In this document: one piece after another, positions 1-64,000 of the stretch
Numbering within the stretch: position 1 is the stretch's first letter
Layout of the letters: each line of letters starts with the position of its first letter
DNA from: an uncultured Pseudomonadota bacterium
Lineage (GTDB): Bacteria > Pseudomonadota > Gammaproteobacteria > Burkholderiales > SG8-39
Length of the DNA stretch: 64,000 nt
Reading direction: 5' to 3'
NCBI GenBank assembly: GCA_903834835.1
Contig: CAILKO010000046.1
Coordinates: forward strand, 1 to 64,000
Translations under genes and position numbers: made by a program
Notes under the pieces: generated by a model
What the model saw: the letters and a program-made list of their open reading frames with translations, nothing else
Database searches by the model: none
Told to the model about the DNA's origin: nothing

Positions 1-17
1 CGCCCGCCAAGTTCGCC

Positions 18-51
18 GCGTTGCATCGGCAGAATTCTGCCGATGCAACGC
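18..51. repeat. 34-bp perfect palindrome
   Basis: Bases 18-51 form a perfect inverted repeat of two 17-bp arms with no spacer, centred on GAATTC. No T-run follows on either strand, so it is a poor intrinsic terminator. The orientation of its GTT and AAC ends is opposite to that of an integron attC site. It lies downstream of a broken membrane-protein gene at the far end of the cassette array. It could be a cruciform or REP-like element, or an assembly artefact. Confidence 0.6.
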
Positions 52-94
52 AACCCATCACCGAAACATTCCTTTAACCTTGCAACCGGACTTC

Positions 95-256
95 CTACCA
101 ATCAACTGGTACGGCTAAAGGGGGCAGGTCAAGATCATTGTGTAGGACAGGTTTGAGCGCCCAATCGTTGAGTACGAGCACGAAGAGCGAGACGACGAGC
201 CATGGAGAAACGAATAGTTCCGGACGACTCTTAAGCGCGAGCCGAAAGGTGGTCAT
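95..256 (-). pseudogene. N-terminal fragment of a conserved integral membrane protein
   Basis: From the ATG at 256 the frame encodes 53 residues containing a hydrophobic stretch (roughly residues 17-30, SPWLVVSLFVLVLN) followed by DWALKPVLHN. This resembles the opening of a family of conserved bacterial inner-membrane proteins that begin with a first TM segment and a conserved LNDxxLKxxxHN motif. The resemblance ends there, the rest is unlike a membrane protein, and a stop follows at 95. I read it as a cassette-borne gene truncated after its first helix. A genuine small one-TM protein cannot be excluded. It follows the attC-like remnant at 302-325 in the same orientation as the neighbouring cassette genes. 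Confidence 0.4.
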
Positions 257-301
257 GGCAGCTGACGTGGGAATTGAGTGGACACGCGCCGCAGGCGCGA
301 G

Positions 302-325
302 AACCACTCATATGAGTGGTTAGGC
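302..325 (-). other. attC-like remnant (R-box GCCTAAC plus 20-bp palindrome)
   Basis: On the minus strand, 22 bases after the lipoprotein stop codon, GCCTAAC (325-319) matches the attC R'' consensus RYYYAAC. It runs straight into a perfect 20-bp palindrome at 302-321 (half-site AACCACTCAT). A full attC would need a second GTTRRRY box about 60-100 bp further on, and I do not see one. This looks like a collapsed attC in which most of the stem has been lost. Alternatively it is a simple hairpin terminator, although there is no T-run. Confidence 0.4.
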
Positions 326-346
326 GCATTCTTCGATTCTGGGCTA

Positions 347-658
347 TTACTTATCAAAGAAGACCCCTGCCCCTCCAACAGTAGGATTCCATCCAGACTT
401 TGCTGGGACTAGCTTTCCTTCTGGTCCAAGTACATACGCTCCATCCGCTTGAATGCAAACAGAGCCACGAATTGATCCTTGGCACTGCTGCTTCATCAGT
501 TCAAAGCGCCGCTCACTAACCGCTCGTCGATTCTCAAGCCCTGCGTTCCGTTCCCTCGCTTCTTCTTCCGCCATTTTTGAGTTCGATGTTTCCAACTTCG
601 GAACATTGAAGGAGCACCCGTTGATCAATACCAAAATCGCGAGTACAGGGATGCGCAT
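347..658 (-). CDS. Small secreted lipoprotein, cassette gene
   Basis: The 103-residue product starts with a short signal peptide (MRIPVLAILVLINGC) ending in a lipobox-like LINGC, so Cys15 is the probable lipidation site and the protein an outer- or inner-membrane lipoprotein. The middle (about residues 28-62) is a charged helix rich in Glu and Arg, which may be a coiled coil. Two further cysteines (about 59 and 67) could form a disulphide. The ATG lies only about 5 bases beyond a GTTAGAC box, as in integron cassettes where the gene follows the recombination point closely. I do not recognise the family and assign no function. Confidence 0.6.
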   Translation of the reverse strand: MRIPVLAILVLINGCSFNVPKLETSNSKMAEEEARERNAGLENRRAVSERRFELMKQQCQGSIRGSVCIQADGAYVLGPEGKLVPAKSGWNPTVGGAGVFFDK

Positions 659-662
659 GGCC

Positions 663-745
663 GTCTAACTTTCCCTGGCACCCGACCGCGCCGCACCTGC
701 GCGCGTCGGTGTGGCTGCGCCGGTAAGAGCGCGCTGCCACTTGAA
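663..745 (-). other. Probable degenerate attC site between two cassette genes
   Basis: On the minus strand GTTAGAC (669-663) matches the attC R' box GTTRRRY and lies just before the lipoprotein ATG. The upstream stop codon TAG lies inside this box. About 60 bases earlier a GC-rich segment contains partly complementary arms (CCACACCGAC against GGTCGGGTGCC) and a poor R'' match (CTCTTAC). Position, strand and partial symmetry fit an attC site; the degraded R'' box keeps confidence low. Confidence 0.35.
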
Positions 746-1027
746 GTGCGTACCGAAGCGAAAGGGATACGGTAGGTGCTCGCGTGCCAGTTCGGTTGGC
801 ACATCATGTCCGAGCTTCCGCAAGGCTGACGCAAGCCGGCTGCGAACTGACCAAGGACGGAATTTACTCGTTGGACGACGCACCCCTCTACGTTTGGCAT
901 TTCCTTGGATCCAGGAAGCGCCAATCAGTAGTTTTCCAACCTCGTCCGGTGGCATCTGTGACCAAAAGTATGTGCGGTACCGATAGGTCTCGCGAGCTTT
1001 TTGAAGATCGCGCCAAACTTTATTCAT
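665..1027 (-). CDS. Hypothetical basic protein, cassette gene
   Basis: I take the ATG at 1027 (MNKVWRDLQKAR), giving 120 residues. The product is strongly basic with no signal peptide or membrane segment. Several aromatic residues near the N-terminus (YRYRTYFW) suggest a real folded domain. The last 20 or so residues (TGAATPTRAGAARSGARES) are encoded by the attC-like segment, so they are probably a read-through tail. No family is recognised. It is the first gene after the attI-like element at 1053-1090, the position most strongly expressed from an integron promoter when one is present. Confidence 0.45.
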   Translation of the reverse strand: MNKVWRDLQKARETYRYRTYFWSQMPPDEVGKLLIGASWIQGNAKRRGVRRPTSKFRPWSVRSRLASALRKLGHDVPTELAREHLPYPFRFGTHFKWQRALTGAATPTRAGAARSGARES

Positions 1028-1052
1028 TGTGCTTCGGCTAAGCCGCATCGCG

Positions 1053-1090
1053 CTCTAACCTACATAAATCAGCATTTCTGCTGTTTAACG
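1053..1090 (-). other. attI-like recombination element, left copy
   Basis: This element shares the exact 20-mer AGCATTTCTGCTGTTTAACG (1071-1090, plus strand) with 49150-49169. In both places the 20-mer is separated by exactly 11 bases from an R-box (CTCTAAC here at 1053-1059; GCCTAAC at 49132-49138). On the cassette-reading strand it reads CGTTAAACAGCAG...GTTAGAG, similar in style to class 1 attI (GTTACGCAGCAG...GTTAGGC). The 246 bases between it and the palindrome at 1338 hold no recognisable gene, and I found no integrase remnant there, unlike the right-hand copy. The remaining bases to 1473 hold only the palindrome and its pyrimidine-rich flank. Confidence 0.5.
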
Positions 1091-1337
1091 CCTTCCAAGT
1101 TCTTACGCCATCCTCCGAACTTCGCAGAACTTCAAATACTTCCCGCCTATGTCCGCTCACTTGCGCCCGTGTAAAACGGCGGCGTCGAGCTAGACACCTG
1201 CTTCCCCACCAGTACTCAGCCGCGGCGGACATTGCGCCCGCCAAACACCCCGCGGTCCACATCTCGAACCCGCAGTAATTCTCTTCAGCCGCCCCCGCGC
1301 GATCCAACAAGGAACCCCCAGCCTCATTCGAAGAAAG

Positions 1338-1359
1338 ATAGTAACATAAACGTTACTAT
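1338..1359. repeat. ATAGTAAC-N6-GTTACTAT palindrome, copy 1
   Basis: A 22-bp element with 8-bp perfect arms, one of four in the window. On its right it is followed after about 10 bases by a C-rich then T-rich tract (CCCGCTGATTTTCTTCCCC) that is also recognisable beside copies 2 and 4. It lies 248 bp outside the left attI-like element and 115 bp downstream of the Rieske gene stop. No gene is seen in 1091-1473 apart from these elements. Confidence 0.85.
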
Positions 1360-1473
1360 ATAACCCCACCCCCGCTGATTTTCTTCCCCTCCACCGTGCC
1401 GAGCAGGGTGGGAAGTGTCCCGTGCCGGCGACCAGGTTTCCTACTGAATCAGAGCGCGGGATGTCCCGTAACG

Positions 1474-2550
1474 CTAACGATCCGCCTCGGCCATCCGATC
1501 GAGCATGCGGTTCACGCGTATGCCCGAGGCGTCGGTACTCAGCGTCACCATCCGCACTCCGAGGTCCATCGTGTCTGCCAGCACGGCGTCTATCGACTCG
1601 GCAACCATGCTGTCTTCCTTGTGCAGCGCGTCCCGCTGGAACCGCCGGTAGGCCTCGTCGATCTCCGGATCGTCCAGCGCGTAGTTGCGCGAGGTTCCGT
1701 AGAAGTAGTGCATGCTGTGCTGGGTCTCGGGCGTGAGGAGGTGGGTGCCGTAGAGACTCAGGCCGGATCCGTCGCGCGCGTGCCCGGATTCGGAGCAGCC
1801 GTTATGCGAGCGCAGCATGCTGGGCGCGACCCAGAGCATGTCGGCGTTGAAATCCAGGCGCACCCCGCGCGGGACGTACTTGCCGAAGACCGTGGCGGGC
1901 GGTTGCGTGTCGCGATAAAGGCGCAGATCCCGGAGCGTGTCCTCGCCCTGCTCGATCCGGTGATCGGACAGCACCAAGTTGTCGCCGAGTCCGCCGGTCT
2001 GCTTGTGGAGGAACAGCGCATGCCCGAGATCGAGCAGGTTCTCGACCAGCAGCATGTAGTTGCTGCGCACGTAATGCCCGCCTTTCACGGTACGCCACTG
2101 CGGGCTCTCGAAGTGGCTGCAGTCGATGATTTTGGCGGGATCGGCACGCGCGGGATCGCCGGTCCAGATCCACAGCACACCCCATTTCTCGAGCAGCGGG
2201 AAACTGCGCAGGCGCGCTGCCTGCGGAATTTCCCGGTTGCCCTGGGGATTGCTTACGCAGGCACCGCTGCAGTCGAATTCGAGGCCGTGATAGCCGCAGA
2301 CGATGTTGTCGCCGACCCGGCTGCCCTGATGCATCGGCGCCAGCTTGTGGGGACAGATATCGAGCAGTGCGACGGCCTCGCCGGACGAGGTCCGGTAGAG
2401 CAGAACCGGCATGTCGAGGATGCGCCGGGTCAGGAAGTCCTCGCCGACTTCATGGGACCACGCCGCGCAATACCAGGCGTTGCGGATCAGCGGCCGTTCA
2501 TAGGGTCTGAGCAGCCGCGCGGTTTCGAGATTGCTGTCGACGTTTCCCAT
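1474..2550 (-). CDS. Rieske [2Fe-2S] oxygenase, VanA/phenylpropionate-dioxygenase-like
   Basis: The predicted 358-residue protein is the terminal oxygenase of a Rieske non-haem iron system, acting on an aromatic or aryl-ether substrate in the cytoplasm. The Rieske cluster motif is visible as C66-P-H68 and C85-G-Y-H88. The catalytic iron site follows the family pattern N171-L-L-D174-L-G-H177-(4)-H182. Length and layout match single-component vanillate-O-demethylase-type oxygenases. The ATG at 2550 (MGNVDSNLE) is chosen because it lies 5 bases after the cupin stop and precedes conserved sequence; longer in-frame starts run through the upstream gene. No reductase partner is nearby, so electrons must come from elsewhere. 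The substrate is unknown. Confidence 0.85.
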   Translation of the reverse strand: MGNVDSNLETARLLRPYERPLIRNAWYCAAWSHEVGEDFLTRRILDMPVLLYRTSSGEAVALLDICPHKLAPMHQGSRVGDNIVCGYHGLEFDCSGACVSNPQGNREIPQAARLRSFPLLEKWGVLWIWTGDPARADPAKIIDCSHFESPQWRTVKGGHYVRSNYMLLVENLLDLGHALFLHKQTGGLGDNLVLSDHRIEQGEDTLRDLRLYRDTQPPATVFGKYVPRGVRLDFNADMLWVAPSMLRSHNGCSESGHARDGSGLSLYGTHLLTPETQHSMHYFYGTSRNYALDDPEIDEAYRRFQRDALHKEDSMVAESIDAVLADTMDLGVRMVTLSTDASGIRVNRMLDRMAEADR

Positions 2551-2555
2551 GGCTG

Positions 2556-3044
2556 CTACGCCTGCTCCGGAGTCGACCCTTTTTCCTTCTTCTTGAGCGC
2601 GTGCGCGAAGGCGGTGGTGAACGACTCGAGCATGTTCGTCCGGACGACCTCGCCGGACTCGTTCTTCACGATGCGCCATATCGAACCCGTGGCCTTCGCA
2701 AATACCTCCAGCGTCGTGCACCCGTCCTTGCCGGCAACCTTGGGTCCGTAGAACTCGTTCGCCTTGGCGGTGAGCACATCGCCCGGCTTGTATACCCGGC
2801 CTTCCGCAGTGAGCGTGCCGCGCATGATCACCTCCACGCGCTCGCAGGCGTGCGCGTGGTTCGTGATCACATAGCCGGGCTCCATCTGCAGTACGACCGC
2901 CATCGGCGTGTTGTCGTCGTTCGGATCCCCGAGCGGGAAATAGGACGTCTTGACGCCCATGGAGGGCGTCTGGTCGAACAGGCTGCGGAAGCGTTCCGGT
3001 GCCTGCCAGTAGGCTGCATCTTCATCCATCGAGTAATTCGGCAT
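2556..3044 (-). CDS. Cupin-domain protein
   Basis: The 162-residue protein has a single cupin barrel. Cupin motif 1 is visible as H63-x-H65-x3-E69 followed by the usual G (HAHACERVEVIMRG), and motif 2 starts at about PGD (87-89). These His and Glu residues normally bind Fe, Mn or Ni. The start at 3044 is followed by a typical N-terminus and preceded by AGAAACGAC. It is almost joined to the Rieske gene and follows the amidohydrolase on the same strand, so all three are probably co-transcribed and the cupin may assist in the same degradation pathway. Its reaction is not evident. Confidence 0.75.
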   Translation of the reverse strand: MPNYSMDEDAAYWQAPERFRSLFDQTPSMGVKTSYFPLGDPNDDNTPMAVVLQMEPGYVITNHAHACERVEVIMRGTLTAEGRVYKPGDVLTAKANEFYGPKVAGKDGCTTLEVFAKATGSIWRIVKNESGEVVRTNMLESFTTAFAHALKKKEKGSTPEQA

Positions 3045-3146
3045 GTCGTTTCTCCATTCAGGAACAGTTGGTTTGATGGTCAGCGGACCGGGTTCGTGCT
3101 CATACCGGGGTTGTTCCGCTCGAATCTATGCGCGCCGCAGACTGCG

Positions 3147-4211
3147 CTACGCACCGCGCCGATAGAAACGTTCGGCATTGCCATGCAGGATGGCGTGCTT
3201 GGCGTCGTCAGACAGATCCTTGCGCTCGAGCAATTCGTCGATTTCGTGGCGGCAGCTCTCGGGCGTCACTTCATGCGGAAAGTCCGACGAGTAGACGAAG
3301 GGTTCTGTGCCCACCACGGAGACCGCATAGCCGAGCGCCGGCTCGTCGCCTTCGCAGCCCACGAAGATCTGTCCTTCCTTGATCTTGCGCACGACGTAAT
3401 CGCTGATCGTCTCGCCCGGCCGCAGCTTCAGGTAGCGCCCGCGGGGGTCCGCGGGCGGAATCGCCTGCTGAGACCCGGTGAAGCGCTCGAGGGCCATGAT
3501 GAGCCAGCCCGCGCCCGCCTCCAGAAAGCCGACCCTGAGCTTCGGGAATCGATCGAAGACGCCGTTGAACAGCATGCCGCCCAGACTGATCAGGATGCCG
3601 AACGGATGTCCGAGTGCATGCGCGGGGGCGTTGAAGTTGATGTCGTCGAACCCGAGTCCGGCATGCAGTCCGCCATGCACGGCGAGACTGCAGCCCAGGC
3701 GTTCAGCCTCCGCGTAGACCGGCCAGTACTCCTTGGAGCCGAGGTGTGCCTTCAGGCCGGTGGAGGGCAGGAAGGCGCCGCACATGCCGTAGTCGTTCAC
3801 CACGCGCCGCAGTTCCTCGATCGCCGCATCGGGGTCCTGCATCGGGAGGAGGCCCACCGCCTGCAGGCGCGGACTGCGGCTCAGGTGGCTCTCGTGGATC
3901 CATCCGTTGTAGGCGCTCGCGACATCTATCGCCCAGTCTTCGTTGGTGATGCGCCCGAAGGTGAGCGCGAGCGTCGGGTAGAGGACCGTCCGCTCGATGC
4001 CGACGCGATCGAGGAAGTCGATCCAGTCGGCATGGCCCACGTCCCAGCGGAAGCTTCCTTCGGGCAACTGGCCGGGGGGAACCTTCAGGTGGTCGAACGC
4101 AGGGAACAGTGTGAACGCCGCCATGCGCTGGTGCACCGGCAGCAGGCGTTTCTTGATGGCGGCCTGATCTTCCATCGCGTGGCCGTCTCCGTCCCAGATC
4201 GCTTGCGACAT
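3147..4211 (-). CDS. Amidohydrolase-2 family metal-dependent hydrolase or decarboxylase
   Basis: The 354-residue protein belongs to the ACMSD/gamma-resorcylate decarboxylase branch of the amidohydrolase superfamily. It opens with DGDGHAMED in place of the usual DxHxH strand-1 motif, has a central His (LAVHGGLHAG), a conserved region before FLEAGAGWL, and the family-typical SSDFPHE near residue 313 that supplies the last metal-ligand Asp. Relatives decarboxylate or hydrolyse aromatic acids. It sits in the run with the cupin and Rieske oxygenase, suggesting a role in aromatic ring breakdown. Three other amidohydrolase-2 proteins occur in the window. The substrate is not predictable. Confidence 0.8.
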   Translation of the reverse strand: MSQAIWDGDGHAMEDQAAIKKRLLPVHQRMAAFTLFPAFDHLKVPPGQLPEGSFRWDVGHADWIDFLDRVGIERTVLYPTLALTFGRITNEDWAIDVASAYNGWIHESHLSRSPRLQAVGLLPMQDPDAAIEELRRVVNDYGMCGAFLPSTGLKAHLGSKEYWPVYAEAERLGCSLAVHGGLHAGLGFDDINFNAPAHALGHPFGILISLGGMLFNGVFDRFPKLRVGFLEAGAGWLIMALERFTGSQQAIPPADPRGRYLKLRPGETISDYVVRKIKEGQIFVGCEGDEPALGYAVSVVGTEPFVYSSDFPHEVTPESCRHEIDELLERKDLSDDAKHAILHGNAERFYRRGA

Positions 4212-4269
4212 TCGGTTCTCCTCGTTCGCGTGTACAGAAGGGGATCCTGCCCGGAGGCAGGACCGCCTG

Positions 4270-5256
4270 TTACTGCGCCTTGATGTTGCCGGCCTTCGCG
4301 ACCGCGCGGAACTTCTCCAGATCGCTGCGCATGCGCGCTGCGAACTCGTCGGGGGTCGTCGCGTAGACGTTGTACTCGAGCTTTTTCAGCGTATCGAGAA
4401 ACGCGGGATCCTTCTGCGCGCTGGAGAGCGCCTTGGCCAGCTTGTCGATGATCGGCCGGGGCGTCCCGCTGCGGGCGAAGAGCCCGATCTCGGCGTTGAA
4501 GTTGTAACCGCTGATTCCGGCGGACTCGTTCACCGAAGGGATGTCCGGCATGTACCGGTCGCGCACCGGACCGGTCGAGGCGATGTTCCGGATCTTGCCG
4601 GCCTGCAGCATCGCGAACACCACCGGGTTGTTGCCGGCGAGCGCGAAATCGAGATCGCCCGCGATGATGTTGGATACCGACTCGGCCGTCGCACGGAACG
4701 GCACCACGGTCAGCTTGATGCCGGTGGCGTGGGCGAACGCCTCGCCGGTCAGGTGCATGATGCCGCCGACCCCGGTCACGCCGTAGCGCAAGTCGCCCGG
4801 CTTGGCCTTGGCCATGGTCACGATGTCCTTCATCGACTTGATGGGGGAATTCCCGGCGACCACGTAGAAGAGCGCGTTCGAATACACGCCACCGACGCCG
4901 GCGAAATCCTTGAGCGGGTCGAAGGGCAGGTTGTCCTGCACGACCGGAAGGATCGACCACACGCCCTGGTCCGAGAGGACCATGGTGTAGCCGTCGGGCG
5001 GCGAACCCTTCATGTCCATGACCGCAGGAACGCCGCCGCCGCCCTGCTTGTTCTCGAACACGATGTTCTGTCCCAGCACTTTCCCCATGGCGACACTCAT
5101 GGAGCGCCCGACGATGTCCGGTCCGGTGCCGACAGGATAGGGAAGGAGTACGCGCAGCGGCTTCACAGGAAATTCCTGTGCGCCTGCAGACACCGCGACG
5201 ACGAGCGCCGCCGCCCCCGGCAACATGGCCAACAACAACGATTTCCGTTTCAGCAT
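4270..5256 (-). CDS. Bug/TctC-type tripartite tricarboxylate transporter receptor
   Basis: A 328-residue periplasmic binding protein with a signal peptide (about residues 1-26, ending SAGAQ) and the family opening FPVKPLRVLLPYPVGTGPD. Bug receptors bind carboxylates or other small organics and deliver them to a TctAB permease, or act as sensors. The ATG at 5256 is preceded by GGAGGGGG at ideal spacing, so I prefer it to the ATG at 5280. It is the upstream gene of the amidohydrolase-cupin-Rieske run, and probably captures that pathway's substrate. No TctAB genes are adjacent. Confidence 0.9.
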   Translation of the reverse strand: MLKRKSLLLAMLPGAAALVVAVSAGAQEFPVKPLRVLLPYPVGTGPDIVGRSMSVAMGKVLGQNIVFENKQGGGGVPAVMDMKGSPPDGYTMVLSDQGVWSILPVVQDNLPFDPLKDFAGVGGVYSNALFYVVAGNSPIKSMKDIVTMAKAKPGDLRYGVTGVGGIMHLTGEAFAHATGIKLTVVPFRATAESVSNIIAGDLDFALAGNNPVVFAMLQAGKIRNIASTGPVRDRYMPDIPSVNESAGISGYNFNAEIGLFARSGTPRPIIDKLAKALSSAQKDPAFLDTLKKLEYNVYATTPDEFAARMRSDLEKFRAVAKAGNIKAQ

Positions 5257-5807
5257 TTTTCCCCCTCCTGTATCGAACATGGATTCCGGCCGAGCGAGCG
5301 GGGGCCATGCCGTCCGATACTGCGGACGAAATATGCAGGACGCCTGTACCTGTTGCAGGTCAGCACTCCCCCTCCCGATTTGCTTGCAGATTGCCGTTGT
5401 CCTCCTCGGAACAACGGACGGGCGACGCTACTCTGCGTGACCAGGCGTGTCAATGCACGGATCGAATGATCAGATGCGCTTCGCCGCGCGCACCGCCGGG
5501 GGCCGGGCAGCGCGTGCCGGCAGCCGAGCAGCGTGAGCGAGATCACGTGCGTCATCACACCGCCGATGATCATCAGGTCGCGCCTGCGGCCTAGGGTTGC
5601 CGGCACACCCGGTCGATTCGGCACCTGCGTCAACACGTTGCGGCCTTGACGCAGGCAGTAAGGCCGGCACTCCAAGAAGGAGCGGCATTGAATCGGATCT
5701 CGTCCTTGCGAGCACCGGTCAGTTAAAATGCGCCGATGCCTAGGGCCCAGGCGCTGTCGGGTCCCTCACGCCCGTGCGACAGAATCTATTGCCCGTTGAC
5801 AAGCCCC
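5257..5807. other. Intergenic region, no gene recognised
   Basis: About 550 bases separate the divergent Bug receptor and formyltransferase genes. The open frames here lack family resemblance or ribosome-binding sites. The region should hold promoters for both flanking genes. GTTAAAAT at about 5724-5731 is a possible -10 element for the plus-strand gene, but I cannot pair it with a convincing -35. Confidence 0.5.
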
Positions 5808-6506
5808 ATGCAAACTGTACTTGTCACCAGCCCGCCCCTGCGCAGGGAGGCCGGGGAAATGTTCCTCGAGCACTTTCCCAAGGGGGAGATCCTGGTTTGG
5901 CAGCATGGGGACCGGAGTGCGCGCGGGACCGTGCGCGAGAGGCTGCTGTCCCGCAAGTGGCAGCTATGTATTTCGTTCTACAACGACTATGTTTTTTCCC
6001 GGGAGGAGATCGTTGCGTTCGGCTGCGTCGTCAATATCCACCCGGCAATGCCCTTCCTGCGCGGGCGAGGCTACGACACTCTGCCGCTCATCGAGCAGCA
6101 TCGCGAACACGGCGCAACCCTGCACTTCGTGAGCGAGGAAATCGATGCTGGGGAAATCATAGAGGTCCTCGGGCAGCCAGTCCCACCGGGCATCAGCTAC
6201 CCTGAATTCAGAATCCGCACGCAAATGCTGTCGCTGGCCATGCTCGAACGTCTGTTGCTGCGCAGCCGGAACTCGCACGTCGGCGCGCTGAATCTCGATC
6301 TGAAACGCATGGCCGAGGCATGCGAATGGCGATGGAGTGGAGAGGCCGTAACCTCGGAAAAGCTGGGTGAGCTGTTGCGCGAACTGCGCCGCCGCGAGCC
6401 AGATCACCTGGCACTTCGGGACATCCCCTCGACCCTGGTACGTCACTGCGCGGAACCCCGGGCCGTCGATGCTCGCACCTCCGGGCAGGGCGCCGCACAC
6501 GAATGA
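5808..6506 (+). CDS. Formyltransferase-family protein
   Basis: From the ATG at 5808 the protein has 232 residues. It carries the formyl-transferase core: NIHPAMPFLRGRG corresponds to the catalytic Asn-x-His and the HPxxLPxxRG loop of methionyl-tRNA and GAR formyltransferases, and EEIDAGEII supplies the conserved Asp. It is shorter than methionyl-tRNA formyltransferase and lacks its C-terminal domain, so it more likely N-formylates a small amine, a sugar amine or a peptide. I chose 5808 because conserved sequence begins there (MQTVLVTSPP); the 5736 start adds unconserved residues, and neither has a strong ribosome-binding site. It converges on an ATP-grasp gene with a 1-bp gap. Confidence 0.75.
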   Translation: MQTVLVTSPPLRREAGEMFLEHFPKGEILVWQHGDRSARGTVRERLLSRKWQLCISFYNDYVFSREEIVAFGCVVNIHPAMPFLRGRGYDTLPLIEQHREHGATLHFVSEEIDAGEIIEVLGQPVPPGISYPEFRIRTQMLSLAMLERLLLRSRNSHVGALNLDLKRMAEACEWRWSGEAVTSEKLGELLRELRRREPDHLALRDIPSTLVRHCAEPRAVDARTSGQGAAHE

Positions 6507-6507
6507 T

Positions 6508-8331
6508 TCACCGCACCTCAGGACTGGCGTTCTCGTAGGGAAGGAATGCTTCGTCGAGCAGGGTATTCATGGTTGCTTCAGATACCTCGCGCGACATCGA
6601 GTCGATGTATCTGCGGCTGCAGCGCATCACAACTTCCCGCAGCGACATTGGCAGGGGTTCAAAACTCAAGCCCAAGTCGAATCTATCCAGCGGCAAGCCG
6701 GACGTCGCGACTTCCCGCACGCTCGTTTCGATGATTAACGCCTCGCATCCAGGATCCGAGACGAGGGCTGATACCCGCGCCGCCAGGTCCTCGTCGGGCC
6801 CGCACCGGACATGCCCCCCGAGAAACGTGGCCTGGGCGTCCGTGTGGCCGGCGGCGCGTCCCCGCGCGCCGATTGCCTCGCACATCCGCGCCCGAAGGCT
6901 TGCAGGCGGGTTGACAAGCAGCACGCTCGGAACACGGCCGGCTGATCCTGCGGGAAACTTGGCGTGCAGAATTTTTGCCGCACGAGAGTCGAAAAGGATC
7001 CCCGGCGTGCCGTTGACCTCGATGACGGCACAGGGCACATCACGCCAGGATCGGCTGATGTCTGGTGTCAGGAAGTCCACGCCCAGGGCGTCCATCCGGA
7101 ATCCCCGGGCGATGGCTTCCGCCATGTCGCGGTTGTCGGGGTGAATGCGATGCGTAACGTCAACGATCGAGCCGCCCCTAGACACATTGGCAACGCTGCG
7201 CAGGTTCACCGTCAGACCTTCGCGGGGACGGGTGGCCAAGGAGAAGCCCTGCTTCTCGAGGTGGCGGAGCATCTCCTGATCTGGTTCGATCGCAATCAGC
7301 CCTGCCTCTGCCGATTGCGCGTCCTCCCTGCGGCGGAGGTTTTCCCTTTCTATGAGGTCGGCGATCGAGGTGCGGCCGTCGCCTACGACGTTCGCGGGGT
7401 ACCGCGCTACGACCCATGAGAACGTGCCCCCGAAAACCGCTAGCCGGTGGTCCACGCCGGCGACATGGCGCTCCACGAGGACCCCTTGCGGCGAAAGCGC
7501 GGCAGCCTCGGCAAAAGCGATGCGAAGCTCTCCGGCCTCGACAACGTATGCAGAGACGCCTTTTCCCTTGCCGCTCGCGCGGGGTTTAACGACGACTGGA
7601 TAACCGTACTGCGCGGCGATCCGGATGGCCTCCGCCTCCCGCATCGCGACGGCGTGCGTCACCCCCGGAAAGCCAAGCCGACCGACTAGCCGATTAGCCC
7701 AGGTCTTGTCGCGCGCGAGGTTCATGCCGGTAAAGGAATCCCGGTCACTGCCGGCTTCGAGAAAATGAATTCCGGCCGCGCCTTGACCAAACTGCCAGAC
7801 CCGCGAACCCTCGGCCACGGGATAGACGGGTATTCCCTGTTTGCGCGCTTCGCGAATCAAGGTCCGTACGATAGGCGCCTGGGGCAGCCTGGACCGCAAG
7901 GTGACCCGCGCACGGCTCAGGGTGCCGGCTTGCCGCTCAGGGTGACTCGCTTCGCCTGATTCGGCCAGAAAAATACTTTCTGCCAGGACGATTGCGGTGT
8001 GCACGGCCATTCTGGAAGCCACGGGATCCAGGAATCCAATGGAGATCGAACAAGTTCCGCCAAATGCATGCGACACGATCCGCACCTGCGCGCTCTGTTC
8101 GTCTTCAGGGTGCTGGATCTTGACCGCCAGCGCGGCGGCGACGTTCGCGAACGAAAGCTGCACCTGCGGACGATTCTTGTCCCAAAGCGGTTCGTCATCG
8201 ATCAAGCGCCAGGTCGCCTCGACTGCCAAAGGCGATATGTCAAATCCGAATGGATTCTCGAAATCTGCAATGATGGCTGCGAACGGCGCGTGGATGTTTG
8301 GTCCATTGAATATTCGGAATCGGACGTTCAT
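6508..8331 (-). CDS. Cyanophycin-synthetase-like ATP-grasp ligase with eroded Mur domain (copy 1)
   Basis: The 607-residue protein resembles the first two-thirds of cyanophycin synthetase CphA. The N-terminus RFRIFNGPNIHAP matches the CphA opening (xxRGPN). An ATP-grasp domain spans about residues 200-450, with VVKPRASGKGKGVS at 247-260 and the Mg-binding EVNGTPG at 438-444. CphA then has a Mur-ligase domain with a GTNGKT P-loop. Here the matching place reads VNPPASLR (473-480), so the P-loop is gone, although IIETS and the following FDLGL still echo CphA. It is probably an ATP-dependent amino-acid or peptide ligase using only the ATP-grasp site. The ATG at 8331 is used because conserved sequence begins there; a TTG 13 codons upstream is possible. 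Confidence 0.75.
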   Translation of the reverse strand: MNVRFRIFNGPNIHAPFAAIIADFENPFGFDISPLAVEATWRLIDDEPLWDKNRPQVQLSFANVAAALAVKIQHPEDEQSAQVRIVSHAFGGTCSISIGFLDPVASRMAVHTAIVLAESIFLAESGEASHPERQAGTLSRARVTLRSRLPQAPIVRTLIREARKQGIPVYPVAEGSRVWQFGQGAAGIHFLEAGSDRDSFTGMNLARDKTWANRLVGRLGFPGVTHAVAMREAEAIRIAAQYGYPVVVKPRASGKGKGVSAYVVEAGELRIAFAEAAALSPQGVLVERHVAGVDHRLAVFGGTFSWVVARYPANVVGDGRTSIADLIERENLRRREDAQSAEAGLIAIEPDQEMLRHLEKQGFSLATRPREGLTVNLRSVANVSRGGSIVDVTHRIHPDNRDMAEAIARGFRMDALGVDFLTPDISRSWRDVPCAVIEVNGTPGILFDSRAAKILHAKFPAGSAGRVPSVLLVNPPASLRARMCEAIGARGRAAGHTDAQATFLGGHVRCGPDEDLAARVSALVSDPGCEALIIETSVREVATSGLPLDRFDLGLSFEPLPMSLREVVMRCSRRYIDSMSREVSEATMNTLLDEAFLPYENASPEVR

Positions 8332-8518
8332 TTCGCTTTTCCAGCTGTTCCGGATCGGAACTTGTTTCAAAGAACCTGCGCCGGTATGCCCTCCGCCCTA
8401 TGGACGCCAGGACACGAAGCTCAGCAACACGCTGTTGCGGAGAGCCAATCAGGAATCAAGCTGATATCCATCGCGCCAGACGACGGGCCCCCAGGGTGCC
8501 GGGCGCTCGTTCAACGGC

Positions 8519-9391
8519 CTAGCGGGGTTTCAGGCCGAGCGCCTTCGCCGCGCGCGTGATGGCGTCCAGATGCGCCTTGTCGCCCTTCAGGCCGAAGCCC
8601 ATGGTACTCAGCGAGGCGCCGGTCGCGCCGAGCTGCTGCCAGTCCGCGCAGCGCTTGGCGAGCGCGGCTGGTTCGCCGTCCTCGTAGTTGAGGCGTGGAT
8701 CGATGCCGAAGGAGTCCCGGCTGCGGCCCGCGTCCTCCAGATGCCTCAGCATGGATTCGACGAAGGGCCGGCCTTCCTCGGGCGTGCGCGCGAAGGGCAG
8801 CCAGCCGTCGCCGATGCGCGCGGCGCGCTTCAGCATCGGCTCGGTATGGCCGCCGAACCAGATCGGGATCGGACGCTGGATCGGCAGCGGCAGCAGGCCC
8901 GCCTTGTCAAAACCGTGAAACTCGCCCGCGAAGGACATCAGCGGCTCGGTCCAGAGCCGGCGCATCAGCGCGATCTGCTCGTCCATGCGCTTGCCGCGCG
9001 TTTTCATGTCCATGCCGAGCGCCTGGTACTCCACCTGGTTCCAGCCCAGGCCCACGCCGAGGCGCAGCCGGCCTTCGGCCAGCACGTCGAGCGAGGCCGC
9101 CTGCTTCGCGACCAGCACCGCCTGACGCTGCGGCAGGATGATGACGCCGGTGGTGAGACCGATCGTCGTGGTCGCCGCCGCGAGATAGCTGAGCAGCACG
9201 AAGGGCTCGTGGAAGTTGTGCTCGTGCGTGTACGGGCCGGTGAGCTTGTGCACGGACGGGTCCGCGCCGAGCACGTGGTCGTAGGCGAGGATATGGCTGT
9301 AGCCGAGCGATTCCGCGAGCTGCGCGAATTCGCGTACCGCGGCGCTGTGGGTGCCGTACTCGGTCTGGGGATAGATGACGCCGATCTTCAT
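8519..9391 (-). CDS. LLM-class flavin/F420-type oxidoreductase
   Basis: The 290-residue protein is a luciferase-like monooxygenase fold, closest in style to the TIGR03619 F420-type group. It starts MKIGVIYPQTEYG, has the LAYDHV strand near residue 36, GLTTGVIILPQR near 80 and RLRLGVGLGWN near 110, and ends with ALGLKPR. It could oxidise or reduce a small organic using FMN or F420. It is 29 bases downstream of the deacetylase on the same strand, so the two probably form an operon. This pair interrupts the peptide-modification genes on either side; there is no sequence evidence that it belongs with them. Confidence 0.8.
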   Translation of the reverse strand: MKIGVIYPQTEYGTHSAAVREFAQLAESLGYSHILAYDHVLGADPSVHKLTGPYTHEHNFHEPFVLLSYLAAATTTIGLTTGVIILPQRQAVLVAKQAASLDVLAEGRLRLGVGLGWNQVEYQALGMDMKTRGKRMDEQIALMRRLWTEPLMSFAGEFHGFDKAGLLPLPIQRPIPIWFGGHTEPMLKRAARIGDGWLPFARTPEEGRPFVESMLRHLEDAGRSRDSFGIDPRLNYEDGEPAALAKRCADWQQLGATGASLSTMGFGLKGDKAHLDAITRAAKALGLKPR

Positions 9392-9420
9392 GGTGATCTT
9401 TCGGGAGACGGAGTGGAAAT

Positions 9421-10290
9421 TCAGGAACCAGGCATCCTAGCAGGCGGCACCTGTGGGAACCAGTTCGCGCGGCAGTATTCGGCAAGCTCGGTGCAGCGCG
9501 CGAACCACACGCCTTGATGCCCCTGGATATGCCGGATCACATCCTCGAGCGCCTTCGCGCGCGAAGGCCGGCCGGTGATATAGGGATGCCATGTCACCAC
9601 CAGCATGCGCGGCGCGCGCGCCGATTCCGCGTACAGGAAATCGAACTCGTCCTGCCAGGCATGGAACATCGCGCGCGGATTCTCGTGCGGCATCATGATG
9701 TCGTCGGCGGAGAAGGAACGCGGCAGCTCGATCATCGGCCGGCCGCCGATCTCGACCAGATAGGGCAGCTCGGAATCGAACATGTCGGTGTTCCAGAAGA
9801 AGGCCTGCTCGGCGAGCAGCCGCATCGTGTGCTCGGACTGGCGCGCGCGCGGCGAGAGCCAGCCCGCCGGTTCGGCGCCGGTGAGCTTCGCGATGCGCGC
9901 GCGCGCCTCGCTGATCAGACTGCGCTCGGCCTCCTCGCCGAGCTTCCACAGATCTTCCGCCACATGGCCGTGGGCCGCGATCTCGTGCCCGCGCCGATGG
10001 ATGTCGAGCACCGAGTCGGGGAGCAGGTCCACCGTCGAGCCGTTCACGAAGAAGGTGCCGTTCACCTTCGCACGCTCCAGAATCTCGAGCGAGCGCTGGA
10101 TGCCGACCCGGCCTTCGAATTCATGCAGGCCGATGCCGCGCAGGTCGCGCGAGCCATCGGGCAGGCGCGGCACGTCGCGGATCACCTCGTACTCGCAGCT
10201 CAACACGACCACCATGCGCACGCCCTCCGGCCACTTCGGTTGCGCGGGGTAGGTGGTCTTCCAGGGGTAGATCGGGCCGAGTGCGTCCAT
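9421..10290 (-). CDS. Polysaccharide-deacetylase (NodB) family protein
   Basis: The 289-residue protein has the NodB-homology fold of carbohydrate esterase family 4 relatives, including NGTFFVNG near residue 96, the metal-site-like motif RGHEIAAHGH near 119-128, LSPRARQS near 165 and VTWHPYITGRP near 246. Family 4 enzymes remove N-acetyl groups, but the GHEIAAHG variant is also common in purine- or allantoin-type amidases that use the same fold. No signal peptide is visible, so it is cytoplasmic, favouring a small-molecule amidase over a cell-wall enzyme. It is co-directional with the LLM oxidoreductase. Confidence 0.75.
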   Translation of the reverse strand: MDALGPIYPWKTTYPAQPKWPEGVRMVVVLSCEYEVIRDVPRLPDGSRDLRGIGLHEFEGRVGIQRSLEILERAKVNGTFFVNGSTVDLLPDSVLDIHRRGHEIAAHGHVAEDLWKLGEEAERSLISEARARIAKLTGAEPAGWLSPRARQSEHTMRLLAEQAFFWNTDMFDSELPYLVEIGGRPMIELPRSFSADDIMMPHENPRAMFHAWQDEFDFLYAESARAPRMLVVTWHPYITGRPSRAKALEDVIRHIQGHQGVWFARCTELAEYCRANWFPQVPPARMPGS

Positions 10291-10411
10291 GTGCGTGTCT
10301 TTCCGTGCCGTTTTGCAGATTTATAAATACCATGAATCGCAGCTTGCGGATCGGCCAGGCAACGCGTCGTGCCCGCCGGGATGCGCGGGCGCACGGTCCT
10401 AGAATGCGCGC

Positions 10412-11113
10412 ATGTCGCAGTTCAACTACAGGGCCCCGGATTTCAGGACCTCCTCGATCGAACTCGGAGACCGCCGCTGTCGGGTGATGTTCTCGCTGGC
10501 GCAGCCGCGGCTCGCCCTGGTCGACGGATTCATCGACGAGGCGGAGTCGCGCCATCTGCTTGCGTCCGTGGCCGGGGTCCTGGCGCCCGCTACGGTGTTC
10601 CGCGAGCAAAGCGGAGTGCGCGAAGTTTCGGAACTTCGCACCGGCTGGAGTGCGAAGCTTCCCAAGGGGGGCGATGAGGTCCTGCGCGGGATCGAGCGGC
10701 GCGCCGCCGTGCTGGCGGGTCTGGATGTGGCGCTGGCCGAGCCGGTCGAGGTGATCCGTTATGAGCCCGGCCAGCTGTACCGGCCCCACTACGACTGGTT
10801 CGACGCCGCCACGCCGGGCGGCCGGACGCGAATCGAGTCCATGGGCCAGCGGCTGGCGACCGTATTGATCTACCTGAGCGATGTGGCGGAAGGCGGCTCC
10901 ACACTATTCCCGGTACTGGGTCTGGATGTACGTCCCGCCAGGGGCCGCGCGCTGTTCTTCTCCAATGTGGATGACCGCGGTGAAACGGACAGACGCGTAC
11001 TGCATGGCGGAGCGCCAGTCGTAACGGGGTGCAAGCAGATCGCGACCTGCTGGTTCAGCAGCAGGCGGGAGCGGCAGTCCCTGGGTCCCGGTCAGGCAGC
11101 TTCCGAAGTGTAA
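10412..11113 (+). CDS. Prolyl-4-hydroxylase-like 2-oxoglutarate/Fe(II) dioxygenase
   Basis: The 233-residue protein has the full catalytic set of the prolyl 4-hydroxylase family: iron ligands H126-x-D128 (YRPHYDW) and H198 (VLHGG), plus the 2-oxoglutarate-binding K208 (GCKQ). Bacterial members hydroxylate proline or other residues in peptides and proteins. No signal peptide is visible, so it should act in the cytoplasm. It lies beside the HExxH gene (convergent, 22-bp overlap) and 1.1 kb from a small peptide gene whose tail is rich in adjacent prolines, which suggests the peptide as a substrate. That link is inference. TAGAAT at about 10400 is a possible -10 element. Confidence 0.85.
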   Translation: MSQFNYRAPDFRTSSIELGDRRCRVMFSLAQPRLALVDGFIDEAESRHLLASVAGVLAPATVFREQSGVREVSELRTGWSAKLPKGGDEVLRGIERRAAVLAGLDVALAEPVEVIRYEPGQLYRPHYDWFDAATPGGRTRIESMGQRLATVLIYLSDVAEGGSTLFPVLGLDVRPARGRALFFSNVDDRGETDRRVLHGGAPVVTGCKQIATCWFSSRRERQSLGPGQAASEV

Positions 11114-12090
11114 GGCTCCATGTAGGCAAGCGCTCCGTCAAGCAGCTGCTGCCCGGTTGCCGACAACTGCGCGTGCGCGCGCAGGGTCGCGTAGCCGGCG
11201 CTGAAATTGCGCGCGTCCGTTTGCATTCTGGCGGACGCTTCGTCGGCCTCGGATGCGGAGAGCTCACCCGATGCGAGCAGGCGCGACATCGTCCAGTGCA
11301 TGCGGGCGGATACGAATGTGGCGTGATAGATGCCATCCATGGGGCGCAGATCATCGCGCAGCGGCGATGCAAAGCGTTGTGTCCCCGCATCGAGCACCAG
11401 CGGCTCGTCGACCGTGAAACCGAATAACAGACTGTGCGCGCTTTCGTGGGCGATCGCCTCCATCAATTCGATATCGCCCCGATGGGCGCCGACATTGATG
11501 AACAGCGCTCCCCAGAGCATGTAGCAGGAACCGCCGGCAAAGTCGTAGCCGATCGCTGGATCGCCCGAGACAAGAATCACCTCGCGGATGATGGCCTCAA
11601 ACTCGTCGACGGTTTCCGGCACCGCAGCCCGCAGGCGCTTGAGGGCGGAGGCGAAGGCGCCGACGCTCGCGGCGCCCAGCCCGGCTGGCGGTGCGACGAT
11701 GCGGAACGGGGTCTCGGGATCGGTGTCCATGAGCCGTCGATAGCGCGCCTGTTGATTCCGCGGCATCTGGTCGAACGTGACGATGCTCAGGGTGCGGTCC
11801 TCGAGCATAGGCGCTCCCGCAAGCTCGTCCAGCAGCGCCAGGCCGGGCCCGACGTCGTTGCCGAGCAAGGCACTGGTCGCCTCGTAGTAAAGGCCGAACA
11901 TGGACGGGGAGGCGAGTCCCGCGCGACCCAGCAGCTCGATGCGCGTCGTCAGCGCTCCTGGCAGCGACCGGCCCGAGTTCTCCAGGGATTGCCCGATGTG
12001 TGCGAGGCTCTGGGCAAGCTGTTGCCGCATGCGCAGGTCCAGCGCGAGCGCGCGTGCGGGATCGGGGGGAAAGTGCAGCGAGGGGAGCAT
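11092..12090 (-). CDS. HExxH-motif peptide-modification protein
   Basis: The 332-residue protein carries H215-E-S-A-H219 in the setting EAIAHESAHSLLFG, with DEP soon after and a further His at 256. This arrangement is typical of the HExxH putative peptide-modification family found in RiPP loci (TIGR04267 type). Some family members fused to radical SAM enzymes have been shown to be Fe(II)/2-oxoglutarate beta-hydroxylases rather than proteases. The N-terminal 200 residues are helical with few landmarks. It is the first gene downstream of the peptide gene at 12182-12328 on the same strand, separated by a hairpin. There is no good ribosome-binding site before the ATG at 12090, so the start is less certain than the family. 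Confidence 0.75.
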   Translation of the reverse strand: MLPSLHFPPDPARALALDLRMRQQLAQSLAHIGQSLENSGRSLPGALTTRIELLGRAGLASPSMFGLYYEATSALLGNDVGPGLALLDELAGAPMLEDRTLSIVTFDQMPRNQQARYRRLMDTDPETPFRIVAPPAGLGAASVGAFASALKRLRAAVPETVDEFEAIIREVILVSGDPAIGYDFAGGSCYMLWGALFINVGAHRGDIELMEAIAHESAHSLLFGFTVDEPLVLDAGTQRFASPLRDDLRPMDGIYHATFVSARMHWTMSRLLASGELSASEADEASARMQTDARNFSAGYATLRAHAQLSATGQQLLDGALAYMEPYTSEAA

Positions 12091-12104
12091 GGGACAGGAA
12101 TTAA

Positions 12105-12136
12105 ACAGGCCGAATGACTTGCGTCAGTCGGCCTGT
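12105..12136 (-). terminator. Hairpin between peptide gene and HExxH gene (partial terminator or processing site)
   Basis: ACAGGCCGA and TCGGCCTGT form a perfect 9-bp stem, with an inner TGAC/GTCA pairing after a one-base mismatch. In the direction of transcription it is followed by TTTAATT, a weak U-rich run. Between a RiPP precursor and its first enzyme such a hairpin would let most transcripts stop after the precursor, giving much more peptide than enzyme. Confidence 0.6.
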
Positions 12137-12181
12137 GGGTCATGCATGCGCGATCATCGTTGAAGCAACCGCCAGCCGGAC

Positions 12182-12328
12182 TCAGGGAGGAGGCGCCTTC
12201 CCGATCTTTGCACCGAGTACGGCAGGTGGCACTTTGCCGATCTTGGCGCCAATCTGCACGAATCCGGCACGGGGCACCAATTTGAATCCCAGCAGCTTGC
12301 TGGCGTCCAGTTGGATGGTTCGTTGCAT
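12182..12328 (-). CDS. Candidate RiPP precursor peptide, 48 residues with repeated core
   Basis: A short gene with a good ribosome-binding site (AAAGGA, 6 bases before the ATG). The product starts MQRTIQLDASKLLGFKLVPR and continues with AGFVQI, then two near-identical units: GAKIGKVPP (27-35), AV, LGAKIGKAPPP (38-48). The gene ends on the last proline. A non-repetitive N-terminal half with an LxxxKLLGFKL helix and a repeated C-terminal half is the usual leader/core pattern. It is flanked by a peptide-modification (HExxH) gene downstream and an ATP-grasp gene transcribed divergently 81 bp away. Cys, Ser and Thr are absent from the core, so thioether, oxazole and ester chemistry are excluded; Lys, Ile and Pro remain as modification targets. 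Confidence 0.7.
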   Translation of the reverse strand: MQRTIQLDASKLLGFKLVPRAGFVQIGAKIGKVPPAVLGAKIGKAPPP

Positions 12329-12409
12329 GGCTGTTCCTTTCGTTTGAATGAAAAGCATTGCAGAAGCCCCGCAAGTCTAAACTCAAGTGCGGGTCCACGG
12401 ATACAGTTT
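12329..12409. promoter_or_regulatory. Divergent control region between peptide gene and ATP-grasp gene
   Basis: Only 81 bases separate the two divergent starts, so both promoters must lie here or inside the genes. An inverted repeat CCCGCA...TGCGGG (12368-12393) with an inner AGT-CTAA-ACT symmetry sits 17-42 bases before the ATP-grasp start and could be an operator. I cannot assign -35/-10 pairs with confidence. Confidence 0.35.
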
Positions 12410-14245
12410 ATGACCAGGTTTCAAGCGTCGATGTTCGGATACATGCATCGTGGATTGCGCCAACCCGCGTGTGCACTGACGCTCCGGCTGCGACTTTCTC
12501 AAGACGTCGACTTTGCGCATCTGGACGGGCTCATGTACCGCCTGTTCGAGCTCGACGCCAGTCACGCGAACGATGCGCCGCCGACGGACGACACGCAGGC
12601 GGGGAAGCTGGCCTGGCGCGTGTTGTTGCTGGGGCGTTACCTGCGGCAGGCGGCTCGGATCCCCGCATTCGATCTCGGCGTAGTGCAGGGTGTGAGCGAG
12701 ACGGCCGGCGATCACCCGGAATTCCATGTGACGCTTCTGGTCCCTGCCCTCGACGGACTGAGTCTCGCCGACAACCGTCGCCCTTACCATGCTGCGGCAT
12801 GGACCGTCTCCCGGTTGCTGGCAAGCCCTGGAATTCCTGATCCACAAACCTTGTTCGCGAGCCTGGACAAGGATGTCGTGCGGCCGATGCGAGCCCTGTC
12901 CCAGTCCGGCGTGTCGACGCTCCCCATATTGCGCGCTGCACACGCAGCGGAGATTCCGTTTCGTCACCTGGGGGGCGGCTATTACCTGCTGGGACAAGGC
13001 TGCCGAAGCACAAAAATACGCGCGAGCGCCGTGCAGGCCGACTCGGGTCTGGGCTTCCGCATTTCTCAGGACAAGTTCCAGACGGCGGAACTGTTGCGAT
13101 CGGCGGGGTTACCGACTCCGGTTCATCAGCTGGTACGAAGTGAGGAGCAGGCTTTGCAGGTCGCGCGAGACCTCGGCTGGCCCCTGGTTGTGAAACCGGC
13201 TGATCGAGACCGAAGCGAGGGCGTCTCGGTTCACATACGCGACGATGCAGCGCTCCTCGCAGCCTACGGCAAGGCGGTCGCGATATCGCGCAATGTGCTC
13301 GTCGAACGTGAGGTGCCCGGGATCTGCTACCGCCTGCTGGTCGCGAACGGGGTGTTCCAGTATGCGATTTCCCGCAAGCCCGTCGCGATTGCCGGTGACG
13401 GCAACATGAATATCAGTCAGCTCATTGAAAAGCGTCTGGCAACAGATCTGCAGCGCCCGCACTGGCGTCGCAACAAGCCTATTTCTCTGGATGCCGCGAC
13501 GGTCGAGGCGCTTCGTGCTCAGGGCCTTCATGAGAGTTCCGTCCCCGGCATGGGCACAAAAGTGGCATTGCGACTGATCGAATCATCCGAATGGGGCGGT
13601 GATGTTGAAGATGTAAGCGACCTTGTGCACTCGACGAATATTTCGCTCGCGGAGCGCGCCGCCCGGCTGCTCGGACTCAGCACGGCGGGCATCGACATGA
13701 TCTGCACCGACATCGCCCGTCCGTGGAATGAAAGCGGCATGGTGATCAACGAAGTGAACTACTCGCCGTATTTTGGTGGAAATCCGATCGCGCAGGCTCG
13801 GCTGCCGGGCTTTCTCGAGGGTCTTGTCGAAGGCGACGGTCGAATTGTCGCGGAACTCTTCGTGGGGGGACCGCAGGCTCTCCAGAAGGCGCGCAGACGT
13901 CAACAGGCGTTGATGGAAAAAGGGCAACGCGCATACCTGACCAGCCATGATCTCACTCTGGGGCCGGAGGGATCGGAAATGCCGGTTGCGGCACAGGGGC
14001 TGTTCGATCGCTGCATCGCGTTGCAACTGGATCCGTGCGTGGAGCGGATGCTGATTGTTGTTCAGACCACGCAGTGGTTGCTTACCGGCATGCCTGTGGA
14101 TCGCGTTCACGCAATCGAAGTTTGCGAGGGGGCAGTTCTTGACGATACGCCGGCCGGCGTGGCGGATGAGGCAACACAGGACAAGCTTCTTGCTATGCTG
14201 AGAACGTTCCTCTGCCTCGACGCGAACGTCCTCAAGCCGGGTTAA
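12410..14245 (+). CDS. Cyanophycin-synthetase-like ATP-grasp ligase with eroded Mur domain (copy 2)
   Basis: The 611-residue protein is a divergent paralogue of the gene at 6508-8331. Its ATP-grasp domain covers about residues 215-470: QDKFQTAELLRSAGLPTP (the subdomain entrance), VVKPADRDRSEGVS at 260-273, VEREVPG at 298-304 and the Mg-site NEVN at 447-450. The N-terminal 200 residues correspond to the CphA N-domain but lack GPN. The last 130 residues correspond to the start of a Mur-ligase domain without any GxNGKT P-loop. It therefore probably ligates an amino acid or peptide carboxylate to an amine using ATP. The start at 12410 (MTRFQASMFG) has a weak ribosome-binding site; 12431 is an alternative. 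Confidence 0.75.
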   Translation: MTRFQASMFGYMHRGLRQPACALTLRLRLSQDVDFAHLDGLMYRLFELDASHANDAPPTDDTQAGKLAWRVLLLGRYLRQAARIPAFDLGVVQGVSETAGDHPEFHVTLLVPALDGLSLADNRRPYHAAAWTVSRLLASPGIPDPQTLFASLDKDVVRPMRALSQSGVSTLPILRAAHAAEIPFRHLGGGYYLLGQGCRSTKIRASAVQADSGLGFRISQDKFQTAELLRSAGLPTPVHQLVRSEEQALQVARDLGWPLVVKPADRDRSEGVSVHIRDDAALLAAYGKAVAISRNVLVEREVPGICYRLLVANGVFQYAISRKPVAIAGDGNMNISQLIEKRLATDLQRPHWRRNKPISLDAATVEALRAQGLHESSVPGMGTKVALRLIESSEWGGDVEDVSDLVHSTNISLAERAARLLGLSTAGIDMICTDIARPWNESGMVINEVNYSPYFGGNPIAQARLPGFLEGLVEGDGRIVAELFVGGPQALQKARRRQQALMEKGQRAYLTSHDLTLGPEGSEMPVAAQGLFDRCIALQLDPCVERMLIVVQTTQWLLTGMPVDRVHAIEVCEGAVLDDTPAGVADEATQDKLLAMLRTFLCLDANVLKPG

Positions 14246-14300
14246 CGATTCAGAGGGCCGATCAAGCGGGGGTATGCGGGTCTCGGGGGCGGAGTGAGTT

Positions 14301-15509
14301 TCATCGAGCGATTCCTCCCTGCTTCCCGTGCCACAGCCAGAACGCGCTCCCGAGGAGCAGCAGCGTTGCAATCGCGTTGGCCCAGGTGATCGCATCCCAG
14401 CCGGCCCAGCGCAGATCGCCGAGCGTGCGCACGAAGATGGGTCCGATGATCTGGCCGGTGGCGAAGGCCATCGTCATCCGGGACAGCAGCGCCGTCGGGA
14501 AGGCGGGCGCAAGTTCGCGCCCGAGCTGCAGGCTCGCCATCGTGGCGACCATGAAGGTGCCGCCGACGAAGAGCGCGGAGAGCGCGAGCGACCATAGCGC
14601 GTGGCTGGCGAGCGGCAGCAGGGTGCCGAGCGCCATCGCGCAGTGCGCGAGCGCCCACAGACGCCGGCGCGGCCAGCGCGCGCACCAGCGCGCCGCGATG
14701 CCGACCGAGACTGCGGCGGCGAGGCCGAAGATCGGCCAGGTGAGACCGAACACGAGCGGATCGGAAACCTGCTCGCGCGCCATCGCCGGAAGAAAGGTGG
14801 CGGGCACGATGTAGCCGAAGCCGGTCGCGCCGTAGCACAGCACCGGCATCAGCGTGACCCGTATCGGTATCGATGCGGGGATCGATGCGGCGGATCGGGT
14901 GTCCGCGGCCGCTGCGGGTGCGCTGCGCGGCAGGCGCAGCCACACATAGAGGCTCCCGGCTGCGGCAAGCAGGCCGAGTTCGAACCAGATGAGCGCAGCG
15001 GATTGTCCGCCGCCGAACCAGGTGAGCAGTCCCGTCCCGGCGACGCCGAGCCCGACACCGGTGTAGATCCATGCGCCGAGCGCGGCCACCTGGCGGCGCG
15101 CGAGTTCTGCGAGGCACCAGCCGCTCGTCGTCACGATCGCGAGTCCGCTGGCAACGCCGGCCGCGTAGCGCAGCAAGGCCCCGACGAGGGGATTCGATCC
15201 GCCATCCAGCCAGGCCACGGGAGGCGTGGCAAGACAAACGCCTGCTAGCGCGATCAGCAGCCCGCGGCGCGGCTGCCGCGCGAAGAACGATGCGCCGATC
15301 GCCCCGCAGAGCGCGCCGAGATAGTTCGCTGCCGCCCATTCCGCGCCGGTCGCGCTGTCCAGTGTGCCGTCGCGCAGCATCAGCGGGAACATGGGCGTGA
15401 AGGCGAAGCGGCCGATGCCCATTGCGATGGCGAGCGCGATGCAGCCCATGGCAACGATGGTCCAGTCGGACGCGTCGGGCTTCCTTGGCGCTGGGGTGGA
15501 GGGGGTCAT
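14301..15509 (-). CDS. YbfB/YjiJ-family MFS transporter
   Basis: The 402-residue protein shows about 12 hydrophobic segments in two halves of six. It carries the family signature near the N-terminus (GIGRFAFTPMFPLML), like E. coli YjiJ and YbfB. It is an inner-membrane carrier of unknown substrate. Its stop lies 56 bases from the stop of the second ATP-grasp gene, convergent with it, so it may export a peptide product, but many members of this family sit in unrelated contexts. It is divergent from tctC at 15644. Confidence 0.8.
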   Translation of the reverse strand: MTPSTPAPRKPDASDWTIVAMGCIALAIAMGIGRFAFTPMFPLMLRDGTLDSATGAEWAAANYLGALCGAIGASFFARQPRRGLLIALAGVCLATPPVAWLDGGSNPLVGALLRYAAGVASGLAIVTTSGWCLAELARRQVAALGAWIYTGVGLGVAGTGLLTWFGGGQSAALIWFELGLLAAAGSLYVWLRLPRSAPAAAADTRSAASIPASIPIRVTLMPVLCYGATGFGYIVPATFLPAMAREQVSDPLVFGLTWPIFGLAAAVSVGIAARWCARWPRRRLWALAHCAMALGTLLPLASHALWSLALSALFVGGTFMVATMASLQLGRELAPAFPTALLSRMTMAFATGQIIGPIFVRTLGDLRWAGWDAITWANAIATLLLLGSAFWLWHGKQGGIAR

Positions 15510-15643
15510 GGGCAGCAGCGATTAGACGCGATAAGTCGGACCCGCGCAGCCATCGCGTAACATGGCGAGCGCGGTCTGCAGTGACAGCGCAGCGGGCTGG
15601 CAGGCATGAATTGCACGAATCGCATTGTGTTCAGGAGGAAGGC

Positions 15644-16600
15644 ATGCGCAATTGGGTTGTGTCCGCCGCATTGATTGCGGCGCTGGGTGTGTCCGGTGTT
15701 GCCGGCGCGATCGACAACGTGAAGATCCTGATCCCCGCCAACCCCGGCGGCGGCTGGGACCAGACCGGGCGCGCGCTCGCCCAGGCGATGCTCGCCGCGA
15801 AGCTCGTGAAGAACGTGAAGCTCGACAACCGCGGCGGGGCGGGCGGCACGATCGGCATCGCGCAGTTCGTGAACTCCGCCAAGGGCGATCCCGAGGCGCT
15901 GATGATCGGCGGCCAGGTGATGGTGGGCGCGATCGAGCTGAACAAGTCGCCGGTGACGCTCGCCCAGGTGACGCCGCTCGCGCGCATCACCGCGGAGTTC
16001 GATGCGATCGCGGTGCCGACCGCATCGAAGTTCCGCACGCTGCGCGAACTGCTGCAGGCCCTGAAGGCCGATCCGGGCGCGGTGGCCTTCGGCGGCGGTT
16101 CGGCGGGCGGCATCGACCATATCCTCGTTGCGCTGATGGCGCGCGCGGTGGGCGCCGATCCGAAGCGCATCAACTACATCCCCTACGCGGGCGGCGGCGA
16201 GGCGATGGCCGCGCTGATCGGCGGGCATGTGGCGGCGGGCGCATCGGGCGTCGCGGAGTTCGCGCCCCAGGTGAAGGCCGGCAAGCTGCGCATGCTTGCG
16301 GTGTCCTCGGCCCGGCGTCTGGAGGACTACCCGACCATCCCCACGGTGCGCGAGCAGGGCGCGGATGTCGAGGCGACCAACTGGCGCGCGGTGTTCGCGG
16401 CGCCAGGCATCACGCAGGCGCAGCGCGACGAGCTGCTGCGGCTCGTATTCGCGACGGTGAAGAGCGCGCCCTGGCAGGAGACGCTGAAGCGCAACGACTG
16501 GGCCGAGTACCTGATGGCGGGCGAGGAATTCCGGAGCTTTCTGGAAACCGAGCAAAAGCGCACGGCCCAGGTGCTGAAGGAAATCGGCCTGGCGAAATAG
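15644..16600 (+). CDS. tctC: Tripartite tricarboxylate transporter receptor TctC
   Basis: A 318-residue periplasmic receptor with a 21-residue signal peptide (to VAGA) followed by [20 protein letters not shown], the beta-strand and glycine loop that contact the ligand in TctC/Bug proteins. AGGAGGAAGGC precedes the ATG at 15644 perfectly. It is followed with no gap by tctB and then tctA, so it is the only Bug-type receptor in this window with its own permease. It probably imports a tricarboxylate or related acid, driven by the ion gradient. Confidence 0.92.
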
Positions 16601-17116
16601 GTGGCCGGCCGCGACAGCGAGGGCGGGGCGCGCGGCGGAGAAGTCCTGCTCTCCGCCTGTGTGCTCGCGCTCGGCATCGCATTCGCGGCGGGTGCCTGGC
16701 TGCTGCCCGATGCACCCGGTTATGCGCGTATCGGGCCACGCCATTTTCCGGCGCTCGTCGCCGCGGGGCTTGTCATCACCGGTGTGCTGCTGCTCGTCGA
16801 AGCGCTAAGTACCGGCTATCGCCATCTGCCCGAGGAGGCACGCGGCCGCTACAACTGGCCTGCTTTCCTGTGGGTGGCGGGCGGACTTGTCGCGCACATG
16901 GTGCTCATCGCAGGTCTGGGCTTCGTGCTTGCCGCCACGCTGCTCTTCGTCTGTGTCGCGCGCGGTTTCGGCAGCCGGCGCTTGCTGCGCGACCCGCTGA
17001 TCGGTCTTGCGCTGAACGCGGTGGTGTATCTGCTCTTCACGCGTGTGCTGACGCTCAGTCTGCCCTGGGGTGCGTGGCTGCCGGCGCTCGCTGCGACGCC
17101 CGGCGCGGGGAGCTAG
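16601..17116 (+). CDS. tctB: Small membrane subunit TctB of the tripartite tricarboxylate transporter
   Basis: The 171-residue protein has four hydrophobic segments (about residues 12-31, 45-65, 87-115 and 135-165), matching the four-TM TctB subunit. It starts at a GTG immediately after the tctC stop (TAG-GTG), so translation is coupled. TctB supports the large TctA subunit in the inner membrane. Confidence 0.88.
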
Positions 17117-17118
17117 GC

Positions 17119-18618
17119 GTGCCCGAAGCCTTCGGCTTTCTGCTGCAGGGATTCGCGGTCGCGCTGACCTGGCAGAACCTGCTCTGGTGTCTGCTCGGCT
17201 GCACGCTCGGCACCGCGGTCGGCGTTTTGCCGGGTGTGGGGCCGGCGCTCACCATCGCGCTGCTGCTGCCGGCCACGGCGAAGCTCGATGCCACCGGCGC
17301 GCTCATCATGTTCGCGGGCATCTACTACGGGGCGATGTTCGGCGGCTCGACGACCTCCATCCTGCTGAACACACCGGGAGAATCCGCCTCCATCGTGACC
17401 GCGATCGAAGGCAACCGCATGGCGCGCCGCGGGCGCGCCGGGCCGGCGCTCGCGACGGCGGCGATCGGTTCCTTTGTCGCAGGCACGATCGCCACGCTGC
17501 TGCTCTCGCTCGTCGCGCCGCCCATGGTGGAGTTCGCGCTGCGTTTCGGGCCGGCGGAGTATTTCGCGCTGATGGTGCTCGCCTTCACCACCGTATCGGG
17601 CGTGCTCGGCGCCTCGATGCTGCGCGGCTATGCGAGTCTCTTTCTCGGGCTCGCCGTGGGTCTCGTCGGCATCGACGCGATCTCTGCCCAGCAACGCTAT
17701 ACGCTCGGTATCCCGGAGTTGCTGGACGGCATCGACGTGGTGGTGGTGGCCGTCGGACTCTTCGCGGTCGGCGAGACGCTCTACCTTGCGGCCTACTACA
17801 GCCGCGCAGAGGAAAAGCTCGAGCGCCTGGGCGGCAGCATCTGGATGAGTCGCGCGGACTGGGCGCGCTCCTGGAAGCCCTGGCTGCGCGGCACGGCTTT
17901 CGGCTTCCCCTTCGGCTCGATTCCTGCAGGCGGCGCGGAGATTCCGACTTTTCTTTCCTACGCCACGGAGAAGAAGCTCTCGAAGCATCCGGAGGAATTC
18001 GGCCAGGGCGCGATCGAGGGCGTGGCCGGGCCCGAGGCCGCGAACAACGCCTCCAGCACGGGAAGCCTGGTGCCGCTGCTGACGCTCGGTCTGCCGACTT
18101 CGGCCACGGCGGCGATGATCCTCGCGGCCTTCCAGCAGTTCGGCCTGCAGCCCGGTCCGAATCTGTTCGCGAGCAGCCCGGATCTCGTCTGGGGACTGAT
18201 CGCGAGCCTCTACATCGGCAACGTCATGCTGCTCGTGCTGAACCTGCCGCTGGTCGGGCTGTGGGTGCGGCTGCTCGCCATCCCGCGGCCGCTGCTCTAC
18301 GCGGGGATACTCGTGTTCGCAACGCTCGGCGCCTACGGCTTGCGCCAGTCCTGGTTCGATCTGATGCTGCTGTGGCTGATCGGCCTCGGCGGCTTCCTGA
18401 TGCGGCGCTACGACTTTCCCGTCGCACCGGTCATCGTCGGCATGATTCTCGGGCCGCTCGCGGAGAACCAGTTCCGGCGCGCGCTCGCGATCAGCCAGGG
18501 CGATCCGACCGTGTTCCTGAGCCATCCGATCTCCGCGGTGCTGATGGCGCTCTCCGTCGCGGTGCTGATTGGTCCCTGGCTGTGGCGCCGGGTGCGGAAG
18601 GAAACACCGCTAACATAG
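17119..18618 (+). CDS. tctA: Large permease subunit TctA of the tripartite tricarboxylate transporter
   Basis: From the GTG at 17119, two bases after the tctB stop, the protein has 499 residues, the standard TctA length with about 11-12 membrane segments. The conserved loop [17 protein letters not shown] (about residues 37-53) and the [22 protein letters not shown] motif (about 71-92), plus [21 protein letters not shown], are diagnostic of TctA. It carries out ion-coupled uptake of the ligand delivered by TctC. Confidence 0.93.
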
Positions 18619-18656
18619 ACGGTTTCGATCCGCATATTTTCCCCCGGGAGCCTGTC

Positions 18657-19073
18657 ATGGGTATCAAACTGCCTGAATCAGTAAAGAAGCTCCTGAACGA
18701 CAAGGCCTACGGCCATGTCACCACTTTCAATTCGAAGGGCGAGGCCAAGGTCACGATGGTCTGGATGGATTGCGAAGGCGACACGCCGCAATTCAATACC
18801 GCCGAAGGCCGGCTGAAGCCGAAGAACCTGCGTGCCGATCCGCGCATCATCGTGTCGCTGCAGGATCGCAACGACCCGCAGGCCTATCTGACGCTCTACG
18901 GCAAGGCGACGCTCACCGATGCGGGCGCGGACGCCAATATCGACAAGCTTGCGAAGCGCTTCCTGAATGCGGACAAATATCCGTTTCGCGCGCCCGGCGA
19001 GCAGCGCGTGCTCGTGAAGATCGACGTGGAGCACATCGGCGGTCTCGCCTCGGGCATGAAGCCCTGGGCCTGA
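18657..19073 (+). CDS. PPOX-class (pyridoxamine-phosphate-oxidase-like) flavoprotein
   Basis: The 138-residue protein has the split-barrel FMN/F420-binding fold. It opens with LPESVKKLLNDKAYGHVTTF, then VTMVWMDCEGD, LKPKNLRADPRIIVSL (near residue 60) and YLTLYGKATL (near 80), all typical of the PPOX-class F420-dependent family. These enzymes reduce small substrates or bind haem or flavin. The nearest upstream gene is tctA, 38 bases away on the same strand, so it may be read from the same transcript. Confidence 0.82.
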   Translation: MGIKLPESVKKLLNDKAYGHVTTFNSKGEAKVTMVWMDCEGDTPQFNTAEGRLKPKNLRADPRIIVSLQDRNDPQAYLTLYGKATLTDAGADANIDKLAKRFLNADKYPFRAPGEQRVLVKIDVEHIGGLASGMKPWA

Positions 19074-19114
19074 GCGGCCGGAGCATCAAGCGCGCCGGAG
19101 GTCCTGACGGAGAT

Positions 19115-20335
19115 TCAGGCGCGGTCCTTCCTGTACAGCCATAGCAGCGCGAGCGCGGCGAGCGTGCCGATGATGCCGAACACGAGGTAGGCGCTCGCGT
19201 AGCTGCCCAGCATGCCGACCAGCGCACCGAAGATGATCGGCCCGATCACCGTCGAACTGATCGGAAAGAGCTGGATCCCCGAGGTGGCGGCTGCGGCCCT
19301 GCCCGGTTCCGCACGCCGCGCCCCCGCGGCGAGAAATACGCCGAACCAGCTCTGCCCGACGGTCATCGCGAGCGCGATCACCACGAGGCCTGCCGTGCCC
19401 GCGCCGTAGACGAGCATCGCGGTCCCGATCGTGAGCACTCCGCAGGAGAGCGTGAGCGCGCCCAGCATCAGCAGCGGATTGCGCAGGCGGTCGGTCAACC
19501 AGCCCGCGACGAGCCGCCCGGCGATTACCGAAATATTCGAAACCGTGAGCACGAGACCCGCTGCGACGAGCGAGTAGTGAAGCTCGAGGTGCAGATAGTT
19601 CACGATGAAGGCCGCGTAGACGCTCGACATGAAGGCGAGCATGAAGCCGGAGACGCCGACCGCGCGCAGCGCGGGCGTACCGAGCACGTAGGCCCAGGGA
19701 CGGAACAGCTGGTGCATCGCAAGCGGTGCATTCGGGTCGCGTTCGCGGTCGAGCTGGCGGCGGACGAATTCGAGTCCGGACACGATCACGAGGCCCGCGC
19801 CGACGGAAACGAAGAGACTCGGGCGCCAGGGCATGGCTTCCAGCAGATGCGGCAGCACCATGCCAGAGAGACCCGCGCCGAAGGCCGTGCCGGACTGCGT
19901 GACCGCGATGGCGAGCGACAACCGCCCGCGCGGCGCGTTATGGGTAAGCAGATGCACCACGGACGGAATCACCATGCCATTGCCCAGACCGACCACCACG
20001 GCCGAGACGGCGATCCAGGCGGGCGTGCCGGCGGCCCCGATGCCGAGTCCGATCGCCTGCAGGAAGGTGCCGGTCTGCACCATGCGCAGCGCGCCCCAGC
20101 GGCGCATCGCCTGGCTCGCGAACAGGGAACCCAGCATGCAGACGAACACGAGCACGCTCAGGTAGACGCCGACACGCTCGGCGGGCAGTTCCAGATCGCT
20201 TGCTACGACCGAGGCATAGACCGCCGGCAGGCTGTAGCAATAGCCGAGAAACAGATTGGAGCCGACCAGCGAGGCCAGCACGAAGGGGAAGGCGAGACCG
20301 GGCTGGGCAGGCACTGCAGGCTGGAGCTGGGACAT
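19115..20335 (-). CDS. MFS transporter
   Basis: The 406-residue protein shows twelve hydrophobic segments. Residues 74-105 include a MRRWGALR loop after TM2, in the position of the MFS DxxGRR motif, and the second half repeats it as GWLTDRLRNP. Its overall look is that of a monocarboxylate/oxalate:formate-antiporter-like carrier. It is convergent with the PPOX gene and followed by none on its own strand. The substrate is unknown. Confidence 0.82.
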   Translation of the reverse strand: MSQLQPAVPAQPGLAFPFVLASLVGSNLFLGYCYSLPAVYASVVASDLELPAERVGVYLSVLVFVCMLGSLFASQAMRRWGALRMVQTGTFLQAIGLGIGAAGTPAWIAVSAVVVGLGNGMVIPSVVHLLTHNAPRGRLSLAIAVTQSGTAFGAGLSGMVLPHLLEAMPWRPSLFVSVGAGLVIVSGLEFVRRQLDRERDPNAPLAMHQLFRPWAYVLGTPALRAVGVSGFMLAFMSSVYAAFIVNYLHLELHYSLVAAGLVLTVSNISVIAGRLVAGWLTDRLRNPLLMLGALTLSCGVLTIGTAMLVYGAGTAGLVVIALAMTVGQSWFGVFLAAGARRAEPGRAAAATSGIQLFPISSTVIGPIIFGALVGMLGSYASAYLVFGIIGTLAALALLWLYRKDRA

Positions 20336-20451
20336 CTGGAAATCCGGAAACCGCGGGCTCGCGCGCGCATCGCTGCGCGCACAGACTGACGCAAGGCCGT
20401 CATTCTAGGGGCTGGGCGTGCCGCGGTCTGCGCGTCGAGCGCCCGCCTGCA

Positions 20452-20967
20452 TCAATAGCGCGGTGGCGGAGGCGGCGAACCGGGGGGCGGTGGCGGCGGT
20501 GCGCTGCGCGCGGGGGCACTGTGGCGCTGGGTCTCGAATCGGCCCGAGAGCGGCACCTGGTGACCCTTCGCGTACATGCACTGCTGATAGCCGATGTCGT
20601 AGCGCTGCTGGGCAGTATGCGAAGCGCCCTGGGCTGCAGCCGCGCCGGTGGCCGAGCCGAGGATGAGGCCCGCGCCTGCGCCGGATCCGGCGCTGCGCGA
20701 ACCGCCGATCACGGCACCCGCGGCTGCGCCGACCGCAGCGCCGATCGCCGCACTGCGCAGCCCGCTGTTCACCGAGGCCTGCTCCGCCGTGGTGCCCGCC
20801 TGCGTGACCGCATACTGGCGACACTCGGCTTCATCGTAGCGAAATTCATCGAAGCTTCTGCCTGCACCCGGCAGCACCATGACGCTCGGGCCGGTGGGCG
20901 GTGTGGCACAGGCGCCAAGCAGCAGTACGGCACCGAGAGCGAGAAGTGGGGTGCGGTGTCGAGTCAT
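20452..20967 (-). CDS. Glycine-zipper lipoprotein
   Basis: The 171-residue protein begins with a signal peptide ending in a lipobox (LLLGAC, Cys20), so it is a lipoprotein. Residues 74-113 form a glycine zipper (AAIGAAVGAAAGAVIGG...), a motif that inserts in or lies along membranes. Two Cys (about 49 and 130) flank it. The C-terminus is a proline-rich tail (PPPPPPGSPPPPPRY). It probably anchors in the outer membrane. It is 53 bases downstream of the secreted protein at 21020 and may share its transcript. Confidence 0.8.
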   Translation of the reverse strand: MTRHRTPLLALGAVLLLGACATPPTGPSVMVLPGAGRSFDEFRYDEAECRQYAVTQAGTTAEQASVNSGLRSAAIGAAVGAAAGAVIGGSRSAGSGAGAGLILGSATGAAAAQGASHTAQQRYDIGYQQCMYAKGHQVPLSGRFETQRHSAPARSAPPPPPPGSPPPPPRY

Positions 20968-21019
20968 GACGGGCTTTCGGGTTCGGGCAGCAGTTCGGGG
21001 TCGATGTCGGCGCGCGGGA

Positions 21020-21427
21020 TCAGGCGGGTGGCTGCGGCGCCACTTTTTCCCAGCCGGCCGGACATTGTTTCACGTAGGGGTAGTAGGCGTTCGCGTCGCG
21101 GCAGAAATACCACCAGCTCGCTGCATCCGTGCGCGCATCGGGGCGCTGGGCCGCGGGTTCTTCGCGCTGCACATAGACGGGCGGCGGGGCGGCGGGTGCG
21201 ATGACCACGGGCGCGACCGGCGGGTAATACCAGAACGGTCCGGGATACCAGGCGCCGTAGTACAGCGGCGCACCGATCGTCACGCCGAAACTCACGCGCG
21301 GGCCGCGATGCCAGTGGCGACCGTCGGCGAGCGCGCCTGCGCTGGCGGCGAGAAACGCGATGCCCAGACCGAGTGCGGTGAGGGCGCGACGGCGGTCCGG
21401 GCGCGGGGTCAAGGCTGCGGTGTTCAT
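21020..21427 (-). CDS. Secreted proline/tyrosine-rich protein of unknown function
   Basis: The 135-residue protein has a signal peptide (about residues 1-35, ending AGALA) with a twin-arginine-like run (DRRRALTAL). The mature part begins DGRHWHRGPRVSFGVTIGAPLYYG and is rich in Tyr, Pro and Trp, ending CPAGWEKV. This layout is common in small periplasmic or surface proteins of betaproteobacteria of unknown role. AAGGAGGACTCC before the ATG at 21427 makes the start firm. It is upstream of the glycine-zipper lipoprotein on the same strand. Confidence 0.75.
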   Translation of the reverse strand: MNTAALTPRPDRRRALTALGLGIAFLAASAGALADGRHWHRGPRVSFGVTIGAPLYYGAWYPGPFWYYPPVAPVVIAPAAPPPVYVQREEPAAQRPDARTDAASWWYFCRDANAYYPYVKQCPAGWEKVAPQPPA

Positions 21428-21604
21428 GGAGTCCTCCTTGCACGTTTCATCTTGCGTCCAGCATAGCGCTCTCCGTTCCGGGCAGACTGTCCCTTTTGGT
21501 AACAAAATGTATCTCCCGCATGCAAGCGCCGGACAGGCTGGACTGGCCGGCACCGGAAAGGAACTCCCGCTGATGCATTTTCCGTACTCCCGGAGCGCCC
21601 GGAC

Positions 21605-22243
21605 ATGAGCGCGCCCACCCTGCTGCTCGTCGCGCGTCACGGCGAGACCGCCTGGAATGCGGAAGGTCGCATCCAGGGGCAGATCGATGTGCCGCTCTCG
21701 GAAACCGGCCACGGCCAGGCGATCGCGCTGGCGCGCGCGATCGCCCAGCGGCGCTTCGATGCGATCTACGCGAGCGACCTCGAGCGCGTGCGCCAGACGG
21801 CGGCACCGGCACTGCGCCAGTTCGGGCTGCCCGTGACCCTCGACCCCGCGCTGCGCGAGCGCCACTACGGCAGCTTTCAGGAGATCACCTACAAGGAGGC
21901 GAAGGCCCGCTTTCCCGAGGCCTATGCGCGCTTCGCGGCGCGCGAGCCGGAGTTCGATTTTCTGGGCGGCGAGAGCCTGGCCGGGTTCGCCGCGCGCGTC
22001 ACGCGCTGCGTGGAGGGCATCGTCGCGCGTCATCCCGGCGAGAGCCTGCTCGTGTACACGCACGGTGGCGTGCTCGACGTGCTCTACCGCCGCGCGACCG
22101 GCAAGTCGCTGCAGGAGAAGCGCGACTTCGATCTGCCGAACGCGGCCATCAACCTGATCGAATGTCACGGCGCCGACTGGCGTGTGCGCGCCTGGGCCGA
22201 GCGCGCGCATCTGGAGAGCACGCTCGACGAGCCGCCGCTGTAG
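21605..22243 (+). CDS. Histidine phosphatase (phosphoglycerate mutase-like)
   Basis: The 212-residue protein has the RHGET motif (residues 11-15) whose His is phosphorylated during catalysis, then GQIDVPLSETGHGQA, SDLERVRQTA, the acid-base region ERHYGSFQ and the second His in YTHGG (about residue 150). It is cofactor-independent in size and looks closer to the GpmB/CobC broad-specificity phosphatases than to glycolytic mutase. It is convergent with a Bug receptor gene 28 bases away. Confidence 0.85.
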   Translation: MSAPTLLLVARHGETAWNAEGRIQGQIDVPLSETGHGQAIALARAIAQRRFDAIYASDLERVRQTAAPALRQFGLPVTLDPALRERHYGSFQEITYKEAKARFPEAYARFAAREPEFDFLGGESLAGFAARVTRCVEGIVARHPGESLLVYTHGGVLDVLYRRATGKSLQEKRDFDLPNAAINLIECHGADWRVRAWAERAHLESTLDEPPL

Positions 22244-22271
22244 CGCGGCGGCTGCGGCGCCCGCAGGTCGC

Positions 22272-23255
22272 TCAGTCGATGCGGATGTTGCCGGCCTTCG
22301 CGACCTTCGCCCAGCGCCCGATCTCGGCTGACACGAAGGCCGCCATGTCCTTGGGCGTTGCGGGGCCGGGCACCGCGCCCTGGGAATTCCAGGCCTCGAC
22401 GAGTTCCGGTGTGGCGAGCGCTTTCGCGATTTCCGCGCCCATCTTCTCGTGCGCATCGGCCGGTGCGCCGGCCACGCCCCAGAGCGCATACCAGGTCGCG
22501 ACCTCGTAGCCGGGCAGTCCGGCCTCGGCCGCGGTCGGAATGTTCGGGAAGCCCGGCGCGCGGCTGCGCGAGGCGACCGCGAGCGCGCGGATCCGCCCGC
22601 CGCGGATATGCGCGGCGGATGAGCCGAGCCCGTCGAACATGCTGTCGATCTGTCCGCCCACCAGATCGCGCAGCGCGGGACCCGAGCCGCTGTAGGGCAC
22701 ATGCTGCAGGCTTACGCCCGCGAGCCCTTTGAACAGTTCCCCCGCCAGATGGTGCGAGGTGCCGTTGCCTGCCGATCCGTAGTTGTGCTTCTCCGGCTCT
22801 CGCTTCGCGAGATCGATGAATTCGCGCAGCGTGGTGGCCTTCACGCGCTCCGCGTTCACGACCACGACCTGCGGCACCACGGCGACCACCGATATCGGCG
22901 CGAAATCCTTTTCGATGTTGTATTCGAGCTTCGGATAGACGCTCGGCGCGATTGCATGATGCACCGCGCCGAGAAAGTAACTGTAGCCGTCCTTCGGCGC
23001 GCGCGAAGCCTGGGTCGCGCCGAGCGTGCCGCCCGCGCCGCCCCGGTTCTCGATCACCACGGACTTCCCGATCTGCTTGCCGAGCTGGGCGGAGAGCGGT
23101 CGCGCGAAGGCGTCGGTGCCGCCGCCCGGCGGGAAGGGCACGAACAGCGTGACGGGCTTGTCCGGCCAGCCCTGTGCGATAGCCGGGCCTGTGACGAGTG
23201 CGCAGAGTGCGAGCAGCGCCGCGCGCGCGTGGGTGCGACTGGGGTTCATCTTCAT
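22272..23255 (-). CDS. Bug-type periplasmic receptor
   Basis: A 327-residue receptor with a signal peptide ending GPAIAQ, then WPDKPVTLFVPFPPGGGTDAFARPL, the Bug opening. The ATG at 23255 lies directly after CAGGAGGAGGA; the second ATG six bases on has better spacing and may be the true start. It is divergent from another Bug gene at 23424, and the control region contains a 13-bp direct repeat (GCGCAGGTCGGCT, twice near 23308-23335). No TctAB is nearby. Confidence 0.9.
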   Translation of the reverse strand: MKMNPSRTHARAALLALCALVTGPAIAQGWPDKPVTLFVPFPPGGGTDAFARPLSAQLGKQIGKSVVIENRGGAGGTLGATQASRAPKDGYSYFLGAVHHAIAPSVYPKLEYNIEKDFAPISVVAVVPQVVVVNAERVKATTLREFIDLAKREPEKHNYGSAGNGTSHHLAGELFKGLAGVSLQHVPYSGSGPALRDLVGGQIDSMFDGLGSSAAHIRGGRIRALAVASRSRAPGFPNIPTAAEAGLPGYEVATWYALWGVAGAPADAHEKMGAEIAKALATPELVEAWNSQGAVPGPATPKDMAAFVSAEIGRWAKVAKAGNIRID

Positions 23256-23423
23256 TCCTCCTCCTGATGGGGTCGCGGACCGGTGTTCCCGGGTCGCGGC
23301 AGGGCGGCTGCGCAGGTCGGCTGCGCAGGTCGGCTGCATTTGCGCTCCTGATTCAGTATAGTAGCCGCGCCCCGCATTGACAGGTTCATCACCGGGCATC
23401 AACCCTCTGGAGGAGGAGACAGC

Positions 23424-24407
23424 ATGAGGCAGATCGTTGCAGGGATCGTGGCGGCCGCGTTGCCGGCACTGTGCATGGTAGTTCCCGGTGTCAGTCAGGC
23501 CCAGACCTGGCCGGACAAACCCGTACGGGTCGTGGTGCCCTATCCCGCGGGCGGCGGCGTGGACGTGCCCTACCGGTTCATCACCCAGCTGCTGCAGAAC
23601 GCCTGGGGCAAGCCCGTGGTGGTCGAGAACCGGCCCGGCGGCAACCTCTATATCGCGATGGAGAACGTGAAGAGCTCCCCGGCCGACGGCTATTCGCTCG
23701 TCACCACCGATTCGCAGTCCATGTCGATCAATCCGGCGCTCTATTCCAACATGCCCTACGACCCGGAGAAGGATTTCGCCCACATCGGCGCCTTCTTCCA
23801 GTTCTCGTGCCTGCTCGTGGTGCCGCCGAGTCTCCCCGCGAACAACGTGCGCGAATTCGTCGCGATGGTGCGCGCGAAGCCCGGGGAGTACCGCTACGGT
23901 TCATCGGGCAATGGCAGCGTGCAGCACCTCATCATCGAAGAATTCCTGTCGCGCGCGGGCGGGCTCAAGATGCAGCAGATACCCTACAAGGGTGTGGCCG
24001 ACATCATCCAGGGCATCCTGACCGGCTCGGTGGAAGGCGGCTCGTCCGCCTATGTGGCGGCGAATGCGCTGCTGAAGGCCGGCAAGCTGAAGGCGCTCGG
24101 CATCGGCAGCGACCAGCGCCTGCCGCAGATACCGGATGTCGCCACCTTCAAGGAGCAGGGCGTGGACTACAACTGCCCGTCCTGGATCGGCCTCGCGGCC
24201 CCGGCCGGCACGCCGAAGCCCGTTATCGACAAGATCAGCGCGGAAATGAGCAAGGTGGTGACCTCGAAGGAGTTCGCCGAGAAATTCGTCGGCCCGCTCG
24301 GCATCGAGGTGGTGAACGTCACGGGCGAGAAGCTCACGCCCTTCCTGCGCAACGACCGTCAGGTCTATGCGTCGGTGGTGAAGCGGTTGAATATCCCGAA
24401 GCAGTAG
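23424..24407 (+). CDS. Bug-type periplasmic receptor
   Basis: A 327-residue receptor with a signal peptide (to VSQAQ) and the mature opening TWPDKPVRVVVPYPAGGGVDV. GGAGGAGGAGACAGC precedes the ATG at 23424. It differs clearly from its divergent neighbour, so the pair is not a recent duplication. A TATAGT element at about 23357 could be its -10 box. The gene is closed by an intrinsic terminator at 24422. Confidence 0.9.
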   Translation: MRQIVAGIVAAALPALCMVVPGVSQAQTWPDKPVRVVVPYPAGGGVDVPYRFITQLLQNAWGKPVVVENRPGGNLYIAMENVKSSPADGYSLVTTDSQSMSINPALYSNMPYDPEKDFAHIGAFFQFSCLLVVPPSLPANNVREFVAMVRAKPGEYRYGSSGNGSVQHLIIEEFLSRAGGLKMQQIPYKGVADIIQGILTGSVEGGSSAYVAANALLKAGKLKALGIGSDQRLPQIPDVATFKEQGVDYNCPSWIGLAAPAGTPKPVIDKISAEMSKVVTSKEFAEKFVGPLGIEVVNVTGEKLTPFLRNDRQVYASVVKRLNIPKQ

Positions 24408-24421
24408 CGCGGCTGATGGTG

Positions 24422-24456
24422 AAGGGGCGCGCAGCGCAGGCTGTCGCGCCCCTTTT
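24422..24456. terminator. Intrinsic terminator between convergent genes
   Basis: AAGGGGCGCG pairs perfectly with CGCGCCCCTT (10-bp stem, 13-base loop), followed by TT and more T-rich sequence; the opposite strand has an A-run before the stem. It lies 15 bases after the Bug stop and 10 bases from the SDR stop, so it can serve both genes. Confidence 0.8.
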
Positions 24457-24465
24457 CATTTCCGC

Positions 24466-25236
24466 TCAGTGGATGAAGTAGGCGCCGCCGTTCACGTTCA
24501 GCACTTCGCCATTCACGAAACTTCCGGCTTCTGAAGTCAGATAGTAGGCGGCCGCTGCGATATCGGCGGGCTGGCCGGCGCGGCCGACCAGGATGTCGTT
24601 GGTGGCGGCCTTGCGGCGTTCGTCCGGCCACTTCTTCGTCAGTTCGGTTTCGATGAAGCCCGGCGCGATCGCATTCACCGTGATGCCCTGCGGACCGAAT
24701 TCGCGCGCCCAGGAAAAGGTGAGCGCGTTCAGTCCGGATTTGGCCGCGACATAGGCGCCCGCGCCCGGCCGACGACCGCCCATGAAGGCACCGATCGAGC
24801 TGATGTTCACGATCTTCCCGCCCGGGCGCTTGAGGTGCGGCGCTGCGGCCATCATCATCAGGAAGGCGCCCACGAGATGCACGTCGAGCGTGTTGCGGAA
24901 GATCTTTTCCGCCTCGTCGATCGGCGTGGTGGCGAAGACATTCTGCATCGCGCCCGCATTGTTCACGAGCACGTCGATCTTGCCCCAGGCATCCACCGCG
25001 CCCTGCACCGCGCGGAAGCAATCCTCGCGTTTCGAGACATCGGCCTGGAAGGCGAGGCACTCGGCGCCGCCCTTGCTGACTTCTGCCCGCGCCTCGTCGA
25101 GCGTGTCGCGCGTGCGACCGAGTATCGCGACGCGAAAGCCGCGCTCGCCGAAGTAATTGGCCATGCCGCGGCCGATGCCGGTGCTGCCACCGGTGATGAT
25201 GATCACGCGTCCTGCGTCCTGGTTCTTGTCGGTCAT
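24466..25236 (-). CDS. Short-chain dehydrogenase/reductase (FabG-like)
   Basis: The 256-residue protein is a classical SDR: cofactor loop TGGSTGIG (15-22), NNAGA near residue 92, catalytic Ser in NISSIGAF, and the YVAAK pair near residue 167. R and D residues after the second strand (LGRTRD) suggest NADP(H). FabG-like SDRs reduce or oxidise hydroxyl or keto groups on many substrates. It is divergent from the molybdenum hydroxylase and could act in the same oxidation pathway; this is inference from position only. Confidence 0.88.
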   Translation of the reverse strand: MTDKNQDAGRVIIITGGSTGIGRGMANYFGERGFRVAILGRTRDTLDEARAEVSKGGAECLAFQADVSKREDCFRAVQGAVDAWGKIDVLVNNAGAMQNVFATTPIDEAEKIFRNTLDVHLVGAFLMMMAAAPHLKRPGGKIVNISSIGAFMGGRRPGAGAYVAAKSGLNALTFSWAREFGPQGITVNAIAPGFIETELTKKWPDERRKAATNDILVGRAGQPADIAAAAYYLTSEAGSFVNGEVLNVNGGAYFIH

Positions 25237-25426
25237 GCGTTTCCCCCTCGCGTTGCGTTCGTGGATTGCATCAAAGAGTGGCGCAGATTAGCACCGCCCG
25301 ACGCGGGCCGCTTCAGGGCTGCCTTGCGTCGCCGACAGTGCAGATGGTAGAACCTGCCCATCTCTCCCGGACACGCCGCGCGCCGCGCCGGCACCGGATC
25401 GGGACCCTCACGGAAAGGCGGATCGC

Positions 25427-27775
25427 ATGAGCGCAAGCGCGGATCGGGCAGGAGGGGCCGGCAGCGACATGGCGGACGGCGTGGTGGCGCCGCGCTTCGT
25501 CGGCCAGCGCATCGCGCGCACCGAGGATCTGCGCCTGCTGACGGGCCGCGGCCGCTTCGTCGACGACATGAACCTGCCCGGCACGCTGCATGCGGCCTTC
25601 GTGCGCAGCCCCCTCGCGCGCGGACGCATCCTCTCCATCGACATCGCCTCGGCGCGCGCGCTGCGCGGCGTGCACGCGGTCTATGTCTGTGCCGACCTGC
25701 AGCCGGTGCTGAAGGATGCGCGACCGGCTTTCTGGCCGCCGAACATTCCCTGTCCGCCCTTCGTGCCGCTTGCGCGGGCCGATGTGCGCTTCGCGGGCGA
25801 AGCCGTGGCGCTCGTCGTCGCGGACGACCGCTATATCGCCGAGGACGCGGCGGAGCTCGTGCAGGTCGAGTACGAAGCCGAGGATCCCGTGATCGACTAT
25901 CTCGTCGCGGAGAGCGGGGCGGTTGTGCACCCGGAACTCGGCACGAACGTCGTGTTCGCAGGGGCTTCGGCAGCGGATCCGGAACTCGAGGCGGCCTTCG
26001 CAGGCGCAGCGCACGTGGTCGAGGAGACCGTTCATCAGCAGAACCAGCTCGCGCTGCCGATGGAGACCCGCGGCATCCTGGTCAGTTTCGAGGCGGAGGA
26101 GGTGCGCGTGTGGACCGCGACGCAGAGTCCCCAGACGGCCGCGATGGTGATCGCCGATGCGCTCGGCCTGCCGCACACGCAGGTGCGCGCCTATGCCTAC
26201 GACGTGGGCGGCGGCTTCGGCATGAAGGCGCATCCGGTGCGCGACGAGTTCGCGGTGGTGGCTGCGGCGAAGCTGCTCCGGCGGCCGGTCAAGTGGATCG
26301 AGGATCGCGGCGAGCATCTCATCGCCTCGAGCCACGCGCGCTGCGAATCCGCGCGCATGCGCATGGCCTTCGATGCCGAGTTCCGCATCCTCGCCGCGAG
26401 CATGGATTACCGCAGCAATTCCGGGGCCTATGGCTGGTGGCCGGGTTCGGGCGCCAAGATCACCGAAACCTTTCCCGGGCCCTATCGCATCCCGCGCTAC
26501 GGGTATCGCCACTCGGCGGTCTATACCAACACCTGCGGCCGCGGCGCCTATCGCGGGCCCTGGATGTTCGAGACCGTGGCGCGCGAGATCTTCCTCAACA
26601 TCGCGGCGCGCCGTCTGGGTGTGGATCCGCTCGAGCTGCGCCGGCGCAACGTCATACTGCCGGCCGATCAACCCTACCGCGCGGCCACCGGCATCGTGTT
26701 CGACCGCGTCTCCCCCGATCAGACGCTGGAGGAAGTGGCACGGGTGGTGGATATCGCGGCCTTCCGGCGTGAGCAGGCGGCGGCGCGCGCCCAGGGTCGT
26801 TATCTCGGTCTGGGGATCGCGGCCTACATGGAACCCACCGCGCCGCCGAATGCCTTTCTCGCGCATCACAACATCGAGCTGCGCATGGAGCCCTCGGGTC
26901 ATGTCGTCGTGCGTTCGCCGACCCATGCGACGGGGCAGGGCACCGAGACCACGATTGCCCAGGTGATCGCCGACGAACTCGGCCTGCCATTCGAATCCGT
27001 GCGCGTGCTGCAGGGCGATTCCTCAGAGGGCGGATTCGGATTCGGCGGCGCGGGCAGCCGCCAGGCGGTGATGGCGGGTGGCGCGGCGGTGCTCTCGGCG
27101 CGCCGGTTGCGCGCCAAGATACTTGCGATTGCCGCGCATCTGCTGGAGGCGGCGGAAGCCGATCTTCGCATCCGCGACGGCCGCATCTCCGTTGCGGGCG
27201 TGCCCGATCTGTCGGTGACGATGCAGCAGGTGGCTCAGCTCGCCTATTTCGTGCCGGCGAAGCTGCCGCCCGGCATGGAGCCCGGGCTCTCTGCAGAAGC
27301 GCGCCACGTCACACCCGGCACCACCTGGGCGAATGCGGCCCATGCCTGCGTGGTGGAAGTCGATGCCGCCACCGGCCTCGTGAAGATCCTGCGCTGGATC
27401 GTCAGCGAAGACTGCGGTGTGATGATCAATCCGATGGTGGTCGACGGGCAGATCTCGGGCGGCATCGCCCAGGCGATCGGCGGCGTGCTGCTCGAAGAAG
27501 CGCCCTACGACGAGCACGGCAACCCGCTTGCGGCCACGCTGAAGGACTACCTCCCGCCGCTCGCGCCGCAGATGCCGGTGATCGAGTTCTTGCACCTGTG
27601 CACGCCCTCCGCCGGACCGGGCGGATTCAAGGGCGTGGGGGAGGGCGGCGCCATCATCGGTCCGCCCACGCTGGCAAATGCGATCGTCGATGCGCTCGCA
27701 CCCTTCGGCATCGAATGCACCCGTCTGCCGCTCTCGCCCGACCGGCTCGTCGGGCTGATCGAGGCCGGGCGCTGA
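25427..27775 (+). CDS. Molybdopterin-binding subunit of a xanthine-dehydrogenase-family hydroxylase
   Basis: The 782-residue protein is the large (CoxL/XdhB-type) catalytic subunit. It begins with the RIARTEDLRLLTGRGRFVDD domain, contains GGGFGMK near residue 264 for the Mo cofactor, CGRGAYRGPW near 372 where carbon-monoxide dehydrogenase would have its active-site Cys loop (so this is not a CO dehydrogenase), and the catalytic Glu in GVGEGGAI near 743. It hydroxylates an aromatic, heterocyclic or aldehyde substrate with water. The iron-sulphur and FAD subunits that normally accompany it are absent on both sides. The ATG at 25427 is followed by a short variable lead. Confidence 0.88.
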   Translation: MSASADRAGGAGSDMADGVVAPRFVGQRIARTEDLRLLTGRGRFVDDMNLPGTLHAAFVRSPLARGRILSIDIASARALRGVHAVYVCADLQPVLKDARPAFWPPNIPCPPFVPLARADVRFAGEAVALVVADDRYIAEDAAELVQVEYEAEDPVIDYLVAESGAVVHPELGTNVVFAGASAADPELEAAFAGAAHVVEETVHQQNQLALPMETRGILVSFEAEEVRVWTATQSPQTAAMVIADALGLPHTQVRAYAYDVGGGFGMKAHPVRDEFAVVAAAKLLRRPVKWIEDRGEHLIASSHARCESARMRMAFDAEFRILAASMDYRSNSGAYGWWPGSGAKITETFPGPYRIPRYGYRHSAVYTNTCGRGAYRGPWMFETVAREIFLNIAARRLGVDPLELRRRNVILPADQPYRAATGIVFDRVSPDQTLEEVARVVDIAAFRREQAAARAQGRYLGLGIAAYMEPTAPPNAFLAHHNIELRMEPSGHVVVRSPTHATGQGTETTIAQVIADELGLPFESVRVLQGDSSEGGFGFGGAGSRQAVMAGGAAVLSARRLRAKILAIAAHLLEAAEADLRIRDGRISVAGVPDLSVTMQQVAQLAYFVPAKLPPGMEPGLSAEARHVTPGTTWANAAHACVVEVDAATGLVKILRWIVSEDCGVMINPMVVDGQISGGIAQAIGGVLLEEAPYDEHGNPLAATLKDYLPPLAPQMPVIEFLHLCTPSAGPGGFKGVGEGGAIIGPPTLANAIVDALAPFGIECTRLPLSPDRLVGLIEAGR

Positions 27776-27791
27776 GGCCTGACGCGATCGG

Positions 27792-28766
27792 CTACTCCGG
27801 TTTCACCCCTGCCAGCTTGATCGCCTTCGCGTAGCGCACCTGGTCGATGCGCATGCGCTCTTCCATCTGCGAGGGTGTCAGGTAGGTCACGTCCACGTAG
27901 AGGTTTTCCGTGATCTTCGCGAATTCCGGCGTCGCGACGGCTTTCGCGACCGCATTCGCGAGCTTGTCGACGATGGCCTTGGGCGTGCCCGAGCGCACGA
28001 TATAGCCCTCGTCGCCGGGGAAGCTGTCGGTCATGCCGACATCGGCGGTGGACGGTACGTCGGGCGCGCTTTTCGAACGATTGGTCGTGGCGGCGAGCAG
28101 GCGCCGGACCTTGCCGGTCTTCAGGTGCGGCGCGAGGGAGCCGTTGCTCGCGATGACGATGGGAATGTCGCCGCCGACCAGCGCCGCGATGCCGGCCGCT
28201 GCACCCTTGAAGGGAACGTGAACGATATCCATGCCGAACTGTGCCTTGACGGTTTCCATGAAGAGCTGGTGCAGGCTGCCGATGCCCGAGGTGCCGTAGC
28301 TGAGCTGCCCGGGTTTCGATTTCGCGAGCGCGACGAGTTCCTGAAAGTTTTTCACGGGCAGGTCTTCGCGCACGGTGACGAAGATGATCGAGGTGGCCAC
28401 CATGCCGAGGGCAATGAAGTCCTTCGCCGGATCGAACACGCCGGGTTTCACGGCGGGCTGGATCGCCCACTGCGCCGCGTCCGCGCACACGAGCAGGTGT
28501 CCGTCGGCCGGTGCGCGCAGCAGTTCGCTGATTGCCGGCACGCCGCCGCCGCCCGGCTTGTTCTCCACCGTGACGGGCTGGCCGAGCGTCTGCGACATGT
28601 GCGGGGCGAGCGCGCGGGTGATCGGATCCGGTATTCCGCCCGGCGCATACGGCACGATGATACGTATCGGGCGTGTCGGAAACTCCTGGGCCGCGGCGAG
28701 CGTGGCGATTGCGGCGAGTGCTGCGCCGAGGCCGGCGACTGTGATCCGGCGAGTCATGTCATTCAT
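27792..28766 (-). CDS. Bug-type periplasmic receptor (paralogue group A)
   Basis: A 324-residue receptor with a signal peptide ending LAAAQ and the opening EFPTRPIRIIVPYAPGGIPDPITRAL. AAGGAGCTGTAC precedes the ATG at 28766. It is close in sequence to the next gene upstream (28830-29804) and to the receptor at 50822-51796, sharing GIPDPxTRxL/GVPDxxTRxL, PADGHxL, and LVALAKSKPGxLSYGT motifs. This suggests tandem duplication and dispersal. It is the last gene of a run that begins with an amidohydrolase. Confidence 0.9.
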   Translation of the reverse strand: MNDMTRRITVAGLGAALAAIATLAAAQEFPTRPIRIIVPYAPGGIPDPITRALAPHMSQTLGQPVTVENKPGGGGVPAISELLRAPADGHLLVCADAAQWAIQPAVKPGVFDPAKDFIALGMVATSIIFVTVREDLPVKNFQELVALAKSKPGQLSYGTSGIGSLHQLFMETVKAQFGMDIVHVPFKGAAAGIAALVGGDIPIVIASNGSLAPHLKTGKVRRLLAATTNRSKSAPDVPSTADVGMTDSFPGDEGYIVRSGTPKAIVDKLANAVAKAVATPEFAKITENLYVDVTYLTPSQMEERMRIDQVRYAKAIKLAGVKPE

Positions 28767-28829
28767 GTACAGCTCCTTTGAGATGCGTGGTCCGGTTTGA
28801 TTGGAGGTGTTGGAGGTGTTGGTCCGCGG

Positions 28830-29804
28830 TCAGTCCGCCGTGGCGCCCGAGAGCTTCACCGCTTTCGCATAACGCGCCACGTCGGCGCGGATCTGCTCTG
28901 CGAACCTGTCGGGCCCGCGCAGCAGGGGTTCGACGAGAAAACCTTCCACGCGTTTCAGGTATTCCGGGTCCTCGGCCGCCTTCGACATGGCCGCAGCGAG
29001 CTTGTCGATGACCGGGCGCGGGGTGCCGGCGCGCGCGACATAGCCCACGTCGCCGCCGAAGTCGTTGTCGATGCCGACATCGGCAAGCGCGGGCGTGTCC
29101 GGCGCGAAGCGCGAGCGCTGCGGCGTCGCGGCGAGCAGGCGCCGGATCTTGCCGGCCTTCACATGCGGGCCGGAGATTGCCGCGCTGGTGACGGTGATCG
29201 GGATGCTGCCGCCCAGCACGGCCTCCATCGCCGCGGCGCCGCCCTTGTAGGGCACATGGACCAGATTGATGCCGTAGTGGCCGTTCAGCGTCTCGGTGAA
29301 CAGCTGGTGAATGCTGCCGATGCCGGGCGTGCCGTAGCTGAGCGAGCCGGGCTTCGATTTGGCGAGTGCGACGAGTTCCTGGATCGTGCGGATGCCGGAA
29401 TCCTCGCGTACCGTCACGAAGATCGTGGAGCGTACGACCGCCGCGACCGGTGCGAAGTCCTTCAGCGGGTCGTAACCGTAGCCGCCGGGTTTCAGCGCGG
29501 GCAGGATCGCCCATTGCGCCTGGTCGATGCAGATGAGCGTATGGCCGTCGGGCGCGGCGCGCAGGAATTCGTTCACCGCGTTGATGCCGCCCGCGCCGGG
29601 TTTGGTGTCGATCACCACCGGCTGCCCGAGGCTCGCCTGCATCGAGGGGGCGAGCATGCGCGTGACGCCGTCCGGCACGCCGCCCGGCGGCACGTAGACG
29701 ATGATGCGCACGGGCTTCGTCGGAAACTCCTGTGCGACGGTACTCGCGACGGGCGCGACCAGCGCCGCGACGAGCGCGAGATGCAGGATATTGCGCGATG
29801 GCAT
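28830..29804 (-). CDS. Bug-type periplasmic receptor (paralogue group A)
   Basis: A 324-residue receptor with a signal peptide ending STVAQ and the opening EFPTKPVRIIVYVPPGGVPDGVTRML. I choose the ATG at 29804 because GGGGGAGACCCAGC precedes it and the signal peptide starts there; in-frame starts farther upstream add a proline-rich stretch. It is 63 bases upstream of its paralogue. The two may bind related ligands produced or consumed by the amidohydrolase upstream. Confidence 0.9.
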   Translation of the reverse strand: MPSRNILHLALVAALVAPVASTVAQEFPTKPVRIIVYVPPGGVPDGVTRMLAPSMQASLGQPVVIDTKPGAGGINAVNEFLRAAPDGHTLICIDQAQWAILPALKPGGYGYDPLKDFAPVAAVVRSTIFVTVREDSGIRTIQELVALAKSKPGSLSYGTPGIGSIHQLFTETLNGHYGINLVHVPYKGGAAAMEAVLGGSIPITVTSAAISGPHVKAGKIRRLLAATPQRSRFAPDTPALADVGIDNDFGGDVGYVARAGTPRPVIDKLAAAMSKAAEDPEYLKRVEGFLVEPLLRGPDRFAEQIRADVARYAKAVKLSGATAD

Positions 29805-29899
29805 GCTGGGTCTCCCCCGTTTGCCGGGAGGGGCGACGGGACCTGCCATGACACCCTCCCCGGTGATCATCGTTCAGGCATGGAACTTCGGGTCCTGCC

Positions 29900-29936
29900 G
29901 ACGGCCCGCTGCGCCTCCATGCGCAGGCGGGCCGTC
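29900..29936 (-). other. Strong intergenic hairpin downstream of amidohydrolase
   Basis: GACGGCCCGC pairs with GCGGGCCGTC, and the inner TGCGC pairs with GCGCA with one bulged G, giving a 15-bp stem around a six-base loop. No U-run follows in the direction of transcription, so it is not a standard terminator. It could stabilise the upstream message or be a processing site between the amidohydrolase and the Bug pair. Confidence 0.6.
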
Positions 29937-29954
29937 GTCACTGCATGTAATGCC

Positions 29955-31049
29955 TCAGCCGGCTGCGCGGATGGCCGCGAGATCCATGTTGTAGAGCTTC
30001 GCCACGTTGGTGGTCAGGATCTTGCGCCGCGCTTCGGGCGACAGATGGCCGAGGTCGCGCGCGATGACCTTGCGCGAATTCGGCCAGGTCGAATTGCCGT
30101 GCGGGAAATCGTTCGACCACATCGCGTTGTCTTCGCCCCAGTGGCCGAGCAGGTAGCCGCCCGCGGGATCGTTGAAGAACGAGGTGTAGAAATTCTGCAG
30201 GATGTATTCGCTCGGCTTGCGCGGGATCGGCAGGTCCTTGCCGGGCATCGCGAGAAAGCGCGCGTAGTAGCGGTCCCACTGCTCGACGAGGAAGGGCATC
30301 CAGCCGACCTCGTTCTCGACGATCACGAACTTCAGTTTCGGAAAGCGCTCCAGCACGCCGGAGTAGATCAGATCGAAGATCGTGTTTGCCGCTTCGTTCA
30401 GCTTGGTCACCACGCTGTGGCGCAGCAGATCCATCATCGGCAGCGTGAACAGGTTCTTCGCATAGCCGAAGCCGGAGAGGATATGCAGGCTGATCGGCAT
30501 CTGCAGGCGCTCGGCCGCAGCCCAGAGTTTCTCGTAATGCTTCGAGGTGAAGGGCAGATCCGGATGCGGCACCTGCCAGACGAGCGCGCCGCGCAGCCCG
30601 CCCTTGTGGCAGCGCTCGAGTTCGCGCACCGCCTGGTCGATGTCGTACACCGAGAGGCAGGCGACGCCGAGCAGCAGATGCGGCGCGACCTGGCAATACT
30701 CCATCAGCCAGTCGTTGTAGACGCGGAAGCACTCTTCCTGCAGGCGCGCGTCCTCCATGCCGAAGAGCGTCAGCGCGAGGCTCGGATAGAGCACTTCGGC
30801 GCGCACGCCGTCGACCGCCATTTCGGTCAGGCGTTTCTTCGGATCCCAGCCGCCTTCGTGCGCGGAGAAGGTCGCGTCGTTGCCGACCTTGCGCGGCGGG
30901 AACTTCGGTGCGCGATCCTTGAAGGCCGGTGCGACACGGTTGACCCAGAGATCCGGATCTTCGATCACGTGGGAATCGGCGGAGATCAGAAGTTCGCTGG
31001 CGATCGGATCGTTCTTCGCCTCGGGGCGCTGGTCGATGACGGAGCTCAT
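29955..31049 (-). CDS. Amidohydrolase-2 family protein
   Basis: The 364-residue protein starts with ISADSHVIEDPDLW (strand-1 metal motif DxHxxE), has LHILSGFG near residue 177, VENEVGWMPFLVEQWD near 238 and the terminal SNDFPHGNSTWPNS that supplies the Asp ligand. This is the ACMSD/o-pyrocatechuate-decarboxylase-like branch that acts on aromatic or heterocyclic acids. The ATG at 31049 (MSSVIDQRPE) opens the frame. It is upstream of two Bug receptors on the same strand. Substrate unknown. Confidence 0.8.
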   Translation of the reverse strand: MSSVIDQRPEAKNDPIASELLISADSHVIEDPDLWVNRVAPAFKDRAPKFPPRKVGNDATFSAHEGGWDPKKRLTEMAVDGVRAEVLYPSLALTLFGMEDARLQEECFRVYNDWLMEYCQVAPHLLLGVACLSVYDIDQAVRELERCHKGGLRGALVWQVPHPDLPFTSKHYEKLWAAAERLQMPISLHILSGFGYAKNLFTLPMMDLLRHSVVTKLNEAANTIFDLIYSGVLERFPKLKFVIVENEVGWMPFLVEQWDRYYARFLAMPGKDLPIPRKPSEYILQNFYTSFFNDPAGGYLLGHWGEDNAMWSNDFPHGNSTWPNSRKVIARDLGHLSPEARRKILTTNVAKLYNMDLAAIRAAG

Positions 31050-31224
31050 GGGATGTGCCTCGGGTAAGCGGCTGCGGGTGCCGGGAGCGCGCAGTGTCGC
31101 ACAGCGCCGGCGCGCGATACACCGGGCTTGCGAGGGGTTTCGCAGATCGATTCCCGCAGCACGCGTTTGCTGCGCTGCGGTGGTTGCAGCCGGGAGGGCG
31201 GCCGGGGACGCCGCCCGGTGGCGC

Positions 31225-32238
31225 TCAGGCCACTTCGAGTGGCGGCTCTTCCATCAGCGGGATCTGCTCGCGCAGTTCGAGGATGCGGTCCTGCCAGTAG
31301 CGCGGCGAACCGAACCAGGGGAAGGCGGCGGGGAAAGCCGGGTCCTCCCAGCGACGCGCGAGCCAGGCGGAGTAGTGGATCAGCCGCAGCGTGCGCAGCG
31401 CCTCCACCAGCTGCAGCTCGCGCCGGTCGAAGGGGCAGAACACTTCGTAGCCGGCGAGCAGGGCAGACAGGCCGACGGACATTGCCTCGCGCGAGCCCGA
31501 GAGCAGCATCCAGAGATCCTGCACCGCAGGACCGTTGCGGCAATCGTCGAGATCGACGAAGTGCGGGCCCTCCGGCGTCCAGAGCAGGTTGCCGGCATGG
31601 CAGTCCCCATGCAGGCGGATGGATGTCAGTCCCGGCACGCGCGCATAGCAGGCTTCCACCGCGGCGAGCGCCTGGACGGAGATCGCTTCCCAGGCCGGGC
31701 GGATATTTTCGGGGATCGCGCCATGCGCGAGCAGCCAGGCGCGCGGTTCGCGGCCGTGGGATTCGATGTCGAGCGCGGGCCGCTCGCGGAACGGCGCCTC
31801 GCGCCCGAGCGCGTGGATGCGGCCGAGAAAGCGTCCGATCCATTCGAGCGTGGCGCGGTCCTCCAGCTCGGGCGCGCGCCCGCCGCGGCGCGGAAAGAGC
31901 GCGAAGCGAAAGCCCGCGTGCGTGTGCAGCGTGCTGCCCCTGAGCACAAGCGGGGCGACCACCGGAATCTCGCGTTCGGCGAGTTCCAGCGAATAGGCAT
32001 GCTCTTCGGCGATCTGCGCGTCGGTCCAGCGCGCGGGGCGGTAGAACTTCGCCACCAGCGGCGCGCCGTCCTCGATACCGATCTGGTAGACGCGGTTCTC
32101 GTAGCTGTTCAGGCCGAGCAGCGTGCCGCTCGGCGCGAGACCGAGACTTGCGACCGCATCGAGCACCACATCCGGCGTCAGTGCGGCGTAGGGGGGGGGA
32201 GAAACCGCGTGAGGGTGATGCGAGTGGGAGTTCGGCAT
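31225..32238 (-). CDS. srkA: SrkA/RdoA-type stress-response protein kinase
   Basis: The 337-residue protein has the aminoglycoside-phosphotransferase-like kinase fold of YihE/SrkA: YENRVYQIGIEDGAPLVAKFYRPARW (nucleotide loop and Lys), catalytic loop RLHGDCHAGNLLW near residue 209 and HFVDLDDCRNG as the DFG equivalent near 223. E. coli SrkA counters Cpx-related stress and toxin-mediated death by phosphorylating Ser/Thr. Length and motifs fit well. It is an independent minus-strand gene, divergent from the alcohol dehydrogenase. Confidence 0.88.
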   Translation of the reverse strand: MPNSHSHHPHAVSPPPYAALTPDVVLDAVASLGLAPSGTLLGLNSYENRVYQIGIEDGAPLVAKFYRPARWTDAQIAEEHAYSLELAEREIPVVAPLVLRGSTLHTHAGFRFALFPRRGGRAPELEDRATLEWIGRFLGRIHALGREAPFRERPALDIESHGREPRAWLLAHGAIPENIRPAWEAISVQALAAVEACYARVPGLTSIRLHGDCHAGNLLWTPEGPHFVDLDDCRNGPAVQDLWMLLSGSREAMSVGLSALLAGYEVFCPFDRRELQLVEALRTLRLIHYSAWLARRWEDPAFPAAFPWFGSPRYWQDRILELREQIPLMEEPPLEVA

Positions 32239-32393
32239 GGGGGGCCGATTGTAGGCGCTACCACTGCCGGGAGCGGCCTCAATGTGGGCTCGCGCAGGGC
32301 TGCGTCCGGGAAAAGCGGGCTGCGTCGCGCTCCGGATTGACGAATCGTCGGCGCTGAACGTACCCTCGTGCTTCCTTGAGAGGGAGGAATGCC

Positions 32394-33491
32394 ATGAACG
32401 AATGCCGCGCCGCGGTCATTACCGCATTGAACCAGCCGCTGGAGATCCAGCGCGTGCCCGTGCCCGCACTGCAGAAGGGCGAGATGCTGGTGAAGATCGA
32501 GGCCGCCACGCTGTGCGGCACCGACATCCACCGCTGGCACGGCCCGATGATGGGCACGGATACGCTGCCGATGATCGTCGGCCACGAGCCCTGCGGCACC
32601 ATCGAGGAGATGGCGGGCGAGAAGCGCGACATCGTCGGCCGGCCGCTGAAGAAGGGCGACCGCGTGGTGTGGAGCTATGTCGCCTGCGGCAACTGCTACT
32701 GGTGCACGGCGGCGGTCCAGCCCTGCGTGTGCCCGGACCGCATGTCCTGGGGTCATAACCGCAGCGACCAGCCGCCCTACCTGCTCGGCAGCGCGGCCGA
32801 GTACATGTTCGTGCCGAAGGAATGCCATATCGTGAAGGTGCCGGAGACGGTGAGTTCGGCTTCCGCCGCAGCCTCGGCCTGCGCCTATCGCACGATCATG
32901 CACGGCTTCGACAACCTGGGCGCGATCAAGAGCCATGAGACGGTGCTGATTCAGGGCAGCGGACCGCTCGGCACCTTTGCCGCGGCGGTGGCCAAGGATC
33001 ACGGCGCGAAATCGGTGCTGATGATCGGCGCACCGAAGAACAGGCTCGAGGTTGCGCTGCGCATGGGCGTGGATGAAGCGCTGAATCTCGAGGACGTGAA
33101 GGATGCGAAGGATCGCCGCGCCTGGGTGCTCGATCGCACCGGCGGGCGCGGCGCGGATGTCGTCATCCAGGCAGCGGCCATCAACGTCATCCCGGAGGGG
33201 CTGACCCTGCTGCGCAAGGGCGGTCGGTTCCTGAACATCGGCATCGGCGGCAGCGGCAAGGCGCCGATCGAGGCCGCGAGCATCCCGATGGAGTCCACGA
33301 TCATCACGCCGCTTTCGGGCGAGCCGCGCCACTGGCTGCAGGCGATCGACTTCATGGCCTCGCGCCACGACCGCTATCCCTTCGACGACATGATCAGCAA
33401 GAGCTACAAGCTCGACGAGATCAACGACGCGATGCAGGCGATGGCGAAGTTCGAGGTGGTGAAGGCGGTGATCTACCCGCACGCCGCCTAG
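32394..33491 (+). CDS. Zinc-dependent alcohol dehydrogenase (MDR family)
   Basis: The 365-residue protein carries catalytic-zinc motifs LCGTDIHRWHG and VGHEPCG, a Cys cluster for the structural zinc (CGNCYWCTAAVQPCVC), and a Rossmann loop GSGPLGTFAA near residue 190. AGGGAGGAATGCC precedes the ATG at 32394, so I use it rather than the in-frame start at 32376. It oxidises an alcohol or polyol with NAD(P). It overlaps the convergent MmgE/PrpD gene by 4 bases. Confidence 0.88.
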   Translation: MNECRAAVITALNQPLEIQRVPVPALQKGEMLVKIEAATLCGTDIHRWHGPMMGTDTLPMIVGHEPCGTIEEMAGEKRDIVGRPLKKGDRVVWSYVACGNCYWCTAAVQPCVCPDRMSWGHNRSDQPPYLLGSAAEYMFVPKECHIVKVPETVSSASAAASACAYRTIMHGFDNLGAIKSHETVLIQGSGPLGTFAAAVAKDHGAKSVLMIGAPKNRLEVALRMGVDEALNLEDVKDAKDRRAWVLDRTGGRGADVVIQAAAINVIPEGLTLLRKGGRFLNIGIGGSGKAPIEAASIPMESTIITPLSGEPRHWLQAIDFMASRHDRYPFDDMISKSYKLDEINDAMQAMAKFEVVKAVIYPHAA

Positions 33492-34900
33492 GCGGGGCGG
33501 GGCGCGGCGAGCAGTTCGGCGAGCTCGGAGACATCCGCCAGGTCTTCGAGCCGCGCCACCGTATCGAGCACGCGGCGCATGCCGGTCTCGTCCAGCACGG
33601 CCGAGGCGAGGCTGCGGAATTTCGCTTCCAGTTCCGCGGCGCTGAACGGGAGCCGGGTCGAGCCCTTGCGCCAGGGCTCGTCCACTTCCATGCGGCGGCC
33701 GTCTTCCAGCAGAACTTCGAGCCGCGCCGCGAAGCGCCGCTCGCCGACCATGGCCGGGTCGCCGTGCACGCGTACCTTCGTGGCGAGCGCGACGATCTGC
33801 GGATCGGTCCATAGCGAGGAATCGATGTAGTCGCGCAGTTCGTTGCCGCTGCGTACGAGCGCGAGCGCCAGGCTGTAGGCCATGCTGAACTGCGCGCCGA
33901 TCACATCGCGCGGCGTCTGGATCGCACCGCCGTGCGCGACCCCGAGCGGGTTCACATGCACATGGATCTCGCGCACCAGCGCGGCGACAAGGCCTTGTTC
34001 GTCGCGCAGACGCGCCATCGCCTGGATGCCAGTGTGCAGCGCGCCGAGCGTCGGGTAGGGTTTCACGATGCGCTGTTCGACCGACCAGGGTCCGTCGTGA
34101 TTCAGATCCGCGACCATCGCCTGCGGGTTCTCCAGTCCGCCGAAGGCGCGCGGGATGCCGCGCGGCCCCTCGAAGATGGTGTCCGGACCCGTAATGCCGC
34201 GTTCGGCGTAGAACGCGGCCATCATGCCGCCGCGCACCGGGATGCCGGCATGCAGTCGCTTCACCTCGCCGCCGCTCTGGTCGTACTCCATCGTGCCGCA
34301 GGCGTGGCTGCCGGCGATCGCGAGCGCGTGCATCAGCGTTTCCGCATCCAGGCCGAGCAGCTTGCCGGCGGTGGCCGCCGTGCCGAAGGGGCCGACCACG
34401 CTGTGATGATGGAAGCCGCGCTCGAGGATGGGCTGGCACATCACGCGCCCGATGCGCGAGAGGATTTCATAGCCGGCGACCACCGCGAGCAGGAAGTCCT
34501 TGCCGCCGAGCTGCGCACGTGCGGCGAGCGCGAGCGCGGGCGGCACGGTCAGCGCGCCCGGATGGCAGGCCGCGTCATGCGAGCTGTCGTCGAACTCGCA
34601 GGCATGCGCATGGATCGCATTCACGAAGGCCGCCTCAGCGGCCGGCGCGCGTACTGGCGTGCCGACGATCACGCATTCCGGCCGCCCGCCCGCCTGCGCG
34701 ACCACCTCGAGCGCCGGACGCGTCCAGGGCAGTGTCGCGCCAGTCAGCATGGTGCCGAGCTGGTCAAGCACCGCGTCCTTCGCGGCCTGCACCGCCGAGG
34801 GCGGCAGATCCTCGAACTTCAGATCGACGACGTAGCTGGCGAGTGTGCGGGCGATGGTCGGGGCGTTTGTTCTGTGTCCGGTCGGGTGATCGATTTGCAT
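33488..34900 (-). CDS. MmgE/PrpD family protein
   Basis: From the ATG at 34900 the protein has 470 residues, normal for the MmgE/PrpD (2-methylcitrate dehydratase / cis-aconitate decarboxylase-like) family. Landmarks are the helical N-domain with DQLGTMLTGA, HAHACEFDDSSHDAACHPGA near residue 96, SRIGRVMCQ, FHHHSVVGPFGTAATAGKLLGLD and the KPYPTLGALH loop. Members dehydrate, decarboxylate or isomerise di- and tricarboxylates. The longer frame to 34987 runs into the palindrome at 34978 and is unlikely. Its upstream region holds copy 2 of the palindrome. Confidence 0.85.
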   Translation of the reverse strand: MQIDHPTGHRTNAPTIARTLASYVVDLKFEDLPPSAVQAAKDAVLDQLGTMLTGATLPWTRPALEVVAQAGGRPECVIVGTPVRAPAAEAAFVNAIHAHACEFDDSSHDAACHPGALTVPPALALAARAQLGGKDFLLAVVAGYEILSRIGRVMCQPILERGFHHHSVVGPFGTAATAGKLLGLDAETLMHALAIAGSHACGTMEYDQSGGEVKRLHAGIPVRGGMMAAFYAERGITGPDTIFEGPRGIPRAFGGLENPQAMVADLNHDGPWSVEQRIVKPYPTLGALHTGIQAMARLRDEQGLVAALVREIHVHVNPLGVAHGGAIQTPRDVIGAQFSMAYSLALALVRSGNELRDYIDSSLWTDPQIVALATKVRVHGDPAMVGERRFAARLEVLLEDGRRMEVDEPWRKGSTRLPFSAAELEAKFRSLASAVLDETGMRRVLDTVARLEDLADVSELAELLAAPRPA

Positions 34901-34977
34901 GGTTCGGGTGGCAGCTTGAATAAGGCAGGAGTCAGGAGGAGAAGAAAGGGGAAGACAAATGCACCTGTGCGGCATTA

Positions 34978-34999
34978 ATAGTAACATATATGTTACTAT
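34978..34999. repeat. ATAGTAAC-N6-GTTACTAT palindrome, copy 2
   Basis: This copy is a perfect 22-bp palindrome (spacer CATATAT symmetrical). Its purine-rich flank (GGAGAAGAAAGGGGAAGACA, to the left) is the reverse complement of the T/C-rich flank seen to the right of copies 1 and 4, so this copy is inverted relative to them. It lies in the 179-bp divergent region between MmgE/PrpD and a glutathione peroxidase gene. Confidence 0.85.
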
Positions 35000-35079
35000 A
35001 TTTATCTGGACAGGCGCGCGTTCCGCCTGGGCCCGCAGGAGCGGTAGACTCCGCGTTCCGGAACAGGAGCCGACCCGCC

Positions 35080-35550
35080 ATGAGCCTCTACGACATCGAA
35101 CTTACCACCCTTGCAGGCAAGCCGCAGACGATGGCGGAGTTCCGCGGCCGGACGCTGCTCGTCGTGAACGTCGCGAGCCACTGCGGCTACACCTCGCAGT
35201 ACGCAGGGCTGCAGGCCCTCCACAACCAGTACAAGGACCGCGGCTTCGCGGTGCTCGGCTTTCCCTGCGACCAGTTCGGCCATCAGGAGCCGGGCACGGA
35301 AGCGGAAATCGCCAGCTTCTGCGAGCGCAACTACGGCGTGAGTTTCCCGATGTACGCCAAGACCGAGGTGAACGGCGCGAACGCGCATCCGCTCTACCAG
35401 CTGCTGAAATCCGGCCAGGGCGGCAGCGATCCGATCAAATGGAACTTCACCAAGTTCCTGGTCGGCCCGGATGGCACGGTGGAGAAACGCTACGCCTCGG
35501 GCGACACCCCGGAGGCGATCGGCAAGGACCTCGCCGCGCGGCTCAAGTAA
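35080..35550 (+). CDS. Glutathione peroxidase (Cys type), copy 1
   Basis: The 156-residue protein has the thioredoxin-fold peroxidase triad: C35 in ASHCGYT, Gln in GFPCDQFGHQEPG (about 69) and Trp in IKWNFTKFLV (about 130). It reduces peroxides using thioredoxin or glutathione, and uses Cys rather than selenocysteine. The ATG at 35080 starts the conserved MSLYDIE. It is the first gene of a plus-strand run with an amidohydrolase and a second, very similar peroxidase. Confidence 0.9.
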   Translation: MSLYDIELTTLAGKPQTMAEFRGRTLLVVNVASHCGYTSQYAGLQALHNQYKDRGFAVLGFPCDQFGHQEPGTEAEIASFCERNYGVSFPMYAKTEVNGANAHPLYQLLKSGQGGSDPIKWNFTKFLVGPDGTVEKRYASGDTPEAIGKDLAARLK

Positions 35551-35606
35551 TCCGCAGCATCGGCATACGTACACCAAGCACACCAAGCAGACCAGGAGGA
35601 GACAGC

Positions 35607-36491
35607 ATGGAAATCATCGACGGACAGGGACATATCAACAGCCTCGGCGCGAACTGGGACAAGGTCGATCCGGAGGTCGTGGTGGAGCGCGTGGTGGTGG
35701 CGATGGACGCGATCGGCCTGGATGCGCTGTTCATCGACGAGTACACCGGTTTCGACGACAAGATGCGTCTCCTGCCCGGCGTGGTGCTGCCGAACGGCGC
35801 GCTGCGCAGCACGGCGCCTTTCGCCGAGGCCGCGGTGCGACTGTATCCGCATCGCTTCGCCTATCTGAGCCGCGTGGACCCGCGCGATCCGGACTGGAAG
35901 TCGCTGATCGCCGAGTATCGCAAGCGTCCGGGGCTGCTTGCGCTGCGCGTGGTCGCGGTGCCCGGATCGGGTCACCGCGAGCTGATGGAGGACGGCGGCT
36001 ATACCGACTGGTTCGGCGCCTGCGAGGCGAACGACATGCCGGTGTTCTGCCAGATCCCCGAGCGCACGCCGCGGGTACTCGTGCCGTATCTCGAAAAATT
36101 CCCGAAGCTGCGCATCATCATCGACCACTGCGGCACCTGGCAGGCGAAGCCCGAGGGCAGCACCAAGGCGGCCCAGCTTGATGCGGTATTCGAGATGGCG
36201 CGCTTTCCGAACGTGGGGCTCAAGTGGTGCCATGCGCCGCGCGATCTGTCGGCCCAGGCCTATCCCTGGCCGGATGTCGTCGGGCATCTGAAGAACGCGA
36301 TCAAGGTGTTCGGCGCCGAGCGCATCATGTGGGCCTGCGACACCACCATCAGTTCCAAGGTGCACAGCTGGGCCAAGGGCCTGTTCTACATCCACGATTC
36401 CGACCAGCTCTCGCAGACCGAGAAGGAATGGATACTCGGCAAGAGCGTGCGCGCGCTGCTCCGCTGGGAGAAGCCGAAAGCGGCGGCCTGA
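35607..36491 (+). CDS. Amidohydrolase-2 family protein
   Basis: The 294-residue protein begins MEIIDGQGHINS (strand-1 DxxxH variant), contains DHCGTWQAKP near residue 174, VGLKWCHAPRDL near 207 and ends the barrel with MWACDTTIS (catalytic Asp near 244). It belongs to the TIM-barrel amidohydrolase-2 group and is shorter than the two at 3147 and 29955. AGGAGGAGACAGC before the ATG at 35607 makes the start firm. It sits between two glutathione peroxidase genes, probably in one operon. Substrate unknown. Confidence 0.8.
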   Translation: MEIIDGQGHINSLGANWDKVDPEVVVERVVVAMDAIGLDALFIDEYTGFDDKMRLLPGVVLPNGALRSTAPFAEAAVRLYPHRFAYLSRVDPRDPDWKSLIAEYRKRPGLLALRVVAVPGSGHRELMEDGGYTDWFGACEANDMPVFCQIPERTPRVLVPYLEKFPKLRIIIDHCGTWQAKPEGSTKAAQLDAVFEMARFPNVGLKWCHAPRDLSAQAYPWPDVVGHLKNAIKVFGAERIMWACDTTISSKVHSWAKGLFYIHDSDQLSQTEKEWILGKSVRALLRWEKPKAAA

Positions 36492-36507
36492 GCGACCGGC
36501 GCTGCGC

Positions 36508-36987
36508 GTGGACATCTACGACATCGAAGTCGAAACGCTGGAAGGCCGGCGCCAGCGGATGGCCGACTACCGCGGCCGGACGCTGCTCATCGTGAACGTC
36601 GCGAGCCGCTGCGGCTACACGCCGCAGTACGCGGGCCTGCAGGCGCTGTACGAGAAATATCGCGACACGGGTTTTGCGGTGCTCGGCTTTCCCTGCGACC
36701 AGTTCCTGCACCAGGAGCCGGGCACGGCGGCCGAGATCGCGGCCTTCTGCGAGGGCAACTACGGCGTGAGCTTTCCGATGTACGCCAAGATTTCAGTGAA
36801 CGGCGAGCACGCACACCCGCTCTACCGCTATCTGAAATCGCAGAAGGCGGGCTTTCTCGGCATCCGGGCGATCAAGTGGAACTTCACGAAGTTCCTGGTC
36901 GGCCCGGACGGCAGCGTGCTGGAGCGCTATGCGCCGAAGACCACGCCCGAGGCGATCGGCCGGGAGCTCGAAGCGCAGTTCGCCTGA
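36508..36987 (+). CDS. Glutathione peroxidase (Cys type), copy 2
   Basis: The 159-residue paralogue of the gene at 35080 keeps the Cys (ASRCGYTPQYAG), Gln and Trp (IKWNFTKFLVGPDG) sites. It starts at GTG 36508 (MDIYDIEVETLEG), 16 bases after the amidohydrolase stop, with no ATG at a conserved place. Similarity between the two copies is high across the whole length, implying duplication with the amidohydrolase caught between them. Confidence 0.88.
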   Translation: MDIYDIEVETLEGRRQRMADYRGRTLLIVNVASRCGYTPQYAGLQALYEKYRDTGFAVLGFPCDQFLHQEPGTAAEIAAFCEGNYGVSFPMYAKISVNGEHAHPLYRYLKSQKAGFLGIRAIKWNFTKFLVGPDGSVLERYAPKTTPEAIGRELEAQFA

Positions 36988-37030
36988 AGGGACTATCCGC
37001 GTATTTTTTTCTGGTCAGGGAGGAAGGGCA

Positions 37031-37672
37031 ATGACGCAATCCGATTATGGGCTCGACGCGGCGCGCACCGCGATGGTGTTCTTTGATGCGCTGAACGCTT
37101 ATCTGCACCCCGAGGATCCGGCAAAGCGCGCGGCGATTGACGCGCTCGGTATCGTGCCACGCTTTGCCCGGTTGAACCGGGCCGTGCGCGCAGCGGGCAT
37201 TCCGGTGTTCTACCCGGCGGCCGACCATCGTCCCGATCTGAAGGATTTCGCCTCGCGCGTGGTCGATCTCGATCACGAGGGGCAGCCGGGCGATCCGCGC
37301 CCGCGCATGACCAAGCCCCCGGAAGTGAGCGTTGCCGGTCCGGCGCGCGAGGTGATCCCGGAACTCGCCCCGCAGCCGGAGGACTACATGATCAAGAAGC
37401 ACCGCTGGAGCAGCTTCTTCCAGACCCATCTGGAACTGAGCCTGCGCACGCGCGGCATCGATACCCTGATGCTCGCCGGCGGCGCGGTGGAAGTGGGTAT
37501 CGCGAGCACGGCCTATGCCGCGCGCGATCTGGACTTCAATATCGTCATCCTGCGCGACTGCTGCTTCTCTGCCCGCCCGGATGTCGAGGCGATCTACATG
37601 GACCGCGTGTTTCCGATCTTCGCCCGCGTGCTGAATGCGGACGAGGCGATCGGCCTGATCAGGCCTGCCTGA
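37031..37672 (+). CDS. Isochorismatase-like hydrolase lacking the nucleophilic Cys
   Basis: The 213-residue protein has the cysteine-hydrolase fold: D19 (MVFFDALNAY) and K123 (MIKKHRWSSF) of the usual Asp-Lys-Cys triad, but GGAVEVGIAST has Gly156 where amidases of this superfamily have Cys. EntB- and PhzD-type isochorismatases also lack that Cys and cleave a vinyl ether without a covalent intermediate, so a related chemistry is possible. AGGGAGGAAGGGCA precedes the ATG at 37031. It follows the second peroxidase on the same strand and converges on a class II aldolase. Confidence 0.8.
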   Translation: MTQSDYGLDAARTAMVFFDALNAYLHPEDPAKRAAIDALGIVPRFARLNRAVRAAGIPVFYPAADHRPDLKDFASRVVDLDHEGQPGDPRPRMTKPPEVSVAGPAREVIPELAPQPEDYMIKKHRWSSFFQTHLELSLRTRGIDTLMLAGGAVEVGIASTAYAARDLDFNIVILRDCCFSARPDVEAIYMDRVFPIFARVLNADEAIGLIRPA

Positions 37673-37714
37673 TCAATCCTCGCTTGATCAATCCTCGCCG
37701 TATCAATCCTTGAA
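37670..37714. repeat. Three 15-bp tandem repeats across convergent stop codons
   Basis: TGATCAATCCTCGCT, TGATCAATCCTCGCC and a degenerate GTATCAATCCTTGAA stand head to tail. The first unit contains the TGA of the isochorismatase-like gene and the third contains the TGA of the aldolase on the opposite strand. Fifteen bases keep both frames, so slippage would only move the gap between genes. Confidence 0.75.
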
Positions 37715-38509
37715 GGACGGATCCGCGCGCTCCAGCAGGCGCAGGATCGCTTGCCATTCCGGCTTGCCCTCGGGGCCCGCGGGTGCGAGGAAGGAACGCT
37801 CGAAGATTTTTGCGCTCGCCTCGCACATCTCCGCCGGCGGCTGCACGAGCGGGGCGCCGGTGGCGAGCAGACGCAGCTGCACCTCCGCCTCGCGGATCAT
37901 CGCGCCGAGGTTGATCGCCGCGCCGACGATATCCGGCCCGAGCGCGATCACGCCGTGGTTGCGCAGGATCATGTTCCAGGCGCTGCCGAGATCGCGCACG
38001 AGGCTCGGCACCTCGTCCGGATTCGCGACCCCGGCATAGTCGTGATAGGCGATGCGGTTGTAGAGGCGCATGCCGTCCTGCGTGTAGACCTGCAGCCCGT
38101 CGCGCAGCGCGGAGATCGCGCTGCCCGAGAAGCTGTGCAGGTGCAGGCTCGCCTGCACGTCCGGACGCGCGTTGAAGATCGCGCTGTGGATCGCGAAGCC
38201 GGGCGCATTCACATGCTGATCCGGACCGAGCATCGGTCCTTTGGCATGCACCTTGATGAGGCTCGATGCCGTCACCTCGCCGAAGGTGAGCTCGTGCGGC
38301 TTGATGAGGAAATGGTCGGGCTCGCCCGGCACGCGCGCGGTGAAATGGTTGAAGATCGTTGCGTCCTCTTCCCAGTGTGCGAACTGCGCATAGCGGTGCG
38401 CCGCCGCGAGATCCACGCGCAGGCGCCATTCCTCGGGCGAGACGCGCTCGCGGATCGAGGCGCGCGGCGCGCCCTCGGCTTTGCGTACGGATGCGGCTAG
38501 GGTGGTCAT
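37703..38509 (-). CDS. Class II aldolase/adducin family protein
   Basis: From the ATG at 38509 (preceded by GAGGAGGAACC) the 268-residue protein shows the class II aldolase zinc site: SLHLHSFSG near residue 122 for His-x-His and LRNHGVIALG near 184 for the third His, with the ARVPGEPDHFLI substrate loop near 60. Members cleave or form C-C bonds (fuculose-phosphate aldolase) or decarboxylate. Upstream lies one arm of a 25-bp direct repeat that flanks the neighbouring hydrolase gene. Confidence 0.85.
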   Translation of the reverse strand: MTTLAASVRKAEGAPRASIRERVSPEEWRLRVDLAAAHRYAQFAHWEEDATIFNHFTARVPGEPDHFLIKPHELTFGEVTASSLIKVHAKGPMLGPDQHVNAPGFAIHSAIFNARPDVQASLHLHSFSGSAISALRDGLQVYTQDGMRLYNRIAYHDYAGVANPDEVPSLVRDLGSAWNMILRNHGVIALGPDIVGAAINLGAMIREAEVQLRLLATGAPLVQPPAEMCEASAKIFERSFLAPAGPEGKPEWQAILRLLERADPSFKD

Positions 38510-38519
38510 GGTTCCTCCT

Positions 38520-38544
38520 CGGCTGTGGGGCGAGTCTAAATCAG
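38520..38544 (+). repeat. 25-bp direct repeat, left arm
   Basis: The sequence beginning CGGCTGTGGGGCGAGTCTAA and ending ATCAG is repeated exactly at 39523-39547 in the same orientation, 1003 bp away. The arms lie on either side of the metallo-hydrolase gene. Just upstream of both is CTCCTC, part of the aldolase ribosome-binding region at this arm. Confidence 0.85.
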
Positions 38545-38592
38545 TTCCGCGCCGCGCATGGGCGGGGGCGGCCACCACAAAGGACGCGTGTA

Positions 38593-39375
38593 TCAGGGCG
38601 CGCGCGTATAGAAGTCGACCAATCGCACTTCGATGCCGGGCGCGTCTTTCATGGCCGCAGCAAAATCCAGCTGATGCTTGTTAGGCGGCTGCACGCCCTG
38701 CTGCTGGTAGTGGTAGGGGTAGACGATCTTCGGCTTGAAGGCCTTCACGCAGTCCGCCGCTTCCGCGCCGGGCATCGTGAACGGGAGATTGACCGGGATG
38801 AAGGCGACGTCGATATTCGTGAGCGCCTTGATTTCCGGGATGCATTCGGTATCGGCCGCGAAGTAGATCCGCTTGCCTCCCAGCGCGAGGATGTAGCCGT
38901 TGGCGCGGCCGCGCACGTGGTAGGGGCCGCCTGCATCGCCGCGCGTCAGGTTGTAGGCCGCGACGGCCTGTATGTTGACGCCGTCCACACTCTTGCTTTC
39001 GCCGTTGTCCATGACCGTGGCATTCGAGCGCAGGCTTGCCGCAACCGCCTTGGGAATCACATAGGCGGTCGTCGCCTTCTTGACCCGATCGATGCTCGGC
39101 TGATGCAGGTGATCGGAGTGGATATCGGTAATCAGGACGATGTCGGCGGGTTTGGTGCCGGCCGGCAAGGGGATCGACAGGGTGGCCGGGCCTGCCCAGG
39201 GGTCGATGTGGATGACCTTGCCACCATGCTCTACCTGTACGTGCGCATGCCGGATGGGGGTGATCTCGATATTGCCGCCTTCTGCGGGGATGACGTCTGC
39301 CGCACCGGCGACACTGACCGTCAAGAACAACCCGAACGCGGATATGAGCACGCGTGCAGCCAAGTCTCTGAACAT
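38593..39375 (-). CDS. Exported metallo-beta-lactamase-fold hydrolase (UlaG-like)
   Basis: The 260-residue protein has a signal peptide (about residues 1-25, ending VAGAA) and a UlaG-type metallo-hydrolase domain: HIDPWAGP near residue 56, ITDIHSDHLHQPS near 81 (the first His of HxHxDH is Asp here, as in some exported relatives), and FAADTECIPEIK near 175. The final YPYHYQQQG supplies the last His. It likely hydrolyses a lactone or phosphodiester in the periplasm. AGGGGGACATC before the ATG at 39375 sets the start. It is flanked by a 25-bp direct repeat, which hints at local duplication or insertion. Confidence 0.82.
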   Translation of the reverse strand: MFRDLAARVLISAFGLFLTVSVAGAADVIPAEGGNIEITPIRHAHVQVEHGGKVIHIDPWAGPATLSIPLPAGTKPADIVLITDIHSDHLHQPSIDRVKKATTAYVIPKAVAASLRSNATVMDNGESKSVDGVNIQAVAAYNLTRGDAGGPYHVRGRANGYILALGGKRIYFAADTECIPEIKALTNIDVAFIPVNLPFTMPGAEAADCVKAFKPKIVYPYHYQQQGVQPPNKHQLDFAAAMKDAPGIEVRLVDFYTRAP

Positions 39376-39522
39376 GATGTCCCCCTGATTTGAAAATGTA
39401 TCGATGTGTCGGTTCACTGCCGACGTTTTTTCCGGAACGTCTGGTCTGCACCTTGTTTCATGCACTGCACCGCTGCACGCCCTCGGCCCTGCATACGGCT
39501 GCGGCAAGGCAGGGCTCCTCCC

Positions 39523-39547
39523 CGGCTGTGGGGCGAGTCTAAATCAG
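39523..39547 (+). repeat. 25-bp direct repeat, right arm
   Basis: Exact copy of 38520-38544, again preceded by CTCCTC. It lies in the 336-bp gap between the metallo-hydrolase and the exported amidohydrolase, which otherwise holds only palindrome copy 3 and no gene. Confidence 0.85.
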
Positions 39548-39594
39548 GGCGGCGGGTCTTTCTGCGGGTGCCGAAGGAGCATGGGAGCATTTAC

Positions 39595-39632
39595 CGGGAC
39601 AGATAGTAACAAAAGTGTTACTATCTGTCCCG
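39595..39632. repeat. ATAGTAAC-N6-GTTACTAT palindrome, copy 3, long-arm form
   Basis: The core at 39603-39624 is extended to a perfect 17-bp stem (39595-39611 with 39616-39632) around an AAAG loop. The outer part of the stem (CGGGAC / GTCCCG) differs from that of copy 4 but pairs perfectly. It lies 80 bases before the exported amidohydrolase start, in a divergent region. Confidence 0.88.
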
Positions 39633-39711
39633 ACGGGCGGCGGATTTCCTGCCGTCCCGTATAGGTGACACCGCCATACAGGCATACAGGACTACAAGAA
39701 TCGGGACTGCG

Positions 39712-40794
39712 ATGAAACGCCTACGACCGGAGCGGTTACTGAGCGCCTGCGCGGGTGTCGCGCTGGCCTGTGCGGCGGCGGGTGCACTCGCCCAGGTCGA
39801 CGCGCTGCCGATGATCGACACCCACACCCATCTCAATTTCGTGCGCAAGGGGTCTGCACCGCCTGCGATGGACTTTCCGGCAAGCGTGGCCGGTGCGCTC
39901 GGCCGCATGGACGCGGCGGGTTTCCGGCGCGCGATCATCATGCCGCAGCCCTCGCCGCCGGGCGCGGCAAACGCCTGGGAGATCGAACGCATGGACTTCG
40001 CCCTGGCCCAGTATCCGGCGCGCATCCTGCGCGGCGGGGGCGGCGGCACGCTGAATCCGATGATCCAGGCAACGCCGGTGGCCGCGGTGGACGAGGCGGT
40101 GCGCGCGAAGTTCCGTGCGCTCGCAACGACGATCGCGGACCAGGGCGCCGTGGTGTTCGGTGAAGTCACGGCCCATCACCTGTCGTTGAAGGCCATGGGT
40201 CCCCAGCACGCCTACCAGTGGGTACCGGCCGATCACCCGCTGTTGCGGTTGCTCGCGGACATTTCCGCGGAACGCGGCATCCCGATCGACCTGCACCTGG
40301 ATTTCGTGCCCGAGGACATGGCGCGGCCCGGCAGGCCGATCTTCAACGACAAGACGCCGTTGAATCTCAAGGGCAACTCGAGCGCCTTCGAGCGCCTGCT
40401 CGCGCATAACCCGAAGGCGGTGTTCGTGTGGGCGCATGCGGGCACCGATCCGCTGCTCACGCGCACGCTGGCGCTGCAGCGCGCGCTGCTCGCGAAGTAT
40501 CCGAACCTGTACATGAGCCTGCGGCTCGGACGCGGCGGGCCGCATCCGGCGATTGCGCTGGACGAAGGCCGGGCCTTCAAGCGGCCCTGGGTCGCGCTCC
40601 TGCGCGAGTTTCCGGATCGCTTCGTGCTCGGCACGGATTTCTTCCACGGCCCCGAAGGCGAGGACGGTCGTGGCGTGGAGACGGACAGCCTGCAGAACTA
40701 CCGCACCGCGCTCGCCAGCCTGCCGCGCGAACTCGCCGAGGCGATCGCCTGGCGCAATGCGGAACGTATCTACCGGCTGCAGGCGGTGCGCTGA
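39712..40794 (+). CDS. Exported amidohydrolase-2 family protein
   Basis: The 360-residue protein has a signal peptide (about residues 1-28, ending ALAQ) and then PMIDTHTHLNFV with the classic DxHxH motif. Later landmarks are IDLHLDFVPED near residue 185, FVWAHAGTDP near 240 and VLGTDFFHGPEG near 308 for the catalytic Asp. It is the only one of the four amidohydrolase-2 proteins here with an export signal, so it works in the periplasm. A GGACTGCG stretch precedes the ATG; there is no strong ribosome-binding site. Confidence 0.82.
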   Translation: MKRLRPERLLSACAGVALACAAAGALAQVDALPMIDTHTHLNFVRKGSAPPAMDFPASVAGALGRMDAAGFRRAIIMPQPSPPGAANAWEIERMDFALAQYPARILRGGGGGTLNPMIQATPVAAVDEAVRAKFRALATTIADQGAVVFGEVTAHHLSLKAMGPQHAYQWVPADHPLLRLLADISAERGIPIDLHLDFVPEDMARPGRPIFNDKTPLNLKGNSSAFERLLAHNPKAVFVWAHAGTDPLLTRTLALQRALLAKYPNLYMSLRLGRGGPHPAIALDEGRAFKRPWVALLREFPDRFVLGTDFFHGPEGEDGRGVETDSLQNYRTALASLPRELAEAIAWRNAERIYRLQAVR

Positions 40795-40930
40795 GAACGG
40801 ACCGCCGTAAATGCGGATGCGATGGAGGGCGTTGCGCTTCCGCGGGACATCATGATTGTTGCGAAGTGCGTGGCGCAGGTAGTGTGTGCCAGCAAGCGCT
40901 GAGTCCGCATCCGCCAGGACGCGACGCGGC

Positions 40931-41224
40931 CTAGGTTCGACCCGCCCAGTAACCGGGAAATTGCCTGTGGTGCGCGATTGCCACGACGCGAAGGTCATCG
41001 TCGCGGAGATAGTAGATAACGCTATAGGGAAATCGCCGCATTGCGAAGCGCCGCCGGTCGTTTCGCCACCGCGCGCCGATTTTCGGCTGAAGGCAAAGCA
41101 GGTGCAGGGATCGTTCGAACTCAGCGATGAACGCAAGGCCGAGATCCCTGCCGCCTTCGCGGGCGTAGAAAACGCCGGCTTCGGTCAGTTCGCGCTCGGC
41201 CTCGGGACTGACCGACGGCGTCAC
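40931..41224 (-). CDS. ParE/RelE-superfamily toxin
   Basis: The 97-residue protein begins VSPEAERELTEAGVFYAREGG, a helix pair typical of ParE-type toxins, and ends with FPYSVIYYLRDDDLRVVAIAHHRQFPGYW, the conserved C-terminal strand. ParE toxins poison DNA gyrase; RelE relatives cut mRNA. The gene overlaps its antitoxin by 4 bases (ATGA-type), with the antitoxin first. Confidence 0.88.
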   Translation of the reverse strand: MTPSVSPEAERELTEAGVFYAREGGRDLGLAFIAEFERSLHLLCLQPKIGARWRNDRRRFAMRRFPYSVIYYLRDDDLRVVAIAHHRQFPGYWAGRT

Positions 41225-41445
41225 TTGATTGCGGCGCGCGCGCGCGCGATGGCCTCCGATGCGGGCACCAGCTTCGAGCGCCCGCTTTCAATGTCACTGA
41301 TGCGATGCTCGACCTCGACCGCCCACGCGTCCTCGATAGCCTGGTCGTCAAAGAGGCTCGTGATCAGGCGGTCAGCGAGCTGTGCGCGCTCTTCCGGCGT
41401 GAGGGACAGTGCCTGAGCCTCGACAAGTTCAAGTGGGGTGGACAT
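41221..41445 (-). CDS. Addiction-module antitoxin (TIGR02574 type)
   Basis: The 74-residue acidic protein has the family layout: LSLTPEERAQLADRLITSL near the N-terminus, then AWAVEVEHRISDIESGRSKLVPASEAIARARAAI. It pairs with the ParE-like toxin, neutralising it and probably repressing the operon. GGAGGTTTGA lies upstream of the ATG at 41445. Confidence 0.88.
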   Translation of the reverse strand: MSTPLELVEAQALSLTPEERAQLADRLITSLFDDQAIEDAWAVEVEHRISDIESGRSKLVPASEAIARARAAIK

Positions 41446-41509
41446 TCAAACCTCCGACGATCAGCAGAGTCGATGATACGCCCTGTGCGCGGGCTTCGGC
41501 ACCAGAAGG

Positions 41510-41902
41510 CTACTTCTCGCGGAACATCGCGCAGAGCTTGTTGCCGTCCGGGTCGCGGACGTAGGCGAGATGCATCGTACCCATCGCCCCGACGCGCGGG
41601 CCGGGCGGCTGTTCGATCGAGGTGCCGCCGTGGGCGATCGCCACGTCGTGAAACTCGCGCACCTGCTCGGGCGAATTGCACTTGAAGCCTATCGTCCCGC
41701 CGTTGGCGTGGGTTGCAGCCTGGCCGTCGATCGGCTCGCTGATGCTGAAGGTGCCGGCTTCATTGCGATAGAAAAGGCGCTGCTGCCCGGTCTTGTTCTT
41801 GTTCTGCAGGGCATTGCCGACGCCGAGTACGCCGAGCACGGCATCGTAGAAGCGCTTCGAGCGGGCGATGTCGTTCGAACCGAGCATTACGTGACTGAAC
41901 AT
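41510..41902 (-). CDS. VOC (glyoxalase/bleomycin-resistance) family protein
   Basis: The 130-residue protein has the paired beta-alpha-beta-beta-beta fold of VOC proteins: MFSHVMLGSNDIARSKRFYDAVLG at the start and MHLAYVRDPDGNKLCAMF at the end, where the Glu/His metal ligands normally lie. Family members include glyoxalases, dioxygenases and antibiotic-binding proteins, and the function is not clear here. AAAGGAACCTCC precedes the ATG. Confidence 0.85.
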   Translation of the reverse strand: MFSHVMLGSNDIARSKRFYDAVLGVLGVGNALQNKNKTGQQRLFYRNEAGTFSISEPIDGQAATHANGGTIGFKCNSPEQVREFHDVAIAHGGTSIEQPPGPRVGAMGTMHLAYVRDPDGNKLCAMFREK

Positions 41903-42055
41903 GGAGGTTCCTTTGCGGGGAGGGTTGCGGGAAATGCGGATTGACTCATTTTCTCGGATGTCCGGACGCGGTTCATGGCGATTCGGCTTCAGTCGGCAGA
42001 CCGCGTGCTGCGCCAGGGGCGGTCCGAACGCGCAGGGTTGTAAAACCTTACCGCA

Positions 42056-42367
42056 TCACGCTGCAATCTTGCGCAGTACCGATGGGTGAAGTTCCGCAAC
42101 CTTGATCAGAGTCTTTGCAGCGGCGTTCGGTTCGCGGCGACCTTGCTCCCAGTCCTGGATGGTCCGGATCGAGACACCCAGCAATTTGGCAAACTCCGCC
42201 TGCGACAGCCCCGACTTCTCTCTGGCTCGGACGATAGGATAGGACTCGGTCGTGTAGCGGCGGCCGATGCGACCGGCCTTGATATCGCGAACGCCCCGCA
42301 GGATTTCCTCGCCGATATCGCGCGACTGCTCCCATTTCTTCAATTGCTTCTCAGTCATCTTTGCCAT
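42056..42367 (-). CDS. HTH-XRE antitoxin (HigA/NadS-like)
   Basis: The 103-residue protein has an XRE helix-turn-helix, REKSGLSQAEFAKLLGVSIRTIQDWEQGRREP (about residues 49-80), after an ARTGR-type lead GRIGRRYTTE. It is the second gene of a toxin-first pair and overlaps the toxin by 17 bases. It should bind the palindrome at 42684-42700 and repress the operon. Confidence 0.88.
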   Translation of the reverse strand: MAKMTEKQLKKWEQSRDIGEEILRGVRDIKAGRIGRRYTTESYPIVRAREKSGLSQAEFAKLLGVSIRTIQDWEQGRREPNAAAKTLIKVAELHPSVLRKIAA

Positions 42368-42674
42368 CGTCTATTGCCTCTTTCAATGCTCTCAGAACGT
42401 GCGCCGGGATGCTTTCACGCACGTTCTTGCCGTAGATTGTCAGCATCCAGATCTGCCCATTCTTCAACCGCAGGTAATAGATCACCCGCAAGCCGCCGCG
42501 CTTTCCACGCCCTTCGGCGCTCCAACGAAGCTTTCGCACCCCTCCGGATCCAGGAACCACCCGTCCGGATTCGGGATGCCTGATCAGATGACTCTGTAAC
42601 GCCAGGTACTCGTCATCATCGAGATACCGTTCAAGCGACTTGCTGAAAAACGGGGCCTCGATGAACTCGAACAT
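42351..42674 (-). CDS. RelE/HigB-type toxin
   Basis: The 107-residue protein contains LIRHPESGRVVPGSGGVRKLRWSAEGRGKRGGLRVIYYL (about residues 30-68) and the end LTIYGKNVRESI, both typical of RelE/HigB ribosome-dependent mRNA interferases. The toxin gene comes before the antitoxin gene, as in HigBA. The ATG at 42674 lies 10 bases from the operator palindrome. Confidence 0.88.
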   Translation of the reverse strand: MFEFIEAPFFSKSLERYLDDDEYLALQSHLIRHPESGRVVPGSGGVRKLRWSAEGRGKRGGLRVIYYLRLKNGQIWMLTIYGKNVRESIPAHVLRALKEAIDDGKDD

Positions 42675-42683
42675 GGGTCCATC

Positions 42684-42700
42684 CTACGGCAATGCCGTAG
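42684..42700. promoter_or_regulatory. Operator palindrome of the HigBA-like toxin-antitoxin pair
   Basis: CTACGGCA and TGCCGTAG form perfect 8-bp arms around one base, 10-26 bases upstream of the toxin ATG. This size and place fit an XRE-antitoxin operator overlapping the promoter. The DNA from here to 42967 holds no convincing gene. Confidence 0.6.
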
Positions 42701-42967
42701 TTGTGTCCAGATGCTGTTCGACGCGGATCGTGAGGTACGGCGTCCCATACGGAGTGATCCGGGGAACGCGACGCTCGAATTGCAAACCGCAACGCGGTAC
42801 CGGGCTTCGTGCCGCGCATGGTCGCGCGGCGCGGGACTCATCTGCGAAGTTGGTTTCGGATCTGGTCGAGACGCGCGAAGGCCGTCCGACGTTGCGCGTG
42901 CCCCGCCCACGCAGCCCGGCGGGGACTCCACCCGCACCGACGGCGTGCGGCGCCTGCAAGCCACGGG

Positions 42968-43300
42968 TCAGGCCCGCGCATCGCGCTCGAACTCAGGCAT
43001 GAAGGGGATGTCGGTGCCTCCAAAGTCGACACCCATTTGCGACAGCAATGTGGTGACTTGACCGCGATGGTGCGTTTGATGATTGAACATGTGCGTGACC
43101 AAGGCCCATTTCGGTGCGGTTCGCGACTTGCCGTCGATCTTGCTGGTGTAGGTCAGCGGTTCCGCAAGCCATTGAGCCGTGAGGGACGCAGCCCACGCCA
43201 ACAGCCGGGCATCGTCAGCCTGAAAAACCCAGGCCATTTCTTGCGTCGTCGCAGCTTGTGAGCCATAACTCGTAACCCTAACTGGATACAGCCGCCACAT
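42968..43300 (-). pseudogene. DinB-family protein, C-terminal fragment
   Basis: The frame encodes about 95 residues ending WALVTHMFNHQTHHRGQVTTLLSQMGVDFGGTDIPFMPEF, the C-terminal half of a DinB/YfiT metal-binding four-helix protein, including the HxxxHRGQ histidines. The N-terminal half (with the first His ligand) is absent: upstream of SYGSQAATTQEMAW the sequence is unrelated and runs into the 3' end of the OsmC-YcaO gene, which overlaps by 23 bases. A start codon can be found, but the gene is broken. Confidence 0.7.
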
Positions 43301-45479
43301 TGGCCCGCGCCATGTGCAGTTTTCTGTAGCTGTCGATCCGGCGCCGGTGCCTGTCGAGCCCCTCTAGTTTCATGCTCGTCGGCGTCAAGCCGAAGAAGCG
43401 CACGCTGCCGTCCACCGACCCCATCACCGCGTCCATCCGCGGGTTGCCGAACATCCGGCGGAAATTGACCGCGTAGTCGGCCATGTCCAGTTCCTTGTCC
43501 AGTAGCACCTCCAGCACCACATTCAAGGCCTGATAAAACAATCTTCGCTCGACAGAGTTGTCGTTGTACTGCAGGAAGGCTCCCACCAGCTCATGCGCCG
43601 CCTCGAATTGCCGCAAGGCAAGATGAATCAGCAGCTTCAACTCCAGAATCGTCAACTGACCCCAGGCCGTATTCTCGTCAAATTCGATGCCGATCAATGT
43701 GGCGATGTCGGTGTAATCATATAGCTCGCTGGCTACCAGACGATCAAGCAGCGCTTGCAGACTGATATCGTCCAGGCGATGCAGGTTCAGGATATCGGCG
43801 CGGAACGACAGCGCCTTGTTGGTGTTATCCCAGATCAAGTCCTCCACCGGATAGATTTCCGAATAATCCGGCACCAGAATGCGGCAGGCCGTTGCGCCCA
43901 GATCCTCATACACCGCCATGTACACTTCTTTGCCCAGGTCTTCGAGTATGCCGAACAGGGTCGCGGCTTCCTCGGCATTGGAGTTTTCGCCCTGGCCGGA
44001 AAAATCCCACTCCACAAAATCGAAATCAGCCCTGGAACTGAAAAAGCGCCACGACACCACGCCGCTCGAGTCTATGAAGTGCTCGACAAAGTTGTTCGGT
44101 TCCGTCACGGCGTTGCTCTCAAAGGTGGGCTGAGGCAGATCGTTCAGGCCTTCGAAGCTGCGACCCTGCAGCAACTCCGTGAGGCTGCGTTCCAGCGCGA
44201 CTTCCAGACTGGGGTGCGCCCCGAACGAGGCAAACACACCACCCGTACGCGGGTTCATCAAGGTGACGCACATTACCGGGTACTCGCCCCCCAGCGACGC
44301 ATCCTTCACCAGCACCGGAAAGCCCTGCTCTTCCAGGGCCCGAATGCCGGCCAGAATGCCGGGGTATTTCGCCAACACTTCCTGCGGTACATCCGGCAGC
44401 GCGATTTCACCTTCTAGAATTTCACGCTTTACTGCCCGCTCGAAAATTTCCGACAGGCACTGCACCTGCGCTTCGGCCAGCGTGTTGCCGGCACTCATGC
44501 CATTGCTTAGGAACAGGTTGTCGATCAGGTTGGACGGGAAATACACCAGCTTGCCGTCCGACTGGCGCACATACGGCAGCGAACAGATGCCGCGCTGCAC
44601 ATTGCCGGAGTTGGTGTCGTACAGATGCGAACCGCGTAACTCGCCATCGGCGTTGTAGATCCGCAGACAGTGCTCGTCGAGCAGTCCGGCCGGCAGCGCA
44701 TCGTCAGGGCCGGGCTGGAACCAGCGCTCGTTCGGGTAATGCACGAACGCCGCGTTGGCGATGTCTTCGCCCCAGAACTGATCGTTGTAGAAATGATTGC
44801 AATTCAGTCGCTCGATATATTCGCCCAGAGCCGACGCCAGCGCGCTTTCCCTGGTCGATCCCTTGCCATTGGTAAAGCACATCGGCGAGTGCGCATCGCG
44901 GATATGGAGCGACCATACATTGGGAACAATATTTCGCCACGAAGCGATTTCGATCTTGATGCCCAGGACCGCCAGAACGGACGACATGTTGGCGATGGTC
45001 TGCTCCAGGGGGAGATCCTTGCCCGCAATGAAGGTGGTCGTTTCGGAAGCCGGCAGCGTCAGCAAGGCCTGGGCATCGGCATCCAGATTTTCCACCTCCT
45101 CGATCACGAATTCCGGTCCGGCTTGCACCGCCTTTTTCACGGTGCAACGGTCGATGGAGCGCAGGATGCCCTGGCGGTCCTTGGCGGAGATATCCGCCGG
45201 CAACTCGACCTGGATCTTGATCGTCTGCCGGTAGCGGTTCCCCGGATCAACAATGTTGTTCTGCGACAGACGGATGTTGTCGGTGGGAATGTTGCGCGTT
45301 ACACAGTACAGCTTCACAAAGTAAGCCGCACACAAGGCCGATGAAGCCAGAAAGTAATCGAACGGACCCGGCGCCGAGCCATCGCCCTTGTAGCGGACAG
45401 GTTGATCGGCCACCACCGTGAAGTCATCGAACCTGGCTTCAAGACGAAGCTTGTCGAGAAAGTTGACCTTGATTTCCAT
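43278..45479 (-). CDS. ycaO: OsmC domain / YcaO domain fusion protein
   Basis: The 733-residue protein begins with an OsmC-like peroxidase fold (about residues 1-155; KVNFLDKLRLEARFDDF, GDGSAPGPFDYFLASSALCAAYF, then two Cys positions) and continues with a YcaO domain (about 165-500; FTNGKGSTRESALASALGEYIERLNC and SEIFERAVKREI are its ATP-binding-region landmarks) and a C-terminal TPR-like part. YcaO proteins activate amide backbones with ATP. The E. coli YcaO fusion relative aids RimO-linked beta-methylthiolation of ribosomal protein S12. The ATG at 45479 begins conserved sequence. Its codon use is visibly less GC-rich than the flanks, suggesting acquisition. Confidence 0.88.
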   Translation of the reverse strand: MEIKVNFLDKLRLEARFDDFTVVADQPVRYKGDGSAPGPFDYFLASSALCAAYFVKLYCVTRNIPTDNIRLSQNNIVDPGNRYRQTIKIQVELPADISAKDRQGILRSIDRCTVKKAVQAGPEFVIEEVENLDADAQALLTLPASETTTFIAGKDLPLEQTIANMSSVLAVLGIKIEIASWRNIVPNVWSLHIRDAHSPMCFTNGKGSTRESALASALGEYIERLNCNHFYNDQFWGEDIANAAFVHYPNERWFQPGPDDALPAGLLDEHCLRIYNADGELRGSHLYDTNSGNVQRGICSLPYVRQSDGKLVYFPSNLIDNLFLSNGMSAGNTLAEAQVQCLSEIFERAVKREILEGEIALPDVPQEVLAKYPGILAGIRALEEQGFPVLVKDASLGGEYPVMCVTLMNPRTGGVFASFGAHPSLEVALERSLTELLQGRSFEGLNDLPQPTFESNAVTEPNNFVEHFIDSSGVVSWRFFSSRADFDFVEWDFSGQGENSNAEEAATLFGILEDLGKEVYMAVYEDLGATACRILVPDYSEIYPVEDLIWDNTNKALSFRADILNLHRLDDISLQALLDRLVASELYDYTDIATLIGIEFDENTAWGQLTILELKLLIHLALRQFEAAHELVGAFLQYNDNSVERRLFYQALNVVLEVLLDKELDMADYAVNFRRMFGNPRMDAVMGSVDGSVRFFGLTPTSMKLEGLDRHRRRIDSYRKLHMARANVAAVSS

Positions 45480-45625
45480 GGGGTATGTCCAGAATGACCT
45501 GTGAAATGAATGAGTGGCTGGTGGCCGGTTTGTTTCAGCGGGAATCCGTGCTGCCCGGCAATGGCCGCTGACGTACCCCGCGCTACCTCTCTGCACCAGC
45601 CGAAGGGCAGGGTCGATACGGTCAG

Positions 45626-45787
45626 CTACGCTAACGGCCTCGCACGAGCGATATCGCCAAGTGCCTTGGCAATGAATGCGGCATCTCCGTCAGCCTCTTC
45701 CAGGCAAGCTTGGAAATAGGCAGCCATCTCCTCGGGAGTTCTCAGATGTTCAGCGACATCATAGCGAGTAGTAACGGTCTTGCTCAT
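45626..45787 (-). pseudogene. Truncated antitoxin (N-terminal half)
   Basis: The frame gives 53 residues: MSKTVTTRYDVAEHLRTPEE, then MAAYFQACLEEADGDAAFIAKALGDIARAR and a new ending PLA. This matches the N-terminal half of the addiction-module antitoxins that continue with GMSQVARxTGLSRESLYKAL; the helix-turn-helix half is missing. The complete relative at 46605-46892 shows the expected continuation (ARARGMAQLAKNAGLGRESLYKAL). No toxin frame is adjacent. Confidence 0.72.
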
Positions 45788-45858
45788 CGTGCTTGCTCCG
45801 AAGGATAAGATGCCAGGTGCAGGGCTGCCTTGTGTAACCGTCTGTCGGGCCGCCGCGT

Positions 45859-46608
45859 TCAGGCGCCGAGCTGACTGGCCAGATCATTAAAGTCTTTCGC
45901 CGCAATGTCGACCGAGGAATCGGGATCCAGGTCGGGCTTTCCATCCGGTCCATATTCAAGGGGTCTCGCAACGAACGCTGTCCTCAGCCCCATGTCCTTT
46001 GCGGCACGCAGATCGTACAAGTGGGCTGCCACCATCATCACCTCGGCGGGCTTGAGGTCGAGAATGTCTGCGGCGGACTGGTACACCTCGCGGTCGGGCT
46101 TGTAGTGTCGAACGAGTTCGGCTCCCAGAATGCAGTCCCACGGCAAGCCCGAATGTTTCGCCAGGTCGGTCATCAACGAGATGTTGCCGTTCGAGAGCGG
46201 GGCGATGATGAATTTTTTCTTCAGCCGGGTCAGTCCGCCGACGGCGTCCGGCCACGGTTGCAACCTGTGCCAGGCACGGTTGAGGGCGTCAGTCTCGGCC
46301 TCGGTAAGCCCGACGATGCCGAAGTCGATCAGGATCCTGTCGAGGGTCATCCGATGCAAGCCGTCGAGTCTGGTCCAGGGCAGTTCGCCGCTTCGGACGC
46401 GGTTCATGCCCGGACCGTACCCGGCGCGCCAGGAGTCGGCGAACCTCGCCCCGTCCACAGTCAAACCCTTCCGCTTCGCCAGTGCCTTCACTTCACGCGC
46501 GACCGACGTGCGCCAGTCGACAACCGTGCCGAATGTGTCAAAGACGAGCGCCTTCACCGATGGCAATTGAGGGTTCGGCCTTGCGATGGGATGCGGCAAA
46601 TTACTCAC
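45859..46608 (-). CDS. HAD-family hydrolase (haloacid dehalogenase type II-like)
   Basis: The 249-residue protein has all four HAD motifs: VFDTFGTVVDWR (nucleophile Asp24), APLSNGN near residue 135, the Lys in RHYKPDREVY near 168 and VAAHLYDLRAAKDMGLRTAFV near 195. The wording of these motifs matches the 2-haloacid dehalogenase branch, which hydrolyses C-halogen bonds, although phosphatase activity is also possible. It overlaps the antitoxin gene upstream by 4 bases, so it may share its transcript. Confidence 0.86.
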   Translation of the reverse strand: MSNLPHPIARPNPQLPSVKALVFDTFGTVVDWRTSVAREVKALAKRKGLTVDGARFADSWRAGYGPGMNRVRSGELPWTRLDGLHRMTLDRILIDFGIVGLTEAETDALNRAWHRLQPWPDAVGGLTRLKKKFIIAPLSNGNISLMTDLAKHSGLPWDCILGAELVRHYKPDREVYQSAADILDLKPAEVMMVAAHLYDLRAAKDMGLRTAFVARPLEYGPDGKPDLDPDSSVDIAAKDFNDLASQLGA

Positions 46609-46892
46609 GAATGTACGGGGGACGCTGAGAGCTTGATGCCGAGCGCATGAAGCAATTTGAGCATCGTGTCGTAGCGTGGCTTGGCGCCGGGTGTCAGTGC
46701 CTTGTAAAGGCTTTCGCGGCCAAGACCGGCATTTTTGGCGAGTTGTGCCATGCCGCGGGCGCGAGCCACATCACGCACGGCAGTTAGAAATACATCGGGA
46801 TTGGGATCTTCCAGTGCGGCAGTTATGTATTCCGCGACGGTCTCATCATCATTGAGGTAGTCGGCAGCATCGAAGGGGGCAGATTTAGCCAT
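46605..46892 (-). CDS. Addiction-module antitoxin, DNA-binding (HigA-like)
   Basis: The 95-residue protein has FDAADYLNDDETVAEYITAALE, then DVARARGMAQLAKNAGLGRESLYKALTPGAKPRYDTMLKLLHALG, the helix-turn-helix of the putative addiction-module antidote family. The toxin gene upstream survives only as a 3' fragment (46896-47048), so this antitoxin is effectively an orphan. Confidence 0.85.
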   Translation of the reverse strand: MAKSAPFDAADYLNDDETVAEYITAALEDPNPDVFLTAVRDVARARGMAQLAKNAGLGRESLYKALTPGAKPRYDTMLKLLHALGIKLSASPVHS

Positions 46893-46895
46893 GGT

Positions 46896-47048
46896 TCACT
46901 CCGAATTCAAAGTCCGCGCCATCTCGATGGCACGTTTGATGTCACGCTTCTGCGAAGACTTGTCGCCGCCCAGGAGAAGCAAACAGACCACCTCTGCACG
47001 TCGCGTGAAACAGGCTCTATAGCCGGGCCCGACGTTCCGGTTCAGGCG
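46896..47048 (-). pseudogene. 3' fragment of the RelE/HigB-type toxin partner
   Basis: Fifty codons ending four bases before the antitoxin ATG encode RLNRNVGPGYRACFTRRAEV, then VCLLLLGGDKSSQKRDIKRA and a short tail. GPGYRxxF...VVxLLxGGDKSxQxxDI is the C-terminal half of the type II addiction-module killer family. The N-terminal half is missing; the frame runs into cassette-array DNA, so the array boundary cut the toxin. Confidence 0.75.
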
Positions 47049-47062
47049 CGCGCGACGGCATG

Positions 47063-47089
47063 CGCATTGCCTGCGGCCGGCAGTTAGAC
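47063..47089 (-). other. Truncated attC half-site at the array end
   Basis: On the minus strand GTCTAAC (47089-47083) follows the last cassette gene by about 17 bases and matches RYYYAAC. It leads into TGCCGGCCGCAGGCA, which is part of an attC-like stem. The second half of the attC is missing and toxin-fragment sequence follows, so the array appears broken here. Confidence 0.5.
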
Positions 47090-47106
47090 CGCGGCATCAC
47101 GCGCCA

Positions 47107-47760
47107 TCAGCCAACAAGCAGTGCAGAGTGCCGGCGCGACTCCGCCGCACTGAAATCGAACGTTTCTTCCGACAAGTCGGGCAATTTAATGTGCAATGCC
47201 TCAACGCTTACGTTGCTAAGCCGAGAAACCCAATTGTCGAGTCTTGCATCAACACGCTTCACCTTCTCAGCGGTTGGCGCAACCGTCATCTTGACCGGTA
47301 TGCCTCGTGTCTGCGCCAAGGTGTTACTGAACCCTTGGACGACATCGGCCCTAGGCACGCGGCCGGTCGCAACCGACAAGTTACCCTCAACCATGAAGAG
47401 GTATTCCTTCCACGCGCATTCCGACTGCACAACTGCCTCGCAGACCGCTCTCAAGCGTCCCACGAGCGCGGGCGAGATCGCACCAGCGTTGGTCTTTTGG
47501 CCCTGCCAGTCTGCGCTCTCGTACAGCTCGGACTCAAGATTGAGTTGCCGTCGATGCTCGGTTTCAAATTTGACGCGAGCCCGAAGAAGCTGCGCACGGC
47601 TGAAAGCTGGGTGGGTCGTGTCATGCACAGAGCTGGCGTCGCCGGCAACTACAGTCCGCTCAATGCACGACAGTCGGCGGTCCATCCGCTTCAGGCTACG
47701 TGTGATGACGACAACGCCGGCAAGAACCGCCAGCAGCGTAATTGTGAGGAATATGTCCAT
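47107..47760 (-). CDS. Hypothetical membrane-anchored protein, cassette gene
   Basis: The 217-residue protein starts with one N-terminal membrane helix (MDIFLTITLLAVLAGVVVI) followed by a cytoplasmic or periplasmic part with helical segments (AFSRAQLLRARVKFETEHRRQLNLESELYES). No family or catalytic motif is recognised. Its ATG lies 29 bases after the abortive-infection gene's stop, with only a collapsed attC between. As a cassette gene its role is probably accessory. Confidence 0.6.
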   Translation of the reverse strand: MDIFLTITLLAVLAGVVVITRSLKRMDRRLSCIERTVVAGDASSVHDTTHPAFSRAQLLRARVKFETEHRRQLNLESELYESADWQGQKTNAGAISPALVGRLRAVCEAVVQSECAWKEYLFMVEGNLSVATGRVPRADVVQGFSNTLAQTRGIPVKMTVAPTAEKVKRVDARLDNWVSRLSNVSVEALHIKLPDLSEETFDFSAAESRRHSALLVG

Positions 47761-47775
47761 ATGAGTCGTTCAGCG

Positions 47776-47795
47776 GTCTAAAGTTTGAATTAGGC
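47776..47795 (-). other. Collapsed attC-like site between two cassette genes
   Basis: On the minus strand GCCTAAT (47795-47789) contains the TAA stop of the upstream gene, and TTTAGAC (47782-47776) lies six bases further. These match the R'' and R' boxes at six of seven positions each, but the whole stem between them is gone. It reads as a deletion-derived attC. Confidence 0.35.
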
Positions 47796-48596
47796 AGCAG
47801 CATTTGGCACTTGATCGAGAAACTGAAGCCAATCGGGATTCTCGCCAAATGCGTATTTGCCAAACTTGATAGCGTCGCCGTGCTGAATGTCTTTGGTATA
47901 TGGCAATTGCTCGAGAAACTGGAATTTGACAATTAATGGAAAAAATCTCTCGCGACCAAGTGAACTTAACGCGTTGTAGAACAAAAGATAAAGCTCGTCA
48001 CTGCTAAGTTGGGCCCGAACGATGTTTGTATAGAATTTCTTGTCCTTCACGTCGCTTCTGTCCACATACTTCACAATCTGATAGAGATTGCGAAAGAAAT
48101 GTCCAAGATTGCTATGTGCATGAAGAAAGTAGAACTTCGCGTATCGGTCTTCAACTGACGCGCCGTTATTCACGTCTGCAACGAATGCTTTCACATCACG
48201 CCGAAGCGCCGCAAAACAATCCTTTCCTTCAAACAAGTTCTGAGGAGGATTAGGCGTTCGATACTTAAACGAATTTGCGATTTCGTTGTGAAGCCTAAGC
48301 ATCTGGAAAAATGCATTCTCAAACGCTTGCCGTTCAAGTTGTTCCTTTTGGCCCCGGAGTTCCTCTCTAGTCTCACGGAGTTCCTGTGATTGAAGGACGA
48401 TCGAAATGATGATTCCTGCAAATGCCAATCCTGCGAATAGCGTATTAAGTGCGCCGTAGGAGTCTCCGAAGGTGCCAGACCCGGTCAAGTCTGTTTTGCA
48501 ATCGAGAAATGTCATGAGTGATGGCAACCAATATTGATAGGCGAGCCATAGAGCGAGTACGACTAAAAACGGGGTCACCCACCATAACTTCCTCAT
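47790..48596 (-). CDS. Putative phage abortive-infection protein (PutAbiC type), cassette gene
   Basis: The 268-residue protein has two N-terminal membrane helices (about residues 5-22 and 50-67) around GTFGDSYGALNTLFAGLAFAGIII, then a coiled-coil-prone stretch ELRETREELRGQKEQLERQ, then FENAFFQMLRLHNEIANSF. The (F/Y)GDSxGALNxLFxGLAFAG...FFQxLRLHNEI order is the hallmark of the putative phage abortive-infection family. GGAGAGGAA precedes the ATG at 48596, just after the R' box of a canonical attC. Role in defence is a family-based prediction. Confidence 0.75.
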   Translation of the reverse strand: MRKLWWVTPFLVVLALWLAYQYWLPSLMTFLDCKTDLTGSGTFGDSYGALNTLFAGLAFAGIIISIVLQSQELRETREELRGQKEQLERQAFENAFFQMLRLHNEIANSFKYRTPNPPQNLFEGKDCFAALRRDVKAFVADVNNGASVEDRYAKFYFLHAHSNLGHFFRNLYQIVKYVDRSDVKDKKFYTNIVRAQLSSDELYLLFYNALSSLGRERFFPLIVKFQFLEQLPYTKDIQHGDAIKFGKYAFGENPDWLQFLDQVPNAAA

Positions 48597-48615
48597 TTCC
48601 TCTCCATACCTTGCG

Positions 48616-48703
48616 GTCTAACGTGGTGTTGTGCCGCGGGCCAACACGGCGCTCAATGAGGCACGATGCTGGCGCGCCCGTCGGCACCAACACAGGGTTA
48701 GGC
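48616..48703 (-). other. Canonical integron attC site, 88 bp
   Basis: On the minus strand it starts GCCTAAC (48703-48697) and ends GTTAGAC (48622-48616), consensus R'' and R' boxes. The inner arms TGTGTTGGTGCCG and CGGCACAACACCA are complementary except for one extra G, the extrahelical base that gives attC its strand polarity. The site starts directly after the cREC stop codon and ends 13 bases before the next gene's ribosome-binding site, exactly as in a cassette array. Confidence 0.85.
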
Positions 48704-48704
48704 C

Positions 48705-49118
48705 TCATCTCTTTGTCAACTCTTGAGCTAAGGCCAGCCATCGCGTTTTTATCCAATCGGCCTCATCAACATGATGGATGATTTGTACTTGCCAACCGGT
48801 GGAAGTCAACTCGTTGTACATTCCCCACGCCGCATCGGTGTTGGTCGAGTGAACAATGACCGGGCAGAACGGCTTTTGCCTCGCCAGATAATTTGCGACG
48901 TCTCTACCACAGCCAGGATCCGGGTCGCCTTCGCTTTGTTTGTATAGGTCGTGATCTAGGGACAAGAGCGTTGCGCCTGGTAGGACCTTGGGCAATTCTT
49001 CGATCATCTGTGCCGCAATACGCCATATGCGAATTTCTTCGGATTGGCGACAGAGCTTCGCGGCATTTTCGAAGGCCGCCGCCCTGTTCGCGTTATCTTC
49101 CAGTATGAGCCAAGCCAT
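48705..49118 (-). CDS. cREC domain protein (cyclic-phosphate-processing receiver-like), cassette gene
   Basis: The 137-residue protein starts MAWLILEDNANRAAAFE (receiver-like strand with ED) and contains LLSLDHDLYKQSEGDPDPGCGRDVANYLA, VIVHSTNTDAAWGM and a closing basic tail. The LSLDHDL and VIVHSxN motifs are those of the cREC subset of receiver domains often found in integron cassettes and near phosphoesterase or defence genes. It is the first cassette after the attI-like element, the best-expressed place of an integron. Confidence 0.75.
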   Translation of the reverse strand: MAWLILEDNANRAAAFENAAKLCRQSEEIRIWRIAAQMIEELPKVLPGATLLSLDHDLYKQSEGDPDPGCGRDVANYLARQKPFCPVIVHSTNTDAAWGMYNELTSTGWQVQIIHHVDEADWIKTRWLALAQELTKR

Positions 49119-49131
49119 CGGATTTCTTGAA

Positions 49132-49169
49132 GCCTAACGTTCATTAGTAAGCATTTCTGCTGTTTAACG
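49132..49169 (-). other. attI-like recombination element, right copy
   Basis: On the cassette strand it reads CGTTAAACAGCAGAAATGCT, 11 bases, GTTAGGC. The 20-mer and 11-base spacing are identical in the left copy at 1053-1090. It lies 14 bases before the first cassette gene and 137 bases from an integrase-gene fragment on the opposite strand. This is the geometry of intI-attI-cassette in a mobile or chromosomal integron. Confidence 0.6.
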
Positions 49170-49305
49170 TATTCCCGCAGTCCGCCGCAATAGGGCAACG
49201 CCATTCCAATTCAATGCGTTACATGGATACGCGAGTTAACAGTATCCGTGTTCAACAGCAGATTTGGCGCAACCACCTGATTCCCCATCCGTATCTTGTA
49301 CGGAG

Positions 49306-49491
49306 ATGAACCGGCAGCCGAATTTGCGCGAGTTGCTGAACGCTGCGAAACGGGGGCGGAATCACAGTCTGCGCACGGAGGATGCCTGCGTGCACGGGAT
49401 CAAGCGGTTCATCGGTTTCACGGACCGACGCCGTCCGCTGGAGATGGGTGCGGAGGAGGCGACAGGGTTTCGCGCGAGGGGTATGCGGTGA
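49306..49491 (+). pseudogene. intI: Integron integrase gene intI, 5' fragment
   Basis: From the ATG at 49306 the frame encodes 61 residues including NHSLRTEDACVHGIKRFIGF and TDRRRPLEMGAEE. Integron integrases have at this place the N-terminal SAM-like domain HYSxRTExxYVxWIRxFIxFHxxRHPxxMGxxEV, so the match is clear, including spacing. The catalytic domain (about 260 residues with the Arg-His-Arg-Tyr set) is absent: the frame stops at 49491 and 30 bases later the palindrome begins. The fragment is divergent from the cassettes, as a real intI gene would be. Confidence 0.65.
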
Positions 49492-49520
49492 TGTGAGAGG
49501 AAGAAATTCCGCACTGTCGG

Positions 49521-49554
49521 GCATAGATAGTAACAAAAACGTTACTATCTATGC
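49521..49554. repeat. ATAGTAAC-N6-GTTACTAT palindrome, copy 4, long-arm form
   Basis: The core at 49527-49548 is extended to a 14-bp perfect stem (GCATAGATAGTAAC with GTTACTATCTATGC, spacer AAAAAC). The right flank GCACCCGCCGCTTTTTCTTC resembles that of copy 1. It stands 30 bases after the integrase fragment's stop and 28 bases from the TauD-like gene's stop, at the outer edge of the integron relic. Confidence 0.88.
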
Positions 49555-49582
49555 TGCACCCGCCGCTTTTTCTTCCCCCTTC

Positions 49583-50659
49583 CTAAGCCCCCGCCTTCGG
49601 ATGCGCCCGCCACCAGCGCACGACATCGTTCACATGCTGCACATACGCCGGCACATCGCGATAGGTATCGGTGAACACGAGCATGCGCACCAGATGCCGC
49701 CAGCGCTCGGGCTCGGGATAGTCCTCGTAGGCGCGGCGGCTGTGGACGACGACGTGGTTGTTGAGCAGCTGCACGTCGCCGCGCTCGAACACCATGTCGA
49801 AGCGGAATTCGTTGCTCTGCGCGAGGGATTCCACATACGCCGTCGCCTCGATCGCCTTCTCCGCGAGGCGCGGCACTTCGGGAAAGCGCTGTGCGCTCTC
49901 GACGTACTTGCTCGCGAGCCGGCCGTAGAGCCGGCCGTTGTGATAGCCGTAGAGCGGCTGCAGGTAGTAGGGTTTCATGCCCTCGGGCTCCTCGCCGCGC
50001 AGGTCGACGTAGAGCGGCGCGTAGAGCGCCTCGACGAGATCCGGCCGGCGCGCGAGCACGGCGTTGTAGATGGACACCGAGCTCGTGATGCAGCTCGCGC
50101 CGCCCGATTTCGCATGGCGCAGGCACATGAGGCCGACGATATCGGCCTTGTCGCAGTGAAACGGCAGGGCGGCCGTGGTCTGGTAGCCGCGCACGGTGGG
50201 ATCGGTATCCCAGTCGCGCCCGGTGGAGCGCACGTGATCGAGCAGCCGGCCGGCGGCGTTCTGCGCGGTGAGCTCGCCGAACTGCACGCCGAGCCCGGCG
50301 TAGACGAGCATCGCATCGGCCTCGGACCAGCGGTCCACGGGCAGGCCCTTGACGAGGGCCGCGCCGTAGCCGTTCTCGAGTTCCTTGCGCATGGCGATGA
50401 GGCGCGGGGCGAGGCGCGGCAGCGGGAAGGTGCCGCGGGTCACGGTGTCCGGCGTGACGCCGCCCGCGCGCGCGAGCGCGAGCGTCGCGTCGAGCTCCGC
50501 GATGTCGGCCGAATCGAGCGGATAGATCCAGCGCCGGTCGCGCGCGAGCTGGGCCGGCATCCAGGCCGCGGCCGTGGTGAGCGGCGTGCGGCGGACCTCG
50601 GTGACCGGTGCGCCGAGCGTGGCGGGTTCGGATGTCAGGGTGGTGGATGCTGCGGTCAT
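49583..50659 (-). CDS. TauD/TfdA-family 2-oxoglutarate dioxygenase
   Basis: The 358-residue protein has the iron motif H-x-D in LPFHCDKADIVGL (about residues 167-169), the distal His in VVVHSRRAYEDYPEPE (about 307) and an Arg-rich tail for 2-oxoglutarate (RHLVRML). Members hydroxylate amino acids, taurine-like sulfonates or herbicide side chains. It is longer than TauD itself and resembles the group that acts on unusual amino acids. It is divergent from a Bug receptor at 50822. Confidence 0.85.
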   Translation of the reverse strand: MTAASTTLTSEPATLGAPVTEVRRTPLTTAAAWMPAQLARDRRWIYPLDSADIAELDATLALARAGGVTPDTVTRGTFPLPRLAPRLIAMRKELENGYGAALVKGLPVDRWSEADAMLVYAGLGVQFGELTAQNAAGRLLDHVRSTGRDWDTDPTVRGYQTTAALPFHCDKADIVGLMCLRHAKSGGASCITSSVSIYNAVLARRPDLVEALYAPLYVDLRGEEPEGMKPYYLQPLYGYHNGRLYGRLASKYVESAQRFPEVPRLAEKAIEATAYVESLAQSNEFRFDMVFERGDVQLLNNHVVVHSRRAYEDYPEPERWRHLVRMLVFTDTYRDVPAYVQHVNDVVRWWRAHPKAGA

Positions 50660-50821
50660 CGCGGAGGCCTCCGGTTGCGCGTGCTGCGCGGGCGCACTGT
50701 ATTCCGCTGCACTCTAGCGGATGTGGCGCGCAACCGCCACGCTTCGCTGCGAAACCGGCTGCGGGAGCCGTAGAATCGGTGCGGACCGCAACCCCCGCAG
50801 CAGGAATTCCAGGAGAACCCG

Positions 50822-51796
50822 ATGCAAGCCTCGCCCCGCCTTTGGTGCCGCGTCACCCTTCTTGCCGCCGCGCTGGCCGCGTTCGGCAGCGCACAGGCCC
50901 AGGAGTTCCCGTCCAGGGCGATCCGCATCATCGTCCCCTACGCGGCAGGTGGGGTTCCGGACCCGCTCACGCGCACACTGGGCAGCATGATGTCGCCGCT
51001 CCTCGGGCAGCAGATCATCGTCGAGAACAAGCCCGGTGCGGGCGGGGTGCCGGCGATGCAGGATCTGATGCGCTCGCCCGCCGACGGGTACACGCTCAGC
51101 TATGCCGATGCCGGGCTGTGGGCAGTCCAGCCCGCGCTGCGGCCGGGCATCTACGACCCGATGAAGGAATTCACGCCGCTGGGTACTGCGGTGATGTCGA
51201 TCATCTTTGTCGTGGTGCGGGAGGATCTGGGCGTACGGACGATCCAGGAACTGATCGCGCTCGCGAAATCGAAACCCGGGCAGCTCAGCTACGGGTCATC
51301 GGGCAGCGGCAGCCTGCACCACCTGTTCATGGAGTCGCTGAAGGCCCATTACGGCTTCGACATGGTGCATGTGCCCTACAAGGCGGCGACCCAGGCCCTG
51401 CAGGCGCTGCTCGCGGGCGATCTCGGGGTCACGATGGCGAGTGCGGCGGCGAGCACGCCGTTCGCGAAGAGCGGCAAGATCCGGGTGATCCTCGCCGCGA
51501 CCCAGCAGCGCTCGCAGTTTCTGCCGGAGGTGCCGTCCATGGGAGACCTGAAAGTCGAAACGACCTACTCCGGTGCCATCGGCTATGTCGCGCCCGGCGG
51601 CACGCCGAGGCCCGTGGTCGACAAACTCGCGGCGGCGCTGGGCACCGTGGTGAAGAGCGACGAATTCGCCAAGCGGGCGGAATCGCTGTTTGTCGAAATC
51701 GACTACCGTAATCCCGCGCAACATCTCGACTTGATGCGCCAGGACATTACCCGTTACGCGCGCGCGGTGAAGATATCGGGAGCGAAAGCCGAATGA
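50822..51796 (+). CDS. Bug-type periplasmic receptor (paralogue group A)
   Basis: A 324-residue receptor with a signal peptide ending SAQAQ and the opening EFPSRAIRIIVPYAAGGVPDPLTRTL. It is closest to the tandem pair at 27792-29804 (shared GVPDPLTR, YGSSGSGSLHHLFMESLKAHYGFDMVHVPYK). TAGAAT at about 50772 is a likely -10 element. It overlaps the ATPase gene downstream by 4 bases, an unusual partner for a Bug receptor. Confidence 0.9.
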   Translation: MQASPRLWCRVTLLAAALAAFGSAQAQEFPSRAIRIIVPYAAGGVPDPLTRTLGSMMSPLLGQQIIVENKPGAGGVPAMQDLMRSPADGYTLSYADAGLWAVQPALRPGIYDPMKEFTPLGTAVMSIIFVVVREDLGVRTIQELIALAKSKPGQLSYGSSGSGSLHHLFMESLKAHYGFDMVHVPYKAATQALQALLAGDLGVTMASAAASTPFAKSGKIRVILAATQQRSQFLPEVPSMGDLKVETTYSGAIGYVAPGGTPRPVVDKLAAALGTVVKSDEFAKRAESLFVEIDYRNPAQHLDLMRQDITRYARAVKISGAKAE

Positions 51797-52623
51797 CGGC
51801 CCCAGGCGCGGTGCCGGCGCAGGCCAGCCCGCTGATCGAAGTCGAGGATCTCCATTTCGGTTACGACGGGCGCCCGGTGCTCGCCGGGCTGACGCTTTCC
51901 ATTCCGCGCGGCAAGGTGGTCGCGGTGCTCGGCGCGAGCGGCAGCGGCAAGTCCACGCTGCTGCGGCTGATCGGCGGGCAGCTGAGACCCGAGAGCGGCA
52001 AGGTAAGCGTGGATCGGCAGGTGGTGCACGAACTCGATTCCGACGCCCTCTACGCGCTGCGCCGCAAGATGGGGATGATGTTCCAGTCGAGCGGGCTCTT
52101 CACCGATATCTCGGTGTACGAGAACGTCGCCTTCCCGATCCGCGAGCACTTCGATCTGCCGGAAAGTCTCGTGAAGCCGCTCGTGCTGATGAAGCTGCAC
52201 GCGGTCGGCCTGCGCGGTGCGGCGCGTCTCATGCCCGCGGATCTTTCGGGCGGCATGACGCGCCGGGTCGCGCTCGCGCGCGCGATCGCGACCGATCCGA
52301 TGCTCGTCATGTACGACGAGCCCTTCGCCGGTCTCGACCCGATTTCGCTCAAGGTGGTGGCCAACCTGATCCGCGATCTGAACGATGCGCTCGGCGCGAC
52401 TTCCATCGTGGTGACCTACGACGTAAGCGAATCGCTGAAGATCGCGGATTACGTCTACGTGATACTCGAGGGCCGGATCCTCGGCAAGGGTACGCCCGAG
52501 GAAGTGCTCGCGTCCGAAGATCCCTATCTCAAGCAGTTCCTGCACGCGCTGCCCGATGGACCGGCGCGCTTTCACTTCGGCGCGCCGCCGCTCGAGCAGG
52601 ATCTGCGCCTCGTGCGCGCCTAG
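51793..52623 (+). CDS. ABC transporter ATP-binding protein, MlaF-like
   Basis: The 276-residue ATPase has Walker A GASGSGKS (about 48-55), the MlaF-type spacer HELDSDALYALRRKMGMMFQSSGLF, signature DLSGGMTRRVALARAIA and Walker B LVMYDEPFAGLDPIS. This pattern is that of the lipid-asymmetry (Mla/Ttg2A) importer ATPases. No MlaE permease, MlaD or MlaC gene is next to it. Translation starts at ATG 51793 inside the Bug stop region (ATGA overlap), so the two proteins are made together. Confidence 0.88.
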   Translation: MTAPGAVPAQASPLIEVEDLHFGYDGRPVLAGLTLSIPRGKVVAVLGASGSGKSTLLRLIGGQLRPESGKVSVDRQVVHELDSDALYALRRKMGMMFQSSGLFTDISVYENVAFPIREHFDLPESLVKPLVLMKLHAVGLRGAARLMPADLSGGMTRRVALARAIATDPMLVMYDEPFAGLDPISLKVVANLIRDLNDALGATSIVVTYDVSESLKIADYVYVILEGRILGKGTPEEVLASEDPYLKQFLHALPDGPARFHFGAPPLEQDLRLVRA

Positions 52624-52635
52624 CGTCCGGCCCGG

Positions 52636-52675
52636 GCCGCCGCGATTCCGCGATGATCAGGCGGCGGCTTTCTTT
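52636..52675 (+). terminator. Probable intrinsic terminator after the ATPase gene
   Basis: GCCGCCGC and GCGGCGGC form an 8-bp GC stem followed by TTTCTTT on the plus strand, 12 bases after the ATPase stop. Its right half lies within the last codons of the convergent gene (poly-Ala/Lys tail), so part of the symmetry may be coincidental. Confidence 0.5.
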
Positions 52676-53331
52676 CGGACGGATTTCGCGCGCGGCTTCG
52701 GCTTCGGGTACTGCAGCAGGTCGCCCGCGCGCTGCTCGAAGGCGTCGCGCTTCGTCAGGCGCCTGAGCTGGGCAGGCGTCATGAGCCGGTAGTGACGCGC
52801 CGCATCGAGCGCCTGGCCGACTTCCCAGCAGTCCTCCTCGCCGGTGACCCAGATCGCGGGTGAGAGCCGGCGCAGGTCGTAGGGCACGGAATATTCGCGC
52901 AGCGTGCGCTCGCCGTGCCTGTTGGCGTATTCGTGGAAATACGACATCGCGAGCTCGCGCAGGCTGCGGTAGACCGGATCGCGCGAGCGCAGCACCGAGC
53001 CGTTGGTCTTGGAAATCACGCCCCAGCATCCGCCGCGACGGTAGAGCGCGACCACATGGTCGTAGTCGCGCACCGCGCGCAGATCAAAGAGCAGCGGCGG
53101 CACGCCGTTCACCCAGAATGCGCAGGCGGCGACCATCGCACCTTCGATGCAATGGGCGCTGCCTTCGCGCAGCACGGTGCGCACGGTGCGGCAGCTGTCG
53201 CCGTCGGGCTCGAAGTTCTGCTTCAGTTCGTAGACGAAGCGCTGGATCTTCTCGGTCGTGTTCAGGCGCTTCAGGGTCGCGTACTCCGACCGCGTGAGGC
53301 CCAGATCGCCGATGCGCGCGTATGCCGCCAC
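52657..53331 (-). CDS. Transglutaminase-like cysteine-protease-fold protein
   Basis: The 224-residue protein contains EGSAHCIEGAMVAACAFWVNG (Cys near 61), FDLRAVRDYDHVVALYRRGG (His near 91) and WGVISKTNG (Asp/Asn near 108-110), the Cys-His-Asx arrangement of transglutaminase-like proteins. No signal peptide is visible. The C-terminus is a Lys-rich tail. Conserved in many proteobacteria without a known reaction; it may cleave or cross-link a peptide bond. It stands alone between the ATPase and the dioxygenase. Confidence 0.7.
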   Translation of the reverse strand: MAAYARIGDLGLTRSEYATLKRLNTTEKIQRFVYELKQNFEPDGDSCRTVRTVLREGSAHCIEGAMVAACAFWVNGVPPLLFDLRAVRDYDHVVALYRRGGCWGVISKTNGSVLRSRDPVYRSLRELAMSYFHEYANRHGERTLREYSVPYDLRRLSPAIWVTGEEDCWEVGQALDAARHYRLMTPAQLRRLTKRDAFEQRAGDLLQYPKPKPRAKSVRKKAAA

Positions 53332-53432
53332 GGGCTTCCTTTCGCTGTGTCCCGCCTAGGGAACGGTGCGGCATTGTGCCATCGGCGCCAGCTGCGCCCT
53401 CGGCGCGCGCCTGGCTAAGCGCGCCGGGCGCG

Positions 53433-54233
53433 CTATTGTGTGAAGCGCCAGGTATCCATCGCCAGGACGGCGTTCTCCACCGAACCGAGCACGCATTCGG
53501 CGCGCGCGCTGGCGCCGGCCGCGCCGGCTGCGGCGATCAGCGGCAGGAAGTGTTCTTCCGTCGGATGCGCGCGTACGCCATGCGGGGCGTGCTCGCGATA
53601 GGCGGCGAGGCCTTCCCAGTCGCCGGCTTCCAGACGCGCGCGCACCCAGGCGCGGAATTCCTGTACGTAGGGCATGGACGCCGCATCGCCTGCGGCGCGC
53701 TGCATCATCAAGTCGCGCAGGTTGTGCGTCATGCTGCCCGAGCCGACGACGAGCACGCCTTCACGCGCGAGCGGCGCCAGCGCGCGCCCGATCGCGAGAT
53801 GGTGGCGCATGCCGAGTTCGGGCTGTACGGACAGTTGCACGACCGGGATGTCCGCCGCGGGATACATGTGCAGCAACGGCGACCAGGCACCGTGATCCAG
53901 GCCGTGCGAGCCGTCGATGCCCGCCGCGAAGCCCGCTTCCTTCAGCAGCCCCTGGGTGCGTGCGGCGAGCGCAGGCGAACCCGGCGCCGGGTAGCGCAGG
54001 CGGTAGAGCGGGGCCGGAAAACCATAGAAGTCGTGCACCGTCTCCGGCCGCTCGCTGCCCCCCAGCATCGGTACCGGGGTTTCCCAGTGCGCCGATATCA
54101 TCAGGATGGCGCGCGGGCGCGTGCCGCGCACGCCGAGCGCGCGCCAGGTCTCGCCGACCGCGCCCGGTTCGAGCGCGTGCATCGGAGAGCCGTGCGAGAC
54201 GAAAAGTGTCGGCAGTGCGGGCGTCGCATCCAT
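53433..54233 (-). CDS. DODA-type extradiol aromatic-ring dioxygenase (LigB family)
   Basis: From the ATG at 54233 the protein has 266 residues and begins PTLFVSHGSPMHALEPG, with AILMISAHWET (His near 48), SHGLDHGAWSPLLHMYP (His near 112) and GSGSMTHNLRDL near 165. These are the metal-binding and acid-base positions of the class III DODA/YgiD branch, which cleaves catecholic rings. The frame opens far upstream, but homology starts here. It is 11 bases downstream of the acetyltransferase gene, an operon arrangement. Confidence 0.88.
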   Translation of the reverse strand: MDATPALPTLFVSHGSPMHALEPGAVGETWRALGVRGTRPRAILMISAHWETPVPMLGGSERPETVHDFYGFPAPLYRLRYPAPGSPALAARTQGLLKEAGFAAGIDGSHGLDHGAWSPLLHMYPAADIPVVQLSVQPELGMRHHLAIGRALAPLAREGVLVVGSGSMTHNLRDLMMQRAAGDAASMPYVQEFRAWVRARLEAGDWEGLAAYREHAPHGVRAHPTEEHFLPLIAAAGAAGASARAECVLGSVENAVLAMDTWRFTQ

Positions 54234-54244
54234 GATGTCCGGCC

Positions 54245-54781
54245 TCAGGTGTCTTCGGTGCGCGGCGGTTGCCAGGTGTAGGCGGGCGCTTCCGGCTGGC
54301 GCAGCACGCGCAGCATGCGCAGCGCGCCTTCGATGCGCTCGGCGCCGCGGTAATAGCCGGGCACCGTGTAGCTGTCGGAGTAGCCGAGCACCGCATAGAA
54401 GCGATGCGCCGCCTCGTTGCTCACGCGCAGCTCGAGATGGATGCTTTCGATGCCCGCGATCAGCGCGGATTCGGTGAGCCAGCCCATCAGCCGGCGCCCG
54501 ACGCCCAGCCGGCGGTGCGAGGGGCGCACGGCAAGCAGGGTCAGGTGCGCGCGCGCTTCGCCGAACGCCATGATCGCGAAGCCGACGATGTTGCCCCGGT
54601 CGGTCGCGACCAGTGTCGTCACCGCCGGATCTTTCAGCGCACGCAGGATGCGCGGCGGGTCGTAGCGCCAGCCGAAGCCTGACTCGATGAAATCGCGCGA
54701 CATCAGGGCGATCGCATGCGCATCGGTCAGGAGCGCCTGCCGCAGCAGGATTTCGGGTCGTGGCGTCTGGTAGCGTTGCAT
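54245..54781 (-). CDS. GNAT-family N-acetyltransferase
   Basis: The 178-residue protein has the acetyl-CoA loop LLAVRPSHRRLGVGRRLMGWL (about residues 82-102) and the following IHLELRVSNEAAHRFYAVLGY, the GNAT motifs A and B, in the RimI style. The start MQRYQTPRPEI at 54781 is chosen because homology begins at about residue 10 and longer starts are unconserved. It acetylates an amine on a small molecule or protein terminus. Confidence 0.86.
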   Translation of the reverse strand: MQRYQTPRPEILLRQALLTDAHAIALMSRDFIESGFGWRYDPPRILRALKDPAVTTLVATDRGNIVGFAIMAFGEARAHLTLLAVRPSHRRLGVGRRLMGWLTESALIAGIESIHLELRVSNEAAHRFYAVLGYSDSYTVPGYYRGAERIEGALRMLRVLRQPEAPAYTWQPPRTEDT

Positions 54782-54866
54782 CGGAAGATTGTGCCACGTG
54801 CGCTCTGCGCCGGGCCGGTCTGGACTATAGTTTGATCGTGATCCGCGTCCGGCAGAGGAGGTGAGC

Positions 54867-55304
54867 ATGAAAGTAAGCGAGATATTGCGCGTAAAGGGTG
54901 ACCGGCTGGTGTCTGTCGGGCCGGAGACGCCGGTCGCCGATGCGGTGCGCACCATGGCCGAACAGAACCTGGGTTCGCTCGTGGTGCTGCGCGATGGCCG
55001 CATGGCGGGCCTCGTCACCTTCCACGAGTTGCTCAAGTGCTTCGCGGCCGACCCCGGCGGCGCGCATCGCGAGCCCGTGGCGGCGGTCATGCAGGCGACG
55101 CCGGTGACGGCGAGTCCCGACATGGAGGTCAACGACCTGCGACGCACCATGCTGGAGACCGGCGCCCGTTACCTGCCGGTGGTGGATGCCGGCGAGCTCG
55201 CCGGGGTCGTCTCGTTCCGCGATGTGGCGAAGGCGGTGCTCGAAGAGCAGGATTTCGAGAACCGGATGCTGAAGGGCTATATCAAGAACTGGCCGGCGGA
55301 GTAG
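54867..55304 (+). CDS. CBS-domain pair protein
   Basis: The 145-residue protein consists of two CBS motifs: [54 protein letters not shown] and [54 protein letters not shown]. Together they make a Bateman module binding an adenine nucleotide, used as an energy sensor. AGAGGAGGTGAGC precedes the ATG at 54867, and TATAGT at about 54829 is a possible -10. Confidence 0.88.
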
Positions 55305-55363
55305 TCCGGCATCGGTGTCAGCAGCGCGGCGAATGCACGCTGCCCCTATGCTATTCTCGACCG

Positions 55364-56464
55364 ATGTCAGGCAATTCCTTCGGTCTTCTCTATACAGTGA
55401 CGTCGTTCGGCGAGTCGCACGGCCCTGCGATCGGCGGTGTCGTGGACGGCTGCCCGCCGGGGATGACGCTCGCCGCCGAGGACCTGCAGCGCGACCTCGA
55501 CCGGCGCAAACCCGGCACCTCGCGCCATGTGACCCAGCGGCGCGAATCCGATCAGGTGGAGATACTCTCAGGGATCTACGAGGGCCGCACCACGGGGACC
55601 TCGATCGGCTTCATCATCCGCAACGAGGATCAGCGCTCCAAGGACTACGCGGAGATCGCCGCGAAGTTCCGGCCGGGTCATGCGGACTATACCTACCATC
55701 GCAAGTACGGCCTGCGCGATCCGCGCGGCGGCGGGCGTTCGTCGGCGCGCGAGACCGCGGTGCGCGTGGCGGCCGGCGCGATCGCGAAGAAGTGGCTCGC
55801 CGAGCGCTATGGCGTTCGGATCCGCGGTTACCTCGCCCAGCTGGGCGACATGGCCATCGACTTTCGTTCCTGGGACGCGGTGGAGGCGAACGGCCTCTTC
55901 GTGCCGGACCCCGATGCGCTGCCGCGCCTGGAGGCGCGACTGGACGAACTGCGGCGCGACGGCGATTCCTGCGGTGCGCGCGTGAACGTGGTCGCGGAGA
56001 ACGTGCCGGCCGGCTGGGGCGAACCCGTATACGGACGGCTTGATGCGGACATCGCGGCGGCGATGATGTCGATCAATGCGGTGAAGGGTGTGGAAATCGG
56101 CGCCGGCTTCGCATCGGTTGCGCAGCGCGGCAGCGAGCACGGCGACGAACTCACGCCGGCGGGCTTTCTCTCCAACAACGCCGGCGGCGTGCTGGGCGGG
56201 ATCTCCAGCGGGCAGGACGTCACGGTGTCGGTTGCGCTGAAGCCCACGTCATCGATACGCGTGCCACGACGCACGGTCGACGTGACAGGCGCGCCGGCGC
56301 AGATCGAAACGCTGGGCCGCCATGATCCCTGCGTGGGCATTCGCGCGACGCCGATCGCGGAGGCGATGCTCGCCTGCGTGCTCATGGATCATGCGTTGCG
56401 CGCGCGTGCACAGTGCGCCGATGTCGTGCACGCAGTCGCGCCGGTTCCCGCTCGCGCGCCCTGA
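55364..56464 (+). CDS. aroC: Chorismate synthase AroC
   Basis: The 366-residue enzyme makes chorismate from 5-enolpyruvylshikimate 3-phosphate, the last step of the shikimate pathway, with reduced FMN. Landmarks are [20 protein letters not shown] at residues 14-33, [14 protein letters not shown] near 55, [14 protein letters not shown] near 125 and GGISSGQDV near 285. The ATG at 55364 begins the conserved MSGNSFG. Upstream TATGCTATTCT could be its promoter -10 with a very short leader. Confidence 0.96.
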
Positions 56465-56574
56465 GCGTCGCGCGAATTTGCAGCGCGTGTTTTCGCCGCG
56501 GTGCGGTGAAAACATAGAAAAGGCCTGCGAATTCAATTACAGTACGCATAGTGCGACTCCCCGCGAGGAAGAAG

Positions 56575-56814
56575 ATGAGTAATAAAGGGCAGCTGTTACA
56601 AGACCCGTTCCTGAACGCGTTGCGCAAGGAGCATGTGCCGGTATCGATCTATCTCGTGAACGGCATCAAGCTGCAGGGGCAGATCGAGTCGTTCGACCAA
56701 TACGTGGTGCTGCTGCGCAATACCGTGACGCAGATGGTGTACAAGCACGCGATTTCCACCGTGGTACCAGGACGGCCGATCAATCTCGGTCCGGACACGG
56801 ATTCAGCCCCGTAA
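56575..56814 (+). CDS. hfq: RNA chaperone Hfq
   Basis: The 79-residue protein is a standard betaproteobacterial Hfq: [45 protein letters not shown] (Sm1, with QDPFLN at the distal/proximal faces) and [12 protein letters not shown] (Sm2, with the KHA rim). It binds small RNAs and A/U-rich mRNA regions as a hexamer. The ATG at 56575 begins MSNKGQ. It starts the hflXKC block. Confidence 0.97.
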
Positions 56815-56887
56815 TTCGCAACGTACTCGTGCGCCGGAGCCGGCGCAGGATCCGCACGAGCGCCAGGACAAGCGTCGGAGCAGCGGT

Positions 56888-58045
56888 CTGAGCGAGTCGC
56901 AGCCACAGGACCCCCGCGCTGCGATTCTGGTCTGCCTGGATTTCGGCAACGCCGACTTCGCCGAAGAGAACGAGGAATTCGTCCGGCTGGCCGAGAGCGG
57001 CGGCGTGCTGCGCCATCGCATGGTGCAAGGCAAGCGCTCGCGACCCGATCCGAAATACTTTGCGGGCAGCGGCAAGGCCGACGAGATCGGCCTCGAGGCC
57101 GAGGGGTTGAACGCGGGCGTGGTGATCTTCAATCACCAGCTGAGCGCGAGCCAGCAGCGCAACCTCGAGCAGAAGCTGAAGCGCCGGGTGCTGGACCGCA
57201 CCGACCTCATTCTCGAGATATTCGCCCAGCGCGCCCGCACGACCGAGGGCAAGCTGCAGGTCGAACTCGCGCAGCTCGAGCACCTCTCGACGCGACTCGT
57301 GCGCGGCTGGACCCACCTGGAGCGCCAGCGCGGCGGCATGGGATCGACGGGCGGGCCGGGCGAGACCCAGCTCGAACTCGACCGTCGCTACATCGGTCAG
57401 CGGGTACGCACGCTGCGCACCAAGCTCGAGAAACTGCGCGACCGGCGCGGCGTGCAGCGCCGCGCGCGCTCGCGCCGCGATGTGCTCGCGGTGTCGATCG
57501 TCGGCTATACCAATGCGGGCAAGTCGACGCTCTTCAATGCGCTCACCCATGCGCGCGCCTATGCCGCCGACCAGCTCTTTGCGACGCTCGACACCACCAC
57601 GCGGCGCGTCTGGCTGGAGAGCGACGGCGTGCATCCCGGGGTCGGCGTGACGCTGTCCGACACGGTCGGCTTCCTGCGCGAGCTTCCGCACGGACTGGTG
57701 GCCGCGTTCCGTGCCACGCTCGAGGAGACCACGCAGGCGGATCTGCTGCTGCATGTGGTGGACAGCGCGTCGCCGCTGCGCGAGCAGCAGATCGAGGAGG
57801 TGAACCGCGTGCTGGCGGAAATCGGCGCGCAGGATACGCCGCAGATCGAGGTGTGGAACAAGATTGACGTCTCAGGACTGGAACCTGCGGTCGAACGGGA
57901 CGAGTATGGTAGGATTTCTTGCCTTCGAGTAAGCGCCCGCACCGGCGCCGGACTGCAGGCGTTGCGCGGTGCGATTGCAGAGATCGCGCGCGAGCACGAC
58001 GCGCCAGACCGGACCCGGACGGAAAAAACCGAGTTCTCCCCGTGA
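56888..58045 (+). CDS. hflX: Ribosome-associated GTPase HflX (start codon non-standard)
   Basis: The GTPase has the N-terminal HflX domain (ILVCLDFGNADFAEENEEFVRLAESGG, KYFAGSGKADEI, FNHQLSASQQRNLEQ) and a G domain with GYTNAGKSTLFNALT and DTVGFLRELPHGLV. It splits stalled or hibernating ribosomes. The conserved N-terminus begins before any ATG, GTG or TTG: the first usable standard start is GTG 57005, which would remove about 28 conserved residues. I chose CTG 56888, seven bases after a GGAG, giving 385 residues; ATT codons at about 56799 and 56924 are alternatives. The start is therefore uncertain. Confidence 0.85.
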   Translation: MSESQPQDPRAAILVCLDFGNADFAEENEEFVRLAESGGVLRHRMVQGKRSRPDPKYFAGSGKADEIGLEAEGLNAGVVIFNHQLSASQQRNLEQKLKRRVLDRTDLILEIFAQRARTTEGKLQVELAQLEHLSTRLVRGWTHLERQRGGMGSTGGPGETQLELDRRYIGQRVRTLRTKLEKLRDRRGVQRRARSRRDVLAVSIVGYTNAGKSTLFNALTHARAYAADQLFATLDTTTRRVWLESDGVHPGVGVTLSDTVGFLRELPHGLVAAFRATLEETTQADLLLHVVDSASPLREQQIEEVNRVLAEIGAQDTPQIEVWNKIDVSGLEPAVERDEYGRISCLRVSARTGAGLQALRGAIAEIAREHDAPDRTRTEKTEFSP

Positions 58046-58151
58046 TCCAAGCCTGATGAAAATCCTTCGTGCCACCGCAGACCGAATTCGCGCGATCATC
58101 CGATCGCGCCGCCGTGCGCTTGATTCCGCGCTTGATTCCGGACTTAGCGAG

Positions 58152-59357
58152 ATGTCCCTGAACGATCCCAACTGGGGGCGCGGTTCGCGCGGCCCGGGGC
58201 GCGGCAATCAAGGGCCGCCCGATCTCGACGACCTGTGGCGCAATTTGAACAGCAAGCTGAACAACCTGTTCGGCCGGCGCGGCGGGGGCGGATCCAGCAG
58301 TGGCGGGGGCGATCCGACAGGCGGATTCAGGCTGGCCGGCGGTGCCTGGCTCGTGGCGGGCATTGTCGTTGCGGTCTGGCTCGCGAGCAGCTTCTATATC
58401 GTCGTCGAGGGTCAGCGCGGTGTGGTGCTGACGTTCGGTAAGTTCTCCGAGGAAACCGGACCGGGTTTGCGCTGGCGCCTGCCCTGGCCGCTGCAGTCTC
58501 ACGAGATCGTGAACCTGTCGCAGGTGCGCACGGTCGAGGTGGGCTACCGCAACAATGTGAAATCCAAGGTGCTGCGCGAATCGCTCATGCTGACCGACGA
58601 CGAGAATATCGTCGACCTGCAGTTTGCGGTCCAGTACACGATCTCGGATGCCTCGAGCTACCTGTTCAATGTGCGTCGCCCGGACGAGACGGCGATGGAG
58701 GTGGCGGAGACCGCGATGCGCGAGGTGATCGGGAAATCGAAAATGGACTCGATGCTCTACGAAACCCAGGAGGCGGTCGCGACCAAGGCGCGCGAGCTGA
58801 TGCAGCAGATCCATGAGCGCTACAAGACCGGCATCGTCGTGAGCACGGTGACCGTCCAGAACGCACAACCGCCGGAGCAGGTCCAGGCCGCGTTCGATGA
58901 TGCGGTGAAGGCGGGCCAGGATCGCGAGCGGCAGAAGAACGAGGGCCAGTCCTACGCGAATGACATCATCCCGCGCGCCAAGGGTGCCGCAGCGCGTCTC
59001 TCCGAGGAATCCCAGGGCTACAAGCAGCGCGTGATCGCCAATGCCGAGGGCGAGGCGGCGCGCTTCAAGCAGGTTCTGGCGGAATACTCGCGCGCCCCGG
59101 CGGTCACCCGCGAGCGTATCTACATCGAGACCATGCAGCAGATACTGTCGTCGACGTCGAAAGTGGTGCTCGATTTCAAGGGCGGCAACAACCTGCTTTA
59201 TCTGCCGCTCGAGAAGCTCATTCAGCAGACCGGTGCTGTGCCGTCGCCCGAGGCAGCGCTGCCGAAGCCGCCTGGCGCGGAGCCTGCCGAGGCGGCACCG
59301 GAGGGCGCGCGCTCGCGCGAGGTGCTGCGGGGACGCGAGCGTGGGGAGCGGCCATGA
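58152..59357 (+). CDS. hflK: FtsH-protease modulator HflK
   Basis: The 401-residue protein begins with a Gly-rich lead (MSLNDPNWGRGSRGPGRGNQ), then one membrane helix (AGGAWLVAGIVVAVWLASSFYIV, about residues 63-85) and a long SPFH/prohibitin domain to about residue 320, with a Pro/Ala-rich tail. With HflC it forms a membrane cage around FtsH and limits its proteolysis. The ATG at 58152 is the usual betaproteobacterial start; 58056 is in frame but adds a basic stretch. Confidence 0.94.
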   Translation: MSLNDPNWGRGSRGPGRGNQGPPDLDDLWRNLNSKLNNLFGRRGGGGSSSGGGDPTGGFRLAGGAWLVAGIVVAVWLASSFYIVVEGQRGVVLTFGKFSEETGPGLRWRLPWPLQSHEIVNLSQVRTVEVGYRNNVKSKVLRESLMLTDDENIVDLQFAVQYTISDASSYLFNVRRPDETAMEVAETAMREVIGKSKMDSMLYETQEAVATKARELMQQIHERYKTGIVVSTVTVQNAQPPEQVQAAFDDAVKAGQDRERQKNEGQSYANDIIPRAKGAAARLSEESQGYKQRVIANAEGEAARFKQVLAEYSRAPAVTRERIYIETMQQILSSTSKVVLDFKGGNNLLYLPLEKLIQQTGAVPSPEAALPKPPGAEPAEAAPEGARSREVLRGRERGERP

Positions 59358-60247
59358 GGATGGTGATGCCGGCCGCGATCGCGGCCCTGCTCGCGGCCTT
59401 TGTCGCAAGCGCCTCGCTGTACACCGTGGACCAGCGCCAGAATGCGATCGTGTTCCAGCTTGGCGAGGTGCGCGAGATCGTCACCCAGCCCGGCCTGCAC
59501 TTCAAATGGCCGCTGATCCAGAATGTGCGCATTTTCGACATGCGCGTGCTCACCTATGACGATGCCGAGCCCCTGCGGTTTCTGACCTCCGGCAACCGGC
59601 CGGTGCTGGTGGATTCCTTTGTCAAGTGGCGCATCGTCGACGTCCGGCAGTATTACGTCAGCGTGCAGGGTGACGAGATGCGCGCCGCGACGCGCATCCG
59701 CCAGACGATCTCCGGCGGACTGCGTGACGAATTCGGTGCGCGCACGGTGCACGATGTCGTCTCCGGCGAGCGGGAATCCATCATGAAAACGGTGCGCGAG
59801 AAGGCCGATCAGGACCTGCGTCGCATCGGTGTGCAGATCGTCGATGTGCGGCTGAAGCGTGTGGATCTGCCGCAGGAAGTGAGCGAATCGGTCTATCGGC
59901 GCATGGAGGCGGAGCGCAAGCGCATCGCCAACGAACTCAGGTCCACGGGCGGCGCCGATGGCGAACGCATCCGGGCCGATGCCGACCGTCAGCGGGAGGT
60001 GATTCTGGCCGAGGCCTACCGCGACGCGCAGCGCATCAAGGGCGAGGGGGATGCCAAGGCATCCGCGATCTATGCTCAGGCGTTCTCGCAGAATCCCGAG
60101 TTCTATGCCTTCTACCGCAGCATGGAAGCCTACCGCTCGACCTTCCGCAGCAAGACCGACCTGATGCTGCTGGAGCCGAATTCGGAGTTCTTCCGGTATC
60201 TGAAGGACGCGAACGGCCGGACTCCGGCACAGGGCGGGCGCAAGTGA
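59354..60247 (+). CDS. hflC: FtsH-protease modulator HflC
   Basis: The 297-residue protein has one N-terminal membrane helix (MPAAIAALLAAFVASASLYTV) and an SPFH domain with YTVDQRQNAIVFQLGEVREIV, VDSFVKWRIVDVRQYY and the helical EVILAEAYRDAQRIKGEGDAKASAIYAQAF. It pairs with HflK. It overlaps hflK by 4 bases (ATGA), giving coupled translation; internal ATGs at 59360 and 59366 are possible. Confidence 0.94.
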   Translation: MRMVMPAAIAALLAAFVASASLYTVDQRQNAIVFQLGEVREIVTQPGLHFKWPLIQNVRIFDMRVLTYDDAEPLRFLTSGNRPVLVDSFVKWRIVDVRQYYVSVQGDEMRAATRIRQTISGGLRDEFGARTVHDVVSGERESIMKTVREKADQDLRRIGVQIVDVRLKRVDLPQEVSESVYRRMEAERKRIANELRSTGGADGERIRADADRQREVILAEAYRDAQRIKGEGDAKASAIYAQAFSQNPEFYAFYRSMEAYRSTFRSKTDLMLLEPNSEFFRYLKDANGRTPAQGGRK

Positions 60248-60253
60248 GCAAAG

Positions 60254-60442
60254 ATGGGCACGACCTTGCTGCTCGCGCTCGCGCTCGTGCTCATCATCGA
60301 GGGAGCGCTGCCCTTCGTCGCGCCTAGCCTCTGGCGCGACACCTTCAGGCGCATCATGCAGCTCAGCGACGGACAGATCCGATTCGTCGGGCTGGCCTCG
60401 ATGCTGCTCGGACTGTTGCTGATCGTGATATTGAAAGTCTAG
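60254..60442 (+). CDS. DUF2065 small membrane protein
   Basis: The 62-residue protein has two membrane helices (about residues 3-20 and 44-60) joined by a short basic loop ([10 protein letters not shown]). This is the DUF2065/YjeT family, which lies between hflC and purA in many proteobacteria. Its role is unknown. It begins 6 bases after hflC and ends 2 bases before hisZ. Confidence 0.9.
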
Positions 60443-60444
60443 AC

Positions 60445-63022
<2,578 letters not shown>

Positions 63023-63040
63023 ACTTCGGGGGGTCGAGAC

Positions 63041-63676
63041 GTGCCGGTCGAACTCTGGCTCGCGTTCGTCGGCGCCTCGGCGGTCGTGCTCGTGATACCC
63101 GGGCCGACCATCCTCACGGTCATCAGCTATTCGCTCGCGCACGGGCCGCGCGCCAATCTGCCGCTCGTGGCGGCGGTGGCACTGGGCGATTCCACCGCGC
63201 TCGCGCTCTCCCTGCTGGGGCTGGGTACGCTGCTTGCCACCTCGGCCGCGTGGTTCATGCTGATCAAGTGGGCGGGCGGCGCGTATCTGATCTTCCTCGG
63301 CATGAAGATGTTCCGGGCAGGACCGATACCCGCACGGCCGGAGGCACCGGGGACCATGCCGGGCGCATTGCCGCGTTGGCGGCTGTTTGCCAATACCTGG
63401 CTCGTGACCGCGCTGAACCCGAAGGGCATCGTGTTCTTCCTCGCCTTTCTGCCGCAGTTCATCAGCGCTGACGCGCCCTATGCGCAGCAGCTCTGGATAC
63501 TTGCGATGACCTTCGTGGTCCTCGCTACGCTCAATGCATCGCTCTACACGGTCTTCGCCGTGGCGGCGAGCCGCGCACTTGCGAAACCTTCGGCGGCACG
63601 CCGGTTCAGCCGGGCGGGCGGGCTGCTGCTCGGTGCGGCCGGCGTCTGGGCGCTGTTCGCCCGCCGCCCGGGTTGA
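63041..63676 (+). CDS. LysE/RhtB-family amino-acid exporter
   Basis: The 211-residue inner-membrane protein has six hydrophobic segments. It carries the family pattern VLVIPGPTILTVISYSLAHGPRANLPLVAAVALGD near the N-terminus and WAGGAYLIFLGMKMFR near residue 76. It probably exports amino acids or homoserine lactone-like compounds. The GTG at 63041 follows GGGGGGTCGAGAC. It is 18 bases after purA, so possibly co-transcribed. Confidence 0.9.
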   Translation: MPVELWLAFVGASAVVLVIPGPTILTVISYSLAHGPRANLPLVAAVALGDSTALALSLLGLGTLLATSAAWFMLIKWAGGAYLIFLGMKMFRAGPIPARPEAPGTMPGALPRWRLFANTWLVTALNPKGIVFFLAFLPQFISADAPYAQQLWILAMTFVVLATLNASLYTVFAVAASRALAKPSAARRFSRAGGLLLGAAGVWALFARRPG

Positions 63677-63720
63677 AGCAAGCTGCCCCGGCGCCCTGAT
63701 ACCCTGGTGATGGAGCCTCC

Positions 63721-64000
63721 CATGCTGGAATTCGAAGCAACGCCCAAGAACACCCTGATGGAAACGCTCGGCATGGAGTTCGTCGAGACGACCAGGGAGC
63801 GCGTCGTGGCGCGCATGCCGGTCGGTCCGAAGGTCCACCAGCCCTACGGCCTGCTTCACGGCGGCGCGTCCGTGGCGCTCGCCGAAACGGTTGCGTCCTA
63901 TGCGGGCTGGCTGAACGTGGATCGCGAGACCGAGCAGGTCGTCGGCCTGGAGATCAATGCGAATCACCTGCGCGCGAAACGCGACGGCGTGGTGACGGCG
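63721..64000 (+). CDS. Hotdog-fold thioesterase (PaaI/YdiI-like), 3' end outside the window
   Basis: The visible 93 residues include QPYGLLHGGASVALAETVASYAG near residue 40, the HGG loop and catalytic acid region of PaaI/YdiI acyl-CoA thioesterases, then GLEINANHLRAKRDG. GGAG lies six bases before ATG 63721, so I prefer it to the ATG at 63709. The window ends before the stop codon. Relatives hydrolyse phenylacetyl-CoA-type or 1,4-dihydroxynaphthoyl-CoA thioesters. Confidence 0.9.

What the first reader, a model, noticed from the sequence alone, without database searches (positions are those of the whole stretch)
10412..14245. Candidate new RiPP locus: short repeat peptide with two hydroxylase-type enzymes and a CphA-like ATP-grasp ligase
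Within 3.9 kb are a prolyl-hydroxylase-like dioxygenase with a full HxD-H-K set, an HExxH peptide-modification protein, a 48-residue peptide gene with a strong ribosome-binding site and a duplicated core, and a divergent cyanophycin-synthetase-like ATP-grasp protein. HExxH proteins of this kind are found in RiPP loci, but I know of no described system that pairs one with a CphA-like ligase and a prolyl hydroxylase. A convergent MFS carrier (14301) could export a product. The peptide, its place and the enzymes are seen directly; their joint action is inference.
Basis: partly seen in the sequence, partly recalled or inferred. Interest (0 to 1): 0.9.

Follow-up and report, generated by a model that had tools for sequence, protein, structure and literature searches.

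The report
New peptide-modifying cassette with cyanophycin-like ligase
A tiny lysine-glycine repeat peptide, an iron hydroxylase and an ATP-grasp ligase related to cyanophycin synthetase or to RimK recur together in distantly related bacteria, which points to an undescribed class of modified ribosomal peptides in which a storage-polymer enzyme was recruited for peptide tailoring.

Summary
I examined 22 HExxH loci, the window included. In 16 a short peptide with one leader, [ILV]xLDxxKLLGF or close, lies just upstream of the HExxH gene, followed by a fast-changing core, mostly rich in GxK. Two more have a KVGGGKG core behind another leader. A peptide profile hit 6 of 369 genomes at E<=0.01, all HExxH-positive; 0 of 362 HExxH-negative genomes were hit.

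An ATP-grasp ligase stands beside the HExxH gene in 18 of 22 loci: CphA-like in 7 or a RimK-fold protein in 11, never both. The locus-associated CphA-like ligases form a clade (99/99).

The prolyl-hydroxylase-like gene and the MFS carrier were found in none of the 21 other loci, so they are probably not part of the module.

This is most likely a RiPP cassette: leader/GxK peptide, alpha-KG HExxH hydroxylase, amide ligase. The product is inferred: the ligase may join an outside amino or carboxylic acid to core Lys amines, or extend the C-terminus. I found no description in the open papers searched. Verdict: real and probably new; chemistry untested.

The parts
12182..12328 (-). Precursor peptide, 48 aa: leader MQRTIQLDASKLLGFKL, core with two GAKIGK(V/A)PP repeats; no D or E after the leader
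   Evidence: relatives; no Pfam or NCBIfam match
11092..12090 (-). alpha-ketoglutarate-dependent HExxH peptide beta-hydroxylase (HESAH and a SPLRxDxRPxDGIxHA block)
   Evidence: TIGR04267, 103 bits, cut-off 40; ChlH 8s5f E 1.8e-10; alignment A1
12410..14245 (+). CphA-like ATP-grasp ligase, 611 aa, no Mur-ligase match; in a clade of HExxH-locus ligases
12329..12409 (.). 81-base divergent intergenic region, presumably with promoters for the peptide operon and the ligase
   Evidence: sequence; the promoters are inference
12091..12181 (-). Peptide-HExxH spacer with a hairpin (AGGCCGA/TCGGCCT arms) followed by GTTTAATT; possible attenuating terminator
   Evidence: -22.8 kcal/mol, 15 shuffles mean -16.0, lowest -24.3, so not beyond chance by energy; hairpins with T-runs lie at the same place in L039, L021, L040, L042
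10412..11113 (+). 2OG-Fe(II) oxygenase (prolyl-hydroxylase-like), tail-to-tail with the HExxH gene (22-base overlap); probably not part of the conserved module
   Evidence: no hit in the 21 other loci or in 40 other family genomes
14301..15509 (-). MFS carrier (YbfB-like, PF06779); neighbour, not conserved with the module
   Evidence: no tblastn hit in the 21 other loci

Best explanation
This is a biosynthetic cassette for a ribosomally made, post-translationally modified peptide (RiPP). The short peptide is the precursor. Its N-terminal [ILV]xLDxxKLLGF block is the recognition leader, and the Lys/Gly repeats are the core. The HExxH enzyme (Fe(II), alpha-ketoglutarate) hydroxylates core residues, perhaps at beta carbons of Lys or of the Ile/Val next to it. 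The ATP-grasp protein makes amide bonds on the peptide with ATP. The most likely single reaction is activation of an outside amino or carboxylic acid and its transfer to Lys side-chain amines of the GxK repeats. Shown here by sequence: the peptide, its leader and core, its specific linkage to HExxH plus ligase, two ATP-grasp types in one slot, and a clade of locus-associated CphA-like ligases. Inferred: leader function, hydroxylation sites, acyl donor and acceptor, cleavage by proteases encoded elsewhere. My split on the ligase: Lys acylation 0.4 (lowered from 0.45 on recheck, because L071's core has no GxK), C-terminal extension 0.3, ring closure with a carboxylate 0.12, other 0.18.
For: Peptide with shared leader beside HExxH in 16 of 22 loci. 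Leader conserved while the core varies in length and repeat number; L021 has two tandem precursors with the same first 19 residues and different cores. Profile specificity: 6 of 369 genomes at E<=0.01, all HExxH-positive, 0 of 362 HExxH-negative; G421 is an independent hit. HExxH family score over its cut-off, homology to ChlH. Ligase in 18 of 22 loci, 7 CphA-like and 11 RimK-like, never both. Linkage survives rearrangement: in L020 the CphA-like gene lies downstream and convergent, not upstream and divergent. Locus-associated CphA-like ligases form a clade (99/99) apart from nine paralogue rows of three genomes, including the window's own gene at 6508-8370. The RimK-like partner is an ATP-grasp fold (RimK 7qys: Z 18.3, rmsd 3.5, 256 aligned). 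For Lys acylation: GxK is in all 18 cores counted (62 against 18.1 expected), and repeats imply several equal sites; no D/E after the leader in the window core and none at all in the L040 precursor. L071 has leader and HExxH with an A-PCP-TE protein instead of the ligase, a type that activates small acids (recalled). Precedent: a RiPP Lys amine is carbamoylated and that residue then beta- and gamma-hydroxylated (PMC13174530, passages).
Against: No product, mass shift or substrate was measured. The best-known relatives of both ligases (CphA, RimK, LysX/ArgX) extend a peptide at a carboxylate, not at a Lys amine. In 4 of 22 HExxH loci no such peptide was recognised (L025, L045, L072, L073), and in 4 of 22 neither ligase was found (L025, L071, L072, L073). 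L071's core has no GxK and 9 D/E; 9 of the 18 precursors counted have one or two D/E after the first GxK. The CphA-like gene of L039 appears frameshifted. I saw no protease or exporter shared by the loci, but did not search for them systematically. HExxH hits of this kind are rare (2-3% of genomes).
Confidence: 0.7

Rival explanations
1. [quoted passage not shown]
For: The two alternative ligases belong to, or resemble, the ATP-grasp groups best known for C-terminal extension: CphA1/CphA2 by sequence and fold, RimK/LysX/ArgX by fold. CphA1's C-terminal chemistry is stated in PMC9262961 (passage); RimK's is recalled.
Against: C-termini of the 18 precursors counted are not conserved (APPP, KVGN, KAPL, ISPA, PKNV, RKPK and others), while GxK is in all 18. 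A C-terminal reaction does not explain the repeats. The A-PCP-TE protein of L071 would not be expected to activate a peptide C-terminus (recalled).
Confidence: 0.3
2. The ligase closes a ring between a Lys side-chain amine and a carboxylate, chiefly the C-terminal one: a graspetide-like macrolactam.
For: PsnB, a graspetide ligase, is among the fold matches of the RimK-like partner (Z 14.9). Lys is the common nucleophile. 9 of 18 precursors have one or two D/E after the first GxK.
Against: The other 9 of 18 have no D/E after the first GxK, the window core has none after the leader, and the L040 precursor has none at all, so in these only one ring, to the C-terminus, could form. C-termini are variable.
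Confidence: 0.12
3. The prolyl-hydroxylase-like protein is a true third enzyme of the pathway, hydroxylating the PP/PPP of the window core.
For: It overlaps the HExxH gene tail to tail. Both genes are rare in this family (dioxygenase in 0 of 40 other genomes; no same-family genome among the HExxH hits). The window core has PP and PPP.
Against: No hit in the 21 other HExxH loci, among them L039, seen 7 kb each way, whose core also holds KAPP; L018 (core with KPP) cannot tell, as its contig ends inside the HExxH gene. Elsewhere in 3 of 18 host genomes, two on another contig than the HExxH gene and one (G666) of unknown linkage.
Confidence: 0.12
4. The peptide is an unrelated small basic protein or a chance frame and the enzymes act on something else.
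For: Short peptide without database match; Lys/Gly-rich frames can arise by chance.
Against: Shared leader just upstream of HExxH in 16 of 22 loci, tandem duplication with identical leader, 0 of 362 HExxH-negative genomes hit at E<=0.01.
Confidence: 0.04

Closest known systems
alpha-KG HExxH peptide beta-hydroxylases (TIGR04267): ChlH/ChlBH, BpmH, PflC/PosC, the nitrilobacillin enzyme
   Same: The HExxH gene is over the family cut-off and homologous to ChlH; it stands beside a short precursor
   Different: Those that I read of are paired with radical SAM, MNIO, MNIO-nitroreductase or AS-like enzymes (PMC12636437, first of six parts; PMC13060819, abstract), not with CphA- or RimK-like ligases
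Cyanophycin synthetases CphA1 and CphA2
   Same: ATP-grasp domain, fold and E-x-N motif; length like CphA2 (611 aa against 629 and 642 for PDB chains)
   Different: Far below the CphA model cut-offs (229 of 877 bits), no Mur-ligase match, clade apart from the paralogues of three genomes, tied to a ribosomal peptide and an HExxH gene
RimK / LysX / ArgX ligases
   Same: Fold of the alternative ligase in the sister loci (Z 18.3)
   Different: 17% identity, no Pfam match where scanned, partner is a RiPP-like precursor
Graspetides (microviridin and relatives)
   Same: ATP-grasp ligase acting on a ribosomal precursor
   Different: No acidic residue in the window core or the L040 precursor; the ligases find CphA and RimK first
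PEARL and other scaffold-peptide pathways
   Same: Non-ribosomal amide bond added to a ribosomal peptide
   Different: PEARLs use aminoacyl-tRNA at the C-terminus (PMC11962472, search listing)
std homocitrulline RiPP
   Same: Proposed logic: modify the Lys amine, hydroxylate the same residue
   Different: Uses a carbamoyltransferase and an MNIO (PMC13174530, passages)

Membership tests
alpha-KG HExxH peptide hydroxylase (TIGR04267) | Score over the curated cut-off | tested here: met
   103 bits, cut-off 40
alpha-KG HExxH peptide hydroxylase (TIGR04267) | HExxH motif plus SPxRxDxRP block | tested here: met
   invariant in 8 of 8 rows of A1; aligned to ChlH
alpha-KG HExxH peptide hydroxylase (TIGR04267) | alpha-KG-dependent hydroxylation of a peptide | not testable with these tools
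   needs enzymology
RiPP biosynthetic cassette | Small precursor gene with conserved leader and variable core next to a modifying enzyme | tested here: met
   16 of 22 loci
RiPP biosynthetic cassette | Peptide modified and released | not testable with these tools
   no product data
Cyanophycin synthetase (CphA1) | ATP-grasp plus Mur-ligase domain, score over model cut-off | tested here: not met
   229.4 of 877 bits and 213.1 of 850 bits; no Mur_ligase match
Cyanophycin synthetase 2 (CphA2) | Single-site polymerisation of beta-Asp-Arg | not testable with these tools
   fold match 7ta5, E 4.8e-28, but the reaction is untested
Graspetide | Core Asp/Glu side chains to be joined to Ser/Thr/Lys | tested here: not met
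   window core 0 D/E; L040 precursor without any D/E; 9 of 18 precursors do have D/E after the first GxK
Lasso peptide | YxxPxLxxxG leader with lasso protease and cyclase genes | tested here: inconclusive
   only the side subtype L023 has such a leader (NF033528, E 0.017, 15.1 of 33 bits); lasso enzymes were not searched for

The most novel reading that the evidence does not exclude
The ribosomal peptide is a primer. The CphA-like (or RimK-like) ligase grows untemplated poly-amino-acid chains on it, from its Lys side chains or its C-terminus, so that the product is a ribosomal/non-ribosomal hybrid polymer with a hydroxylated, repeat-encoded backbone: cyanophycin chemistry anchored to a genetically coded scaffold.
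Probability: 0.1. Interest if true: 0.92.

Novelty: new variant of a known kind. Interest (0 to 1): 0.72.

Why it matters
It links the cyanophycin synthetase family, known for storage polymers, to ribosomal peptide tailoring, and defines a precursor family (leader [ILV]xLDxxKLLGF, core mostly GxK) by which such clusters can be found. Two different ATP-grasp types filling one slot offer a natural experiment on what the ligase must do. Two of the precursors are only 36 residues long, so the chemistry is directly testable in E. coli.

Tried and rejected
Three-enzyme pathway with the prolyl hydroxylase: rejected as a conserved feature. MFS exporter as part: no hit in the 21 other loci. Graspetide side-chain rings: rejected for the window and L040 on missing acidic residues, not for every relative. 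Repeated ligase swapping on the HExxH tree: not shown; one clade for five CphA-type loci among 14 is not rejected (AU p 0.307), and the 22-row tree has long branches. Scans of genome contigs: with the CphA-like protein no confirmed relative, with HExxH two. Plasmids: HExxH relatives in 4 records (Pantoea, two Xenorhabdus, Photobacterium); the two that I opened show an MFS gene and no annotated ligase. RimK-like relatives in 2 records (Paracoccus in a polysaccharide locus, Deinococcus) without annotated HExxH, so that family is wider than this module. Dropped: L016 and L017 (weak HExxH hits; no tblastn hit). Pseudomonas sp. N040 (L019) has no CphA-like match at E<=1e-20. Literature: searches listed no paper that I could see pairing an HExxH RiPP enzyme with a CphA- or RimK-like ligase; the library is open-licence PMC only, so this is not proof of absence.

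Hairpins between peptide and HExxH were folded in 14 of 22 loci only. T-runs after a hairpin are clear by eye in L039, L021, L040, L042; weaker or none elsewhere. In the window and L021 the energy lies within 15 shuffles; L019 equals its shuffle mean; L068 and L069 show nothing.
Full report
What is there. The window (contig C46 of a 3.37-Mb, 74-contig genome) holds, around 12.3 kb, a 48-codon gene on the minus strand (12182-12328), followed on that strand by an HExxH gene (11092-12090), with a 611-aa CphA-like ATP-grasp gene (12410-14245) divergent from it. A prolyl-hydroxylase-like gene (10412-11113) runs tail to tail into the HExxH gene, overlapping by 22 bases. The HExxH protein is over the cut-off of TIGR04267, named by NCBI an aKG-HExxH-type peptide beta-hydroxylase, and finds ChlH in the PDB (E 1.8e-10).

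Relatives. HExxH searches gave hits in 9 of 300 (E<=0.001), 7 of 369 (E<=1e-10), 7 of 399 (E<=1e-15) and 8 of 398 genomes (E<=1e-12); the window's genome is counted each time and the samples overlap. Two named relatives came: a Burkholderiaceae MAG (L018) and Pseudomonas sp. N040 (L019). I examined 22 loci including the window: six (two weak hits, L016 and L017, dropped), two, seven, six. Five lie in another class of the same phylum (L068-L072), the other unnamed ones in the window's class. By the genus codes given, only L039/L041 (one genome, G333) and L068/L070 share a genus; L018 and L019 bear no codes. No other genome of the window's family was among the HExxH hits.

The precursor family. 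In 16 of 22 loci a short frame upstream of HExxH starts with the leader [ILV]xLDxxKLLGF or a close form (L043's copy was read on an overlapping contig). Examples: L018 with four GAK(I/V)GK copies, L039 with four GAKI(G/A)K copies, L020 and L019 with a KxGx rhythm, L068 and L070 with KMGGKGG. L021 has two tandem precursors whose first 19 residues are identical and whose cores differ. L071 has the leader but an LGRLFSKRG repeat with no GxK and 9 D/E. Two more loci, L023 and L024, have another leader (APYG; in L023 a lasso-like YxxPxLxxxG) and a KVGGGKG core; I chose these frames among several by that core. In L025, L045, L072 and L073 I recognised none. A profile of 12 precursors (A4) searched in 369 genomes of the class (the same sample, as far as the handles shown tell) hit six at E<=0.01, all among the seven HExxH-positive ones; none of the 362 others was hit at that level, and two weak hits at E 0.023 and 0.077 look like chance. 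Five of the six positives supplied rows to the profile; G421 did not.

The ligase slot. By tblastn at E<=0.01, a CphA-like ATP-grasp gene lies beside the HExxH gene in 7 of 22 loci (window, L018, L020, L023, L024, L039, L042) and a second protein, without a Pfam match where scanned (L019, L022), in 11 (L019, L021, L022, L040, L041, L043, L044, L045, L068, L069, L070); no locus has both, four have neither. The model of the second protein (pLDDT 85.9) matches RimK with Z 18.3, rmsd 3.5 over 256 residues, and its C-terminal part holds a VYEINTNP-like motif as in ATP-grasp enzymes (the motif is recalled). So two ATP-grasp kinds fill one slot. The four loci with neither hold a YcaO and a ThiF protein (L025), an A-PCP-TE protein (L071), a stand-alone AMP-binding enzyme (L072) or nothing of the kind that I saw (L073). 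Among the 16 loci with the shared leader, 5 have the CphA-like, 10 the RimK-like and 1 (L071) the A-PCP-TE protein.

The CphA-like protein itself. By profile it reaches CphA1 (7wac, E 3.8e-69) and CphA2 (8fxh, E 2.2e-60) in the PDB; its model (pLDDT 73.0, pTM 0.57) matches CphA1 (7wae, E 3.5e-31) and CphA2 (7ta5, E 4.8e-28) (whose titles name 7ta5 and 8fxh as CphA2). It is far under the CphA model cut-offs and has no Mur-ligase match. On a tree of ATP-grasp domains the locus-associated copies (nine rows; L039 in two pieces, L024 with two copies, one fused to an AMP-binding enzyme) are separated with 99/99 support from nine paralogue rows of three genomes, including the window's own 6508-8370 gene. 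A wider sample of CphA proteins was not tried.

What it most likely does. The leader would dock the enzymes; the HExxH enzyme hydroxylates the core; the ligase adds something by an amide bond. The core offers Lys amines in GxK (62 occurrences in 18 cores, shuffles 18.1 +/- 3.5; L071 adds none). Acids are few: none after the leader in the window, none at all in L040, none after the first GxK in 9 of 18, one or two there in the other 9. Side-chain rings of graspetide type are therefore excluded for the window and L040, not for all. Repeats imply several equal sites, which favours Lys acylation by an outside acid over a single reaction at the variable C-terminus. L071's A-PCP-TE protein may point the same way, but its core is different. 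Against this, CphA and RimK are known for C-terminal extension (CphA1: PMC9262961, passage; RimK: recalled, and the titles). I put 0.4 on Lys acylation and 0.3 on C-terminal extension. A precedent for Lys-amine modification followed by hydroxylation of that residue is the std pathway (PMC13174530, passages). Hairpins with T-runs between precursor and HExxH genes in four of the 14 loci folded suggest that precursor is made in excess there, as is usual for RiPPs (recalled).

What does not belong. The 10412 dioxygenase and the MFS gene gave no tblastn hit (E<=0.01) in the 21 other loci; several loci are cut short by contig ends, L018 inside its HExxH gene. The dioxygenase was found in 1 of 41 family genomes, the window's own, and away from the HExxH gene in 3 of 18 other HExxH-locus genomes searched (G021 and G996 were not; linkage in G666 unknown). 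A private accessory role is open.

Known or new. The HExxH RiPP enzymes that I read of work with radical SAM, MNIO, MNIO-nitroreductase or AS-like partners (PMC12636437, part 1 of 6; PMC13060819, abstract); Pseudomonas Os17 has a nitrile-hydratase-type precursor with GNAT, HExxH and SagB-type proteins (PMC7726476, passages). Ten literature searches listed nothing on a CphA- or RimK-like ligase with an HExxH RiPP enzyme; subscription papers are not in that library. I file it as a new RiPP class: new variant of a known kind.

Noticed in passing
window 6508-8370 (-) and 5736-6506 (+): A second CphA-family ATP-grasp protein (620 aa), grouping with L005 (own genome) and L038 (100/98, long branch), stands convergent to a formyltransferase-like gene (PF00551, 24.8 of 26.1 bits); function unknown.
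   Followed up: partly
L024 9214-12531 (-) and 1769-5011 (+): An AMP-binding enzyme fused to a CphA-like ATP-grasp domain of the locus-associated clade, and a separate ATP-grasp plus Mur-ligase protein, around one HExxH locus.
   Followed up: partly
L071 4467-8206 (-): Leader peptide with LGRLFSKRG repeats and HExxH gene next to an A-PCP-TE protein instead of an ATP-grasp ligase: possible RiPP/NRPS hybrid.
   Followed up: partly
L025 996-7027 (+): HExxH gene followed by a cupin/JmjC protein, a possible MFS transporter (not scanned), a ThiF protein and a YcaO protein: another RiPP-like cluster.
   Followed up: no
L039 5191-6917 (-): The CphA-like gene is split over two frames in a one-contig genome: frameshift or sequencing error; the same genome has a second HExxH locus with the RimK-like ligase (L041).
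   Followed up: no
L079 5734-8063 and L080 5869-7980: Plasmid-borne HExxH genes of Xenorhabdus and Pantoea with an MFS gene next to or just beyond them and no annotated ligase: a different HExxH system.
   Followed up: no
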